From contig JAISTB010000033.1 of NCBI GenBank assembly GCA_031272775.1, forward strand, positions 1 to 53,182: DNA of 53,182 nt. The letters are read 5' to 3'. The notes beneath the pieces were generated by a model that saw nothing but the letters and a program-made list of their open reading frames with translations, was not told the DNA's origin and did not search any database. Of this stretch, positions 1 to 53,182 are shown piece after piece; within the stretch, counting starts at the first letter, position 1; each line of letters starts with the position of its first letter. A program made the translations under genes and the position numbers. This DNA comes from Fusobacteriaceae bacterium. Lineage in GTDB: Bacteria; Fusobacteriota; Fusobacteriia; Fusobacteriales; Fusobacteriaceae.

Positions 1-30
1 TCAGTTGAAATCCAGACACTTTATTTTTAA
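1..30 (+). CDS. Possible 3' end of an upstream gene (partial)
   Basis: An open frame enters from the left edge and ends at the TAA at 28-30; only nine codons are visible, ending in TLYF. It sits 21 bases before the next start codon, as expected for the preceding gene of the same operon. DUF3990 genes are often preceded by a small DUF3791-type gene, but the visible tail is too short to identify. Confidence 0.3.
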   Translation, partial: SVEIQTLYF

Positions 31-51
31 ACGAAATCGGAGTTGACCAAA

Positions 52-738
52 ATGCTGCTTTACCATGGTTCGCGAAACATTATCAAACAACCCGTTTTTG
101 GAACGGGTAATTCACACAATGACTATGGACTTGGATTTTATTGTACGGAATCCATTGACCTTGCAAAAGAATGGGCTTGCACTGAAGAGACGAACGGATA
201 CGCCAATAAGTATGAAATTGATTTGTCGGGATTGACGATTATAAATCTCTCGTCAGACGACTACAATATTCTCAACTGGCTTGCACTGCTTGTAAACAAC
301 CGTACTTTCAGAATTACCAGCGATATCGCCACAGAAGGAAAACAATACCTTACAAAGGTTTTTCTGCCCGACACAAGTGACGCTGACATCATTGTCGGCT
401 ACCGCGCCAACGATTCTTATTTTTCTTTCGCCAACGCGTTTCTCAATAATGCGCTGTCGTTCGAACAATTGAGCAAAGCGATGGTTCTGGGGAAGCTGGG
501 CATGCAGACGGTCTTGAAGTCGAAAAGAGCCTTTGGGTGTCTACGCTTCAAAGACGCCATTTCTGCGGAAAAGGAAGTCTATTATCCGAGCAGAGCGAAA
601 AGAGATCTAGAGGCCCGGCAAGCATATAGGACCATGCAGTCAATCGCCCGCGCCGCTGACAGTATTTACCTCATTGATATCTTGCGAGGAGGTTGGAAAA
701 ATGACGACGCACGCTTACGCCGAAACATATCTGAATGA
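52..738 (+). CDS. DUF3990 family protein, ADP-ribosyltransferase-like toxin candidate
   Basis: A protein of about 228 residues. The N-terminus carries LLYHGS, followed by GLGFYCTES and AKEWA, the pattern of DUF3990 proteins, which are thought to have an ADP-ribosyltransferase-like fold. The middle has the family block IIVGYRANDSYF and LGKLGMQTVLKSK. The ATG at 52 is chosen because GGAG at 39-42 lies nine bases upstream; a TTG at 43 abuts that site and is unlikely. The 3' end overlaps the next gene by 38 bases, so the two are probably translated together. Membership of the family is what I recognise; toxin activity is an inference from family context. Confidence 0.75.
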   Translation: MLLYHGSRNIIKQPVFGTGNSHNDYGLGFYCTESIDLAKEWACTEETNGYANKYEIDLSGLTIINLSSDDYNILNWLALLVNNRTFRITSDIATEGKQYLTKVFLPDTSDADIIVGYRANDSYFSFANAFLNNALSFEQLSKAMVLGKLGMQTVLKSKRAFGCLRFKDAISAEKEVYYPSRAKRDLEARQAYRTMQSIARAADSIYLIDILRGGWKNDDARLRRNISE

Positions 739-1159
739 CGCGATGAACAATTTGGGCGACATGTTCGATTACGCCATCAACGACTGCGGTTATGCTCCCG
801 GTGATTTTTTCGATATGTTTATTTTAAGCGAGGTCGCACGTTATGTCGAACACGGAAACCCGAAATATGTTGCCGGATTGTCCGGCATAGAACTTGCCGA
901 TAAAGTTACCGGTCGAAACTCTGAACCGGTTCAAACGGCAGTTTGCAATATTGAAAAGAGCGCTGAATATTGGGCCGGTTGGGCCTTGGCGTATTACCAA
1001 TGGATTACGGGCAAAAGTTTCATTGAAATAAAAAACAAGGGACTCACATTTCAGAAAATTCTATCACTGTATCCGACATTACACGAGGCGGACTTGTCAA
1101 AATTTGTGCAGGTTGCGGAGGAATATTATCCTCAACAGGATCCCGCCGGAAGCGTTTGA
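701..1159 (+). CDS. Partner protein of the DUF3990 gene, antitoxin candidate
   Basis: A 152-residue, mostly helical and acidic protein. It starts at the ATG at 701, eight bases after a strong GAGGAGG site (686-692), inside the end of the DUF3990 gene. Residues near 25-60 (DYAINDCGY, FFDMFI, GNPKYVAG, SGIELA) resemble proteins found next to DUF3990 genes in gut Firmicutes. The 38-base overlap and shared operon suggest a toxin-antitoxin-like pair. No catalytic motif or DNA-binding helix is obvious. The role is inferred from position only. Confidence 0.55.
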   Translation: MTTHAYAETYLNDAMNNLGDMFDYAINDCGYAPGDFFDMFILSEVARYVEHGNPKYVAGLSGIELADKVTGRNSEPVQTAVCNIEKSAEYWAGWALAYYQWITGKSFIEIKNKGLTFQKILSLYPTLHEADLSKFVQVAEEYYPQQDPAGSV

Positions 1160-1201
1160 GAATGGATCAATCAAAAAATAACATATTCAGAGGAGGATAA
1201 A

Positions 1202-1594
1202 ATGAAAGACGTGCATGATTTTTTGAAGAAGGTCGGAACCTATTACATCGCCACCATTGACGGCGACAGCCCGAGAGTGCGCCCCTTCGGGACAATCCAC
1301 CTTTTTGAGGAGAAGCTTTGGATACAGTCAGGGAAGAAAAAGGATTTCGCGAAGCAGGTTGCTGCCAATCCCAAAGTGGAATTGAGCGCCTTTGATGGAG
1401 AACAGTGGCTGAGGATGTCCGCGACCCTTGTGGAGGACAATCGTCAGGAAGCGCAGGAGAGTATGCTGAATGAATATCAATCGCTGAAAAGAATGTATAC
1501 CGCAGGCGACGGCAATTGCGTCGTTTATGCCCTGAAAGACGCGACGGCGACCTTTTACAGTTTTACTGCGGAACCCCGCGTCGTGAAATTCTGA
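1202..1594 (+). CDS. Pyridoxamine 5'-phosphate oxidase-like FMN-binding protein
   Basis: A 130-residue single-domain protein of the PPOX / split-barrel flavin-binding family. It begins with a helix (HDFLKKVGTYYIATIDG), then PRVRPFGTIHLFEEKLW and a QSGKKKDFAKQV stretch, the usual layout of small PPOX proteins that bind FMN or related cofactors. AGAGGAGG lies just upstream of the ATG. Its length is normal for this short subfamily. The substrate cannot be told from sequence; many relatives are annotated only as flavin reductase-like or general stress proteins. It sits between two accessory modules and seems to be a single-gene unit. Confidence 0.8.
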   Translation: MKDVHDFLKKVGTYYIATIDGDSPRVRPFGTIHLFEEKLWIQSGKKKDFAKQVAANPKVELSAFDGEQWLRMSATLVEDNRQEAQESMLNEYQSLKRMYTAGDGNCVVYALKDATATFYSFTAEPRVVKF

Positions 1595-1662
1595 GAATCT
1601 TCAGCCCTTCGGAGAATATCTTTCGTCGACGACAAATAAGGATTCTTGATGATACAAAATAG

Positions 1663-1842
1663 TATCCCGCCTTATCTCTTTTGTCCTGCAACCTGAAAGA
1701 GCAGGCCGCGAAAGACTTCGAAAATCTGCAGAACGTCATGTCCGGCGAATTCACAAAAGACGGACAGTTCAACTTCGGGGCCAAAATATTGCTTCCAATT
1801 TTTGGAACAATGTGGTATACTATGGCTGAGGTGATATCATGA
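1663..1842 (+). pseudogene. Possible coding remnant between PPOX and ATPase genes
   Basis: The 244-base gap holds an open frame of about 59 codons with no sensible start. It reads like protein (KEQAAKDFENLQNVMSG, then FTKDGQFNFG). It runs through the promoter of the next gene to a TGA at 1840-1842. It may be the tail of a lost gene. I do not recognise the family, and the protein-like look is the only evidence. Confidence 0.25.
1793..1821 (+). promoter_or_regulatory. Promoter of the ATPase/TOPRIM operon with palindrome over -35
   Basis: TTCCAA at 1793-1798 and TATACT at 1816-1821 are 17 bases apart. The -35 box is half of a perfect inverted repeat, TTCCAA-TTT-TTGGAA (1793-1807), so a repressor bound there would block transcription. 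The start codon follows 17 bases after the -10 box. Confidence 0.5.
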
Positions 1843-2987
1843 TTATCATGAAACTCAAAGCAGATAATTTGTATTGTTTTGATGACTTTGAACTTGATTT
1901 TTCCTATCCGAAGAAAATCGTAAAATCAACCATAGAATACGAATACCTGGAAGAAAGGCCAAATTTTCGTTTTAAACGGGTCAATATTATTTTTGGCGCC
2001 AATGCAAGCGGCAAGACGTCAATGGGACGATTGATGAGGGATATCGCTGGTTTTATTGCTGGATTTCCCGCTCCATTTGGATTGGGGGATAAAATAGCTG
2101 ACAAAGCAAAGACAGCCTCATGTGAGTTTTGTTTTGTCTTTCGCCTGACACTTTACAGGTTTTATTTTACAATAAATGATAAAACAACGTTATCTGCGGG
2201 ATTGGAAGCTACTGAAATCAAGAATAACGACTCCTTTGAGAACGCTTTTTCAAAGTTGACTGAAATTGCGCATTTTGATTCCGATGATACTTTTGAGACA
2301 AAGGTAAATGAAAGCGCCAGGATTATTGCCTCCCTGGATGCCATCAGAACGTGTTTCTCCTATCATTTGTATCTTTCCAATTTATATGAAGAATCACAGT
2401 ACGCCTTGCAAGCCAGTCCGGATAGAAACCATTTGTCTGAAACCATGGATATTGTTTTGAGAACGTTTGATCAATCGATACTCCGTGTAAAGAAACTTGA
2501 AGAAGCGCAGGAATCTTCATACATAGAATTCAAAAACGGAGATAAAGTGTTGATTCAAGACGGCAAGGTTGTCAATCCTTCACGCTTGTCCAGCGGAACA
2601 CTGGAGGCAATCAAAATCGCGCATTGTGTCGAACGGATACGTTCACAAACAAGCGCTGTTTTCTATATAGATGAGATTTTTTCCCGGACGCAAAGTGATC
2701 TTGAAATCGCAATTCTGAGCGTAATGATCGAATTGCTGGGAAAGCAATCGCAGCTTTTTTATACCACGCACAATACCAATATTCTGGAAATGAATCTGCC
2801 GATGCATGCATTCCTCTTCCTGAGAAAGAAAAATAAAGTGGAAGCCATCGACCCCGGTCGGGTAATCAAAAAAAACGACAGAAATCTCAAAATCGCTGTG
2901 GAAAATGATGTGCTTCGGACGATACCGAATACTGATTTATTGGATAGGCTTTTCGAGGTGACCGATGAAGAAAAGGAGAATTTATAG
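1839..2987 (+). CDS. AAA (ABC-type) ATPase, OLD/RloA/AriA-like
   Basis: A 382-residue ATPase. Walker A GANASGKTS lies at residues 53-61, preceded by the usual N-terminal strand-rich segment. Near the C-terminus are LSSGTLEAIKIAH (signature-like), FYIDEIF (Walker B) and FYTTHNTNI (switch His), the order seen in AAA_15/AAA_21 proteins of OLD, RloA and PARIS AriA type. GAGG sits seven bases upstream of the ATG. The end overlaps the TOPRIM-type gene by 23 bases, so the two form one unit. Such pairs usually act in anti-phage defence. The exact system cannot be fixed by eye, and its partner is broken. Confidence 0.75.
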   Translation: MIIMKLKADNLYCFDDFELDFSYPKKIVKSTIEYEYLEERPNFRFKRVNIIFGANASGKTSMGRLMRDIAGFIAGFPAPFGLGDKIADKAKTASCEFCFVFRLTLYRFYFTINDKTTLSAGLEATEIKNNDSFENAFSKLTEIAHFDSDDTFETKVNESARIIASLDAIRTCFSYHLYLSNLYEESQYALQASPDRNHLSETMDIVLRTFDQSILRVKKLEEAQESSYIEFKNGDKVLIQDGKVVNPSRLSSGTLEAIKIAHCVERIRSQTSAVFYIDEIFSRTQSDLEIAILSVMIELLGKQSQLFYTTHNTNILEMNLPMHAFLFLRKKNKVEAIDPGRVIKKNDRNLKIAVENDVLRTIPNTDLLDRLFEVTDEEKENL

Positions 2988-3400
2988 TGAACCTCCGGTA
3001 GTCTATTTCGTGGAGGGTGAAACTGAGCAAGCTGTAGTCGACGCAATCAAAGGAACGTACATCCTACCGGGAAAATCATACGTACTCCCGATTGCCCAAA
3101 AAGGAAGAGAACGCTCAATCAGAGAAAAAATCCGGCAACTGAAGCCAGATACAATCTGCGTTCTGGTATTTGACGGCGATATATTTAAAAGAAAAACAGG
3201 AAATTATGAGCTTCTGATGTCTAATATAAAATTGTTTCAAAATGCCCCGAATTTGAAGCAGACAATTGTCGTGTGTCAGAACATAATCTCGAGGATGAAT
3301 TGGTCAAAGCGACGAATCTGAAAAGTATCAAGGACTTGTTGAATTCAAAGTCAATTGCTGAAGTAAAAGGGGATATCATCAAAAATGAGGATACCTTGCT
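2965..3400 (+). pseudogene. TOPRIM-like nuclease gene, frameshifted and truncated
   Basis: The start encodes VVYFVEGETEQAVVDAIK and then TICVLVFDGDIF, the glutamate and DxD elements of a TOPRIM-like fold as in RloB or OLD nucleases. Near 3270-3280 the frame breaks: the reading continues one base back as EHNLEDELVKATNLKSIKDL, which is family-like sequence. So a -1 change has split the gene. About 40 codons later the protein turns into DUF3990 sequence, so the natural C-terminus is missing. The gene starts inside the end of the ATPase gene. It is most likely non-functional unless the slip is programmed; no classic slippery heptamer is evident. Confidence 0.65.
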
Positions 3401-3634
3401 GGACTTCATCGTCAATTGCAGGAGCGGATTCCTCACGAGTATGATATTGTCAGCGGCGCCATGGCAAACGATCAGATCTGGAATTACATCGCGGATTTTA
3501 TTTCTGGCATATTGACAAGAGAACAGTTTTGGGTTCTCGCCAAATTCAAATACCCGACCAATCAAGTGGCGTTTTGCACAGAGCGCGCGTTGTCTTTCGT
3601 TAAATTTATAGGTTCCTACGAGGTGAAATCATGA
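3395..3634 (+). pseudogene. Second DUF3990 gene, N-terminus lost and frameshifted
   Basis: The region encodes LLDFIVNCRSG in one frame and then, after a further one-base shift near 3427, HEYDIVSGAMANDQIW, ending in AFCTERALSFVKFIGSYEV. These are the C-terminal blocks of a DUF3990 protein of the subfamily with DxVxGPxAND. The N-terminal YHGS and GxGFY blocks are absent; the sequence joins directly to the truncated TOPRIM gene. The stop codon overlaps the start of the next gene (ATGA), so translational coupling to the partner is preserved in sequence. Confidence 0.65.
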
Positions 3635-4086
3635 AAGGAAGAGAAAGGCAAAAAGAAAATGATTTATTCTTTGTCTGCTCAGTCATTGAATATATAGGAC
3701 GTATGACAAAAAACAACCGAAGTGAGATTGTTTCAAAAGTAGGAAAAACGGAGTTGCAGAGGTTAATGGACCTGGCCGATGTATTTCATTGTGAACCGAT
3801 TGAAAAGACCGCGTCAGAATTGATTGATCGTTATGGGATAACGGAAGGAAATTTTGACAATGTTGCGGAATGTAAGTATAATGTTCCCACATTTTTCGAC
3901 ATCGGCAAAGTATATAAACGTCTTGTCCTTTCTATTGCCCGGGCAGAGAATTTACCCATTATTGACGCGTTGATCAAGGTGTATTCTTCATGGGTTGACA
4001 AAAAAATACAAGACTATAATTCCAGTATGTATTTTGAAAATCCGGAATATTTATTTGAATCCTACAAAGCGGGATATCCATTATAA
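3631..4086 (+). CDS. Intact partner of the decayed DUF3990 gene
   Basis: A 151-residue protein starting KGRERQKENDLFFVCSVIEY, rich in charged helices. Later blocks are GNFDNVAECKYNVPTFFDIGKVYKRL and IIDALIKVYSSW, which I recall from proteins encoded directly after DUF3990 genes. GAGGTGA lies seven bases before the ATG, which overlaps the previous stop. It would be the antitoxin or regulator of the lost second DUF3990 protein. It remains open while its toxin partner is broken, which fits retention of an antitoxin. Function is inferred. Confidence 0.55.
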   Translation: MKGRERQKENDLFFVCSVIEYIGRMTKNNRSEIVSKVGKTELQRLMDLADVFHCEPIEKTASELIDRYGITEGNFDNVAECKYNVPTFFDIGKVYKRLVLSIARAENLPIIDALIKVYSSWVDKKIQDYNSSMYFENPEYLFESYKAGYPL

Positions 4087-4143
4087 TTCCCGATCCTCTT
4101 TCAAGCGAAAAGCAGTCTGTTATTACAGGCAAGGTGAGGCGTT

Positions 4144-4206
4144 ATGAGGGAATTGCCCAATCGTAAACCCAATAGGTTGACAGGATATGATCATCGGAAT
4201 TATTAA
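4144..4206 (+). pseudogene. N-terminal stub of a REP-associated Y1 transposase
   Basis: A 20-codon frame with a good ribosome site (AAGGTGAGG) reads RELPNRKPNRLTGYDH and stops at TAA 4204-4206. The motif RKPNRLxGYDY is the hallmark N-terminus of RAYT / IS200-like tyrosine transposases, which normally continue with a YFVTICT segment. All of that is missing, so only the first part of the gene remains. Confidence 0.6.
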
Positions 4207-4217
4207 GGAGCCCACGC

Positions 4218-4421
4218 ATGAAAATCACGGACGTTTTAAAGAAAAAATTCGGATATGGCATGTGTCGGATTTTACCCAAAAACCGCAAAGAATTTCTCGA
4301 TGTTTCCGGAGTGGGGAAAGCGAAACTTGACCGGTATGGCGACCTTTTCCTGGAAGAAATCAAAAACTGGAAGATAGAAAACGCAACAAAAGGAGCTGAA
4401 AATGGCAAAAAGCCGAATTGA
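4218..4421 (+). CDS. Small orphan HRDC-type helix protein
   Basis: A 67-residue protein whose centre (PKNRKEFLDVSGVGKAKLDRYG, 22 residues spanning about 20-41) matches the second half of an HRDC domain, the nucleic-acid-binding module at the end of RecQ and RNase D. AAGGAG eight bases upstream supports the ATG. Its last 20 bases overlap the next gene, so the two may be co-translated. A half-HRDC without helicase is odd. It could be the relic of a larger gene or a true small helix-hairpin protein. Confidence 0.5.
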   Translation: MKITDVLKKKFGYGMCRILPKNRKEFLDVSGVGKAKLDRYGDLFLEEIKNWKIENATKGAENGKKPN

Positions 4422-4845
4422 CACCGCGATTCAAAATCACAACAAAAATTACAACTGCTGTCAGTCTATCGTCTGCGCATACTCGGATCTCGCCGGGATT
4501 CCCGCGAAAGACGCTTTTCGCATGACGGAAGGCCTGGGTTCGGGCGTCGGCGTGTATTCCATCTGCGGCGCCGTCAGCGCCATGGCGGTACTGGCTGGGC
4601 TTCTTAACAGCGACGGGGATCTGGACGCGCCCGCGACCAAGAAAAGCACCTATGAAATTGATCAGCGCTTGATTGAGCTTTTCCGCGACAAGCACGGATC
4701 CATCGACTGCGTGGATCTGAAGGGAATCCGGGAAGGTTCCGCGCCCATTCGCAGCTGCATGGGCTGCATCGTGGACTGCGCCCGCATTGTGGAGGAAAAC
4801 CTCTTTCCCGGGCGGTTTGACCCCTACGCGGGGGAGGAGTATTGA
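4402..4845 (+). CDS. C_GCAxxG_C_C family redox protein
   Basis: A 147-residue protein with the spaced cysteines of the C_GCAxxG_C_C family: NYNCCQSIVCAY near residue 15, then the GLGSGVGVYSICGA block near residue 45, and RSCMGCIVDCA near residue 115. Members are thought to be redox proteins linked to electron-transfer genes; the biochemical role is not established. AAAGGAGCT precedes the ATG. The gene is followed within 25 bases by a flavodoxin-ferredoxin gene, consistent with a shared redox role. Confidence 0.8.
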   Translation: MAKSRIDTAIQNHNKNYNCCQSIVCAYSDLAGIPAKDAFRMTEGLGSGVGVYSICGAVSAMAVLAGLLNSDGDLDAPATKKSTYEIDQRLIELFRDKHGSIDCVDLKGIREGSAPIRSCMGCIVDCARIVEENLFPGRFDPYAGEEY

Positions 4846-4868
4846 AAACAAATTCAGGAGGAATAATT

Positions 4869-5690
4869 ATGGAAAGAAAAAGAGTGACGGCGATGTATTT
4901 CAGCGCCACCGGCACAACGGAAAGAATTGCCCTTGCCATCGCGAAAAAAGTCGGCGAAGACCTGGGGCTTCCCGTGGAGAAATTTGATTTTACGCTACCC
5001 AACGTCCGGGCGGTCAAAAAGGCCTTCGGACCGGAAGATATTGTGATTTTCGGAGCGCCTGTCATCGCGGGGCGGGTCCCCAATGTTCTCTTGAAGTACC
5101 TCGGAACCCTTGCGGGAAACGGCGCCCTCTGCGTCCCCCTTGTCCTCTACGGCAACAGGAATTATGACGACGCGCTGATCGAACTCAGGGACATCCTCGC
5201 CCAAGGCGGCTTCAAACCCGTAGCCGCCGCAGCCTTTATCGGAGAGCATTCATTTTCGGATATTCTCGGCAAAGGGCGGCCCGACGGGAAAGATCTCGAT
5301 GTCGCTTGCGATTTTGCGGCCGGAGTGGCGAAAAAGATTTCCGGCGCGGATTTTGACGAGGACAAGCTTGTGGCGGTAAGAGGCGAGACGCCCATCCGGC
5401 CCTACTACCAACCGAGGGATTCCAAGGGCAATCCCATCGATATCCGGAAAGTCACGCCCAAAACAAACGGGAAATGCGTCAATTGCAAGCTTTGCGCGAT
5501 CGTCTGCCCCATGGGCTCCATCAAGTACGAGTATGTGGGAGAACTCCAGGGAATCTGCATGAAATGCTGCGCCTGCGTAAAAAAATGCCCCGTCGGGGCA
5601 AAGTATTTTGACGATCCCAATTTTCTCTATCACAAGGAGGAATTGGAGCTGCAGTACGCGAGAAGAGCCGAACCGGAGACATTCCTCTGA
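4869..5690 (+). CDS. EFR1-type flavodoxin-ferredoxin protein
   Basis: A 273-residue fusion. Residues 1-150 are a flavodoxin-like domain with YFSATGTTERIA as the FMN phosphate loop. Residues from about 200 hold two 4Fe-4S clusters: CVNCKLCAIVCP and CMKCCACVKKCP. Such proteins shuttle electrons in anaerobes. The ATG at 4869 has AGGAGGAA five to six bases upstream; an alternative TTG at 4842 overlaps the previous stop but has no comparable site. The stop lies next to the convergent glgX stop. Confidence 0.85.
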   Translation: MERKRVTAMYFSATGTTERIALAIAKKVGEDLGLPVEKFDFTLPNVRAVKKAFGPEDIVIFGAPVIAGRVPNVLLKYLGTLAGNGALCVPLVLYGNRNYDDALIELRDILAQGGFKPVAAAAFIGEHSFSDILGKGRPDGKDLDVACDFAAGVAKKISGADFDEDKLVAVRGETPIRPYYQPRDSKGNPIDIRKVTPKTNGKCVNCKLCAIVCPMGSIKYEYVGELQGICMKCCACVKKCPVGAKYFDDPNFLYHKEELELQYARRAEPETFL

Positions 5691-5691
5691 G

Positions 5692-7668
5692 TTATTTTTT
5701 ACTGATCAAAATCAAGCAACTGTTGGGCGCGAGGACGTAATTTCCGATAATGTCCTCCCCTTCCCCGGTAAAATCCGTTTCCCGCTCTATGGCCGTATCG
5801 ACCAGGACGCGCCATTCCGTTCCCGCAACGGGCGCGGGCAGCACAAACGTCAGCGGACTGTGATAGGAATTGAGCGCCACGTGGAAGCGGACGCCGGTTT
5901 CTCGGTCAAACAGCGTAAAAGCAATGCTCAAAGACGTCCGGCTGAAATCGGGCGCGTTCAAATTCACTCCATGGAGCGCCACATCGTATTCATCGCCGCC
6001 CCGGAGGTTTTCCAGCTCAAGATAGACGGGATTTCTGAAGATTTTGTATTTTTTCCGCAGGGCGATCATGTTCCGGACAAAGGCGTGGATATCGGAAAAA
6101 TTGCTCTGGGCCCTATCCCAGTTGATCCAGGTCGAAAAATTGTCCTGGCAGTAGGGGTTGTTGTTGCCGAACTGCGTATGGCCCAATTCATCCCCCATCC
6201 GGATCATCGGCGTCCCCTGGGAGATCAGGAGGATCAGGAACATATTTTTAATCAGTTTTTTCCGCAAGGCCCGTAAAGCGGGGTTGTTTGTAATGCCTTC
6301 CTCGCCCCAGTTGGCGGAAAAATTCTGGTTTTCGCCGTCGTTGTTGTTTTCACCGTTATTGAGGTTGTGCTTTGTATTGTAGCTCACGAGGTCCATCATC
6401 GTAAATCCGTCGTGGGAAGTTACAAAATTGATGCTGGCGCCGGGTTTGCGCTCGTCTTTTTTGAAGAGATCGGGGCTTCCGAATATCCGCTTCAAGAGCT
6501 CCGGAATCTGCTCAAAATCTCCGTGCACAAAACGTCTCACCACATCGCGGTATTTGCCGTTCCATTCGCTCCAGCCCCTCGGCATGTCGCCGAGATAGTA
6601 GCCGCCCATGTCCCAGCTTTCCGAGATCAGCTTCGCGTCTTTGAGGACAGGGTCCTCCGCGATGTCGTCCAGGATCGAGGGGGAGAGCCATTGGCCGTCG
6701 GCGTCCTTCCCGAGGATGGACGCGAGGTCAAAACGGAAGCCGTCCACGCCCACAATTTCATACCAGTAGCGCAGGGATTCCATGATGATGCGTTTTGAGA
6801 TCGGCGCGCTGCAATTGAAGGTATTGCCGCAGCCCGAATAATTCTTGTAATCGAGGCGGTTTTTCTCAAGCATATAAAAGGTCTCCCGGTCCATGGCCTT
6901 GAAGTTGTAGACGGGGCCCTTCCGGTTCCCTTCGGCCGTATGATTGTAGACGACGTCAATATAGACTTCCATGCCCTTTGCGTGCAATTCCCGGACAAGG
7001 GCTTTCAATTCGGCGATCTCGTCGGCGCCGTCCCCAAGGGAACTGGACGAGTATTTTTTCGTAGCCGCGAAAAAGCCTATGGGATGGTAACCCCAAACAT
7101 TTTTCAGCGCCTCCCCGGTCAGGCTCTTGTTGAGGGTCTTGTCGTCCCATTCAAAAACCGGCATCAGCTCCACGGCGTTGACGCCGAGATCCCTGAGCCA
7201 GGGAATTTTCTCCGCGAAGCCCGAATAGGTTCCGGGGGCCAGCACGTGAGAATTGGGGTTTTTCGTAAAAAAACCGATATGGGCCTCGTAGATCACAAGG
7301 TCTTCTATCGGTATGCGAAGGTGGTTCGTCTTGTTTTTTGTTTTCCGGACCACGATATTTTTTTTCTTGTCGTACTGCCCGTCGCCCGTATAGGAAAGGG
7401 CGCAGGGGTCCAAAAGTTCTGGAGATTCATCGATAATCCACGTATACATGGCGTCTTCTTTGAGATTTTTCACAAAAATATGCCAGATGTCTCCCGTTCT
7501 GTTTGCGGAAGGATCCAGCACAAAGGTTTTGTCCGGCGTCAGATCAATATTGTTGAAATAGAGATTCAAGGTAACCTGTTCGCAATTTTTTGCGTATATC
7601 GCAAAATTTACGCCATCGTCCCGAACGCTTGCCCCAAGTTCCGGGGCGCCCTTTTCCGTCAAATACAT
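5692..7668 (-). CDS. glgX: Glycogen debranching enzyme (isoamylase type)
   Basis: A 658-residue GH13 enzyme that hydrolyses alpha-1,6 branches of glycogen. The first ~100 residues form the CBM48-like domain. The barrel has YIDVVYNHTAEG near 236-247, DGFRFDLA with the nucleophile Asp314, LISESWDMGG with the acid Glu350, and TSHDGF with the third acid near 420. Length is normal for GlgX. A consensus promoter lies about 30 bases upstream and GAGGATCGGTGAT before the ATG. It is transcribed alone, divergently from the permease leader, and converges on the EFR1 gene with a gap of one base. Confidence 0.9.
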   Translation of the reverse strand: MYLTEKGAPELGASVRDDGVNFAIYAKNCEQVTLNLYFNNIDLTPDKTFVLDPSANRTGDIWHIFVKNLKEDAMYTWIIDESPELLDPCALSYTGDGQYDKKKNIVVRKTKNKTNHLRIPIEDLVIYEAHIGFFTKNPNSHVLAPGTYSGFAEKIPWLRDLGVNAVELMPVFEWDDKTLNKSLTGEALKNVWGYHPIGFFAATKKYSSSSLGDGADEIAELKALVRELHAKGMEVYIDVVYNHTAEGNRKGPVYNFKAMDRETFYMLEKNRLDYKNYSGCGNTFNCSAPISKRIIMESLRYWYEIVGVDGFRFDLASILGKDADGQWLSPSILDDIAEDPVLKDAKLISESWDMGGYYLGDMPRGWSEWNGKYRDVVRRFVHGDFEQIPELLKRIFGSPDLFKKDERKPGASINFVTSHDGFTMMDLVSYNTKHNLNNGENNNDGENQNFSANWGEEGITNNPALRALRKKLIKNMFLILLISQGTPMIRMGDELGHTQFGNNNPYCQDNFSTWINWDRAQSNFSDIHAFVRNMIALRKKYKIFRNPVYLELENLRGGDEYDVALHGVNLNAPDFSRTSLSIAFTLFDRETGVRFHVALNSYHSPLTFVLPAPVAGTEWRVLVDTAIERETDFTGEGEDIIGNYVLAPNSCLILISKK

Positions 7669-7697
7669 ATCATCACCGATCCTCTGAACATAGTTAA

Positions 7698-7726
7698 ATT
7701 ATATAATAAACGGTTTGAAATGTCAA
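7698..7726 (-). promoter_or_regulatory. Promoter of glgX
   Basis: On the minus strand TTGACA (7721-7726) is followed after 17 bases by TATAAT (7698-7703). Both boxes match consensus perfectly. The glgX start is 29 bases downstream of the -10 box. Confidence 0.8.
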
Positions 7727-7786
7727 CGACATAGTGATATTTGTCGGGATTGAACAAAAATAAATACAAAAAATACAAAATTTTGC

Positions 7787-7815
7787 TTGCAAAAATTCTT
7801 GTTTTGTAGTATACT
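7787..7815 (+). promoter_or_regulatory. Promoter of the leader peptide / lctP operon
   Basis: TTGCAA at 7787-7792 and TATACT at 7810-7815 with a 17-base spacer. The expected RNA start is near 7822. This is the only good promoter seen ahead of the permease, so the terminator at 7999-8033 lies inside the operon leader. The same -35 hexamer occurs in the ilvE leader promoter. Confidence 0.7.
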
Positions 7816-7847
7816 CTACACAAGTTTTTAACTTTTGGGGGATACTC

Positions 7848-7940
7848 ATGTCGCGTACCGTCGTCATTATCAGCATACTTCTCGGTCTATTGCCCGTCAT
7901 TGGAGCGATGGACTTTATGCTGTATAATCCGGTTAGGTAG
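7848..7940 (+). CDS. Candidate 30-residue Val/Ile/Leu-rich leader peptide
   Basis: ATG at 7848, preceded by GGGGGAT at a suitable distance, TAG at 7938-7940. Thirteen of 30 residues are Val, Ile or Leu, with nine of the eleven positions 5-15 (VVIISILLGLL). Leucine is written with CTT, CTC, CTA, TTG and CTG, and one Ile is the rarer ATA, which would sample many tRNAs. A GC-rich hairpin (around 7961-7980) and an intrinsic terminator follow. I read it as an attenuator leader peptide. A small membrane toxin or a chance hydrophobic ORF are alternatives. Confidence 0.55.
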   Translation: MSRTVVIISILLGLLPVIGAMDFMLYNPVR

Positions 7941-7998
7941 CGAACAAGGGGAAAAAGCGTATCCGCGGACTTCCCCGCGTAATCATCAAGCAAAGACG

Positions 7999-8033
7999 GC
8001 AACCTGGCTGAAAATGAGCAGGTTGCTTTTTTT
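7999..8033 (+). terminator. Intrinsic terminator inside the lctP leader (attenuator)
   Basis: GCAACCTG (7999-8006) pairs with CAGGTTGC (8019-8026), followed by seven or eight T. It sits 59 bases after the leader stop codon and 100 bases before the lctP start. The CCGGTT at the end of the leader ORF (about 7931-7936) could pair, with one bulge, with AACCTGG in the 5' arm, giving a possible antiterminator. Confidence 0.7.
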
Positions 8034-8133
8034 ATCACAGACTGACGGGGTGAATATATGACTTAGCGTAACGACAGCGATTGCATTACGGAAAAAGGCT
8101 ACAGGCAATATCATATTGAAAAGGAGTGAGAAC

Positions 8134-9651
8134 ATGTTACTGTTTATTTTTGCAATGAGTCCGATTCTGCTGGTTTTGATCGGCATGATCGGTTTCAATC
8201 TTTCGGGAAAATACGTAGGTCCTGCGGCTTCCGTCTACGCGGCGATTATTTGTATTCTCTATTTCAACAAAGCGGATTATATGGTGACAAACGGTCTGGC
8301 CAAGGTGATCGGCGTCGATTATTACCAGGGGGCCAAAGAAGGCTTCAAGATCTTCTGTCTGATCTGGCCGGCCTTTATTGTGCTGAAGACGCTGATGAAT
8401 ACCGGCGCCATCGAAAAGATCAAAGAAGCGCTTTCGGGCGTTACGGATGACAAACGGATCCAGCTGATCTTGATCGGCGAGCTTTTCGTCGTGTTCCTCG
8501 AAGGAGCGGCGGGAGCGGGCAGTCCCGCGGCCGTGGCCGGTCCCTTCCTCGTGGCGCTGGGGATTGATCCCGTGCTTTCTGCGGCCATTGCCCTCATCGG
8601 CGACGGCATCTGTACGTCTTACGGCGGCGCAGGGCTCTCGACGATCGGCGGCGGGGCCTATCTCGTTCAGCAAGGCGTCGCGACCGCCAAGATGAACGGT
8701 ATGATGGCGGCCCGTCTCCACATCTGGGGATATATGATCGCGCCCGCGCTGATGATTTATCTCGTGTATGGGCGGAAAGGGTTCAAAAACCTCAAGGGCT
8801 ACCTGCTCTGGGCAAGTTTGTCGACGCCCGTGGTACTGATTTTCACGACTCATGTGCTGGGTCCGGAATTTGGCAGCCTCGGCACAGGAGCGATTTCCCT
8901 CGCTCTTTCGGCGGCCTTCCTGATGTTGGTCAAATTCAAGACGCCCGAGGAATACAAACAGACCGTCACCCTGACCGCGCAGAGCAGCCAGTATGGGAAA
9001 TTGCAGGCCTTCGCGCCTTACATCCTCATCGTGCTGGGCCTTCCCATTGTGCGCTTTACGGTACCCTGGAAGATCCTCACGATGTTCGGCTATATCGTAT
9101 GGGTAAATACGGTGCTCTTCCTCTGCTCCTTCTTCGGGGCCATGATCCTCAAAGTCAAACTTTCCGACTATTTCAAGATCGTGGGGAATTGTTTCAAGAC
9201 CCTTTTCCCGGCCTTTATCACCATCGGCTCCCTGCTCGTCGTGAGCAGCCTCATGAACCACTCGGGCATGATCCGGATCATGGCGGAATACTGCGCCCGG
9301 ATCGCGGGCAGGATCTATCCGGCCATGGCGGTACTCATCGGCGGTATCGGCGCCTTCATCACGGGCACCTGCCTCGGCTCCAATATCATGTTTGCCCCCA
9401 TGCACCTGATCGCGGCCCAGAACCTCAACCTGAACGTCCTGACCATCTTCGCCGGGTCCAATACCGGCGGTTCCCTCGGGAATATGATCTGTCCCAACAA
9501 CGTTATCGCGGCGGCGGCCACTGTGGGCGTCATCGGAAAAGAAGGGGCCATTATGAAAAAGACCTTCAAAGCCTTTTTCTTCCTGATTCCCGTCTATATG
9601 GTCGCGACGATGATCTATACCTTCATCGTTTTCCCCAACTGGACGATCTGA
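8134..9651 (+). CDS. lctP: L-lactate permease family transporter (2-hydroxy acid uptake)
   Basis: A 505-residue polytopic membrane protein of the LctP family, which symports lactate and related 2-hydroxy acids with protons. Typical blocks are FLEGAAGAGSPAAVAGPFL near residue 125 and GTCLGSNIMFAP and GSNTGGSLGNMICPNNVIA near 410-450. At least twelve hydrophobic segments alternate with short loops. The ATG at 8134 follows AAAAGGAGTGAGAAC; an upstream TTG at 8116 is less likely. It is followed by a 2-hydroxyacid dehydrogenase gene in the same operon and preceded by a leader with an attenuator. The real substrate may be a branched-chain hydroxy acid. Confidence 0.85.
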   Translation: MLLFIFAMSPILLVLIGMIGFNLSGKYVGPAASVYAAIICILYFNKADYMVTNGLAKVIGVDYYQGAKEGFKIFCLIWPAFIVLKTLMNTGAIEKIKEALSGVTDDKRIQLILIGELFVVFLEGAAGAGSPAAVAGPFLVALGIDPVLSAAIALIGDGICTSYGGAGLSTIGGGAYLVQQGVATAKMNGMMAARLHIWGYMIAPALMIYLVYGRKGFKNLKGYLLWASLSTPVVLIFTTHVLGPEFGSLGTGAISLALSAAFLMLVKFKTPEEYKQTVTLTAQSSQYGKLQAFAPYILIVLGLPIVRFTVPWKILTMFGYIVWVNTVLFLCSFFGAMILKVKLSDYFKIVGNCFKTLFPAFITIGSLLVVSSLMNHSGMIRIMAEYCARIAGRIYPAMAVLIGGIGAFITGTCLGSNIMFAPMHLIAAQNLNLNVLTIFAGSNTGGSLGNMICPNNVIAAAATVGVIGKEGAIMKKTFKAFFFLIPVYMVATMIYTFIVFPNWTI

Positions 9652-9732
9652 TCGGAAAAAACTGTTGGAAAAATGCGAAAAAAGAGGTATAATGTGTCAG
9701 ATCATCCAAACGTAAAAAGGAGGAAAATGTAA

Positions 9733-10677
9733 ATGGATATTCAAAGAAAAAAGATGGGCATCATCGGCGCTGGGCACGTGGGAAGCCATGTGGGCCTGGT
9801 CCTGAGCCTTCAAGGGGTATGCGACGAAATTGTCATGGTGGATATTGATAAGGACAAGGCCTATTCCCAGGCCCTCGATTGTATGGACGCCGCGCCTTTC
9901 TGCCCGAACCGGGTGACGATCACGGCCGGCGAAATGGCCGATCTCAAAGACGCCGACATGGTCGTGATTTCCGTGGGATCCATCATCGCCGGAGACCGGC
10001 TGGCCGAACGCGACATCTCCGTGGGCCTCGTCAAACAAGTGATTCCCGACCTGATGAAAACGGGCTTTAACGGATACATCCTGGTGATCACGAACCCCTG
10101 CGATATCATTACCTACGCCGTGTGGAAACTTTCGGGACTGCCGTCCCACAAGGTCATCGGGACGGGAACGGGGCTTGACTCCTCCCGTCTGAAGCGGATT
10201 TTGAGTAAACACAGCGGCGTGGATCCCCACTCCATCGACGCCTATATGATCGGCGAACACGGAGATTCGCAGTTCGCGGCGCTTTCATGCGCTTCCTTCG
10301 CCGGAAAGAAAATGACGGAATTGATGAAAGAAAAACCGGAAGTGTTCGGAAAACTGGACTTTGACGCGATCAGTACCGAAGCGGCCCAGGCCGGCTGGGA
10401 AGTCTTCAAAGGCAAAAAGAGCACGGAATTCGGTATCGCATGCACGCTGGCGCGGCTTGCCAACGCCATTTACCGGGATGAAAAGAAAATTTTCCCCGTC
10501 AGCACGCTCTTCAACGGCGAATACGGCTACAGCGGCGTTTATGCCGGCGTTCCCGCCGTCGTTGGACAGAACGGCGTCGAATATATCATCGAGCTGCCGA
10601 TCAGTGAGGACGAAAAGAAAAAACTGGAGCGGACCATGGCGACAATCCGCAAACACGTGGAATCCACGGGATTATAA
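9733..10677 (+). CDS. L-2-hydroxyacid dehydrogenase, HicDH-like (LDH/MDH family)
   Basis: A 314-residue NAD-dependent dehydrogenase. GAGHVGSHV (12-20) is the Rossmann motif, VITNPCDIIT near 118-127, GTGLDSSR with Arg152 and IGEHGDSQ with His176. The substrate loop reads VGSIIAGDRLAER (81-93). It lacks the Gln of lactate dehydrogenases (xxQKPGETR) and ends GDRLAE, like L-2-hydroxyisocaproate dehydrogenases. So I expect larger, branched 2-keto/2-hydroxy acids as substrates. AAGGAGGA precedes the ATG; a start-stop pair ATGTAA (9727-9732) lies directly before it. Plain L-lactate dehydrogenase is the alternative. Confidence 0.8.
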   Translation: MDIQRKKMGIIGAGHVGSHVGLVLSLQGVCDEIVMVDIDKDKAYSQALDCMDAAPFCPNRVTITAGEMADLKDADMVVISVGSIIAGDRLAERDISVGLVKQVIPDLMKTGFNGYILVITNPCDIITYAVWKLSGLPSHKVIGTGTGLDSSRLKRILSKHSGVDPHSIDAYMIGEHGDSQFAALSCASFAGKKMTELMKEKPEVFGKLDFDAISTEAAQAGWEVFKGKKSTEFGIACTLARLANAIYRDEKKIFPVSTLFNGEYGYSGVYAGVPAVVGQNGVEYIIELPISEDEKKKLERTMATIRKHVESTGL

Positions 10678-10735
10678 GACGCGCGGAAATTTTCCTGTCG
10701 AGCTTTTCCGACGCGAAATTTCCGATGGCGGACAA

Positions 10736-10765
10736 AAAGGGCGCGATGGCTTGTCGCGCCCTTTT
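10736..10765. terminator. Bidirectional terminator between dehydrogenase and recA
   Basis: GGGCGCGA (10739-10746) pairs with TCGCGCCC (10754-10761), flanked by AAAAA on one side and TTTT on the other, so it can stop both convergent transcripts. Confidence 0.8.
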
Positions 10766-10837
10766 GCCGTGTCATTTGTTTTCGCCGTTTTTCTATATGA
10801 ACTTGCTTTCGCAAGCAGGGAATGACTGTATCAAGCG

Positions 10838-12160
10838 TTATGCGATTTCTTCCCGTAATTCCGCGCCGGCGTCTTCTCCGGAGACGGACGGGGAACCCTT
10901 TTTGGAGGATTTGAGCTTGTGCTCGGCCATAATCGCCAGAACCGCGGACTCGATTTGCGCAAACAGCGCTTTGTCTTCTTCGAGCTTGGCTTTGACATTT
11001 TCCTTGCCCTGACCGAGACGCATATCCCCGAAGCTGAACCAGGCGCCGGCTTTGGCGATGACGTTATTCTCAAGAGCCAGCTCAAAGATTTCCCCGGTCC
11101 GGGTGATACCCCTGCCGTACATGATCTGGAAGGCGGCTTCCTTGAAGGGCGGCGCCACTTTGTTTTTCGTGACCTTGACGATGGTTTCGTTACCGATCAC
11201 GTCGTCGCCCTGCTTGACGGAACCGATCCGTTTGACTTCCATACGAACGGAAGAGTAGAATTTGAGCGCTTTCCCGCCGGTCGTGGTCGTCTGGGGCCCG
11301 AAGCCGAAGCCGCCGATTTTTTCCCGGATTTGGTTGATGAAGATCATGGTGGTTTTGGATTTGTTCAAGGTGCCCGTCAGTTTGCGCAGGGCCTTGGACA
11401 TGAGTCTCGCCTGAAGGCCCATCTGCTGGTCCGACATCTCGCCGTCGATCTCGACCTTGGGGACGAGGGCGGCAACGGAATCGACGACGATGACATCCAC
11501 GGCGCCGGAGCGCACGAGCATGTCGGCGATTTCCAGGGCCTGTTCCCCGTAATCGGGTTGGGAAATCAGAAGTTCGTCCACATCGACGCCCAGATTTTTG
11601 GCGTATTCAGGATCCAAGGCGTGCTCCGCGTCGATAAAGGCGCCGATTCCGCCGGCCTTTTGGGCCTCGGCGAGGATATGGAGGGCGATCGTGGTCTTGC
11701 CCGAGCTCTCCTGCCCGTAGACCTCGATGATTCGTCCCCGGGGAACGCCCCCTACGCCAAGGGCCATGTTCAAGTTCAGACTCCCGGTGGAAATGACTTC
11801 CACGGCCATGCTCTGACTTTCGCCCAGCTTCATGATGGAGCCGTCGCCGAAATCTTTTTTGATCTGCTTCATGGCAAGATCCAGCGCCTTGACTTTTTCA
11901 GGATTCAGGGGCTCCCGCGAAATTTCTTTTCCGCTCTCCTTGCCTTCTTTTTCTTTCAATTCTTTGATCTCTTTGATATTTTTGATCTCGCTCATGTTTT
12001 CCCTCCCTTCGATATGATCGCGTTTCATGGTCTCGCCGGTCTCTCCGGTCTTTTTGTTTTCTCCGCTTTCTCCGGCTTCCCCGGTTTCTTTGGCGTCTTT
12101 GATCAGTCTGATCTCTTTGTTTTCTTTGCTTTCTTTGTTGTCTCCCTTTGGTCTCGCCAT
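10838..12160 (-). CDS. recA: Recombinase RecA with charged N-terminal extension
   Basis: The core from about residue 86 is a full Rec[21 protein letters not shown], the Walker [20 protein letters not shown] and [12 protein letters not shown]. RecA coats single-stranded DNA, exchanges strands and triggers the SOS response. The first ~85 residues are low-complexity Lys/Glu/Gly/Thr sequence not found in ordinary RecA. Two starts have good ribosome sites: 12160 (GGGAGGGTGTGCC) and Met56 at 11995 (AAGGGAGGGAAAAC). Both produce an extended protein. The promoter at 12213-12240 serves both. No SOS box is obvious. Confidence 0.92.
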
Positions 12161-12212
12161 GGCACACCCTCCCGTGTTGAAAAAATAAAACTATAAATAA
12201 CTATATATACGA

Positions 12213-12240
12213 ATTATAACATAAAATCTTATAATGTCAA
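12213..12240 (-). promoter_or_regulatory. Promoter of recA
   Basis: On the minus strand TTGACA (12235-12240), 16 bases, TATAAT (12213-12218). Both boxes are consensus. The expected RNA start is about 45 bases before the first recA start codon. Confidence 0.8.
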
Positions 12241-12336
12241 GGCTTTTTTTTCAAATGAGCAAAAATTTTTCGACGCGGGAAATTTTCTTTTTGCTGAAAA
12301 ATTACGCCTGATTTTCCAAAAAAAGCGTAAAAACTA

Positions 12337-12366
12337 TAGACAAATCGGGAAATGAGGTGATATAAT
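12337..12366 (+). promoter_or_regulatory. Promoter of the DUF116 gene
   Basis: TAGACA (12337-12342) and TATAAT (12361-12366) with an 18-base spacer, 26 bases upstream of the start codon. The operon downstream may use it too. Confidence 0.6.
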
Positions 12367-12392
12367 GAAATATATGGATCAAGAGGGCTGAA

Positions 12393-12941
12393 ATGATTAA
12401 AGATTTTCTGATAAAAATGCTGTATCGCTGCTATTATGCCCGTTACCTGCTCAGCGAAATGGGGAAATCCGACCGGCACAAGGAATGGAGCACGGTCGCC
12501 GAAGGCTTCGTGGCCTTCAATAACAAGAGGGTTCTGCGGAAATACCGGAACGGGAAGGTTTCCCCGGACAGGATCCTGATTTTGCTGCCTCACTGTTTGC
12601 AGAGCAGTTTTTGCCCGCTCAGGATCACCACGGAAATCAGGAATTGTAAAAACTGCGGAAAATGCGTGATCGGCAGGCTCCAGCAACTTTCGGACACATA
12701 CAAAGTCTCTACAAAAGTGGCGACAGGAGGGACTTTGGCGAGAAAATACATCAAAGAAATAAAAGCAAAACTGGTAATCGCCGTAGCGTGCAAACGGGAT
12801 CTGATTTCAGGAATTTGTGATACCATCCCGGCGGTGGATGTCTACGGCATATTCAATGAAATAGTCAACGAACCCTGCCTCGATACCACGGTTTCCGCGG
12901 AGAAAATAGAGGCGGTCCTAGCGATGGTCTGCCAAAACTGA
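12393..12941 (+). CDS. DUF116 domain protein
   Basis: A 182-residue protein of the DUF116 family, whose function is unknown. The cysteine-rich block ILLPHCLQSSFCPLR then CKNCGKCVIG (residues about 63-92) suggests a metal or Fe-S site. It is followed by TKVATGGTLARKYI and VIAVACKRDLISGI and a last PCLDTTV. These are the conserved DUF116 segments. The gene has its own promoter and lies 41 bases before the TPR gene of the TonB cluster, so read-through is likely. A link to the envelope genes is only positional. Confidence 0.75.
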   Translation: MIKDFLIKMLYRCYYARYLLSEMGKSDRHKEWSTVAEGFVAFNNKRVLRKYRNGKVSPDRILILLPHCLQSSFCPLRITTEIRNCKNCGKCVIGRLQQLSDTYKVSTKVATGGTLARKYIKEIKAKLVIAVACKRDLISGICDTIPAVDVYGIFNEIVNEPCLDTTVSAEKIEAVLAMVCQN

Positions 12942-12982
12942 AGGGCGGGGTCAGTGGAGACTACAAATCAATTGGAGGAAAA

Positions 12983-15808
12983 ATGAAAAGAGCACTGTTG
13001 ATTTTGGCGATATTCTTAGGCGGGGCCTTGACGGCCTTCGCCGGGGAGCGGGATGATCTCACCTATCTGGATGAATTATACAGCCAGAAAAAATTCTCCC
13101 TCGCCATCGAGGAATCCAACAAGTTTATCTCGGCGTATCCGAAGTCCAGGTACATCCCGAGGGTGGCCGAGCGCCTCGCGAAAACCTATTTCCTCGAAGG
13201 GGATTACGCCAACGCGGCAAAATTTTTCAAGCTTACCGCCGATACCAACAAAAAACAATCGGACGACGAGCTCAATTATTACCTCATGCGCGCCTACGCC
13301 GCCATGGGCAATAAAAAAGAAAGCGACTATTACCAGCTTTTGATCGGACGGTCCAGCGAATATTACCAGCGCGGGGTCTACGAGGTCGGCATGGAATATA
13401 TCGCCCGGGAGAATTATTCCGCCGCCGCGGGCAAACTCGAAGAACTGGTATTGAGCGGCGGAAAATACAAAAACGACGCGCTTTTGGGCCTTGCTCTGAT
13501 GGACTACAACTCGAAAAAATACGACGCCGCGGCCGGGCGCCTGAATCAACTGGGCCAGATCAAGCAGAACGACAAGAATTTTGCCGTTGTCAACTATCTC
13601 CTCGGCAGCGTTGCCGCCAAAACGAACAAGAAAACCCAGGCCATGGAATACTTCAAGGCCGTAACCGATAAAGACGCGACGTCCACCTACGGCAAGCGCT
13701 CCCTCGTCTCGCTGGCGGAGCTCTATATGGAAGCCAATCGCACGGCCGACGTCGAAAAACTTCTGGGCGCGGTCCAGAGCGACAAAGAAAAAAACGAGAT
13801 CTATGTGATGCTGGGCGACGGCGCCGCCGACAGCAAAAATTACGCCAAGGCCGTCTCTTATTATCAGAAAAATACCGATCCGAAAAACCTGCAGGCCATC
13901 TACGGCCTGGGCTATTCCTACTATCGGCAGGGGCAGTACGCCGAGGCGCGCAAGCAGTTTGACAAACTGGCGAATACCTCTTATTACGCGCGTTCCCTGT
14001 TTTACAGCTTCAACTGCGATTTCAAGCTCAAGGACTACAAGCGGATCCTTGAAAAGCGCAACGTCCTCGATAAGGTGAAACTCTCCCAGGACGACGCCGC
14101 CAACATCCGGGAGATCATCGCCAACGCCGCCTACGAGACCGGCGACATGGCTCTCGCCAATACCTATTACCGCGATATCTACGGAAAGAATCAGTCCGCG
14201 GAAAATTTGTACAAAGTCATCGTCGTGGCCGCGAAAAACGGTGATATTCCGTCCCTCGAAAAGGCTTTCGGGGATTATGTCAAGGCCTGGCCCGACGACG
14301 CGGTCTACCGGACGCGGATCTACAACGCCATGGGGACGACCTATTACGACAAAAACCGGATCAACGACGCCATCGACATTTACAAGCAGTATCTCGAAAA
14401 AGGCGAAGATCCCACGATCCTTGAAAATCTCAAGGCCATGCTCCTCAATACAAAGCGCTACGGCGAACTGTTGACCTATCTCGAAAAAAGTCCCGTTACG
14501 GCCGAAAACAATTATCTGAAAGGCATCGCGGCCCTGGGTCTTGCCGACTACGACAAGGCGAAGAAGAGCTTCGACCTCGTGATCGCCGACGGCGCGGCCG
14601 ACCCGGAACTTTCCGCCAAGGCCAAATTGGGGAAAGTCCGGACGGATTTTCTCAACGGAAAATATCAGGATACGATCAAGGACGGCGACGCCTATCTGAC
14701 GCTGAAGGACGCTCCCGACAAGGAGGAGGTTTTGGACAAAATCGGCATCAGCTGGTTCCGCCTCGACAATTTCGCCAAGAGCCGCGAGACCTACGAGAAG
14801 CTCGCGGGGAACCCGCAGTATGACGAATACGCCAATTTCCAGATCGCCGAAAGCTGGTACGGCGAAAAGAACCTGCAAAAAGCCAGAGAGAGCTACAAGG
14901 CCGTTTACGACCGCTTCCCGAACGGAGAATATTCGGAAAAAGCCTATTACTGGTATCTCAATACGCTTGCCAATATGGGGGACATGTCCGCCTTTGATCG
15001 GGACAAGGGTCTCTTCCTCGAAAAATACCCCAAAAGCCAGATGCGGGACAACATCCTGATGCTTTCCGGCGCGGTTTATGAGACCATGAAGGATAACGAA
15101 AAGGCCGTCGAGTATTATCAGAACCTCTATGACAGCTCAAAAAATGAGAACATCAAGGCCAACGCCGCCGAGAGGATCATGGAGATTCTCCTGATCAACA
15201 ACAAAGTGGAGGACGCGAAAAAATTTGTCGTCAAGATGCCCGAAGGGGAAATGAAGATGTATTACAGCTCCATCATCTATGAGAAGGACGGCAACGAGGA
15301 CGCGGCCCTCAAGGAATACGAAAAACTCAAGAGTTCACCCAAATACGGCGATTACGCCTATCTCAATTCCGGCACCTATTATTTCGCGAAAAAAGATTTC
15401 GCCAAGGCCAGAGAGAACTATCAGAAATCCCTCGATATGGAAAAAAGCAAATACAAGGACCTCGCCACGTTTCAGCTGGCCGCGTGCGACGAGATGGAAG
15501 GGAATTGGGAACAGGCCTACCGGGGCTACACAAAATGCTACGTGCTCTATCTCGGCAAATATTACCAGGTTGCCAAGATCAAAGCGGGACAGATGGCGGA
15601 AAAGACCGGAAAATTGCAGGAAGCAATCAATATTTATAAAGAGTTGTACCAAATGGGAGACGCGTTGTCGTACAAGGAATTTGTCACAGAGCGTATGGTT
15701 TATTATTCCATCAAGTCCAACCGGAAAGATGAGGCCCGGAAGTACAATACGGAACTGGCCAGACTCAACCAGGGCCTTGCGGACAAATATGCCGAGATCA
15801 TCAAATAA
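12983..15808 (+). CDS. Large periplasmic TPR protein of the TonB cluster
   Basis: A 941-residue protein. Residues 1-20 are a signal peptide ending TAFA before GERDD. The rest is an almost continuous solenoid of tetratricopeptide repeats (for example YAEARKQFDKLAN, FAKSRETYEKLAG, FAKARENYQKSLDM), each about 34 residues. Such proteins act as scaffolds at the envelope. AATTGGAGGAAAA precedes the ATG. It leads a tight run of six genes with ExbB, ExbD and TonB, so a structural or substrate-handling role with the TonB motor is likely. The exact partner is unknown. A TPR of this type before exbB is known from Fusobacterium-like genomes, as far as I recall. Confidence 0.8.
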   Translation: MKRALLILAIFLGGALTAFAGERDDLTYLDELYSQKKFSLAIEESNKFISAYPKSRYIPRVAERLAKTYFLEGDYANAAKFFKLTADTNKKQSDDELNYYLMRAYAAMGNKKESDYYQLLIGRSSEYYQRGVYEVGMEYIARENYSAAAGKLEELVLSGGKYKNDALLGLALMDYNSKKYDAAAGRLNQLGQIKQNDKNFAVVNYLLGSVAAKTNKKTQAMEYFKAVTDKDATSTYGKRSLVSLAELYMEANRTADVEKLLGAVQSDKEKNEIYVMLGDGAADSKNYAKAVSYYQKNTDPKNLQAIYGLGYSYYRQGQYAEARKQFDKLANTSYYARSLFYSFNCDFKLKDYKRILEKRNVLDKVKLSQDDAANIREIIANAAYETGDMALANTYYRDIYGKNQSAENLYKVIVVAAKNGDIPSLEKAFGDYVKAWPDDAVYRTRIYNAMGTTYYDKNRINDAIDIYKQYLEKGEDPTILENLKAMLLNTKRYGELLTYLEKSPVTAENNYLKGIAALGLADYDKAKKSFDLVIADGAADPELSAKAKLGKVRTDFLNGKYQDTIKDGDAYLTLKDAPDKEEVLDKIGISWFRLDNFAKSRETYEKLAGNPQYDEYANFQIAESWYGEKNLQKARESYKAVYDRFPNGEYSEKAYYWYLNTLANMGDMSAFDRDKGLFLEKYPKSQMRDNILMLSGAVYETMKDNEKAVEYYQNLYDSSKNENIKANAAERIMEILLINNKVEDAKKFVVKMPEGEMKMYYSSIIYEKDGNEDAALKEYEKLKSSPKYGDYAYLNSGTYYFAKKDFAKARENYQKSLDMEKSKYKDLATFQLAACDEMEGNWEQAYRGYTKCYVLYLGKYYQVAKIKAGQMAEKTGKLQEAINIYKELYQMGDALSYKEFVTERMVYYSIKSNRKDEARKYNTELARLNQGLADKYAEIIK

Positions 15809-15840
15809 CGGTTTGACCATCAGAATCAAGGAGGCAGAAA

Positions 15841-16194
15841 ATGAAAAAAATTGCGTTGGGTCTGTTGCTTGTGTTTTCCCTTTGCGCGTCCGGCGCCCGT
15901 GAAGTGGTGCTCGATAAAGAAGTGGTGGGCGTGAATAAGGCCCAGCTCGATCAGAAGAAAATTTCCGCGGAGAATATCACGATAGAGGAAGAAATCGACG
16001 AAGAGGAAACGGGCGAATTCGTCAGCAGCGCCAGAGCCGGGGGAGAGGAACAGATCAAAGTGGCCGAGCAGGACAAGAGCCGGCTGACCCGGGAAGTGTC
16101 GACGGTTCCCAAAAAGGAGAAGAAGCGGGGCGGCGCGATCAAATGGATCCTCGGCGCTATCGGCGTTACGGCGGCCCTCGTCGTGGCCTTGTAA
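15841..16194 (+). CDS. Small exported protein with C-terminal membrane segment
   Basis: A 117-residue protein. Residues 1-19 form a signal peptide (ALGLLLVFSLCASG) with a Cys but no clean lipobox. The middle is strongly acidic (EEEIDEEETGEF) and then basic (PKKEKKRGG). The end, IKWILGAIGVTAALVVAL, is a transmembrane segment. It would be a small periplasmic protein anchored in the inner membrane. It lies 32 bases after the TPR gene and 36 before exbB, with a GGAGG site. I do not recognise the family; its position suggests an accessory subunit of the TonB system. Confidence 0.6.
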   Translation: MKKIALGLLLVFSLCASGAREVVLDKEVVGVNKAQLDQKKISAENITIEEEIDEEETGEFVSSARAGGEEQIKVAEQDKSRLTREVSTVPKKEKKRGGAIKWILGAIGVTAALVVAL

Positions 16195-16230
16195 GTATGA
16201 CAAAAAGCACTTGATGAAGGAGAGAACTGT

Positions 16231-16839
16231 ATGTATTGGCTGAAGAGCGGTGGAATTTTAATGTATTTTATCGTCGCCATGTCCGTGATCGGTTTCGCGG
16301 TGATCATTGAGCGACTGATCTATTTCGGCATCCGGGAACGGCACAACAACGGAGAGATCACGCCCGCCGTCAAAAAAAGCATCGAAGGCGGCAACATCAA
16401 AGAAGCCGTTCTGGCCCTGGACAAGGAAAAAAGCTCCAGTTCGCGGGTACTCTGCGACGTGCTGATCTATTACTACAAAACGAAAAGCGCCAATGTGATT
16501 TCCCTGGAAGAGAAGGCCAAAGAAAGCGCGATGGCGAGACTTCCGATGATCGAGCGCAACATGTGGCTGCTGTCCCTCGTGGCAAACGCGACGCCGCTCC
16601 TGGGGCTCCTCGGTACGGTAACGGGCATGATCAAAACCTTCCACGCCGTATCCATTTACGGAACCGGAGACGCGTCCGTCCTCGCGGCGGGGATCTCCGA
16701 AGCGCTCATTACCACGGCGGCCGGATTGATCGCCGCCATACCCGCTCTCTTCTTCTACAATTATTTCAACCGGAAAATAGATGAGACCGTCAGCCATATC
16801 GAGAAAAACTCGACAGAATTGATCAATTTATTCCGCTGA
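16231..16839 (+). CDS. exbB: ExbB/TolQ/MotA family proton channel
   Basis: A 202-residue inner-membrane protein with three hydrophobic segments: GGILMYFIVAMSVIGFAVII near the N-terminus and two in the second half (LSLVANATPLLGLLGTVTGM and ITTAAGLIAAIPALFFYN). The TPLLGLLGTVTGMI and TTAAGLIAAIPAL motifs are diagnostic. With ExbD it uses the proton gradient to energise TonB. GAAGGAGAG precedes the ATG. Length is typical. TolQ is possible, but a tonB gene follows. Confidence 0.9.
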   Translation: MYWLKSGGILMYFIVAMSVIGFAVIIERLIYFGIRERHNNGEITPAVKKSIEGGNIKEAVLALDKEKSSSSRVLCDVLIYYYKTKSANVISLEEKAKESAMARLPMIERNMWLLSLVANATPLLGLLGTVTGMIKTFHAVSIYGTGDASVLAAGISEALITTAAGLIAAIPALFFYNYFNRKIDETVSHIEKNSTELINLFR

Positions 16840-16863
16840 CCGCGGAAAAACACGGAGTGAATC

Positions 16864-17298
16864 ATGAAAATCGAACGATTGCGCAAGCGAAAAGGGGAAT
16901 TGATCCTCAATATTACGCCGCTCATCGACGTTGTCTTTCTGCTTTTGATCTTTTTCCTCGTGGCGACGACCTTTGAGGATTTCAGCAGCGGCATCAGCAT
17001 CGACCTGCCACAGTCCACGGTCCGGGAGATACAGGACATCAGCGGCATCCAGGTCTTGATCGCCGCCAACAAAGAGCTTGTCCTCAATTATAAAGAGGGC
17101 GCGAAGATTGTCCAGCTCAAAGTCAACAAAAACCGGCTCAAGGACGAAGTGAAAAACCGGCTCGCCATGAGCGCCAAAAAAAACGTACTGATCAGCGCCG
17201 ACAAAAAGACCGACTACGGTTTTTTGATAGACGTCATGACCCTCGTCAAAGAAGCGGGAGCGACTTCGCTGGATCTGGATACCGCCGAGCAGAAGTGA
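16864..17298 (+). CDS. exbD: ExbD/TolR family protein
   Basis: A 144-residue protein with a single N-terminal membrane helix containing the key Asp in PLIDVVFLLLIFFLVATTF, then a periplasmic domain rich in Lys/Asp ending KEAGATSLDLDTAEQK. It partners ExbB in the proton-driven motor. It starts 24 bases after exbB with a GGAGTGA site. Family features are all present. Confidence 0.9.
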   Translation: MKIERLRKRKGELILNITPLIDVVFLLLIFFLVATTFEDFSSGISIDLPQSTVREIQDISGIQVLIAANKELVLNYKEGAKIVQLKVNKNRLKDEVKNRLAMSAKKNVLISADKKTDYGFLIDVMTLVKEAGATSLDLDTAEQK

Positions 17299-17338
17299 CG
17301 CTCAGGTTTCCGTTACGGGCAATAAGGGGATGAACGCC

Positions 17339-18226
17339 ATGAAGTTAGTAGATTGTTTCAGCTATATCCTGTCGTTGGCCGTCAATATCGCGATCCTTTT
17401 TGTGATCCCCCAGATCACGACGAAGACCGTGACGGACAAGACCATAAAAGTAGGCCTCGTGGCCTATGAGGATACGACAAAAGTCCAGGTCAAGACCAAG
17501 GGCGAGGCCAAAAAAAACACGAGCCGCAGCAATATTTCCAATCAAACAAAAAACGAAAACAAGGTGGAAACCGAAACGGCGGCCGCTCTGAAAAAAGAAG
17601 AAGCCCTGAAGAAAATCAATGAAAGCGCGAAAAAGCCCGAGATCAACGTCCTCGCCAGCGAGGCCGGCAAGCGGGAAAGCGGCTATCCCGGCATTGCGGC
17701 GGGAATCCGGGAAAAAGACCTTTCGGAGGGGATCGCGGTCAACGCCGAGGATCTGGCCATACAGAAGACAAACCCCGGAGACCTTACGGAAATTCGGGAA
17801 CGGGAAGAAAAACTGCGCATAGAGTCGCCTGACGTCATCGCCATCAATACGGAAGTCGGAAACGACATCACCTTTGACCGGATCCTTGAGGAGGAAGAGG
17901 AGACCATCGGTCTTCCCGGAGGCTACCGGCTGGGGACCGTGGACGGCGACGTCGTGGCCCGCTGGGATGACGGCAACAAGGAGCCGGTTTATCCCGAAAG
18001 CGCCCAGCTCAGGGGTATGCACGGCACGGTGCGCATCCGGGTGACCATCGATGAAAACGGCAATATCACGAGATTTGTCATGGAAAAAGGCAGCGGCGTC
18101 CCCGAGATCAATCAGGCCATCGAGGAAGTGGGGCGGACCTGGAAGATCTACCTCAGCAAAAGGGGCCTCAACGTGCAGGGCGACGTCATTCTTGACTACA
18201 ATTTTACCTTGCGGGGATACAATTAG
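17339..18226 (+). CDS. tonB: TonB family energy transducer
   Basis: A 295-residue protein. One N-terminal membrane helix (LSLAVNIAILFVIPQI) is followed by a long charged linker rich in Lys, Glu and Asn, not the usual Pro-rich one, and a C-terminal TonB domain: PVYPESAQLRGMHGTVRIRVTIDENG, then SGVPEINQAIEEVGRTWKI. The ATG at 17339 is chosen because AAGGGG lies nine bases upstream; the ATG at 17330 abuts that site. TonB spans the periplasm to power outer-membrane receptors; none is in this window. Confidence 0.85.
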   Translation: MKLVDCFSYILSLAVNIAILFVIPQITTKTVTDKTIKVGLVAYEDTTKVQVKTKGEAKKNTSRSNISNQTKNENKVETETAAALKKEEALKKINESAKKPEINVLASEAGKRESGYPGIAAGIREKDLSEGIAVNAEDLAIQKTNPGDLTEIREREEKLRIESPDVIAINTEVGNDITFDRILEEEEETIGLPGGYRLGTVDGDVVARWDDGNKEPVYPESAQLRGMHGTVRIRVTIDENGNITRFVMEKGSGVPEINQAIEEVGRTWKIYLSKRGLNVQGDVILDYNFTLRGYN

Positions 18227-18315
18227 AAAGGAGCGGCGCAAAGAAAAACAAAGCCGTTGAACATGAAAAACGCGTGAAGGTCCCGGGATCTTCCGTGAAA
18301 GTGGAGGGGAAAACC

Positions 18316-19707
18316 GTGAATCTATTGGGTTTCAGAGTTTATGGCGCGTTACGGAGCCAATTGGAGGGGAATGTCGAAAACGAGTTGACGTTTACGGAAC
18401 ACGAGGATGATTTTTTGCGCTACGCAAAATCCAAGCGCTATGAGGCCATCTTGCTGGAGGAAACGACCTTCCAGAAGGACAACCTCCTGGCTTTGATCCG
18501 TCTCGTCAAAAATCTGCAACGAAACGCCGTGATTATCATATTCGGCGAGACGTCAAACCTGGAACTCATCGCGGGTTGCATCAAAGCGGGCGCTTACGAC
18601 TATATCCTGATCCCGGAAGAGGCCGCCAACGTGATCCGCATCATCGAAAAATCCGTCAAAGACAGAAAATTGCTGGCTGAAAAGATTTCCCGCAGCAAGA
18701 TCACCGGCGGGACGCTGATCGGGCAGAGCAAAGAAATCGTGGAAATGTACAAGATGATCGGCAAGGTGGCCAGTATTCGTCTGCCGGTTTTGGTGTCGGG
18801 CGAAAAAGGGACCGGGAAAGCCAGCGTGGCCAAGGCCATCCACCGCTTTACGGATTCGGCTGACGACGTTTTTATCAGCATCAACTGTCTTTCCTTTCCC
18901 ATGGATCTTCTGGAACGCAGACTTTTCGGATATGAGACCGGCGCCTTCAAAGAGGTGCTGCTCCCGCAGATGGGGGATCTTGAAAAGGCCAACGGAGGGA
19001 CGCTTCATCTGGGGAATATTGAGGCCCTGACACTGGATTTGCAGTCAAAATTGCTCTATTTTCTCGAAGAGGGAAAATTCTGCCGCATGGGCGGTATAGA
19101 AGACATTTCCTCCGACGTGCGGATCATCGCGACGACGAGCGAAAATATCGAGGAAATGATCAGCCAGGGGAAATTCATCGATGAATTGTATCGAAAATTG
19201 AAAATTCTCGAAGTGAATATCCCGCCGCTCAGAGACAGAATCGGCGATATTCCGCTGATCATCGACAATTTCCTGACCGAATGTAACGAAGCCATGAGCA
19301 AGAACATCAAAGGGGTCAGCAAACCGGCCTTAAGCCGCATCTTGCGCTATGAGTGGCCCGGAAACGTCAACGAGCTCAAGGGCGCGATCAAGTCGGCGGT
19401 CGCTCTCTGCCGGGGCAATTCCATCCTCGTGGAAGATCTGCCGGGGACGGTATTGGGGACAAAAATCGTAAAGAAAAAAGGGGACGGGCAGAATTCCGTC
19501 CTCAAAGAGTGGGTGAAAAACGAGATTTTTGTCAATCGGGGCAGCAGCCGGAACAATTACTATTCCAATGTGATTTCCAAAGTCGAAAAAGAGCTGATCA
19601 GACAGGCGCTGGAAATGACAAACGGGAAAAAGGTGGAAACCGCCGAACTTTTGGGTATTACGAGAAACACCCTGCGGACGAAGATGAACGCCTACGGACT
19701 CGAATAA
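18316..19707 (+). CDS. NtrC-like regulator with degenerate AAA+ and receiver domains
   Basis: A 463-residue protein with the layout of a sigma-54 activator. Residues 1-120 are receiver-like but with LLEET where the phospho-Asp should be. The central AAA+ domain has a Walker A SGEKGTGKAS (161-170), but GAFKEV (209-214) in place of GAFTGA, and GGTLHLGNIE (227-236) where Walker B DE should be. The C-terminus is a Fis-type helix-turn-helix (TAELLGITRNTLRTKM). It probably binds DNA but should not hydrolyse ATP or contact sigma-54 normally. GTG at 18316 follows GGAGGGG by six bases; an earlier GTG at 18274 is less supported. It closes the TonB operon. Confidence 0.8.
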   Translation: MNLLGFRVYGALRSQLEGNVENELTFTEHEDDFLRYAKSKRYEAILLEETTFQKDNLLALIRLVKNLQRNAVIIIFGETSNLELIAGCIKAGAYDYILIPEEAANVIRIIEKSVKDRKLLAEKISRSKITGGTLIGQSKEIVEMYKMIGKVASIRLPVLVSGEKGTGKASVAKAIHRFTDSADDVFISINCLSFPMDLLERRLFGYETGAFKEVLLPQMGDLEKANGGTLHLGNIEALTLDLQSKLLYFLEEGKFCRMGGIEDISSDVRIIATTSENIEEMISQGKFIDELYRKLKILEVNIPPLRDRIGDIPLIIDNFLTECNEAMSKNIKGVSKPALSRILRYEWPGNVNELKGAIKSAVALCRGNSILVEDLPGTVLGTKIVKKKGDGQNSVLKEWVKNEIFVNRGSSRNNYYSNVISKVEKELIRQALEMTNGKKVETAELLGITRNTLRTKMNAYGLE

Positions 19708-19724
19708 CAAGGCGCTTCTGCGAT

Positions 19725-20864
19725 TCACCCGTTTTTTATGACAACAAGCTCATAGGCCCTCGTTCCGAGGCCTATTTTTTCGCCATGCGCCAGGCAGGTC
19801 CGCCACTCGGACTCTTGAGAGGTATTCACAAAATGATCGTGATGATCGACGAAATCGCGCGCGGCCATATTGTCAGAAAGGACGGCGTTGGGCAAAGGCG
19901 CCGTCTTGAGGCAGGCGTCGGCGCAGGCCTGATCGAGCGCCAGCGGATCAAAGGAGGCGAACATTCCGATATCGGGGAGAATCGGCGCGTCATTTTCCGG
20001 ATGGCAGTCACAGTAGGGCGAAATATCCAAAACCAGCGAAATATGAAAATTGGGTCTGCCGTCCACGACGGCCTTGCAGTATTCGGCCATGCGGCAGTTC
20101 AAAAGCGCCGAGGCGTTGTCGTTTTCGAAGGAAATAGCGTCAAAATTACAGGCGCCCAGGCATCTGCCGCAGCCCACGCAATTTTCCTTGACGACGGTCA
20201 TGATTTTTTTCGCCTCATCAAAGAAAAGTCCGCCGTTTGCGCATTCGGGATAGCATTTGCGACAGCCCCGGCAGCTTTCGGGATCGATATCGGGTTTCCC
20301 GCTGCTGTGCTGGTCTTTTTTTCCTGCCCGGGACCCGCAACCCATGCCGATATTCTTGATGGCGCCGCCGAAGCCGGTCATTTCGTGTCCTTTAAAATGC
20401 GTGAGACTGATGAAGACATCGGCGTCCATGACGGCCCGGCCGATCCTCGCTTCTTTGACATACTCGCCGCCCGCGACGGGAACGGCCACGTCATCGGTCC
20501 CTTTGAGCCCGTCGCCGATCAGAATCGGGCAACCGACGGTCATGGCGGTAAATCCGTTTTCCCAGGCGCATTGGAGATGTTCCAGCGCGTTTTTTCTGCT
20601 CCCCGGGTACATCGTGTTGCAATCGGTCAAAAAGGGCTTCCCCCCCAACGCTTTCACGACCTCAACGACGGCTCTGGCGTAATTGGGCCGCAGGAAGCTG
20701 ATATTCCCCATTTCCCCGAAATGCATCTTGATCGCGACAAATTTCCCGTCCATATCTATCTTACCGATCCCCGCCGCTTTGATGAGCTTTTGCAGCTTTA
20801 CCGGCAAACCGTCGCCGAAGGCGATGGTCCGAAAATCCGTAAAATAAACTTTGGCCTTTTCCAT
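19725..20864 (-). CDS. DUF362 protein with two 4Fe-4S clusters
   Basis: A 379-residue protein. Residues 1-190 are DUF362 (KMHFGEMGNISFLRP, KPFLTDCNTMYPGSRKN, LTHFKGHEMTGFGGAIKNIGMG). Residues about 190-255 hold CRGCRKCYPEC and CVGCGRCLGAC, a two-cluster ferredoxin insert. The end has DPLALDQACADAC. DUF362 ferredoxins occur in anaerobes, with no agreed substrate. The gene stands alone, convergent with the TonB operon (17 bases apart) and divergent from the ROK gene. Confidence 0.85.
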   Translation of the reverse strand: MEKAKVYFTDFRTIAFGDGLPVKLQKLIKAAGIGKIDMDGKFVAIKMHFGEMGNISFLRPNYARAVVEVVKALGGKPFLTDCNTMYPGSRKNALEHLQCAWENGFTAMTVGCPILIGDGLKGTDDVAVPVAGGEYVKEARIGRAVMDADVFISLTHFKGHEMTGFGGAIKNIGMGCGSRAGKKDQHSSGKPDIDPESCRGCRKCYPECANGGLFFDEAKKIMTVVKENCVGCGRCLGACNFDAISFENDNASALLNCRMAEYCKAVVDGRPNFHISLVLDISPYCDCHPENDAPILPDIGMFASFDPLALDQACADACLKTAPLPNAVLSDNMAARDFVDHHDHFVNTSQESEWRTCLAHGEKIGLGTRAYELVVIKNG

Positions 20865-20984
20865 GCAAGATTCCCCCTTCGTGACATAAAGTCACAGATT
20901 ATGGCCATATTATACCAAGGAATCCGTCCGCTGTCCACCGATTTTTACCGATTATCCGGGTAAATTTTGCGCGAATCCCGAAAA

Positions 20985-21010
20985 ATATAAACCGCCCGCG
21001 GGGTTTATAT
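20985..21010. promoter_or_regulatory. Operator-like palindrome upstream of the ROK gene
   Basis: ATATAAACC (20985-20993) and GGTTTATAT (21002-21010) form a perfect 9-base inverted repeat around a GC-rich centre. It ends one base before the -35 box at 21012, in the divergent gap with the DUF362 gene. It could be an autoregulatory operator; without a T-run it is a poor terminator. Confidence 0.55.
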
Positions 21011-21011
21011 C

Positions 21012-21040
21012 TTGCGAAAAAGACGCGGATTTGCTATAAT
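21012..21040 (+). promoter_or_regulatory. Promoter of the ROK gene
   Basis: TTGCGA (21012-21017), 17 bases, TATAAT (21035-21040). The start codon follows 19 bases later with AAGGTGAG as ribosome site. Confidence 0.75.
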
Positions 21041-21059
21041 TGGGAAAGAAGGTGAGCGC

Positions 21060-22286
21060 ATGGAATTTTATCAGAAAATGGACAAGCTGCGAATCGCGCA
21101 GACAAATAAATACAATGTTTTCCGCTGCCTGATCCGAAACGGGCCCATCAACCGGGCGGCCATAGCGAGAATGACCAATTTGAGCATCCCTACGGTCATG
21201 ACCATTACGGCGGAGCTGCTGGACAAGGGCGTCATCCGGTCCATCGGCAAGGGAGAATCGTCGGGCGGGAAGCCGCCGGAAATGCTTGAACTGGATCCCC
21301 GTTGCTTTTATTGCGTAGGGGTCGACGTCGGACGGACGACCATCCGTCTGATCGCGACGGACGCGGCCTCAGGGCAGGTGGCGGAGCTGCAGGAGTTGAC
21401 GGGGAACCCGTTGCCGGCCCGGGACTTTATCTCGCGAATCGGGGATCTCGTGCTGAATCTCATGGAAAAGGGGCGTATCGCCCCGGAAAAGATCGTCGGG
21501 ATCGGCGTCGCCATGCCGGGTCTGATCGAAAAAGAGAGCGGCAGGGTCATTTTTTCGCCGGATTTTGAATGGACGGAAATTCCGCTGAAGCACTGGCTCA
21601 AAGATAAACTCCCCTTTACGATTCTCGTCGAAAACGCCAACCGGGCCCTTGCCTTGAATGAAAGTTATTTCGCCGGAGACGGGGAACCGACCCATACGGC
21701 CTTTACGGTCAATCTCGGGCACGGAATCGGCGCTGGCCTTGTCCTGGGGGAGGAACTTTACATGGGCGCCGGCGGCACATCGGGCGAGATCGGACACATC
21801 ATTGTGGAGCAGGGGGGGCCTCTTTGCATGTGCGGAAACAGAGGCTGTCTCGAGGCCGTGGCTTCGGGCGACGCCATCGCGAAAAAAGGGCGGGCCGCCA
21901 TAGAAAAAGGCGAAGCGGAGGGGATTTACGCGCTCTGCGGCGGAAGAGGAGAAGAGATTGAGGCGAAAACAGTCTTTATGGCTTCGGAGCGGGGCGACCA
22001 GGCGGCCATGAAAATAATTGATGACGCCGCCGAATACATCGGGATCGGTCTCTCCATGGCAATCAACGTCCTTGACCCCGACAGACTGGTCCTCTGCGGC
22101 GGTCTCATGCGAAACGACGCCTCGTTTTTCGAGAAAATCAAGGCGAGCATAGAGAAACACAAAATGAAGCAAACCGGACGCCAATTGGTCATAACGCGTG
22201 GCATCAAAGGGGAAAACAGCACGGCCGCCGGCGTGTGCCGCCTGCTCCTCAATACGCTCTGGCGGGAGCGGAGTCTGCCGATCTAA
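21060..22286 (+). CDS. ROK family transcriptional repressor / sugar kinase-like protein
   Basis: A 408-residue protein of the NagC/XylR type. Residues about 15-75 form a winged helix-turn-helix (INRAAIARMTNLSIPTVMTI). The ROK domain follows, with VGVDVGRTTIRLIA (phosphate loop), GEIGHIIVEQGG and the zinc motif CMCGNRGCLEA. Such proteins sense a sugar or sugar phosphate and repress transport or catabolic genes. The ATG at 21060 sits after AAGGTGAG. No target gene is adjacent, apart from its own palindrome, so its sugar is unknown; the polyol operon further on is one possible target. Confidence 0.85.
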   Translation: MEFYQKMDKLRIAQTNKYNVFRCLIRNGPINRAAIARMTNLSIPTVMTITAELLDKGVIRSIGKGESSGGKPPEMLELDPRCFYCVGVDVGRTTIRLIATDAASGQVAELQELTGNPLPARDFISRIGDLVLNLMEKGRIAPEKIVGIGVAMPGLIEKESGRVIFSPDFEWTEIPLKHWLKDKLPFTILVENANRALALNESYFAGDGEPTHTAFTVNLGHGIGAGLVLGEELYMGAGGTSGEIGHIIVEQGGPLCMCGNRGCLEAVASGDAIAKKGRAAIEKGEAEGIYALCGGRGEEIEAKTVFMASERGDQAAMKIIDDAAEYIGIGLSMAINVLDPDRLVLCGGLMRNDASFFEKIKASIEKHKMKQTGRQLVITRGIKGENSTAAGVCRLLLNTLWRERSLPI

Positions 22287-22296
22287 GGGAAAAAAT

Positions 22297-22322
22297 AAAG
22301 GGCATGGCGCGCCATGCCCTTT
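22297..22322. terminator. Bidirectional terminator between ROK gene and ilvE
   Basis: A perfect 20-base palindrome (GGGCATGGCG / CGCCATGCCC, 22300-22319) flanked by AAA and TTT between two convergent genes. Confidence 0.75.
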
Positions 22323-22328
22323 GGAATT

Positions 22329-23396
22329 CTACCCCTTCACCTCGTAGACCCAGCCGTAGGGATCGGGAATATCGCCGTATTGGATCCCCGTCAGATAATC
22401 ATAGAGCTTTTTCGTAAGAGCGCCGGTCTTGAAGTCGTTGACCGTAATCGTATCGCCCTTGTAGCGCAGCGATCCGATCGGCGAAATAATGGCGGCGGTC
22501 CCTGTTCCGAAGGCTTCTTCCAACGCCCCGGTCTTTCCCGCTTCCATGAGGGCGTCAATGGCAAGGGGTTCCTCCCGGACCGTAAGGCCCCAGTCCCGGA
22601 GAATCTTGAGGCAACTGTCCCGGGTTACGCCCGGAAGAATGTTGCCGTCCAGGGGGGCCGTCCAGATTTCTCCGCCGATCTTGAACATGACGTTCATGGT
22701 GCCCACTTCCTCCACGTATTTGCGCTCGACGCCGTCCAGCCAGAGCACTTGGGTAAAGCCTTCCTTTTCGGCCTTTTTCTGGGCAATCAGCGAAGCCGCG
22801 TAGTTGCCTCCGCATTTGGTAAAGCCCGTGCCGCCCCGCGCCGCCCGGGTATATTCTTCTTCCACGTAGATTTTGACAGGATTGATCCCTTCTTTATAAT
22901 AGGTTCCCACAGGGGTCAAAACGATCATAAATTTGTAGGCGCTCCCGATGTGAGGCGCGATGTCGGGATTGCAGGCAAACATAAAGGGCCGGACATAGAG
23001 AGACGTTCCCGGTAGTTTGGGGATCCAGTCCTTTTCGAAGGCTACGAGATCGTTGACGGCCTGGATAAACATATCCACGGGTAGTTCGGGCATACAGAGC
23101 CTGTCGCAGGAGCGGGCCATCCGTTTCCCGTTCATCTCGGGGCGGAACAGGAGCACCCGACCGTCTTTGGCCCTGTAGGCCTTCATTCCCTCAAATACTT
23201 CCTGAGCGTAATGCAAAACGAGGGCCACGGGATTCATGGGGACGGGCCCGAAAGGCACGATGGCGCCGTTGTGCCAGCCTTTTTCCGTCGTGTAGTCCAT
23301 GGTAAACATGTGATCCGTGTAGTACTTTCCGAAGCCCAGATCGTTCCAATCGGGTTTCTCCTTCAATTGCTGCGCTTTTGTAACGTTGATGTTCAT
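22329..23396 (-). CDS. ilvE: Branched-chain amino acid aminotransferase
   Basis: A 355-residue class IV PLP aminotransferase of the long BCAT form, which interconverts Leu, Ile and Val with their 2-keto acids. Visible motifs are YAQEVFEGMKAYRAKDGRVLLFRP near residue 65, RPFMFACNP, GGNYAASLIAQKKA (around the Schiff-base region), DGVERKYVEEVGTMNVMF and GTGTAAIISPIGSL. AGGAGG (23401-23406) lies just before the ATG. It is preceded on the minus strand by a 250-base leader with a Val/Leu-rich ORF and an intrinsic terminator. No other ilv or leu biosynthesis gene is nearby. Confidence 0.92.
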   Translation of the reverse strand: MNINVTKAQQLKEKPDWNDLGFGKYYTDHMFTMDYTTEKGWHNGAIVPFGPVPMNPVALVLHYAQEVFEGMKAYRAKDGRVLLFRPEMNGKRMARSCDRLCMPELPVDMFIQAVNDLVAFEKDWIPKLPGTSLYVRPFMFACNPDIAPHIGSAYKFMIVLTPVGTYYKEGINPVKIYVEEEYTRAARGGTGFTKCGGNYAASLIAQKKAEKEGFTQVLWLDGVERKYVEEVGTMNVMFKIGGEIWTAPLDGNILPGVTRDSCLKILRDWGLTVREEPLAIDALMEAGKTGALEEAFGTGTAAIISPIGSLRYKGDTITVNDFKTGALTKKLYDYLTGIQYGDIPDPYGWVYEVKG

Positions 23397-23406
23397 ACAA
23401 CCTCCT

Positions 23407-23437
23407 AAAAAAAAATTGACAACCGCTCAGGTTGTCA
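23407..23437 (-). terminator. Intrinsic terminator directly before ilvE (attenuator)
   Basis: On the minus strand TGACAACC-TGAGC-GGTTGTCA followed by a run of nine T that ends at the ilvE ribosome site. A terminator here can only serve to control read-through into ilvE. Its stem shares the CAACCTG core with the lctP leader terminator. A second hairpin, CCGCC/GGCGG (23466-23482), lies upstream of it in the RNA. Confidence 0.75.
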
Positions 23438-23543
23438 GATTTGTGTGAATCGCTTTTATCGTGAACCGCCGATACCAGGCGGCTTGTTGCCGTTTGATGC
23501 TTCTTTTGGGGAAAATGGTCTGAAACCTTTTCACAGGGGCGCG

Positions 23544-23612
23544 CTATAAAATTGTGATGGCTCCGAGGAGCACCACGACACTAGCGACAAATCCTGTGAA
23601 AATTCCGGACAT
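23544..23612 (-). CDS. Candidate 22-residue Val/Leu/Ile-rich leader peptide of ilvE
   Basis: ATG at 23612-23610 with AGTGAGG eight bases upstream, TAG at 23546-23544. Ten of 22 residues are Val, Leu or Ile, including the run VVVLL (codons GTC GTG GTG CTC CTC) and ITIL at the end. The downstream gene is a branched-chain aminotransferase, so the peptide matches the amino acids of the pathway, as in classical ilv and leu attenuators. The RNA from its promoter to ilvE holds this ORF, a GC hairpin and a terminator and nothing else. Confidence 0.6.
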   Translation of the reverse strand: MSGIFTGFVASVVVLLGAITIL

Positions 23613-23649
23613 AATTCAAGCCTCACTGAACGAAAAAATGATTTCAGTA

Positions 23650-23678
23650 ATCATAGCATATTTTTTTGTCTTTTGCAA
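23650..23678 (-). promoter_or_regulatory. Promoter of the ilvE leader
   Basis: On the minus strand TTGCAA (23673-23678), 17 bases, TATGAT (23650-23655). Expected RNA start near 23643, giving a leader of about 247 bases before ilvE. It is back to back with the DUF488 promoter. Confidence 0.7.
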
Positions 23679-23704
23679 GAGTTTTTTTGATCGTGAAATT
23701 TTAC

Positions 23705-23733
23705 TTGACAAAGATCTGTTTACGGGCTATAAT
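23705..23733 (+). promoter_or_regulatory. Consensus promoter of the DUF488 operon
   Basis: TTGACA (23705-23710), 17 bases, TATAAT (23728-23733): a perfect sigma-70-type promoter 30 bases before the first gene, which suggests strong constitutive transcription. Confidence 0.85.
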
Positions 23734-23762
23734 GCCTTAAAATAAATGGAAAGGCGTGCGGA

Positions 23763-24206
23763 ATGAAAATATACACGATCGGATTCACGAAAAAAAGCGC
23801 CGAGAACTTTTTTTCAGTCCTTGAGGAACAGCACATAGAAGCGCTTGTAGATATTCGCTTGAACAATACGTCTCAACTGGCCGGCTTTTCCAGATACCCG
23901 GATTTGCCTTATTTTTTGGAAAAGATCATTCATGTCCGCTATATACAGGATCCTGATTTTGCCCCTTCGAAAGAGATGTTGCGACGATTCAGAGAGGGCG
24001 ACATCAATTGGGACGCATATACTTTGGCTTATCAAAAGCTGTTGGAAGAGCGGAACATAAAAGATCACATTCAAGAAAAATACAGAGATTTCCTTGACAA
24101 GAACATATGCCTGTTGTGCAGTGAGGACAAAGCAGATCACTGTCACCGGTCTTTGGCGGCGCAGGAAATCAAAAAACAACTAGGCGGTGAAATTATCAAT
24201 CTTTAA
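23763..24206 (+). CDS. DUF488 family protein (first copy)
   Basis: A 147-residue DUF488 protein. It opens with YTIGFTKKSAENFFSVL and then LVDIRLNNTSQ; near the end is CLLCSEDKADHCHRSLAA, the Cys-His segment of the family. The TIGxS and DxR motifs are typical. The biochemical role of DUF488 is not settled. The gene starts an AT-rich three-gene operon, with 18 bases to the next gene. Base composition differs from the surrounding housekeeping genes, suggesting transfer. Confidence 0.8.
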   Translation: MKIYTIGFTKKSAENFFSVLEEQHIEALVDIRLNNTSQLAGFSRYPDLPYFLEKIIHVRYIQDPDFAPSKEMLRRFREGDINWDAYTLAYQKLLEERNIKDHIQEKYRDFLDKNICLLCSEDKADHCHRSLAAQEIKKQLGGEIINL

Positions 24207-24224
24207 ATTCAGGGGGTAGAGACA

Positions 24225-24875
24225 ATGAAAAAAGAGGTAATTGTTCTTACAAAATCGGTGAAATATGGCGGATATTGTCTGGCTGGCATTGATGCGCGCA
24301 CAGGGGATTGGATTCGAATTCTGTCAAATAACAAGAAGACCAAAGGCGCCGTTCCTCCTGAACGGATTTGTTATCCGAACGGAACAGAAATATCCGTTTA
24401 TGACATTATCTCTGTTGATTTTGCAAAGCACGTTCCGACAAGAGTGCAGCCGGAGAATTGGTTGTACGATGAAAGCGCGATCTGGGAAAAAACGGGACAG
24501 AGCAATCTGAAAGAGGTCCTGAAACTGCATGATTACGATAACCCGGATTGCATTTTCGGCAATACGGATTACAGGCTACAACAAAATTGGGCGTTTTCAG
24601 GAGAGCCCTCCCTCCTTTTACTGAAGGTGCATAAACCCATCATTACGGTAAAGACCTTTGAACAGGGTGCGGATCCGCAGATTACCATGAGTTTCGTTTA
24701 CAGGCATAAATACTATAAGTTTATCCGGATAACGCAAAAGTCTTTGAAAGAAGCCTTCGGTTCCAAAGAAGACGCCGATTATCCGTTGTTGCCAAATATA
24801 ATGGTTTTCAGCTTGGCTGATCAGTACGCCCGTGACGGCTATTACTACAAGCTGGTGGCCCAGATTCTGGAATAG
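24225..24875 (+). CDS. Dual OB-fold type protein of the DUF488 operon
   Basis: A 216-residue protein beginning EVIVLTKSVKYGGYCLAGID with ARTGDWIRILSN, as in proteins described as having a dual OB-like domain. The second half has PSLLLLKVHKP and MSFVYRHKYYKFIRITQ. OB folds usually bind nucleic acid. It stands between two DUF488 genes with gaps of 18 and 8 bases and AT-rich codon use. I recognise the family only loosely. A role in nucleic-acid handling or defence is a guess from context. Confidence 0.55.
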   Translation: MKKEVIVLTKSVKYGGYCLAGIDARTGDWIRILSNNKKTKGAVPPERICYPNGTEISVYDIISVDFAKHVPTRVQPENWLYDESAIWEKTGQSNLKEVLKLHDYDNPDCIFGNTDYRLQQNWAFSGEPSLLLLKVHKPIITVKTFEQGADPQITMSFVYRHKYYKFIRITQKSLKEAFGSKEDADYPLLPNIMVFSLADQYARDGYYYKLVAQILE

Positions 24876-24883
24876 GAGTAAAG

Positions 24884-25516
24884 ATGAACGACAAAACAGT
24901 TTTTTCTATCGGGCATTCGCAGCATGAACCTGAATATTTTCTGCAACTGCTGAAACAACATGAAATCAACTACGTGATTGATGTGCGGAGCCATCCTTAT
25001 TCCGAATTTGCCCAAAACTATAACCGGGAGAACTTAAAACGGTTTCTGGAAGAAAATGGCGTGCATTATTACTTTATGGGAGACTATTTCGGAGCGAGAC
25101 GTCCTGAGAAAAAACTCTATACAAGTGAGGGATATCTCGATTTTGATAAGGTCAGACAAGATGAAAAATTCAGTCAAGGAAAGAACAACGTCATAAAAGG
25201 AATTGAAAACGGGAACCGGATCGCTTTCATGTGTGTAGAAAAGGATCCGTTAGACTGTCACAGGGCTATCCTTGTCACGAAATCTTTTCATGATGCAGGA
25301 ATAAACGTGCGACACATTCTGTCCGACGGCTCTGTTCAGACACAGGAAGAACTGGAAAACAGACTACTCGGAAAGTATTTTCCCAAGCGACAGCAGAAAA
25401 GTTTGTTTGACGAAAATAATCTGTCAGAGGAGCAGTACCTAATCAATGCTTACAAAAGGCAAAATAAAGAGATTGGGTATTCGATGGACGCGGAAATGGA
25501 AAAGAGAATCGGATAA
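24884..25516 (+). CDS. DUF488 family protein (second copy)
   Basis: A 210-residue DUF488 protein: FSIGHSQHEPEYFLQLLKQH, then VIDVRSHPYSEFA, YFMGDYFGARRPEK, and MCVEKDPLDCHRAILVTK with the Cys-His motif. It is longer than the first copy by a C-terminal tail of about 50 residues (QQKSLFDENNLSEEQYLINA), which resembles tails of other DUF488 proteins. It starts eight bases after the dual-OB gene. Two divergent DUF488 genes in one operon suggest different partners or substrates. Confidence 0.8.
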   Translation: MNDKTVFSIGHSQHEPEYFLQLLKQHEINYVIDVRSHPYSEFAQNYNRENLKRFLEENGVHYYFMGDYFGARRPEKKLYTSEGYLDFDKVRQDEKFSQGKNNVIKGIENGNRIAFMCVEKDPLDCHRAILVTKSFHDAGINVRHILSDGSVQTQEELENRLLGKYFPKRQQKSLFDENNLSEEQYLINAYKRQNKEIGYSMDAEMEKRIG

Positions 25517-25544
25517 TCACCAATTGCCCCATTTACAGACAAAT

Positions 25545-25573
25545 AAAAATCCCGGAAATTTCCGGGATTTTTT
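25545..25573. terminator. Bidirectional terminator, DUF488 operon / polyol operon
   Basis: A long perfect palindrome around CCCGGAAATTTCCGGG with A-run and T-run flanks. It serves both convergent operons and touches the stop codon of the sugar kinase gene. Confidence 0.85.
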
Positions 25574-26570
25574 ATATTTTGGAGGTAAATGCCTCGATCG
25601 CCGCCGCCTCAGGCAGCGCGGGAATCGCCCCTTTAACCATAGTCGTGAGGCTTCCGGCGGCGTTTCCGAAATCCGTTATGGCCGCCAGTTCCGCGGGCTC
25701 CATTTGCCGCAGGTCTTCACGGGACTTCTCCCGGAGTTTCCAGAGGATCGCGCCCAGGAAAGCGTCTCCGGCGCCGGTGGTATCCACTGTCTTGACGTCA
25801 TAGGTCGCCAAATGGCCCGAGCCTTTGGGGCAGCGGTAAAAGGCTCCGTCCGCGCCCAGGGAAACGAGGACCGTGACGGGCCCCATGGCGGAAAGGGCCG
25901 CGGCGCCTTTTTCGAAAAGGGCCAGCCGGGCGTCGCGGTCGTCGGCCTTGGCGGGGGGAAGTCCCGTCAAAAGAAGCATTTCCTCTTCGGAGACCTTGAG
26001 GATGTCCGCCTGCGGTACGAGCCGCAGGATTTCCCGTCGGGCGCTTTCTTCCGAATCCCATAGAAGCGGCCGGTAATTGGGGTCAAAACTCACGATTTTC
26101 CCTTTTGTCCTGGCGTAAGCCACGGCCTCATGAACCGTTTGCCGACAGGGTTCCCCGCTCAGGGATACCGAGCCGAAATGAAAAATCCGGGCCTCATCGA
26201 TGAGGTCTTTTTTGATTTCCTCGGGAGTCAACAGCAGATCCGCGCCGGGCTTCCGGTAGAAACTGAAAGAGCGGTCGCCGTTTTTGTCGAGATTCACAAA
26301 GGCCAGGGTCGTCGGGTATTCCCGGTCCGTCATGAGACCGGAGACGTCGATCCCGGCCGAGACCAGCGTCTCCCGGAGATAGTCTCCGAAGGCGTCTTTC
26401 CCGACCTTTCCGATAAAGGCCGTCCGACCCCCCAGTTTCGTAATCATGGCAAGGACATTGGCGGGCGCGCCGCCCGGATTCCGGGCATACAAAGCAATCC
26501 CGCGGCTATTGGTTCCGTCGGGCGTAAAATCAATCAAAAGCTCTCCCAAAGCCGTAACATCAAAGCCCAA
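25572..26570 (-). CDS. PfkB family sugar kinase, fructokinase-like
   Basis: A 332-residue carbohydrate kinase. N-terminal GELLIDFTPDG and NPGGAPANVLAMITKLGG (first PfkB signature region) and C-terminal VDTTGAGDAFLGAILW with the catalytic Asp and anion hole. The closest pattern is fructokinase (ScrK-like), with ribokinase as the alternative. It phosphorylates the sugar made by the upstream dehydrogenases. It is the last gene of the seven-gene minus-strand operon, 42 bases after the zinc dehydrogenase gene. Confidence 0.85.
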   Translation of the reverse strand: MGFDVTALGELLIDFTPDGTNSRGIALYARNPGGAPANVLAMITKLGGRTAFIGKVGKDAFGDYLRETLVSAGIDVSGLMTDREYPTTLAFVNLDKNGDRSFSFYRKPGADLLLTPEEIKKDLIDEARIFHFGSVSLSGEPCRQTVHEAVAYARTKGKIVSFDPNYRPLLWDSEESARREILRLVPQADILKVSEEEMLLLTGLPPAKADDRDARLALFEKGAAALSAMGPVTVLVSLGADGAFYRCPKGSGHLATYDVKTVDTTGAGDAFLGAILWKLREKSREDLRQMEPAELAAITDFGNAAGSLTTMVKGAIPALPEAAAIEAFTSKI

Positions 26571-26612
26571 AAAAATTCCCCCTTGGATAACGAATGTTCA
26601 ATTCGCTGTTTT

Positions 26613-27644
26613 CTAAAGCTCAATCATGACCTTCACGATCTCCGGATGCCCTTCGGCCGCGAATTCATAGGCCGCGATGGCGTCATCGAGCTTGTACGTC
26701 TTGCTGATGAAGCGTTTGATATCGATTTTTCCCGCTTTGACCAAAGCGATGGCCCGGTCGAAGCAGTTTGTGTAGCGGAAAATGGATTCCACTGTAATGC
26801 CGCGGTTGGAGAGCACATTGACGTCCAGGGGAACCGTGCCGTTCATCATGCCCACGAGGATCGCCCGCGCGCCTTTTTTCGCGCAGCGGAAGAAATCCGG
26901 ATACACTTTCGGGCTGCCCGAGGCTTCGAAGATCACGTCGACCCCTTTGCCCTCGGTCTCTTTGGCGATATAGTCCAGCAGATTGACTTTTTCCGTATTA
27001 ACCGGAACGATATTCTCGACGGTCCCCGCGAGATCCAGCTTCGCCTGCTTGACGTCGGTGATCCAGACTTTGCTGCAGCCGCCGGCCAGAGCCGAGATCG
27101 CGCACATGACGCCGATGGTGCCGCAACCGATGACGAGAGCCGTGTCGCCTGGCTTGATGGCGGCTTTCTTGGCGGCTTCGACGCCGATGGCCAATGGCTC
27201 TATCATGGCGCCTTCGGCGGCCGATACCCCTTCGGGCAGTTTAAAGCAAAACTGCGCCGGGTGTACGACGGTCTCGCGCAGGCAGCCGTGTACCGGCGGC
27301 GTTGCCCAGAACACCACGTCGGGATCGATGTTGTACATGCCCTCGAGCACTTCCCTGGAGTGGAGATTGGGGATGCCGGGCTCCATGCAGACGAGATCGC
27401 CCACTTTCAGGTGTTTTACGTTTTTGCCGACTTCAATGATTTCTCCCGCGGCCTCATGGCCCATAATCATGGGCTCCCGGACGATAAAATCGCCGATGGC
27501 CCCCTCGGTGTAATAGTGGATATCGCTGCCGCAGATGCCGCAGGCTTTGATCTTGATCTTAACGTCATCGGGACCCGTGGTTTCCGTAATCGGGTAATCC
27601 CGCAGGCTTAATTTTCTCTTTTCTTCCAGAACCAACGCTTTCAT
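26613..27644 (-). CDS. Zinc-dependent polyol dehydrogenase (sorbitol dehydrogenase-like)
   Basis: A 343-residue medium-chain dehydrogenase. Catalytic zinc ligands are in [13 protein letters not shown] (Cys and nearby) and [11 protein letters not shown] (His-Glu). The structural zinc cysteine cluster of alcohol dehydrogenases is absent, as in sorbitol/xylitol dehydrogenases. The NAD fold has [12 protein letters not shown]. It oxidises a polyol to a ketose. The ATG at 27644 follows AAGGAGGCGCCACC; an earlier start at 27674 has no such site. There is a 156-base gap before it with no clear promoter. Confidence 0.85.
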
Positions 27645-27800
27645 GGTGGCGCCTCCTTGTTCAATTCTTTTCAAATGGGCGAAAAATCTTTCGTCCTTAC
27701 CATTGCGGGTAAAGGCGCGGGGTAATTTTCTCCGCCATTAATATAGACGTTTTTTCTGATGGTTTTGTTACGAAATCGGGTACATGGCTTTAGTCCCCTT

Positions 27801-28220
27801 CTACTTCTCGCAATACCATCTCGGCCCGCCCGCCGATACCAGGATGATGTTGGAATTTGCCGTAAAATCCCCGGTGCGGATCGCGAATTTCACGGTTTTC
27901 GTGAGCTCGTCCCGAAATACCGGATGTTCGAATTCTTCGAGGGGCAGTTCTTCCGTGAAGCAGGCGAGAAAATCTTTCTTTCGGGTGGGACTGACGGCTT
28001 CCGTAGCCTTGGAGAGAATGATTTTTTCCACGCTGAAGTGTTTCAACACCGCTTTCAGGACCTCGATGGCCGTAGGGACGTTTTCCTCGAGGGAAAGGTC
28101 GATGACTTTCGTGGCGGCCGGGATGGCAAGGCCGGCGTCGGCGATCAGAAGCCTGTCCGTATGGCCCAGTTTCGCCATTTCCGCCGCGATGTCGCGGTTC
28201 AGTATACCTGTCTCTGTCAT
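27801..28220 (-). CDS. rbsD: D-ribose pyranase / sugar mutarotase
   Basis: A 139-residue RbsD protein: TGILNRDIAAEMAKLGHTD with the catalytic His, LLIADAGLAIP, and the C-terminal FAIRTGDFTANSNIILVSAG. RbsD converts beta-pyranose to beta-furanose forms of ribose and helps the kinase. It starts 15 bases after the iron dehydrogenase gene with AGGAGGAT. Its presence suggests that the transported sugar is ribose or a pentose/ketose of similar shape. Confidence 0.9.
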   Translation of the reverse strand: MTETGILNRDIAAEMAKLGHTDRLLIADAGLAIPAATKVIDLSLEENVPTAIEVLKAVLKHFSVEKIILSKATEAVSPTRKKDFLACFTEELPLEEFEHPVFRDELTKTVKFAIRTGDFTANSNIILVSAGGPRWYCEK

Positions 28221-28235
28221 GATGTCCTATCCTCC

Positions 28236-29402
28236 TTATTTGCGCTCGTAGCAGCGGGTCAAAAGCTCATACATTTCGGGAATCGTGGCGACCCGGGGGT
28301 TGTTCTTGTAATCGCCCAGGACCTGACCGCAATCGGCGATCTCACGGATATCGGCCATGGTCACGCCCAGGGATTTGAGATCGATCCAGAGGTCGATTTT
28401 TTTGAGGAAGGCGTCGATGGCGCCGCAGGCTTTTTCGGCGGCAACTTCGTCGCTGTCTTTGGCGAGGGTCGCATCGAAAATCCGTCCGACTGTGGCGAAC
28501 TTCTTGATGGCGGACTTCCATGTAAATCGCGTAAATTCAGGATATTGAACGGCCAAGGCTTGTCCGTGAGTGACGGACGGACAATGTCCGCCGATTTGCA
28601 TCCCGAGTCCGTGGGGGAGCGTAACCCCCGCCGAGGCGTTTGTGAGGCCGCCCAGCGTATCGGCCCAGGCCATTTGCGAGCGGGCTTCCTTGTCGTTTCC
28701 GTCGGCCAGCGCCTTGGGGAGGTATTCGACGATGATCTTGACGGCGTCCAGGGCCAGGGCCTCAATCAAGGGATTGGCGTTTACGGAGAGATAGGCCTCG
28801 AAATTGTGACAGAAGGCGTCAAATCCCGTTTGCGCCGTAACGGATTTCGGCATGGAGACCGTGACTTCGGGGTCAACGATGGCGACCCTGGGGAAAATAT
28901 TCTTATGCCAGATGGCGGATTTGTCTTTTTTGGCGGTGTTGGTAATGACGGAGCAGGGGGTTGTCTGGCTGCCGGTACCGGCCGTGGTGCCGATGGCGAT
29001 AATGGGCAGCGTTTTTTCGGTGGGCCCCGCCGTATAATGGAGATAGTCCCAAGCGCTGCCGGGATGGGTTGCTTCGACGGCGATGGCTTTGGCCGTATCC
29101 ATGGAGGAACCGCCGCCCAGGCCGATCACAAGTTCCGCGCCGGATGCTTTGGCGAGTTTCGCGCCCGCGGAGACTTCGACGGTGGTGGGGTTGGGGATGA
29201 CGCCGTCAAAATGTGCTACTTCAAGGCCCGCGGCGGTCAGGGAGTCTTTGACTTTTTGGTAAAGCGGCGCAACGGCAGGAAATTCCGGTACCGTTACGAG
29301 AAGGGCTTTTTTGCCGTATTTGGAGGCAACGGCCCCCGTTTCGCTGACGCGGCCCCATCCGAAGATGATTTCCGTCGGCGCGAAGTAATTGAATGATTTC
29401 AT
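28236..29402 (-). CDS. Iron-containing alcohol dehydrogenase
   Basis: A 388-residue group III dehydrogenase: FNYFAPTEIIFGWGR at the start, GLGGGSSMDTAKAIAV (NAD binding), TTAGTGSQTTPCSVI, and the metal site region ANASAGVTLPHGLGMQIGGH with two His. Enzymes of this family reduce aldehydes such as butanal or lactaldehyde, or oxidise polyols. The ATG at 29402 follows GGGAGGTTCTGT. It lies downstream of a stable hairpin after the binding-protein gene. The substrate is unclear; in this operon an aldehyde or polyol of the same sugar is likely. Confidence 0.88.
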   Translation of the reverse strand: MKSFNYFAPTEIIFGWGRVSETGAVASKYGKKALLVTVPEFPAVAPLYQKVKDSLTAAGLEVAHFDGVIPNPTTVEVSAGAKLAKASGAELVIGLGGGSSMDTAKAIAVEATHPGSAWDYLHYTAGPTEKTLPIIAIGTTAGTGSQTTPCSVITNTAKKDKSAIWHKNIFPRVAIVDPEVTVSMPKSVTAQTGFDAFCHNFEAYLSVNANPLIEALALDAVKIIVEYLPKALADGNDKEARSQMAWADTLGGLTNASAGVTLPHGLGMQIGGHCPSVTHGQALAVQYPEFTRFTWKSAIKKFATVGRIFDATLAKDSDEVAAEKACGAIDAFLKKIDLWIDLKSLGVTMADIREIADCGQVLGDYKNNPRVATIPEMYELLTRCYERK

Positions 29403-29446
29403 ACAGAACCTCCCGCAGAGATGATTATGATGAATCCGGATAAAAT

Positions 29447-29484
29447 TTGAGGGCCCCCGGGACAACGTTCCGGGAGCCCCTCAA
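29447..29484 (-). other. Stable hairpin between binding protein and dehydrogenase genes
   Basis: GAGGG...CCGGGA / TCCGGG...CCCTC form a GC-rich stem of 11 or more pairs, with a weak AAATTTTA after it on the minus strand. As in other ABC operons it may protect the upstream binding-protein message or cause partial termination. Confidence 0.6.
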
Positions 29485-29498
29485 CAGACTATTCTACG

Positions 29499-30449
29499 TT
29501 ATTTCTTTTCTTTGATGTAATATTCGTCGGCCTGGTCTTTTGTTACGATGGTAACGCCGGTATCAAGGAAACCGGGAAGCGCCTTGGCGGGCAGCTTGTG
29601 GGCCAGGTGATACAGGAATACCTGCGACCAGTAACCCATGTTGTACTGACCTTGCGCAACGGTTCCGTCGATTTCGCCGGTCTTCAACTTGTCCAGAACG
29701 GATTTGTCTACGTCAAAGGTCAAAATCTTTACGTTCTTTCCGCTTTCTTTTACGGTTGTCGGAACTACGAAGCCGGAGATTCCGGAAACACAGAAGATTC
29801 CCGTGATGTCGCTGTTCGCCTGAAGGGCGGCGGCTACGTTATCGGCGGCTTTTGTCGTGTCTCCGCCGTCATTGACGATGGTCAGTTTCACGTCGGGAGC
29901 ATTGGCGGCCAGCCAGGCTTTGAAACCGGCAACGCGGGTTTCTTGATTTTCGGATCCGATCGTGTAAACGATGGCGATTGTGCCCTTGTTTCCGATTAAC
30001 GGCGCCAGGAATTTGGCGGCGGCGATACCGGCGGCTTCATTTCCCGTGGAAATGTAGGACGGTCTCTGGGATGTCGGCGAATCGGAGTCAAAGGTTACGA
30101 CGGCGATGCCTTGTTTGATGGCGGCGTCAATGGTGTCGGCAAAAGCGGTGGAATCCACGCAGGTGATCGCGATACCCTTGGGCTGTTTGGCGATAACGCC
30201 TTCCAGTACGGCAACCTGACCGGAAACGTCGGCGTCGGCCTGTCCCGTATAAATCGCTTTTACGCCGTAGAGTTTTGCGGCGTCTTCCATACCGTCAAAG
30301 CAGATCTTCCAGTAGTCAATGCCCGAAAGGAATGTAACCATGTAATATTCTTCCTTGGGATCTCCCACGAGGGGGGATTTGCCTGAAGCAAACAAGCTGC
30401 CGCACGCCAGTAATACGAACAATAAAATGCCTGTAAAAAATTTTTTCAT
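29499..30449 (-). CDS. rbsB: Sugar ABC transporter substrate-binding protein (RbsB-like)
   Basis: A 316-residue periplasmic binding protein. Residues 1-21 are a signal peptide with LLACGSLFASG. The mature part has two lobes: GVKAIYTGQADADVSGQVAVLEGVIAKQP, then VVTFDSDSPTSQRPSYIS, NVAAALQANSDITGIFCV, and DGTVAQGQYNMGYWS. This is the pentose/ribose-type (type I) family. The cargo is a monosaccharide or polyol. A GGAGGTTC site precedes the ATG. It lies 62 bases after the permease gene, third in the operon. Confidence 0.88.
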   Translation of the reverse strand: MKKFFTGILLFVLLACGSLFASGKSPLVGDPKEEYYMVTFLSGIDYWKICFDGMEDAAKLYGVKAIYTGQADADVSGQVAVLEGVIAKQPKGIAITCVDSTAFADTIDAAIKQGIAVVTFDSDSPTSQRPSYISTGNEAAGIAAAKFLAPLIGNKGTIAIVYTIGSENQETRVAGFKAWLAANAPDVKLTIVNDGGDTTKAADNVAAALQANSDITGIFCVSGISGFVVPTTVKESGKNVKILTFDVDKSVLDKLKTGEIDGTVAQGQYNMGYWSQVFLYHLAHKLPAKALPGFLDTGVTIVTKDQADEYYIKEKK

Positions 30450-30511
30450 AGAACCTCCTTCATCATAATATTCAGTAAGTTTTTATGTATGAAAGCACGA
30501 TCACTACGTGC

Positions 30512-31576
30512 TCAAACATCCTTCGTTTCTTTATTTTGATCGGATTTGGCGATATTGCCGATAAATTCAGTCGTTTTTTTGCGATCCCATTTGAGCGATT
30601 TGAAAAGCCCGCCTTCCCGGTGGGAAAGGTAGTCCATGGTCACGGCGAGGACAAGAATCGCTCCCTGCACGAAATTTTGCCAGTACACGGAAACATTGAG
30701 CATAACCAAAGCGGAATTGACGACTTTCAACAATACGATCCCCAGGAATGTTCCGATAATGCTGCCGGTGCCGCCGGTAAACGCCGTTCCTCCAACGACT
30801 GCGGCCGATATGGCCGTTGTTTCCGCCCCGTTACTCAAAACGGGCGTCGCCACGTTGAAACGCGCAAGGCTCAAGAGACCGGCCAACGTGGAAAGCAGCG
30901 CCACGATAATATAGACAACCATTTTGACTTTGTCGACGTTGATTCCGGAAAATCTCGCCGCGTTTTCATTGGACCCCACAAAAAAGATGTTCCGGCAGGC
31001 GCTGGATTTTTTCGTAAAAATCGTCGCAATGACGGCAACGATAACAAAAATGACGAAAAGCATCGGTATTCCCGCGAGATCACCGGTCGCAAGGAAACGA
31101 AAACCCTTGGGCAGATAACCCGAAAGCGACAAGGGCGACCCTTTCGTCAAAATGTAAGCCACGCCGCGGGAGAGATTCATCATACCCAATGTCACGATGA
31201 AAGGCGGTAAACCTACTTTGCTGACCATGAAGCCGTTGAAAATCCCTACAAACAGACCCGCCGCAATGGCTACGAGGCAAGCCGTCCAGATGCTCCACCC
31301 GGCAAGGCAAAGATAGCCGGTGATTACGCTGGTCATGGCCGCAACGCCGCCTACGGAAAGTTCGATTCCGCCGAGGATCAAAGCAAAACACAAGCCGATC
31401 GCGAACAGCCCGTCTGTGGATACGGCCTGGGCGATGCTTCTGAAATTTGCCCAGGTCAGAAATTTCGGTTGTAAAAAATTCACGACAATGACGGAAATGA
31501 CAATGATGATCGCGACGGTGGATTCCCGCTGGGCCAAAGCCCGCTTGACGAATCCTTTTTTTTCAGCTTCACGCAT
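30512..31576 (-). CDS. rbsC: Sugar ABC transporter permease (RbsC-like)
   Basis: A 354-residue membrane protein with eight or more hydrophobic segments and the BPD_transp_2 pattern: ALGLCFALILGGIELSVGGVAAM-like segment near residue 65, GLFVGIFNGFMVSKVGLPPFIVTLGMMNLSRG, and VVGGTAFTGGTGSIIGTFLG. It forms the channel for the sugar. The ATG at 31576 overlaps the ATPase gene by eight bases and follows AAGGTGAATTGT; a GTG at 31585 is the alternative. Confidence 0.9.
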   Translation of the reverse strand: MREAEKKGFVKRALAQRESTVAIIIVISVIVVNFLQPKFLTWANFRSIAQAVSTDGLFAIGLCFALILGGIELSVGGVAAMTSVITGYLCLAGWSIWTACLVAIAAGLFVGIFNGFMVSKVGLPPFIVTLGMMNLSRGVAYILTKGSPLSLSGYLPKGFRFLATGDLAGIPMLFVIFVIVAVIATIFTKKSSACRNIFFVGSNENAARFSGINVDKVKMVVYIIVALLSTLAGLLSLARFNVATPVLSNGAETTAISAAVVGGTAFTGGTGSIIGTFLGIVLLKVVNSALVMLNVSVYWQNFVQGAILVLAVTMDYLSHREGGLFKSLKWDRKKTTEFIGNIAKSDQNKETKDV

Positions 31577-33089
31577 ACAATTCACCTTCTTGTTTCATCC
31601 GTTTTCCCGAAGCGAGCATCATCACGTTTTCCTCCGTGAGCGCGTCGCCCTCGAGAAAGCCCATCAAATCTCCCTCATGAATCACCGCGACCCGGTCGCT
31701 GACCCCGATGACCTCCGGAAGCTCGCTGGACACAATAATGACGCCTACCCCCGACGCGGCCAGTTCCCGCAAAAGATTGTGGATTTCCGCCTTGGCCCCG
31801 ACGTCGATGCCCCTTGTGGGTTCGTCCATAATCAGGACAAGCGGATGGACCGAAAGCCATTTTCCCACGAGGCATTTTTGCTGGTTGCCTCCGGAAAGGC
31901 TTGAAATCAGGTAATCCATGCCCGGAATCTTGATGTTGAGGCTCTTTACATAGGTGTCGACCAGCTTTCGCGCCAGTTCGTTATCGAACCAAATCCCCCT
32001 GGAAACGCCTTTGAGGTTGGCGCTGATCATATTGTCGAGGATCGGCATGACCGCAAAGATCCCTGTTTTTTTTCGGTCTTCGGTCAGGTAACACAAGCCC
32101 GCGTTTACGGCTTCTCGATAATTTTTAAAGGATTTTTTTTCATGGTTCAGGCGGATTTCCCCGCTCTCTATGGGATCAATGGCGCAGATTCCCCGCATGA
32201 TCTCGCTGCGTCCCGCCCCCACAAGGCCGGCAAATCCAAGGATTTCTCCTTTGCGCAGCTTGAAACTGATGTTTTGGAATTTGGGGGAATTGAGCTTTTC
32301 CACTTGCAAGATCAGGCTGTTGTCGTCTATATTTTGCGCTTTCGGGGGGTAAAGGACGCTGAGTTCCCGCCCCACCATGGCTTTGATGACGTCTTCGGGA
32401 CGGATTTCAGTAACGTTCATGGTCGAGATATAGCCGCCGTCTTTAAAGACCGTGACCCTTTCACAAAGCTCAAAAATTTCCGCCATCCGGTGGGAAATGT
32501 ACAGGACGGAAATCCCTTGTTCCTTCAGGTTCCGGACGACTTCAAAGAGCTTTACGGTCTCCTTGTCCGTGAGGGACGACGTGGGCTCGTCGAGAATCAA
32601 GAGTTTGCAGTTGAGGCTCATGGATTTGCCGATCTCCACCAACTGTTGCTCGCTGACGGTCAGTTGCGACACAATGGTCTTGCTGGAAAAACCGGCGTTG
32701 AATCGTCCCAAAATCTCGTCCGCCTCGGCATAGAGGCGTTTGAAGTCAATAGCGTCCCATTTGGCCGGAAGCCTGCCGATAAAGATGTTTTCAGCGGCCG
32801 AAAGATGCGGGCACAGAGAAAGTTCCTGATGGACAAAGCCGATCCCCATATCCTGAGCTTCCCGGGGATTTTTTGGAGCGATCTCTCTGCCGTCAAAGAA
32901 AATGTGCCCTTCACTGGGCGCGTAAACCCCGCCGATGATATTCATCAGCGTCGATTTCCCGGCGCCGTTTTCGCCGCAGAGGGCGTGGATTTCTCCTTTC
33001 CTGACGCTCATCCGGACGCGGTTCAGGGCCACGGTCCCGGGAAAACGCTTCGTGATATCCCTGATTTCCAACAATACATCGGCATCCAT
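31569..33089 (-). CDS. rbsA: Sugar ABC transporter ATP-binding protein (RbsA-like)
   Basis: A 506-residue protein with two fused ABC domains. The first has GENGAGKSTLMNIIGG, LTVSEQQLVEIGKSM and LLILDEPTSSLT; the second has GLVGAGRSEIMRGI (degenerate Walker A), LSGGNQQKCLVGKWL and LIMDEPTRGIDVGAK. This is the sugar-importer ATPase layout. GGGAGGTAACACA precedes the ATG. It is the first gene of the operon, so the order ATPase-permease-binding protein differs from E. coli rbsDACBK. Confidence 0.92.
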   Translation of the reverse strand: MDADVLLEIRDITKRFPGTVALNRVRMSVRKGEIHALCGENGAGKSTLMNIIGGVYAPSEGHIFFDGREIAPKNPREAQDMGIGFVHQELSLCPHLSAAENIFIGRLPAKWDAIDFKRLYAEADEILGRFNAGFSSKTIVSQLTVSEQQLVEIGKSMSLNCKLLILDEPTSSLTDKETVKLFEVVRNLKEQGISVLYISHRMAEIFELCERVTVFKDGGYISTMNVTEIRPEDVIKAMVGRELSVLYPPKAQNIDDNSLILQVEKLNSPKFQNISFKLRKGEILGFAGLVGAGRSEIMRGICAIDPIESGEIRLNHEKKSFKNYREAVNAGLCYLTEDRKKTGIFAVMPILDNMISANLKGVSRGIWFDNELARKLVDTYVKSLNIKIPGMDYLISSLSGGNQQKCLVGKWLSVHPLVLIMDEPTRGIDVGAKAEIHNLLRELAASGVGVIIVSSELPEVIGVSDRVAVIHEGDLMGFLEGDALTEENVMMLASGKRMKQEGELYA

Positions 33090-33158
33090 TGTGTTACCTC
33101 CCGTATGGGAAACTCCATAAAATTACTTTGTTAAGTCATTTAAGTTACTCTCACTATA

Positions 33159-33186
33159 AGTATACCCCAAAAACAAGATTTGTCAA
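33159..33186 (-). promoter_or_regulatory. Promoter of the ribose/polyol operon
   Basis: On the minus strand TTGACA (33181-33186), 16 bases, TATACT (33159-33164). Downstream, at about 33130-33150, the sequence ACTTAA-ATG-ACTTAA repeats, a candidate repressor site overlapping the transcript start. No regulator gene is linked. Confidence 0.75.
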
Positions 33187-33325
33187 TTCCTTATGGCAAA
33201 AAAACTTACAAAATTTTCATATACAGATCAAAATCCCCGTATTTTGGGCACTTTGTTTTTTATAAAACCGAAAAAAATCTTTTCATCCCGGTGGCGCCCG
33301 GTCGTCGATTTTATTTTTCCCTCCA
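33187..33325. other. AT-rich gap between divergent promoters
   Basis: Within the 317-base gap between rbsA and the EI-like gene, the two promoters occupy the edges. The middle shows no ORF with a ribosome site, no terminator and no clear repeat. Confidence 0.5.
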
Positions 33326-33354
33326 TTGACAAGCGCCCAAAAATCCCGTACAAT
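33326..33354 (+). promoter_or_regulatory. Promoter of the EI-like gene
   Basis: TTGACA (33326-33331), 17 bases, TACAAT (33349-33354); a start codon with GGAGG follows 52 bases later. Confidence 0.7.
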
Positions 33355-33406
33355 ATAATATAATGACTTTGCGCGCCGGATGAGGCGCAAACCCCGGAGG
33401 TTCCCC

Positions 33407-34144
33407 ATGCGAAAAGGCGAAGGCGTATCGGCCGGGATCGGGATCGGACAAGCCCTGATCTACCGTCCCGCTCCCTTGACTTACGATCGGTACAACGCAA
33501 AAGACGCCGCTTCAGAACTGAAACGCCTGCGCGACGCTATGGGCGCATGCGCGGAGATTGCCCGGACGGGGGCTGACCGCCTGAGGCGGATCGTGGGCCC
33601 CCGGGAAGCGGAAATTGTGGCGGCCAAGGCGCTTATGCTGACCGATCCCTATGTCAAGGGCGGCATAGAGCAGCTGATCGCTTCGGGGAGCATGGCCGAA
33701 GAAGCGGTCATCCGCGTTTGCGACATGTTTGAATCGGCTTTTTTGGCGACGGGTGATGAGAGCACCATGCAGCGGGCGGCCGACGTCAGGGACCTGAGGG
33801 ACGGGCTTTTGCGTCAGTTGACGGGCGTTCCGGAGCCGGACTTCAGCGACGCGCCTGATCATACGATCCTCGTGGCGCTTGAGCTCCCCCCTTCGGTGGC
33901 GGGCGGTCTTGACCCTGCGCGGATCGCGGGGATTGTCACGGAAAAAGGCGGGAAAATCGCCCACAGCGCGATTCTGGCCCGGGCTTTGGGGATCCCCTGC
34001 GTCATGGGACTCGCGGGGATTGCGGCGGAGACAGCCTCGGGGGATGAACTCATCGCGGACGGAACGACGGGCCTTGTCCTCGTGAGGCCAAGCGGGGAGG
34101 AAAAGGCCTTTTACGAAGCGAAAAAAGGAAATTTTCAGACCTGA
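33407..34144 (+). CDS. Stand-alone N-terminal domain of PTS enzyme I
   Basis: A 245-residue protein that matches only the first half of enzyme I (normally about 570 residues). The N-terminus reads GEGVSAGIGIGQAL; residues about 60-85 have the EAEIVAAKALMLTDP block; the phosphohistidine domain has GGKIAHSAILARALGIPCVMG, with the active His at 186, close to His189 of E. coli EI. The PEP-binding barrel is missing and the stop is followed at once by the sirtuin gene. GGAGG six bases upstream supports the ATG at 33407. It could move phosphate between a separate donor and HPr-like partners, or be a relic. Confidence 0.75.
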   Translation: MRKGEGVSAGIGIGQALIYRPAPLTYDRYNAKDAASELKRLRDAMGACAEIARTGADRLRRIVGPREAEIVAAKALMLTDPYVKGGIEQLIASGSMAEEAVIRVCDMFESAFLATGDESTMQRAADVRDLRDGLLRQLTGVPEPDFSDAPDHTILVALELPPSVAGGLDPARIAGIVTEKGGKIAHSAILARALGIPCVMGLAGIAAETASGDELIADGTTGLVLVRPSGEEKAFYEAKKGNFQT

Positions 34145-34163
34145 AGTTGATCAAGGAGGAGCT

Positions 34164-34892
34164 ATGGAAAACATCAAGAAACTCGCGGAAATTTTGAAAA
34201 ACAGCAAATATGCCGTATTTTTCGGCGGCGCCGGCACGTCCACAGATTCGGGAATCAAGGATTTCCGCGGGAAGGACGGCCTCTACAAGACCGACTGGCG
34301 CGGGTATCGGCCTGAGGAGATCCTGAGCATAGACTTTTTCGTGTCCCACCGGGAGCTCTTCAACGAATATGTGGCCGAAAAAATGAGCATCGAAAACGTC
34401 AAACCCAACAAAGGCCACGCCGCCTTGGTAGAGCTTGAAAAAATGGGGATACTCAAGACCATTATCACACAAAATATCGACAATCTCCATCAGGACGCCG
34501 GGAGCGGCCGGGTACTGGAACTGCACGGTACGCTGAAGGACTGGTACTGCCTCAGCTGCGGCAAACGAGCCGATCACAATTTTACCTGCGACTGCGGCGG
34601 CGTCGTCCGACCCCGGGTTACGCTCTACGGAGAAATGCTTGATGACCGCGTGACCTCCGAGGCCATTGCGGAAATCCGCAAAGCCGACACGCTCCTGATC
34701 GCGGGGACGAGCCTCACGGTCTATCCCGCGGCCTACTACATCCGTTATTTTGAGGGAAAAAATCTCGTAATCATCAACGCCGACTCGACGCAGTATGACG
34801 CGGACGCGTCCCTCGTGATCCACGACAATTTTTCCAACGTCATGGAAGCGGCCGTAAACGAAATCAGAGCCATGGAAAATGAGGCCAAATAA
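34164..34892 (+). CDS. cobB: NAD-dependent protein deacylase, Sir2 family
   Basis: A 242-residue sirtuin. NAD-binding GGAGTSTDSGIKDFRG near residue 20, TQNIDNLHQDAGS, the catalytic His in LELHGTLKDW, and four zinc cysteines in CLSCGK and CDCGG, then GTSLTVYPAA. It removes acyl groups from lysines using NAD. AAGGAGGAGCT precedes the ATG. It lies 19 bases after the EI-like gene and 32 before the aldo/keto reductase, probably one operon. Confidence 0.92.
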   Translation: MENIKKLAEILKNSKYAVFFGGAGTSTDSGIKDFRGKDGLYKTDWRGYRPEEILSIDFFVSHRELFNEYVAEKMSIENVKPNKGHAALVELEKMGILKTIITQNIDNLHQDAGSGRVLELHGTLKDWYCLSCGKRADHNFTCDCGGVVRPRVTLYGEMLDDRVTSEAIAEIRKADTLLIAGTSLTVYPAAYYIRYFEGKNLVIINADSTQYDADASLVIHDNFSNVMEAAVNEIRAMENEAK

Positions 34893-34924
34893 GAGCAAGG
34901 AATAAAAAAGGAGGATATACCATC

Positions 34925-35779
34925 ATGATGTTCAGACTGGCAAACGACGTCCTGATCCCGGCCATCGGCTTCGGGACATGGGAATCGACGGATCCGCAGA
35001 AATGCGCGGATTGTGTAAAACTGGCCCTTGAGACCGGCTACGGCCATATCGATACGGCCAAGATCTACAAGAACGAAGAATTTGTGGGAAAGGGGATAAA
35101 AGCCTACCTGGAGGCCAATCCCGACAAAAAGCGGGCGGACGTCTTCGTGACGACAAAGCTCTGGAACGCCAATCAAGGCTATGACGCGACGCTGGCGGAA
35201 TTCGGGAATTCCCTCACGCGTCTGGGGCTCGACTATGTGGACCTCTTTCTCGTCCACTGGCCCAACACGAAGCGCATGGAGACCACCATCGACACGTGGA
35301 AGGCCCTCGAAAAGATTTACCGGGACAAGAAAGCCCGGGCCATCGGCGTCTGCAATTTCAAACCCCATCATTTCGAAGAACTGTTGCCCCATGCGACCAT
35401 TGTCCCCATGGTGAATCAGATCGAGCTTCATCCGGAGATGCAGCAGGAGGAAACCGTGGCCTACTGCCGGGGGAAAGGCATTCAGATCGAGGCCTGGAGT
35501 CCGCTCATGCGGGGAAATCTGGAAAATCCCGTATTGCTCGCTATCGCGGCAAAGTATGGCAAGTCCGTCGCTCAGGTCATTCTCAAATGGCATCTGCAAA
35601 ACGGATATATTCCGCTTCCCAAGTCCGTGACGCCTTCACGGATCAAGGAAAACTATGATCTGGGCGGCTTCGGTCTCGATGACGACGATCTCGCCAAAAT
35701 CAAGGAGCTCAACCGGGACAAGCGGATTTTCGGGGCGGATCCCGATACCATGGCCTACGGGTTTGACAAGATCAAATGA
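34925..35779 (+). CDS. Aldo/keto reductase
   Basis: A 284-residue NADPH-dependent reductase. The catalytic tetrad is visible: Asp and Tyr in GHIDTAKIYKNE, Lys in VTTKLWN, His in LFLVHWP. Then NQIELHPEMQQ and PLPKSVTPSRIKEN, the cofactor region. The family reduces aldehydes, ketones and 2,5-diketogluconate; the substrate is not known. AAGGAGGATATACCATC precedes the ATG pair (MMF); the first ATG is used here. Confidence 0.88.
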   Translation: MMFRLANDVLIPAIGFGTWESTDPQKCADCVKLALETGYGHIDTAKIYKNEEFVGKGIKAYLEANPDKKRADVFVTTKLWNANQGYDATLAEFGNSLTRLGLDYVDLFLVHWPNTKRMETTIDTWKALEKIYRDKKARAIGVCNFKPHHFEELLPHATIVPMVNQIELHPEMQQEETVAYCRGKGIQIEAWSPLMRGNLENPVLLAIAAKYGKSVAQVILKWHLQNGYIPLPKSVTPSRIKENYDLGGFGLDDDDLAKIKELNRDKRIFGADPDTMAYGFDKIK

Positions 35780-35807
35780 GAAAATAAAGCAAAATCAGCA
35801 AAAGACG

Positions 35808-35831
35808 AAAGGACCCCGCCGGGGTCTTTTT
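35808..35831 (+). terminator. Terminator after the aldo/keto reductase
   Basis: GACCCCG / CGGGGTC (35812-35826) followed by five T. Confidence 0.85.
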
Positions 35832-35987
35832 GTTTACAAAAAAGAGAACTGTCGCCAAGGTGAGAATATCAAATAAATGTGAAATTTGTGTATCGATCCT
35901 TTCGAAGCAAATGCAAAAAACGTCTGTATATCGCCATTTTCAATGTTTTCCGAAGAAGTCTATAACGTAAATTTATAAGAAATTTAT
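35832..35987. other. AT-rich gap without recognised feature
   Basis: Between the terminator and the autotransporter promoter I see no ORF with a ribosome site, no RNA gene and no clear repeat. Confidence 0.5.
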
Positions 35988-36016
35988 TTGACAGAATATT
36001 GCAAATATGGTATAAT
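35988..36016 (+). promoter_or_regulatory. Promoter of the first autotransporter gene
   Basis: TTGACA (35988-35993), 17 bases, TATAAT (36011-36016), fully consensus. The ten bases TATGGTATAA around the -10 box are identical in the second autotransporter promoter. Confidence 0.85.
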
Positions 36017-36085
36017 ACCAAATATGGCGTTTTGGAGAAACGCATCGGGCGAAAAACAGATTAACATAGGCGGAATAGCGGTAGT

Positions 36086-36111
36086 GTGATGTTTTGTATC
36101 ACCATTTTTTT
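36086..36111 (+). other. Small hairpin plus T-run in the autotransporter leader
   Basis: GTGAT (36086-36090) pairs with ATCAC (36098-36102), followed by CCA and seven T. It could be a weak attenuating terminator 30 bases before the start codon. An ATG at 36024 right after the promoter opens a 21-codon frame that stops inside this hairpin (TGA 36087-36089), but it has no ribosome site. Confidence 0.35.
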
Positions 36112-36141
36112 ACTTAGCGGACTTACATGAGGTGATGAAAA

Positions 36142-39100
36142 ATGAATAAAAAACACAAGCATGGCGGATGCGACGCCGCGGAATTAAAATTGAGCAAAAA
36201 AATGGCAATTATGGGTTTTTTAGCGGCGGCGTTCATGGGGGTAAACGCCGAAGGGGGACAGGACACAACCATTAACACAGCGGAAAATACGAATATTTAC
36301 GGCAATCATGACGGGACAAACCACGATACGTACTCGTCGGATCCCAACGACAATACGGTAACGGTTGACCCCGGCGCAAACGTCGGCGAGGTCTACGGCG
36401 CTTTCACCAACGGAACGGCCTCCGGGAATACCGTCCACGTCAGAGGCGGGATCATGACCGACGTGGGCGGCGTCAGCGCCCTCCGGGATGTCAGCGGCAA
36501 CAGCGTCGTCATTGAAGGCGGGCAAGTGAGCCATGTCATGGGCGCGGACACAACGCTCGGGGAAATGACAGGAAACAGCGTCACGGTCTCAGGCGGGACC
36601 ATCTTGGAATCCGTTGACGGCGCGCGCTCCATGAGCAGCGGAAACGCCGTCAATAACCGCGTCACGATCAGCGGCGGGAGCTTTTCCTCCTGGGTGCAGG
36701 GGGCGACGGTCGTACAGGGTTACGCCACGGACAACAGCGTCACGATTACCGGCGGGACCATCATCAACCACACGAAGGGCGGCGCCTACTCAGGCGTCGT
36801 GGGGGCCACTGTGGGTCAACGCGCAGGCAGCGTGACCGGCGCCAATAATGTGGAGCGCAACAGCGTCACGATCAGCGGAAGCGCGACTCAGATCGACGTC
36901 ACCTATACCTCCGGCGCGGCACCCGGTTACGGATCGATTATCGGGGGAAAGGGCGGGACCAATACCGGAGGCATTGACAATACCGTGACGATCAGTCAGG
37001 TCAACGGCTCGGGCTATGTGAAGGCGGATCTGATCTACGGGGCCTATGCCCAGCAGGAAGTCCGGAACAACAGCGTAAGCGTTGCGGACAGTATTGTCGC
37101 AGGGAAAATTTTCGGGGCCGAATCCAAGTTCGCGGACGCGAAGAACAATCAGGTCACGGTAAGCGGGTCCAGCCAGCTGACCGGGGACATTTACGGCGCG
37201 CAGGGAGACTACGGGGAAGTTTCGGGAAACCGCGTCACGCTTTCTGAAAATACGGGGCTGATCAAAGTAACGGGTAGCGTCAGCGGCGGCCAGAGTTATC
37301 AGGGACTCGTTCAAAACAACGAGGTCAAGCTCAGGGGAAATACCGAAATCACAGGGACTGTCTACGGCGGGCGAAGCTACGCCTCCGTCGGCCTTGGGAA
37401 GGGCATCGTCGAAAAGAACAGCGTGACGGCCGAAGGGAAAAACAAATTCGGCGGCACGATCTACGGCGGGATGAATTATAAAACTACCCCTACCGCTGAT
37501 GACAGCCATGTGTCGGAAAATCTCGTGTCCCTCAAGGGGGAAACGACCGTCGGCGGTTATATCATGGGCGGATACACCGCATACGGCGATGTTTTGAAAA
37601 ACAAAGTCGAACTCAGCGGCAAGACCGAGGTCACGAGCGGCGTTTACGGCGGGTATTCCGCACGTAGCGACGTCAGGGAAAATGAGGTTTCCATCGCGGG
37701 CGAATACAATTCGCCCACAAGCGTTTACGGCGGACTCTCCGCCAACGCCGACGCAATGGAGAACCGCGTCAGTCTCAACGGCGACGCCGTCATCAGCGGG
37801 AATCTGATGGGCGCATACAGCGGCGCGGGCAACGCCGAAGGCAATACGCTCGATGTCCGCGGCAAGCTGCAGGCGGACGCGTCGGTATTCGGCGGCTACG
37901 CTCCGGGAGGAGACGCAAAGGACAACAGCGTGAACCTCGACGGGGAGATGAATCTCGCCTCAAATCTCTACGGCGGCTATGCCCCCACCGGCGAGGCAAG
38001 CGGCAACAGCGTGACCCTCAACGGCGATATTACCATTGCCGCGGGGCTTTACGGCGGCTTCAGCAATGTCCTCTCGGCAGACAACACGCTTACGGTAAAA
38101 CATAAAGGCATTTCGGTCGGAAGTCTCGGCGGTTTCCAGGAAATGGTTTTTCATGTGGACAGGACGGCCGACAACGGCGCGACCATGATTACGGTCTCGG
38201 ATACGGCCGAAATCGACGGCGCCCATGTGAGTCTCGCTCTCTTCGGGGCTTCTACGCCGATCCGGGAAGGCTACAAAGTCATCCTCATCGACGCGGAACA
38301 GTCGACGGGAGGACTTTCCGGGGATCCGCAAAACGACAAAGCCAAGGCGACGCTGGGCGTTTCCCTCGAATATGAGTTTGACGTCTATACGGAAGACAAC
38401 AAGCTGATCGCCTCGCTCCCCGAAGATCCCGAACCCGAACCGGCGCCCGAACCCGAGCCGGAAAAGCCGAAACCCGTGGAACCGGCGCCGGTCCCGACGC
38501 CGACCGTGAATCCGCAGTTGAAATCGCTGATGGAAGGCTGGCTCGCGGGCATGACTCAACTCGTCAGAGGGGGGGATCTCGCGGCGGATTCGCTATCCGG
38601 TCTTTCCGTGGACGCCGAACCCGGTCAAAAGAAAACGGGCTGGATTCCCTTCGCCAAGATCACCGGAAGTCGACTGCGACATGAGACCGGCTCCCACATC
38701 GACACCCGGGGCATAAACCTCATCGCTGGAATCTCCGGAGGGAAAACCACCCGGGGAGGCGGCAGCGCCATCGGCGGCGTGTTCTTCGAGTACGGCAGGG
38801 GAAATTACGATACGTATAATTCCTTTATCGGAAGAGCCGCCATACACGGCGTGGGCGACACCATATACGCGGGCGGCGGCGTCCTCGGGCGGATCAATTT
38901 TAAAAGCAAGACCGACGCCCACGCCTATCTGGAGGGCTCCCTCAGGGGCGGCCGGATCAAGATCAACTACGACAGCCGGACGCTTAAAGACGCCATGGGA
39001 ACCGTGGCGGCGTATCACGGAAACGCGGGCTATATGAGCGCCCACATGGCTGCGGGTCGCGTAATCAAATTCTCCAACGAAGCGACCCTTGACATCAAAG

Positions 39101-39468
39101 CGGGCTATTACTGGACAAAGATGAACAGCACGGAAGCGACGCTGACGACGGGAGAGAAGATTGACTTCGAAGGAGTCAATTCCCACCGGGTAAAGATCGG
39201 CGCGAGACTCTCCGGAGATGAAAAAAAGGCGGTCAAACCCTATATCGGACTGGCCCTCGAGCGTGAATTTTCCGCGAAAGCCAGAGGCAGCGTTTACGGC
39301 TACAAGATCGATCCGCCTTCCCTCAAAGGAACGACGGTCGTGGGAGACGCGGGCTTGCTCATTACGCCGGGGAAAAAAGACGGCCTGATGATCGAATTGG
39401 GCGTTCAGGCCCACGCCGGAAGACGCAAAGGAATCTCGGGCGGCGTCAAATTCGGATATAAATTTTAA
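36142..39468 (+). CDS. Type V autotransporter, large passenger
   Basis: A 1108-residue protein. A long basic n-region precedes the signal helix MAIMGFLAAAFMGVNA (about 24-39). The passenger, to about residue 760, is built of many short repeats of the kind GNSVTISGG and VYGGYSARSDVRENEV, spaced 20-30 residues, as in beta-helix adhesins. A Pro/Glu linker (EPEPAPEPEPEKPKP) follows near 768-790. The last ~285 residues are an autotransporter beta-barrel ending GGVKFGYKF. It would be displayed on the cell surface, probably for adhesion. GAGGTGATGAAAA precedes the ATG. The barrel is nearly the same as that of the next gene. Confidence 0.88.
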   Translation: MNKKHKHGGCDAAELKLSKKMAIMGFLAAAFMGVNAEGGQDTTINTAENTNIYGNHDGTNHDTYSSDPNDNTVTVDPGANVGEVYGAFTNGTASGNTVHVRGGIMTDVGGVSALRDVSGNSVVIEGGQVSHVMGADTTLGEMTGNSVTVSGGTILESVDGARSMSSGNAVNNRVTISGGSFSSWVQGATVVQGYATDNSVTITGGTIINHTKGGAYSGVVGATVGQRAGSVTGANNVERNSVTISGSATQIDVTYTSGAAPGYGSIIGGKGGTNTGGIDNTVTISQVNGSGYVKADLIYGAYAQQEVRNNSVSVADSIVAGKIFGAESKFADAKNNQVTVSGSSQLTGDIYGAQGDYGEVSGNRVTLSENTGLIKVTGSVSGGQSYQGLVQNNEVKLRGNTEITGTVYGGRSYASVGLGKGIVEKNSVTAEGKNKFGGTIYGGMNYKTTPTADDSHVSENLVSLKGETTVGGYIMGGYTAYGDVLKNKVELSGKTEVTSGVYGGYSARSDVRENEVSIAGEYNSPTSVYGGLSANADAMENRVSLNGDAVISGNLMGAYSGAGNAEGNTLDVRGKLQADASVFGGYAPGGDAKDNSVNLDGEMNLASNLYGGYAPTGEASGNSVTLNGDITIAAGLYGGFSNVLSADNTLTVKHKGISVGSLGGFQEMVFHVDRTADNGATMITVSDTAEIDGAHVSLALFGASTPIREGYKVILIDAEQSTGGLSGDPQNDKAKATLGVSLEYEFDVYTEDNKLIASLPEDPEPEPAPEPEPEKPKPVEPAPVPTPTVNPQLKSLMEGWLAGMTQLVRGGDLAADSLSGLSVDAEPGQKKTGWIPFAKITGSRLRHETGSHIDTRGINLIAGISGGKTTRGGGSAIGGVFFEYGRGNYDTYNSFIGRAAIHGVGDTIYAGGGVLGRINFKSKTDAHAYLEGSLRGGRIKINYDSRTLKDAMGTVAAYHGNAGYMSAHMAAGRVIKFSNEATLDIKAGYYWTKMNSTEATLTTGEKIDFEGVNSHRVKIGARLSGDEKKAVKPYIGLALEREFSAKARGSVYGYKIDPPSLKGTTVVGDAGLLITPGKKDGLMIELGVQAHAGRRKGISGGVKFGYKF

Positions 39469-39472
39469 AAGG

Positions 39473-39508
39473 AAACCCGTCGCGGGGCGCTCTGCGGCGG
39501 GTTTTTAT
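39473..39508 (+). terminator. Terminator after the first autotransporter
   Basis: AAACCCGTCGC and GCGGCGGGTTT pair around a GC-rich loop and are followed by a T-rich tail. Confidence 0.8.
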
Positions 39509-39553
39509 TTTCCGCTGCAGGCGTCAATAAATACTATATTTTTATCCTATCAA

Positions 39554-39582
39554 TTGACAAAACAGGATTTATATGGTATAAT
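39554..39582 (+). promoter_or_regulatory. Promoter of the second autotransporter gene
   Basis: TTGACA (39554-39559), 17 bases, TATAAT (39577-39582). A stem of CCTTTTGT / ACAAAAAAAGG lies in the leader (about 39620-39645) without a T-run; its role is unknown. Confidence 0.85.
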
Positions 39583-39710
39583 ATGCTATGGGTCCGGGTC
39601 TTGAACACTTGTCAGGGGTTCCTTTTGTTGTACAAAAAAAGGAAAATTTGGGGTTGGGAGAAAAACCCGCCGATTTCAGACGAATGGAAATTTATGCGAG
39701 GTGATGGGTC

Positions 39711-41735
39711 ATGAAGACGCATGGGATGAAAATGCGCAATGATGGGAAGAAAAAAGAAAGGACCACAAAAGCGGCAATTATGGGCTTGATCGCGGCAGTT
39801 TACCTGTCGGCGCCGGCCCCGGGAGAAGATCTCGGGAGCACGTACGGAGGCAAAGTCACAGACGGCGACGCCAACGGATTTACGGCTACCCTCGACGGGG
39901 ATTACCGCGTCAACGGCGTGCTTATCGGCGGCAGCAGCGACAACGGAAACGCCAACGACAATGCGGTTGACGCCAAAGGCAAGCTGGAATTGAACGGCTC
40001 CCTGTACGGCGGCTACGCGCCCAAAGGAGTCGCCAACGGGAACACGGTTACCCTCGAGGGCGATATGGACCTCAATGTGGCTTTGTACGGCGGCTGGGGC
40101 GACAAAGAGGCAAACAACAACAGCGTTATCCTCAAAGGCGATATTACGATCAACGAAGACCTCTTCGGGGCCATTACCTCCACGGGAACCGCCAACGGAA
40201 ATTTGGTTTCCCTTGAGGGCAACATCACCATTGTCGGAAACCTCAGAGGCGGGCGCAGCGGATCCGGCCTTTCTTCGGACAATACGCTGGAAATCAGAAG
40301 CGAAAACATCAGAGTCGGAGGTTTGTACAATTTTCAGAATCTGAATTATTATTTCTCCGGAACCGTCAAAGACGGGACAATAATGGTTTGGGTCACGGAT
40401 AAAGCGAATATTTCCGGCAGTACGATACAGTTGTTCTTTTCCGGCGAGGACGGAGGGCTCCAACCCGGGGAGAAAATTATCCTGATTCAAACGGTATACG
40501 GAATTACGGGAATTCCCGCCAATAAAGACAGCCAGGTCACGGCCAGGGTGGGGGTAAGTCTTGATTACGGTCAATATGATCTGACCTTCGACGATCCGAA
40601 AAATCCAAAAAAACTGATTGCGTCCCTGCATCAGGAAGAGGATCCCGATCCCGATCCCCAACCTGATCCGGAACCCGCCCCGGATCCGTCCCCGACGCCG
40701 GATCCCGATCCGGATCCGACGCCTTCGCCGGAACCGAATCCGACGCCCGCCTCGCCAACCCCGGTCGTTCCCAAGGTCAATCCGCAGCTGAAATCGCTGT
40801 TGGAAGGCTGGCTCGCCGGGATGACGCAGCTCGTCAGGGGCGGCGACCTGGTAGCGGAAGCGATCGACGACGCGGCGACCGCGGGATCAAGCGAAAATAT
40901 GGCCGGAGGCATCCCCTTCGCCAAAATCAACGGCAACCGGCTGCGGCATAAGACAGGCTCCCACATCGATACCCGGGGGACGAACGTTGTCGCCGGCATC
41001 GCGGGCGGGAAAAGCGGCGAAGACGGAAGCGCTTTGACCGGAGGCGTATTCCTTGAGTACGGCAGGGGAAATTACGATACCTGGAATACCTTCGCGGACA
41101 GGGACCCCGTTCAGGGCGCGGGCGACACCAAATACGCCGGCGCGGGGGCCATGGGCCGCTATGATTTCAAAAGCAAAACCGACGCCCATACGTATTTTGA
41201 AGGCTCCCTTCGGGGCGGCCGGATCAAGGTCAACTACGACAGCCTGACGCTCAAAGACGCCATGGGAACCGTGGCGGCCTGGCACGCGGAAACAGGTTAT
41301 ATGAGCGCCCATGGCGCCGTGGGACGGACGATCAAACTGTCCGGCGCGGCGACATTGGACGTCAAAGCGGGCTATTACTGGACAAGGATGAATGGCGCGG
41401 AGACGCGGCTTACCACAGGGGAAAAAATCACCTATGAAGAGATCGATTCCCACCGGGCAAGAATAGCCGCGAGACTAACCGGAGACTCAAAACTGGCGGT
41501 CAAACCTTATGCGGGGATCGCCCTGGAGCGGGAATTTTCCGGAAAAGCCCGGGGCAGCGTATACGGCTACAAGATCGATCCGCCCACGCTCAAGGGAACG
41601 ACGTTTGTGGCCGACGCGGGCATTCAGATCAAAGCGGGAAATAAAGACAACCTGACCATTGAATTGGGCGTGCAGGCCTACGCCGGAAGGCGCGAAGGCA
41701 TAACGGGCGGCGCCGGATTCAGCTATAAGTTTTAA
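39711..41735 (+). CDS. Type V autotransporter, short passenger
   Basis: A 674-residue paralogue of the previous gene. Basic start, signal helix AAIMGLIAAVYLSAPAPG, a passenger of only ~270 residues with the same repeats (SLYGGYAPKGVANGNTVTL), then a Pro/Asp linker (DPDPDPQPDPEPAPDPSP and similar) near 306-345, and a beta-barrel ending GGAGFSYKF. Barrel blocks such as HIDTRGTNVVAGIAGGK, YLEYGRGNYDT-like and GSVYGYKIDPPTLKGTT match the first copy almost residue for residue. GAGGTGATG precedes the ATG. It appears to have its own promoter and terminator. Confidence 0.88.
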   Translation: MKTHGMKMRNDGKKKERTTKAAIMGLIAAVYLSAPAPGEDLGSTYGGKVTDGDANGFTATLDGDYRVNGVLIGGSSDNGNANDNAVDAKGKLELNGSLYGGYAPKGVANGNTVTLEGDMDLNVALYGGWGDKEANNNSVILKGDITINEDLFGAITSTGTANGNLVSLEGNITIVGNLRGGRSGSGLSSDNTLEIRSENIRVGGLYNFQNLNYYFSGTVKDGTIMVWVTDKANISGSTIQLFFSGEDGGLQPGEKIILIQTVYGITGIPANKDSQVTARVGVSLDYGQYDLTFDDPKNPKKLIASLHQEEDPDPDPQPDPEPAPDPSPTPDPDPDPTPSPEPNPTPASPTPVVPKVNPQLKSLLEGWLAGMTQLVRGGDLVAEAIDDAATAGSSENMAGGIPFAKINGNRLRHKTGSHIDTRGTNVVAGIAGGKSGEDGSALTGGVFLEYGRGNYDTWNTFADRDPVQGAGDTKYAGAGAMGRYDFKSKTDAHTYFEGSLRGGRIKVNYDSLTLKDAMGTVAAWHAETGYMSAHGAVGRTIKLSGAATLDVKAGYYWTRMNGAETRLTTGEKITYEEIDSHRARIAARLTGDSKLAVKPYAGIALEREFSGKARGSVYGYKIDPPTLKGTTFVADAGIQIKAGNKDNLTIELGVQAYAGRREGITGGAGFSYKF

Positions 41736-41739
41736 CAAG

Positions 41740-41774
41740 AAAGCCCGCCGTGGAACAATCCGCGGCGGGCTTTC
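41740..41774 (+). terminator. Terminator after the second autotransporter
   Basis: AAAGCCCGCCG (41740-41750) pairs with CGGCGGGCTTT (41763-41773); the T-run is short, so strength is uncertain. Confidence 0.75.
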
Positions 41775-41793
41775 AGATGTTCCAAAAAATATC

Positions 41794-41823
41794 TTCGCAA
41801 AAAAGCGTGTCTCATGATATAAT
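41794..41823 (+). promoter_or_regulatory. Promoter of mutS2
   Basis: A perfect TATAAT (41818-41823) with a weak TCGCAA or TTCGCA -35 box 17-18 bases upstream, 32 bases before the start codon. Confidence 0.5.
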
Positions 41824-41855
41824 AGGGGTAACCTTACAAACGGGATGAAGAATCT

Positions 41856-44189
41856 ATGGAACACAGCTATAAAGTGCTGGAATTTGACCGCCTGCGCGAA
41901 GATCTCGCCCAATACGCGGCGATTGAAAGCAATCAGGATAAAATCATCAACCTGAGCCCCTTCAAAGACATCAACCTCCTGAACCGGGAGCTTGACATCC
42001 TGAGGGATTTTATCGACTTCGTGACTTGGGACGGCGGCTTTGAAAGCGCCGGGATGAAAGATATTCCGGCCCTTACGGAAAAGACCCGGCTCATCGGAAC
42101 GTATTTCGAACCCGGGGACCTGTGGGACATCAACGTAAATCTGAGAATGCTGAGGCTTTTCAAGAACCGCCTCGACGACCTCGAAAAATACAAGGCCTTG
42201 AAAGAGCGCTTCCGGGATATGCCGGCGTTGCGGGTCATCGAGGACGCCGTCAACAACGCCATCGACAACAACAAGGAGATCCGGGACGAGGCGTCTCTGG
42301 ATCTTCGGGATATCCGGATCGGAAAAAAGGCCTTGGCGGCAAGCATCCGGAAAAAATTTGACGAGCTTTTTGAGCAGCCCCAGTTCGCCAACGCCTTTCA
42401 GGAGAGGATTGTGACCGAACGGGACGGCAGGAGCGTCGTTCCGGTCAAGATGGATTTCAAGGGCCTGATCAAGGGAATTGAACATGACCGTTCCTCGAGC
42501 GGACAGACGGTCTTTATCGAGCCCATGTCCATCGTTTCCCTCAACAATAAAATGCGGGAATTTGAAACCCGCGAAAAAGAAGAGATCAAAAAAATCCTGC
42601 TGCGCTTGACGGATCTCGTCCGAAGCCGCCGGGAAGAAGTCGATAAAGCCGGGGAAGCGATCCTCTACCTCGATACGCTGAACGCCCGGGCGCTTTTCGC
42701 GAGCGCGGGAAAATGCGTGATCCCCAAAATCAACAACCGCGAGATCCTCTCCCTTGCGGCCGCGCGCCATCCCTTTATCCCGGCCGACCGGGTCGTCCCG
42801 CTCAGCTTTGAGATCGGAAAAACCTATACGACGCTTTTGATCACGGGCCCGAACACCGGCGGCAAGACCGTGGCGCTCAAAACCGCGGGGCTTTTGACCC
42901 TGATGGCCCTTTCCGCCATCCCCGTCCCGGCCGCCGAAGAGACCAGCGTGGGCTTTTTCGGATCCATTTACGCCGATATCGGCGACGAGCAGAGCATAGA
43001 GCAGTCCCTCTCGTCCTTTTCGGCCCATCTCAAAAATATTCAGGAGATCTTCGAAAACGTGACGCGGACGTCCCTTGTTCTTCTGGACGAACTGGGCTCG
43101 GGCACGGACCCCATCGAAGGCTCGGCCTTTGCCATGGCGGCCATTGATTTTTTCAAGGAAAAGAAGTGCCGCTCGGTGATCACGACCCATTACAGCCAGG
43201 TCAAGGCCTACGGGTACAACGATCCTGAAATCGAGACGGCGTCCATGGAATTTGACGTCAATACCCTTTCCCCCACCTACCGGCTCCTCATGGGGATCCC
43301 GGGCGAGAGCAACGCCCTCACGATCGCCAGACGCCTGGGCGTAGCCGAAAGCGTCATCGAAAGGGCCCGGGGTTATATCAGCGACGACAACAAAAAAGTT
43401 GAAATCATGATTAAAAATATCCGCGATAAATCCGAAGAGCTGGACACCTTGAGGGCGCGGATCACCTTTCTTAAAGACGAGGCCCAGCGGGAAAAGGAAG
43501 ACTACGAGGAAAAACTCCGAACCCTCGAAAAAGAAAAGAACGAAATTCTCAAAGAAGCCTACGAAAAATCCGAGCGGATGGTCAAGGAAACCCAGGCCCG
43601 GGCCAACGCCATGATCGAAAATATCCGGCGCGAGGAAAACCGCAAGGAAGACTTGAAAAGCGTTCAGAAAAATCTCAATCTCCTCCGAAACGCGATTTTA
43701 CAGGAAAAAGAAAAAAACGTCGTCAGGAAAAAAACGCCCGAAGCGAAAATTCCCTATCAGGCCGGAGACAAGATCTTTATCGAAAGTCTCGCCCAATCGG
43801 GCGTCGTGATCAAGATCAACGCCGCCCGGGAATCGGCCCAGGTCCAGGCGGGGATCCTCAAGCTGGAAGTTCCCCTGTCCGACATCAAGGCGCTCAAGGA
43901 GGAAAAGAAAAAGAAATTCATCCCCATGGCCCGGATCCAGACCCGGGTCCGGAACGAGATCGACGTCCGCGGGAAAATGGTGGACGAGGCGGTCTATGAG
44001 ATCGAGAATTATCTCGACCGGGCCGTCATGAATTCCTACAACGAGGTCTATATCATCCACGGCAAAGGAACCGGCGCGCTCCGGGAGGGGATTTTGAAAT
44101 ACCTCAAGGCCTGTCCCTATGTCAGCGAATTTCGGATCGGCAACCAGAACGAGGGGGGATTGGGATGCACGGTAGCCACGCTCAAATGA
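41856..44189 (+). CDS. mutS2: MutS2 family ATPase / endonuclease
   Basis: A 777-residue MutS2. The N-terminal core and clamp helices run to about 320; then GPNTGGKTVALKTAGL (Walker A), the SSFSAHLKNI region, LVLLDELGSGTDP (Walker B) and TTHYSQVKAYG; a long coiled coil (about 520-620); and a C-terminal Smr domain with IDVRGKMVDEAV and IIHGKGTGALREG, the nuclease/ribosome-acting part. MutS2 suppresses recombination or splits stalled ribosomes, depending on species. No mismatch-recognition domain is present, as normal. It overlaps the start of ispD. Confidence 0.93.
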   Translation: MEHSYKVLEFDRLREDLAQYAAIESNQDKIINLSPFKDINLLNRELDILRDFIDFVTWDGGFESAGMKDIPALTEKTRLIGTYFEPGDLWDINVNLRMLRLFKNRLDDLEKYKALKERFRDMPALRVIEDAVNNAIDNNKEIRDEASLDLRDIRIGKKALAASIRKKFDELFEQPQFANAFQERIVTERDGRSVVPVKMDFKGLIKGIEHDRSSSGQTVFIEPMSIVSLNNKMREFETREKEEIKKILLRLTDLVRSRREEVDKAGEAILYLDTLNARALFASAGKCVIPKINNREILSLAAARHPFIPADRVVPLSFEIGKTYTTLLITGPNTGGKTVALKTAGLLTLMALSAIPVPAAEETSVGFFGSIYADIGDEQSIEQSLSSFSAHLKNIQEIFENVTRTSLVLLDELGSGTDPIEGSAFAMAAIDFFKEKKCRSVITTHYSQVKAYGYNDPEIETASMEFDVNTLSPTYRLLMGIPGESNALTIARRLGVAESVIERARGYISDDNKKVEIMIKNIRDKSEELDTLRARITFLKDEAQREKEDYEEKLRTLEKEKNEILKEAYEKSERMVKETQARANAMIENIRREENRKEDLKSVQKNLNLLRNAILQEKEKNVVRKKTPEAKIPYQAGDKIFIESLAQSGVVIKINAARESAQVQAGILKLEVPLSDIKALKEEKKKKFIPMARIQTRVRNEIDVRGKMVDEAVYEIENYLDRAVMNSYNEVYIIHGKGTGALREGILKYLKACPYVSEFRIGNQNEGGLGCTVATLK

Positions 44190-44878
44190 AAGTCGTTTTC
44201 GTAGTGGCGGCGGCGGGGGCTGGCACGCGCATGGGCGCGGGCTTCCCCAAGCAATTCCTCACCCACGGCGGAAAGGCGCTCTTCCTCTGGCCCACTCTCT
44301 GCGCCGAAAAATGCGCGGTCGTCGACGCCATTTTCGTGATTTCCCCCGGAGCGTACGTGGAAAAAATCCGGGACCTCTGCGCGGCCGAAGGCATTACGAA
44401 GCTGCGGGCAGTTGTCCCCGGCGGAAGCGAACGGCAGGAGTCCATCCGGAAGACCCTTGAGGCCCTGGAAAGCTATGATCCCGATCCCGGGACGCTGATC
44501 TTTATCCAGGACGGCGTCAGGATCTTTTGCAAGGAAAAATACATTACGGAATGCGCGGCGGCTCTGGAGGCCGATGAGACGCTGGACGGCCTCGTGGTCG
44601 GCGTCCCCGTCAAGGATACGATCAAAATCGTTGATGAGGCGGGATTTATCGTAAATACGCCCGAGCGGAAAAGACTTTTTGCGGCCAATACGCCCCAGGT
44701 CTTCCGTTGGGGAATATTGAAGCGGGCCTATGACGAAGCGGCCCGTCAGGGCCGGATGTCCACGGACGACGCTCAGCTCGTGGAGGCGGCGGGCGGCCGC
44801 GTCAGAATCCTCCCGGGGGATTACGACAACGTGAAAATTACGACCGAAGAAGATCTCCGGTATCTCGACAGAACCTGA
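44165..44878 (+). CDS. ispD: 2-C-methyl-D-erythritol 4-phosphate cytidylyltransferase
   Basis: A 237-residue enzyme of the MEP isoprenoid pathway that joins MEP to CMP. AAGAGTRMGAGFPKQFL near the N-terminus is the CTP-binding signature; VVPGGSERQESIRKTL, FIQDGVRIF and GVPVKDTIK follow, and TTEEDL near the end. The ATG at 44165 has AGGGGGG six bases upstream, within the end of mutS2. The ATG at 44186, which overlaps the mutS2 stop as ATGA, is the alternative and would remove seven residues. Confidence 0.9.
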   Translation: MHGSHAQMKVVFVVAAAGAGTRMGAGFPKQFLTHGGKALFLWPTLCAEKCAVVDAIFVISPGAYVEKIRDLCAAEGITKLRAVVPGGSERQESIRKTLEALESYDPDPGTLIFIQDGVRIFCKEKYITECAAALEADETLDGLVVGVPVKDTIKIVDEAGFIVNTPERKRLFAANTPQVFRWGILKRAYDEAARQGRMSTDDAQLVEAAGGRVRILPGDYDNVKITTEEDLRYLDRT

Positions 44879-44894
44879 AAAGAAGGGAAAATAC

Positions 44895-46313
44895 ATGAAA
44901 AAAGTATTGCGCAGGCTTATCTCGCTGATCGGGGCGACGGGAATCGCCTTTTTCGGCTGGCGCTTCAAGATCAAAAACGCGCCTTCGGACTATGTGGACC
45001 TGACCACAAAGGCCATCGTCGCCATGGAAGGCGTAAAAAAGAAGAACTTCGCGGAAATCCGGCCCTTTGCGGAAGCGGTGTTTCCGGAACTCAGCGCCGA
45101 AGATTTCGATGCCCTGGAACAAAATAAAAAATATATAAAAAAACTCTGGTTTATCCTCGACGGGACGGCGGCAAAAAAGGATATCCCCATCCTTGTGGCG
45201 GATCCCGGCCTGTATTATTATCCGCTGCTCATGAGGCTCAAGACCTTCCTCGACGGGGAAAAGGGCGTCTACAGGCTGAAGGAGGAATTTCTCGCCGAAG
45301 CGGGGGATCAAGCGGCCTTCCTGAGGACGCTCCGCTGCAATTTTGCCAACGGGCTCATTTTTGTGGGACAGGAGGCCGAAGACATCGCCTATTTTCAGAA
45401 AAAACCCGAACGGCGGGATAAGGTCAGGAGCGGCGAACGGAAAAAAGACCCCATGGTTATCCTTGAAGATCAAAAGTGCGAGCGGATCAGGAGTCTGATC
45501 ACGGAACAGGAAAAAAAGTTCGTGACGGCGGTCTATGATTTTCCCGGGGAAAACGCCCTCGGACTCGATATGGCGGCGGCGACCCTGGACGCCGGGGCCT
45601 TGACGTTTACGGCGGAAGCCTTGCTGCTCTTTGACCGGGAGATCGTCTCCCCCTTTTACGATTCTTCCGACGAAAGAAAACTCACGAAGCTCAAGGGGAC
45701 GAGCTGGATCTATCTTTCGCTCCGAAATTTTTCCGATATCGAGGCCATCCTCATGACCTACGATGTCCTGACGGAACTCGGGGACGATCCCGAAAAAGCC
45801 GCGCGTATGCTCTCGGGCCCCTATCGGGTCAATAATTCCACCAAGGAGGCGCTCTTTTTTATCGAACTGCTGAGCGGCGTTTCGATCGCAAAGGAACTGG
45901 CCAATATCGACCGGGAAATCCTCTTTTCCCCCGACGAGCGCACGCTCTCCGCGGCGCTGAAGGATACGGACCGCGCCGGCAAACTGACGGGGAAACTGAA
46001 GGTCGGAGGGGACGCGCTAACCGTGGACGCCGCCAAAAAGATTGTAAACGTGAAAATTTCGGCGCTGAATATGCTTCCGTCGCCTGCGGAACCCACGGCG
46101 GAAACGCTGATCCCCGTACTCAAAAAGCAATTCTTCTCAGCGAGAATCGCGACTTCCCTTTTGACGCCATTTTTGGAGGACGGTTGGGAAGCGCTCCGGA
46201 TGTTTCCGGAAATCAGCGGCAAAGGATCGGGGAACCGCGTGGAAATCAAGGCTTCCTGTACTCTCGAAGCGTATGCGCGGGAGCTCGGGGCCCTGAAAAA
46301 GAAAAATCCGTAA
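44895..46313 (+). CDS. Unknown membrane-anchored protein between ispD and cysS
   Basis: A 472-residue protein I do not recognise. Residues about 8-22 (LISLIGATGIAFFGW) form one membrane helix or uncleaved signal after a basic start, so the rest is probably periplasmic. The body has no Cys cluster, nucleotide motif or repeat; stretches such as DIPILVADPGLYYYPLLMRLKTF and LKGTSWIYLSLRNFSDIEAI look globular and mixed alpha/beta. It lies 16 bases after ispD and is co-directional, so it is likely co-transcribed. It could be a lineage-specific envelope protein. Confidence 0.6.
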   Translation: MKKVLRRLISLIGATGIAFFGWRFKIKNAPSDYVDLTTKAIVAMEGVKKKNFAEIRPFAEAVFPELSAEDFDALEQNKKYIKKLWFILDGTAAKKDIPILVADPGLYYYPLLMRLKTFLDGEKGVYRLKEEFLAEAGDQAAFLRTLRCNFANGLIFVGQEAEDIAYFQKKPERRDKVRSGERKKDPMVILEDQKCERIRSLITEQEKKFVTAVYDFPGENALGLDMAAATLDAGALTFTAEALLLFDREIVSPFYDSSDERKLTKLKGTSWIYLSLRNFSDIEAILMTYDVLTELGDDPEKAARMLSGPYRVNNSTKEALFFIELLSGVSIAKELANIDREILFSPDERTLSAALKDTDRAGKLTGKLKVGGDALTVDAAKKIVNVKISALNMLPSPAEPTAETLIPVLKKQFFSARIATSLLTPFLEDGWEALRMFPEISGKGSGNRVEIKASCTLEAYARELGALKKKNP

Positions 46314-46329
46314 AACAAAAGGGAAACAG

Positions 46330-46359
46330 TTGACAATCGGGACAAAGTAAGCATATAAT
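46330..46359 (+). promoter_or_regulatory. Promoter of cysS operon
   Basis: TTGACA (46330-46335), 18 bases, TATAAT (46354-46359), 38 bases before the cysS start. No T-box-like leader fits in this short space. Confidence 0.75.
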
Positions 46360-46397
46360 GATACTATAAGCGATTCAAGAAAAAAACGGAGGATGTT

Positions 46398-47809
<1,412 letters not shown>

Positions 47810-47822
<13 letters not shown>

Positions 47823-48205
47823 CGAAACTTCTCGCCGGCAATGAAATCAGCGGGATTTCCCTTGCCTATGTGGGCGACGCCGTCTGGGAATTATTTGTCA
47901 GAAAATATTACGTCGCGAGGAGTCTAAATGTAAGGACCCTGAACCGAAAGGTCAAGGCCCTGGTCAACGCGAAAAAGCAAAGCGCGCTCTACCGCCGGAT
48001 GCTCCCTGAGCTGGCGCCCCAATGGCGGGAGTACGGAAGAAAAGGAAAAAACGCCAATATCAAGACATATCCCCGTTCCTGCACACAGCTGGAATATCGG
48101 GAAGCCACGGCATTCGAGGCCGTGATCGCAAGTCTGTATATCAATGGAAAAACCGCGATGATCGGGGAGATCGTCAAAAAATTCGCAGAGGAGGAAACGC
48201 AATGA
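47810..48205 (+). CDS. mrnC: Mini-ribonuclease III
   Basis: A 131-residue RNase III domain without a dsRNA-binding domain. ISLAYVGDAVWELFVR holds the signature with the catalytic Asp, and EYREATAFEAVIASLYI the second acidic helix. Mini-III matures 23S rRNA ends. It begins inside the end of cysS and ends overlapping mreB by ATGA, so all three are translated in series. Confidence 0.92.
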
Positions 48206-49227
48206 ATTTTCCGTTTATGTCAAACAGGAGCATCGGGATCGACCTGGGGACAGCCAACACACTGATTTACAGCAAAAAACACAAAAAGATCATCCTGAAC
48301 GAACCCTCGGTGGTGGCCATCGAGCGGGAGACGAAAAAGGTGCTCGCCGTGGGAAACGAAGCGAAAGAGATGATCGGCAAGACCCCGGGATCCATTGTGG
48401 CGGTGAAACCCCTGAGCGAAGGCGTGATCGCCGATTACGACATTACCGAAGCCATGATCAAGCATTTCATCACGAAAGTTTTCGGAAAATATCATTTCTT
48501 CCTGCCTGAAATCATGCTTTGCGTGCCCATCGACGTGACGGACGTGGAAAAACGCGCGGTTCTGGAAGCGGCCATAAACGCGGGCGCCAAGACGGCCTAT
48601 CTGATCGAGGAAGGCCGGGCGGCGGCTCTGGGCGCGGGCCTCGATATCTCGGCGCCCGAAGGAAATATGATCATCGATATCGGCGGCGGTTCCACAGACG
48701 TCGCGATCCTTTCGCTGGGCAATACCGTCGTCTGCAGGACCATCCGGACCGCGGGCAACAATTTTGACAACGACATCGTCAAATATGTGAAAAAGACCCA
48801 TAATCTGGCTATCGGCGAGCGCATGGCCGAAGACATCAAGATCAAAATCGGATCGGCCATTCCCCTCGAAGAGGAAGAGCAGATGATCATCAAAGGACGG
48901 GATTTGATTATGGGCCTTCCGAAACCGGTTACGATCAGCTCCGAAGAGGTGCGGGAAGCCATGATGGAATCCCTGATGCAGATCGTGGAATGCGTCAAAT
49001 CCGTACTGGAGCAGGCGCCCCCCGAGCTCGCCTCGGATATCGTCGACAACGGCATCGTCATGACCGGCGGCGGCTCTCTCGTGCGCAATTTCCCCAAGAT
49101 GATATCGACCTACACCAACCTTCCGGTACGACTGGCCGAAGCTCCTCTGGAAAGCGTTGTGCGCGGCGCGGGGATGGCCCTTGATCTGCTGGACAAACTG
49201 AAAAAAATCGACAAGGCAGTACGCTGA
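48202..49227 (+). CDS. mreB: Rod shape protein MreB
   Basis: A 341-residue actin homologue that forms membrane-bound filaments guiding wall synthesis. IGIDLGTANTLIY is phosphate loop 1, IIDIGGGSTDVAIL phosphate loop 2, and GIVMTGGGSLVRNFP the adenosine region. The N-terminal NFPFM could be part of a membrane-binding segment. GAGGAGGAA precedes the ATG, which overlaps mrnC. mreC and mreD do not follow; holB does. The cell is expected to be rod-shaped or elongate. Confidence 0.93.
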   Translation: MNFPFMSNRSIGIDLGTANTLIYSKKHKKIILNEPSVVAIERETKKVLAVGNEAKEMIGKTPGSIVAVKPLSEGVIADYDITEAMIKHFITKVFGKYHFFLPEIMLCVPIDVTDVEKRAVLEAAINAGAKTAYLIEEGRAAALGAGLDISAPEGNMIIDIGGGSTDVAILSLGNTVVCRTIRTAGNNFDNDIVKYVKKTHNLAIGERMAEDIKIKIGSAIPLEEEEQMIIKGRDLIMGLPKPVTISSEEVREAMMESLMQIVECVKSVLEQAPPELASDIVDNGIVMTGGGSLVRNFPKMISTYTNLPVRLAEAPLESVVRGAGMALDLLDKLKKIDKAVR

Positions 49228-50135
49228 TGATCAATGACGCCATCGCAAGCGAAAGCCTGCGGAATATTTTGAAAAACGAGCTCAAATCAGGGAGAACCTT
49301 CGGAACGTGGCTCTTTTACGGAAAGGACAGGGATCAGGCCTTCAAGAGCGCGCTGGTCCTGGCAAAGGGCCTTTGCTGTGACACGATGAAAGGCGATTTT
49401 TGTGACGAATGTCCCACGTGCCGCAAGATCAACCACGGGGTCTACAGCGACCTCGAGGTGGTCGAGGATCCGACGGGAATCAAGGTTGACGCCGTCCGGG
49501 AAATGATACAGAAGTCTTCGGTGACCTCCTTTGAGGGGAAAAACAAGATTTTCATCCTGAAGGACGTCGGAAATATCAATAAATACGCGGCAAACGCGCT
49601 GCTGAAACTGATCGAGGAACCCTATCCCCATTGTTTTTATATTCTTTTGAGCGATACGCTCAATATCCTGCCGACGATCAAGTCCCGCTGCGCCATTGTC
49701 CGGATTCCGGAGTTGTCGGCGGAGGAACTGGACGTCCCCGAACCCATATACCGGTTTTTCCTGGGCGCCAGCGCCGATATCGCGGCCTGGAAGCAATCGG
49801 AAATCAATCTCGCCCAGGACATCCCCTACGACAAGATCGGCGTGTATCTGCGAAAATACGCCGAAGAGAACGATTTTTTCAGCAAAGTCTGTATCTATAA
49901 GGCCATCCGGAGTTTTTTGGACAACCGTCCCTACCTGACGCTGAAGGACAAGCTTCAATTTACGGAAGATATCGCGAAAAACAGCAACAACCGCGAACTT
50001 CTGAAAGAGCTGATCCGCTACGCCGTCTATGCCCAGAGCTATGCCGAGGGACTTGAAGCCCGGCTGGAGGTCAAAGCCATGTTGCGTTTTCCGGTCAATA
50101 TGAAGCTGGCCCTCATGCAGATTTTTACAAACTGA
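49227..50135 (+). CDS. holB: DNA polymerase III delta-prime-like clamp-loader subunit
   Basis: A 302-residue protein of the delta-prime / DnaX N-terminal type. It has FYGKDRDQAFKSA where the Walker A would be (degenerate, as in delta-prime), zinc cysteines CCDT..CDECPTC, VDAVREMIQKSS, FILKDVGNINKYAANALLKLIEEPY and LPTIKSRC with the arginine-finger region SRC. It helps load the sliding clamp. It starts at TGATGA overlap with mreB, so it is translationally coupled. Confidence 0.85.
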   Translation: MINDAIASESLRNILKNELKSGRTFGTWLFYGKDRDQAFKSALVLAKGLCCDTMKGDFCDECPTCRKINHGVYSDLEVVEDPTGIKVDAVREMIQKSSVTSFEGKNKIFILKDVGNINKYAANALLKLIEEPYPHCFYILLSDTLNILPTIKSRCAIVRIPELSAEELDVPEPIYRFFLGASADIAAWKQSEINLAQDIPYDKIGVYLRKYAEENDFFSKVCIYKAIRSFLDNRPYLTLKDKLQFTEDIAKNSNNRELLKELIRYAVYAQSYAEGLEARLEVKAMLRFPVNMKLALMQIFTN

Positions 50136-50147
50136 AATTTTTTCTGC

Positions 50148-50168
50148 GCGAAAATCCCCAATTTTCGC
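50148..50168. other. Hairpin after holB
   Basis: GCGAAAAT and ATTTTCGC form an 8-base stem around CCCCA, with no T-run after it; a T-run lies before it. It may protect or process the 3' end rather than terminate. Confidence 0.5.
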
Positions 50169-50208
50169 GGAAGTTTACCGGAATAATCAGAAATATCAAA
50201 AATAACTG

Positions 50209-50237
50209 TTGATTTATTTTAAAAAATAAGGTATCAT
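50209..50237 (+). promoter_or_regulatory. Promoter of the tRNA-Val/tRNA-Cys unit
   Basis: TTGATT (50209-50214), 17 bases, TATCAT (50232-50237), 22 bases before the mature tRNA-Val 5' end. Confidence 0.7.
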
Positions 50238-50258
50238 AATAAGGCAAAGGAGTCATGC

Positions 50259-50334
50259 GGTCGCTTAGCTCAGTTGGGAGAGCGTCTGCCTTACAAGCAG
50301 AGGGTCATAGGTTCGAGTCCTATAGCGACCACCA
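50259..50334 (+). tRNA. tRNA-Val (UAC)
   Basis: Acceptor GGTCGCT pairs with AGCGACC, discriminator A, encoded CCA. D arm TAGCTCAGTTGGGAGAGC, anticodon loop CTTACAA with TAC, T arm GTTCGAGTC. A full cloverleaf of 76 bases. Confidence 0.95.
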
Positions 50335-50353
50335 TCCATTATTTTGATAACGG

Positions 50354-50427
<74 letters not shown>

Positions 50428-50487
50428 AAAAGTTTTTTTCGGCAGCTATTTTGATAGGTGCTTTTTTTCTCTATACGGGAGGCTTTT

Positions 50488-51327
50488 ATGTATCGGCATC
50501 TGTTCGGCCCCGTGCCCTCGAGGCGCCTGGGGGTATCACTGGGCGTGGATTTGGTCACGGCCAAGACCTGTAATCTCGACTGCGTTTTTTGCGAATGCGG
50601 AAAGACGGAGAAACTCACGTTGACGCGGGGGGTGTTCAAAGATCCCGCGGAAGTAAAAAAAGAACTGAAGGAGGCGCTGGCGGCCTTCCGGCCCAATTAC
50701 GTCACATTTTCCGGCGCGGGGGAACCGACGCTGTCCCTGAGCCTCGGCGGGATCCTGCGGGATCTCAGGCAAGACGACCGCGTCAAGACCGCGGTCATCA
50801 CAAACGGACTCCTCTTTTCGGATCCGGCAGTCCGGGAGGACCTTATGGCGGCGGATCTCATCCTTACGAAAATCAACAGCGTTCGCAAAGAGACCTTTGA
50901 CCGGATCTGTCGCGGCGCGGAAACGGATCTGACGGCTTTTACGGATAATTTACGGGCCTTTTGCGGGGCTTTTCCGGGGGAAATTTACCTCGAAACCTTT
51001 ATCATCGAAGGGCTGAACGACGGCGATGAAGAAATCGCGGATCTGACGGCCTTTGTGAAGACGCTCCGGATCACGAAATGGCAGCTCAACACGCTGGCCC
51101 GGGCGGGGGCCGAGGACTGGGTCGCGCCCGCAAGCCCAGGCGTCATGAAGCGCATTCGGGAAAAAATCATTTCCCTCGGCTATGCGGCCGAAAAGATAGA
51201 AATCATCGGGGAAGTCAGGGAGCTTGCGGAAAAAATCGCGCCCGACGCCGAGCTGGTGAAAAATATGCGGGACAAGCGGGAATACGGGGAGGACGAATTC
51301 AAAAAAATTTTCAAGACCTCCGACTGA
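50488..51327 (+). CDS. Radical SAM protein
   Basis: A 279-residue radical SAM enzyme. The start GPVPSRRLGVSLGVD leads to CNLDCVFCECG, the CxxxCxxC Fe-S triad (around residues 31-38), and then TFSGAGEPTL, a SAM-binding strand. Later KWQLNTLAR and EKIEIIGEV. The family (COG0731-like) has unclear substrates. The ATG at 50488 follows GGGAGGCTTTT. It lies 60 bases after tRNA-Cys and 53 before ftsZ. Confidence 0.85.
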   Translation: MYRHLFGPVPSRRLGVSLGVDLVTAKTCNLDCVFCECGKTEKLTLTRGVFKDPAEVKKELKEALAAFRPNYVTFSGAGEPTLSLSLGGILRDLRQDDRVKTAVITNGLLFSDPAVREDLMAADLILTKINSVRKETFDRICRGAETDLTAFTDNLRAFCGAFPGEIYLETFIIEGLNDGDEEIADLTAFVKTLRITKWQLNTLARAGAEDWVAPASPGVMKRIREKIISLGYAAEKIEIIGEVRELAEKIAPDAELVKNMRDKREYGEDEFKKIFKTSD

Positions 51328-51380
51328 TCCGGGCGAGCAGGGCGTAAAGAAAGAAAACAGGGACTACGGGAGTGAAGTTC

Positions 51381-52463
51381 ATGATCGGCGGCATATTACA
51401 GATCAAAATCATATCGGTGGGCGGCGCCGGCGCGAGAATCCTGCGGGAACGGGGCAGTACCCCCTTCAACGTAAAATACATGGCCGTGGATTGCGCGTCT
51501 GACGACTTTGAAGAAGGGCTGATCGCCAACGAAAAGCTGGCTATCGGAGAGTGTCTCAACTTCGGGGACGTGCCCAAGGAAAACGCCAACGTCTGCGTCA
51601 AGGCCATGGAGGCGCGGGAAGAGATCGCGGCCGGATTTTTGAAGCAAACGGATCTGCTTTTTCTCGTGGCGGGCCTGGGCGGATCGACGGGATCGGGCGC
51701 GGCCCCGGTGATCATCCGTCTCGCGCGGCAAATGGGGATTCTGACGTTCGCGATCCTCGTCGAACCCTTTTCCTTTGAGGGACCTGTTCGTCGGAGCATT
51801 GCCAAATCGGCCCTGGGCATGGCGCGAAAATACGCCGACGCCACGCTCCTCATCCGGAACGACCAATTGTTCCGTCTGTTCAACATCCCCTGCAAGCTCG
51901 AAGACGCCTTTGATAAGGCGAACGGCATGATCCGGAAATGTATCGGAAATTTCTTCGATCTTCTGACGCTGCCGCGGACGCTGACCGTCGACATGAAAGA
52001 CGTGGAATTTATCCTGAAAAACGCGGGCGACGCCCTTTTCCTCTACGGGGAAGGGAACGGCTACGACCGGGCGAAAGAGGCTTTTTACAACGCGCTCAAC
52101 TTCACGATCAACGACCAACGGCTCTACGGCGCGAAAAAGGCGTTGCTCAACATCTACGCCAACGAGAGCCTGGAACTTCAGGAAATCGATCTGATCAAGG
52201 AATTGATCCGGGACGCAGCCGGCCCCATGCTCGAAGAGATCGTCAACGGCGTGACCGAAGACAAGAGCGTCGGGGACGGGATCCGGATCATCCTGATCGC
52301 GACCTATGAAAAAAAAGAACCCGGGCTTTCCTTTTTCGGGAAGACGCAAAAATCCGTCAAACCCGCCGACGAGGGAAAAATCGCGGAAGACAGAGATAAT
52401 TCCGGCCCGGGAAAGCCGAAAGGATCCGGAAAAATCAAGATTCCCGACTGGATAAAAGGATAG
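51381..52463 (+). CDS. ftsZ: Divergent cell-division tubulin FtsZ
   Basis: A 360-residue tubulin-like GTPase. The nucleotide loop reads GLGGSTGSGAAP (98-109): the third Gly of GGGTGTG is Ser and the last Thr is Ser. The first loop is VGGAGARILRE, lacking the usual GGGGNA. The T7 region is LTVDMKDVEF, keeping the two catalytic Asp but with Thr for Asn. The C-terminus has a flexible linker and a KIKIPDWIKG tail, like the FtsA/ZipA-binding peptide. GGGAG lies eight bases before the ATG at 51381; a GTG at 51372 is less likely. It lies outside any division cluster. Confidence 0.82.
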   Translation: MIGGILQIKIISVGGAGARILRERGSTPFNVKYMAVDCASDDFEEGLIANEKLAIGECLNFGDVPKENANVCVKAMEAREEIAAGFLKQTDLLFLVAGLGGSTGSGAAPVIIRLARQMGILTFAILVEPFSFEGPVRRSIAKSALGMARKYADATLLIRNDQLFRLFNIPCKLEDAFDKANGMIRKCIGNFFDLLTLPRTLTVDMKDVEFILKNAGDALFLYGEGNGYDRAKEAFYNALNFTINDQRLYGAKKALLNIYANESLELQEIDLIKELIRDAAGPMLEEIVNGVTEDKSVGDGIRIILIATYEKKEPGLSFFGKTQKSVKPADEGKIAEDRDNSGPGKPKGSGKIKIPDWIKG

Positions 52464-52483
52464 GGCGCAAAACAAAAAAAGGG

Positions 52484-52512
52484 TTGACAAATAGCGAAAA
52501 ATAATGTATTAT
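52484..52512 (+). promoter_or_regulatory. Promoter of the tRNA-Glu/tRNA-Tyr/tuf unit
   Basis: TTGACA (52484-52489), 17 bases, TATTAT (52507-52512), about 95 bases before tRNA-Glu. No separate strong promoter is seen before tuf, so read-through is likely. Confidence 0.75.
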
Positions 52513-52606
52513 AAATCTTGTGTCTTGTCGCGTTCGCTTATCCGGTGATGTTTCCGGTCATACGAAAGGGGATGTGTCCGGCCCGGCAGTGTCGTTACGC
52601 GCTTAC

Positions 52607-52681
52607 GGTCCCATCGTTCAGGGGTTAGGACATCAGATTTTCACTCTGGAGACAGGGGTTCGATTCCCCTTGGGACTACCA
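52607..52681 (+). tRNA. tRNA-Glu (UUC)
   Basis: Acceptor GGTCCCA pairs with TGGGACT (first pair G-U), encoded CCA. D arm GTTCAGGGGTTAGGAC, anticodon TTC, T arm GGTTCGATTCC. 75 bases. Confidence 0.93.
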
Positions 52682-52704
52682 ACAAAACAATATAGAGATC
52701 ACAT

Positions 52705-52789
52705 GGTGAGGTTCCCGAGCGGCCAAAGGGATCAGACTGTAAATCTGACGGCTCTGCCTTCGAAGGTTCGAATCCTTCCCTCACCACCA
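52705..52789 (+). tRNA. tRNA-Tyr (GUA)
   Basis: Acceptor GGTGAGG pairs with CCTCACC, discriminator A, encoded CCA. Anticodon loop has GTA between CAGACT and AATCTG. A long variable arm (GGCTCTGCCTTCG) marks a class II tRNA. 85 bases. Confidence 0.94.
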
Positions 52790-52943
52790 TCCAAATTTTC
52801 CGGACCATGCACGTGTATGGGATTTTTTTTAAAAATTTTCAAAAAAAAGTGGAAAAAAAAGCTGAAAAGTTGTATATATTAAGTATATGCGTTTGAGAAT
52901 ACGGTGGAAATTTAAAAATTTAATTTATAGGAGGTACATTTGA

Positions 52944-53182
52944 ATGGCAAAAGAGAAATTTGAAAGAACGAAACCGCATGTAAACATAGGGACAATCGGC
53001 CACGTCGACCACGGAAAGACGACGCTGACGGCGGCGATCTCCAAAGTACTTTCCGAAAAGGACCCCAAGCACAATAAAAAAGTCGAATTTGACAGCATCG
53101 ACGCGGCCCCCGAAGAAAAAGAACGGGGCATCACGATCAATACCGCCCACATCGAGTACGAAACGGACAAGCGGCATTACGC
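52944..53182 (+). CDS. tuf: Elongation factor Tu, 5' part
   Basis: The frame from the ATG at 52944 is open to the window end (about 79 codons) and reads [20 protein letters not shown], then [14 protein letters not shown] (G1) and [17 protein letters not shown] (switch I). It is EF-Tu, which carries aminoacyl-tRNA to the ribosome. TAGGAGGT precedes the start. The rest lies outside the window. A tRNA-Tyr - tuf link also occurs in other bacteria. Confidence 0.95.

Follow-up and report, generated by a model that had tools for sequence, protein, structure and literature searches.

A putative ribosome-mediated attenuator upstream of ilvE in a Fusobacteriaceae genome, and similar leader peptides at other branched-chain amino acid genes of Fusobacteriota

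The ilvE locus and its leader

The window, that is the whole stretch of 53,182 nucleotides analysed here, belongs to a Fusobacteriaceae (Fusobacteriota) MAG (G000) of 2.09 Mb in 41 contigs that is 99% complete. On its minus strand lies ilvE, the gene for the last enzyme of valine, leucine and isoleucine synthesis. It encodes a branched-chain amino acid (BCAA) aminotransferase of type II, as identified by matches to NF009897 (479 bits, cut-off 307) and TIGR01123 (394 bits, cut-off 250). The gene is apparently monocistronic, since the next gene downstream is convergent (21012-22286, plus strand). Ahead of it are a minus-strand promoter, a 22-codon open reading frame with a ribosome site, and a terminator, and all of these, which the original prediction had described, are present in the sequence where it had placed them (Table 1). 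A perfect 12/12 sigma-70 promoter also occurs in the window at 23705-23733 on the plus strand, facing away from the ilvE leader and toward an ORF at 23763-24206.

The leader peptide contains the VVVLL and ITIL stretches that had been reported for it. Isoleucine, valine and leucine make up 10 of its 22 residues (3, 4 and 3, respectively), and the remainder are Gly, Ala, Ser, Thr and Phe together with the initial Met, so that the earlier description of its amino acids as exactly those of the enzyme is slightly strong. As was also claimed, the terminator T-run touches the ilvE ribosome site, and the length of the terminated RNA expected from the sequence, about 237 nt, agrees with the figure of about 240 bases given before. 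Terminator-like sites number 3 against 0.3 expected. The intermediate hairpin that lies within the loop of the antiterminator is retained in the sister genome as GCCGCC-CGGTAA-CGGCGG.

Table 1. Features of the ilvE leader in the window, and the leuA-leuC leader of the window's genome
Feature	Sequence or description	Position	Strand	Basis
Promoter	TTGCAA-N17-TATGAT, extended -10 (TG)	23650..23678	-	sequence; consensus scan 9/12
Leader ORF Shine-Dalgarno	GTGAGG	23621..23626	-	sequence; same position in sister genome
Leader ORF	MSGIFTGFVASVVVLLGAITIL, 22 codons + TAG	23544..23612	-	ATG at 23612, TAG ending 23544
Region 1	GTCCGGAATTTTCACAGG, codons 1-7, inside ORF; partner of region 2	23593..23610	-	MFE, pair probabilities
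Region 2	CCTGTGAAAAGGTTTCAGAC, 3' of ORF stop; partner of region 1 or 3	23518..23537	-	MFE, pair probabilities
Antiterminator 5' arm	AGGTTTCAGA	23519..23528	-	pairs with 23439-23429, probability up to 0.97 with region 1 masked
Intermediate hairpin, inside 2:3 loop	GCCGCC-TGGTATC-GGCGG	23466..23483	-	sequence
Antiterminator 3' arm / region 3	TCTGACAACCT	23429..23439	-	folding
Terminator hairpin (regions 3:4)	GACAACC-TGAGC-GGTTGTC; arms 23436-23430 and 23424-23418	23418..23436	-	sequence, terminator scan; conserved in genus
Terminator T-run	9 T	23407..23415	-	sequence
ilvE Shine-Dalgarno	AGGAGG, adjoining T-run without gap	23401..23406	-	sequence
ilvE	branched-chain amino acid aminotransferase type II	22329..23396	-	ATG at 23396; NCBIfam match, ORF map
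Leader before leuA-leuC	Leu-rich leader peptide + terminator	G000:C24 ~11556-11693 (L217 1057-1194)		

The elements of an attenuator, among them a promoter and a terminator before the ilvE ribosome site and a BCAA-rich ORF with a ribosome site of its own, are all found here in the right order and with textbook spacing, as judged from the sequence and a consensus scan. The reading favoured by the sequence and by modelling, with a probability of about 0.9, is that a classical ribosome-mediated transcription attenuator controls ilvE.

Conservation and codon choice in ilvE leaders

This layout was looked for in the 420 bases preceding each ilvE relative of the family. All 19 copies of at least 61% identity, which span three genera (g1, the window's own, together with g8 and g13), have a promoter, a Shine-Dalgarno sequence and a BCAA-rich ORF of 22-54 codons, and in all of them a terminator comes right before the ilvE Shine-Dalgarno sequence; the peptides include MIETNIKIIVYVILLSWSYYNFI (G002), MFKLLSIIFVISIINLIFMNIRSF... 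(G029) and MFVILSIIFVIYILLICREKNY... (G075). The layout is absent from the more distant homologues of the family (G016, 58%; G015, G033, G026 and G008, below 40%), and a similar scan of 37 Clostridia/Bacilli ilvE loci found no comparable pair of ORF and terminator. Two ilvE genes, 72% identical, are present in the window's genome, each with its own leader; the second paralogue (G000:C37:53698-54759) has a different leader peptide, MFETSMRLIVYILLLSWSYYNLI, and an attenuator-like terminator. Lack of conservation of the ORF had been named in the original prediction as a result that would speak against attenuation; in the sister genome the orthologous leader ORF (G001, C35) is identical at 67 of its 69 nt, and the flanks are more divergent. 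The pN/pS values of the leader ORFs are mixed, from 0.2 to 1.8, which is expected given that synonymous sites are under both codon and RNA constraint, and the ratio was dropped as a proof of coding.

Rare synonyms are frequent, though not obligatory, among the regulatory codons of attenuators. Within the first 25 codons of the g8 leaders GTC provides 9 of 9 valines, as compared to 1.7% in reference genes, and in the g13 leaders GTC and GTG provide 15 of 19 valines (reference 10%), CTC 8 of 22 leucines (2.1%) and ATA 60 of 62 isoleucines (50%); ATA overall accounts for 103 of 112 isoleucines in the leaders of the AT-rich genera against a reference of about 50%, all these counts being non-independent since the leaders are related. 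Most g8 and g13 leaders have a TTT-GTC-ATA core. For the window's genus, where codon usage is more even, a rare-codon bias is not clear.

The codon counts bear directly upon whether it is the peptide itself that is the functional product. It could be supposed that the ORF encodes a small hydrophobic, perhaps membrane, peptide with its own terminator, and that ilvE is reached by weak read-through or from an unseen promoter. The window's peptide and the leaders of its relatives do resemble single transmembrane helices, and the g8 and g13 ORFs of 36-54 codons are long for leader peptides, but the hydrophobicity follows from the BCAA content, and a peptide selected for its amino acids alone would not need the rare synonyms that the g8 and g13 leaders favour at BCAA codons. 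The tying of alternative helices to ribosome position, the sharing of one RNA topology by differing peptides across genera and the recurrence of such ORFs upstream of BCAA genes, all described below, also argue against this explanation, which is accordingly improbable.

Competing RNA structures and modelled ribosome stalling

The attenuator reading depends upon the helices that the leader RNA can form. In the window the predicted fold has a z-score of -2.9, with none of 200 shuffles equally stable. In the minimum free energy structure and in the pair probabilities regions 1 and 2 form an extended hairpin with the ORF inside it, and region 2 has an alternative partner in region 3, which holds the 5' half of the terminator; the 1:2, 2:3 (antiterminator) and 3:4 (terminator) helices of the window copy are mutually exclusive. 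The separate hairpin noted in the original prediction is present, and is better seen as part of this set, with region 1 inside the ORF. A shorter 1:2 stem chosen by eye (TTTTCACAGG:CCTGTGAAAA) failed to account for the exclusion, and the full fold extends the stem through GGTTTCAGAC.

Among the relatives, where some of the arms were picked by eye, the sequences are quite different and the arrangement is the same. For instance, the 1:2 arms are CTTAGCAT:ATGCTAAG in G029 and AACATAA:TTATGTT in G073, and the 2:3 arms are GATCGGTTTCAAA:TTTGACAACCAGATC in the second copy of the window's genome and AAACAAGAT:ATCTTGTTT in G035. The 5' arm of the 2:3 helix starts at nt 78-100 of the leader ORF in 17 of 18 leaders. 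Covariation within genera is weak, since the arms hardly vary there: RNAalifold on two single-genus alignments shows a single two-sided change in either. Between the two most closely related leaders, a 1:2 base pair is disrupted (A-C in G001a).

The effect of a stalled ribosome was modelled by masking a 32-nt footprint at successive codons and computing how region 3 pairs while region 4 is still untranscribed; the footprint is a simplification, and the nascent RNA is folded at equilibrium. With the ribosome masked at codon 9 or 12 of the window copy, 2:3 pairing rises from 0.00 to 0.76 whereas shuffles gain at most 0.07, and the antiterminator peaks when codons 11-13 occupy the A site and disappears once codon 14 is reached. 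The sister orthologue behaves likewise (0.00 to 0.82, shuffles at most 0.09). A gain of at least 0.2 is found in 14 of 18 ilvE leaders as against 1.8% of 450 shuffles, the mean gain over the 18 being 0.42 as against 0.00; in this simple model the stall-dependent gain is absent from the other four (G000b, G001b, G002 and G080).

Once the full-length RNA of the window copy is available, the terminator wins at equilibrium for every stall position, so that the switch must be kinetic, as it is in classical attenuators. The same dominance would suit a constitutive partial terminator that sets a basal level of ilvE and senses no amino acid, but such an element would have no need of a conserved, BCAA-rich, rare-codon ORF nor of a 2:3 helix that is absent from shuffles, and this explanation is even less probable than that of a functional peptide.

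Least likely of all is that a metabolite riboswitch or T-box governs the terminator and that the ORF is incidental. Such elements typically sit in structured 5' leaders that carry a terminator ahead of an amino acid gene, but conservation here falls on codons and competing arms and not on an aptamer core, and neither the window leader nor related ilvE loci match any Rfam family at gathering score. For the window leader only a spurious miRNA model appears at E values up to 10 and there is no match to the T-box covariance model (RF00230); the ilv/leu loci likewise give no Rfam family at gathering score. Rfam ruled out a T-box or riboswitch for the window and for 18 fusobacterial, 20 Clostridia/Bacilli and 18+20 BCAA loci. 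A T-box or riboswitch in the leader was the second finding that the original prediction had named as contrary, and its proposal of a peptide attenuator for ilvE is thus supported on both counts.

When 61 Fusobacteriales genomes were searched for T-boxes, the window's genome had none anywhere, while matches in other genomes are below threshold yet significant (55-82 bits, gathering score 93). Where genes downstream of these matches were typed (L179-L186), they encode asparaginyl-tRNA synthetase (asnS), aspartate-tRNA(Asn) ligase and asparagine synthase (asnB), which suggests that the T-boxes of Fusobacteriota are of the Asn type, as far as the matches with typed downstream genes go. A T-box survey of 2008 found none in Fusobacteria (PMC2494555).

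How, then, would the attenuator work at ilvE? Transcription would start near 23644 and a ribosome would begin the 22-codon leader peptide. With charged Val-tRNA available (the other BCAA-tRNAs being less clearly involved) the ribosome would pass codon 14, after which region 1 would re-pair with region 2 in the hairpin that encloses the ORF, leaving region 3 free for region 4, and with the 3:4 helix formed RNA polymerase would terminate at the T-run just upstream of the ilvE ribosome site. When charged tRNA is scarce the ribosome would instead stall at around Val9-Val13 and cover region 1, the 2:3 antiterminator would pair, the terminator would come too late and ilvE would be transcribed. For this scheme we infer leader translation, stalling, termination in vivo and the amino acid sensed, which for the window copy is predicted from the stall model to be mainly valine since Val9 and Val12-13 are the responsive sense codons nearest to the effect.

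Other branched-chain amino acid genes and known attenuators

Leaders of this kind also occur at other BCAA genes. In the window's genome leuA-leuC (leuA NF002991, 694 bits; leuC TIGR02083, 691 bits) is preceded by a Leu-rich leader, MFTNHLLLNLLILALLLLSVAM..., with a terminator AGCAGCC/GGCTGCT. Similar leaders stand before ilvD-, ilvC- or ilvE-led operons and before leuA in other Fusobacteriales, including members of family f4 (G022, G017, G015, G021, G039, G040, G010 and G013), among them one before leuA that has a run of 12 Leu codons, MFLTDILSINLLLLLLLLLLLLSCKQLNRF (L169 / G013:C149 80-172). One of these genomes has an ilvD-like gene with a single in-frame TAA (G021:C11:5129-6712), which is a pseudogene or a sequencing error, and a second ilvD on contig C5. 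The LIV ABC transporter has a leader, MFTLSIISLVIYVILLIHIV..., upstream in 15 g8/g13 genomes, with a terminator found by scan in 13 of the 15, and the ilvE-type core AGCATAATATTTGTCATA and similar BCAA leaders lie upstream of a livJ/livK-type gene (L175, L176, L177 and L187-L202 except L191). In Fusobacterium-type genomes a single leader core, [S/N]II-x-VI with the rare GTC and then ATA, precedes both ilvE and liv genes.

Within the broader set 11 of 16 leaders respond in a looser stall test as against 14% of shuffles, and the structural evidence for each locus is weaker than for ilvE, resting mainly on ORF and terminator. It is nonetheless fairly probable that Fusobacteriota employ peptide attenuators phylum-wide (at ilvE, ilv operons and leuA, and at the LIV importer in Fusobacterium-type genomes) in place of T-boxes, even where ilvC and ilvB are not detected.

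The mechanism itself is a known one. Leader peptides rich in BCAA codons, competing hairpins and a terminator before BCAA genes are likewise found at enterobacterial ilvGMEDA (ilvL), ilvBN and leuABCD (leuL) (PMC5794164), from which the present case differs in showing no Rfam similarity, in its monocistronic ilvE target, in its phylum and in a 1:2 hairpin that encloses nearly the whole ORF. The original prediction contrasted such systems with Firmicutes, said to use T-boxes instead. T-boxes do control the terminator of Bacillus ilv-leu leaders according to tRNA charging, by direct tRNA binding, and none is present in the window leader, but the generalisation is too simple and the host is in any case a member of the Fusobacteriota and not a Firmicute. 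In Staphylococcus aureus a leucine-rich peptide attenuator replaces the T-box at ilvD, differing from the window leader in being Leu-dependent and in serving a Firmicute ilv-leu operon (PMC5794164), and Rli60, the ilv-leu leader of Listeria monocytogenes, is a ribosome-mediated attenuator with a short BCAA peptide, tested by mutation, that differs in its Firmicute host, its operon, its 13-aa peptide and its working together with CodY (PMC5864092). A BCAA leader peptide (uORF) is also described for the ilvBNC operon of Corynebacterium, a member of the Actinobacteria (PMC10272879, PMC11857589).

Most cases of peptide attenuation documented so far come from Proteobacteria, Actinobacteria and some Firmicutes. 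In a 2010 survey the only case outside Proteobacteria and Actinobacteria was the survey's own Firmicute example (PMC2965389). Within the open-licence literature no earlier report of attenuation in Fusobacteriota was found. Judged against that literature, what appears new is the phylum, the set of genes and the target, an ilvE in a genome where neither ilvC nor ilvB was detected.

How do the amino acid-fermenting Fusobacteriota of gut and mouth sense BCAA supply? A phylum-wide set of attenuators, if true, would provide the answer, with a single type of RNA switch spanning both synthesis and import of BCAAs, and would yield a catalogue of leader peptides not yet annotated. In the window's genome, which has ilvD and leuA-leuC, neither ilvC nor ilvB was found above curated cut-offs, although in a MAG absence is never certain. 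Control of ilvE by starvation, as predicted here, would in such a genome point to an anabolic role for IlvE, and suggests that the enzyme aminates 2-keto acids that arrive by another route, for which reductive carboxylation of branched-chain acids, or uptake, are candidate sources.
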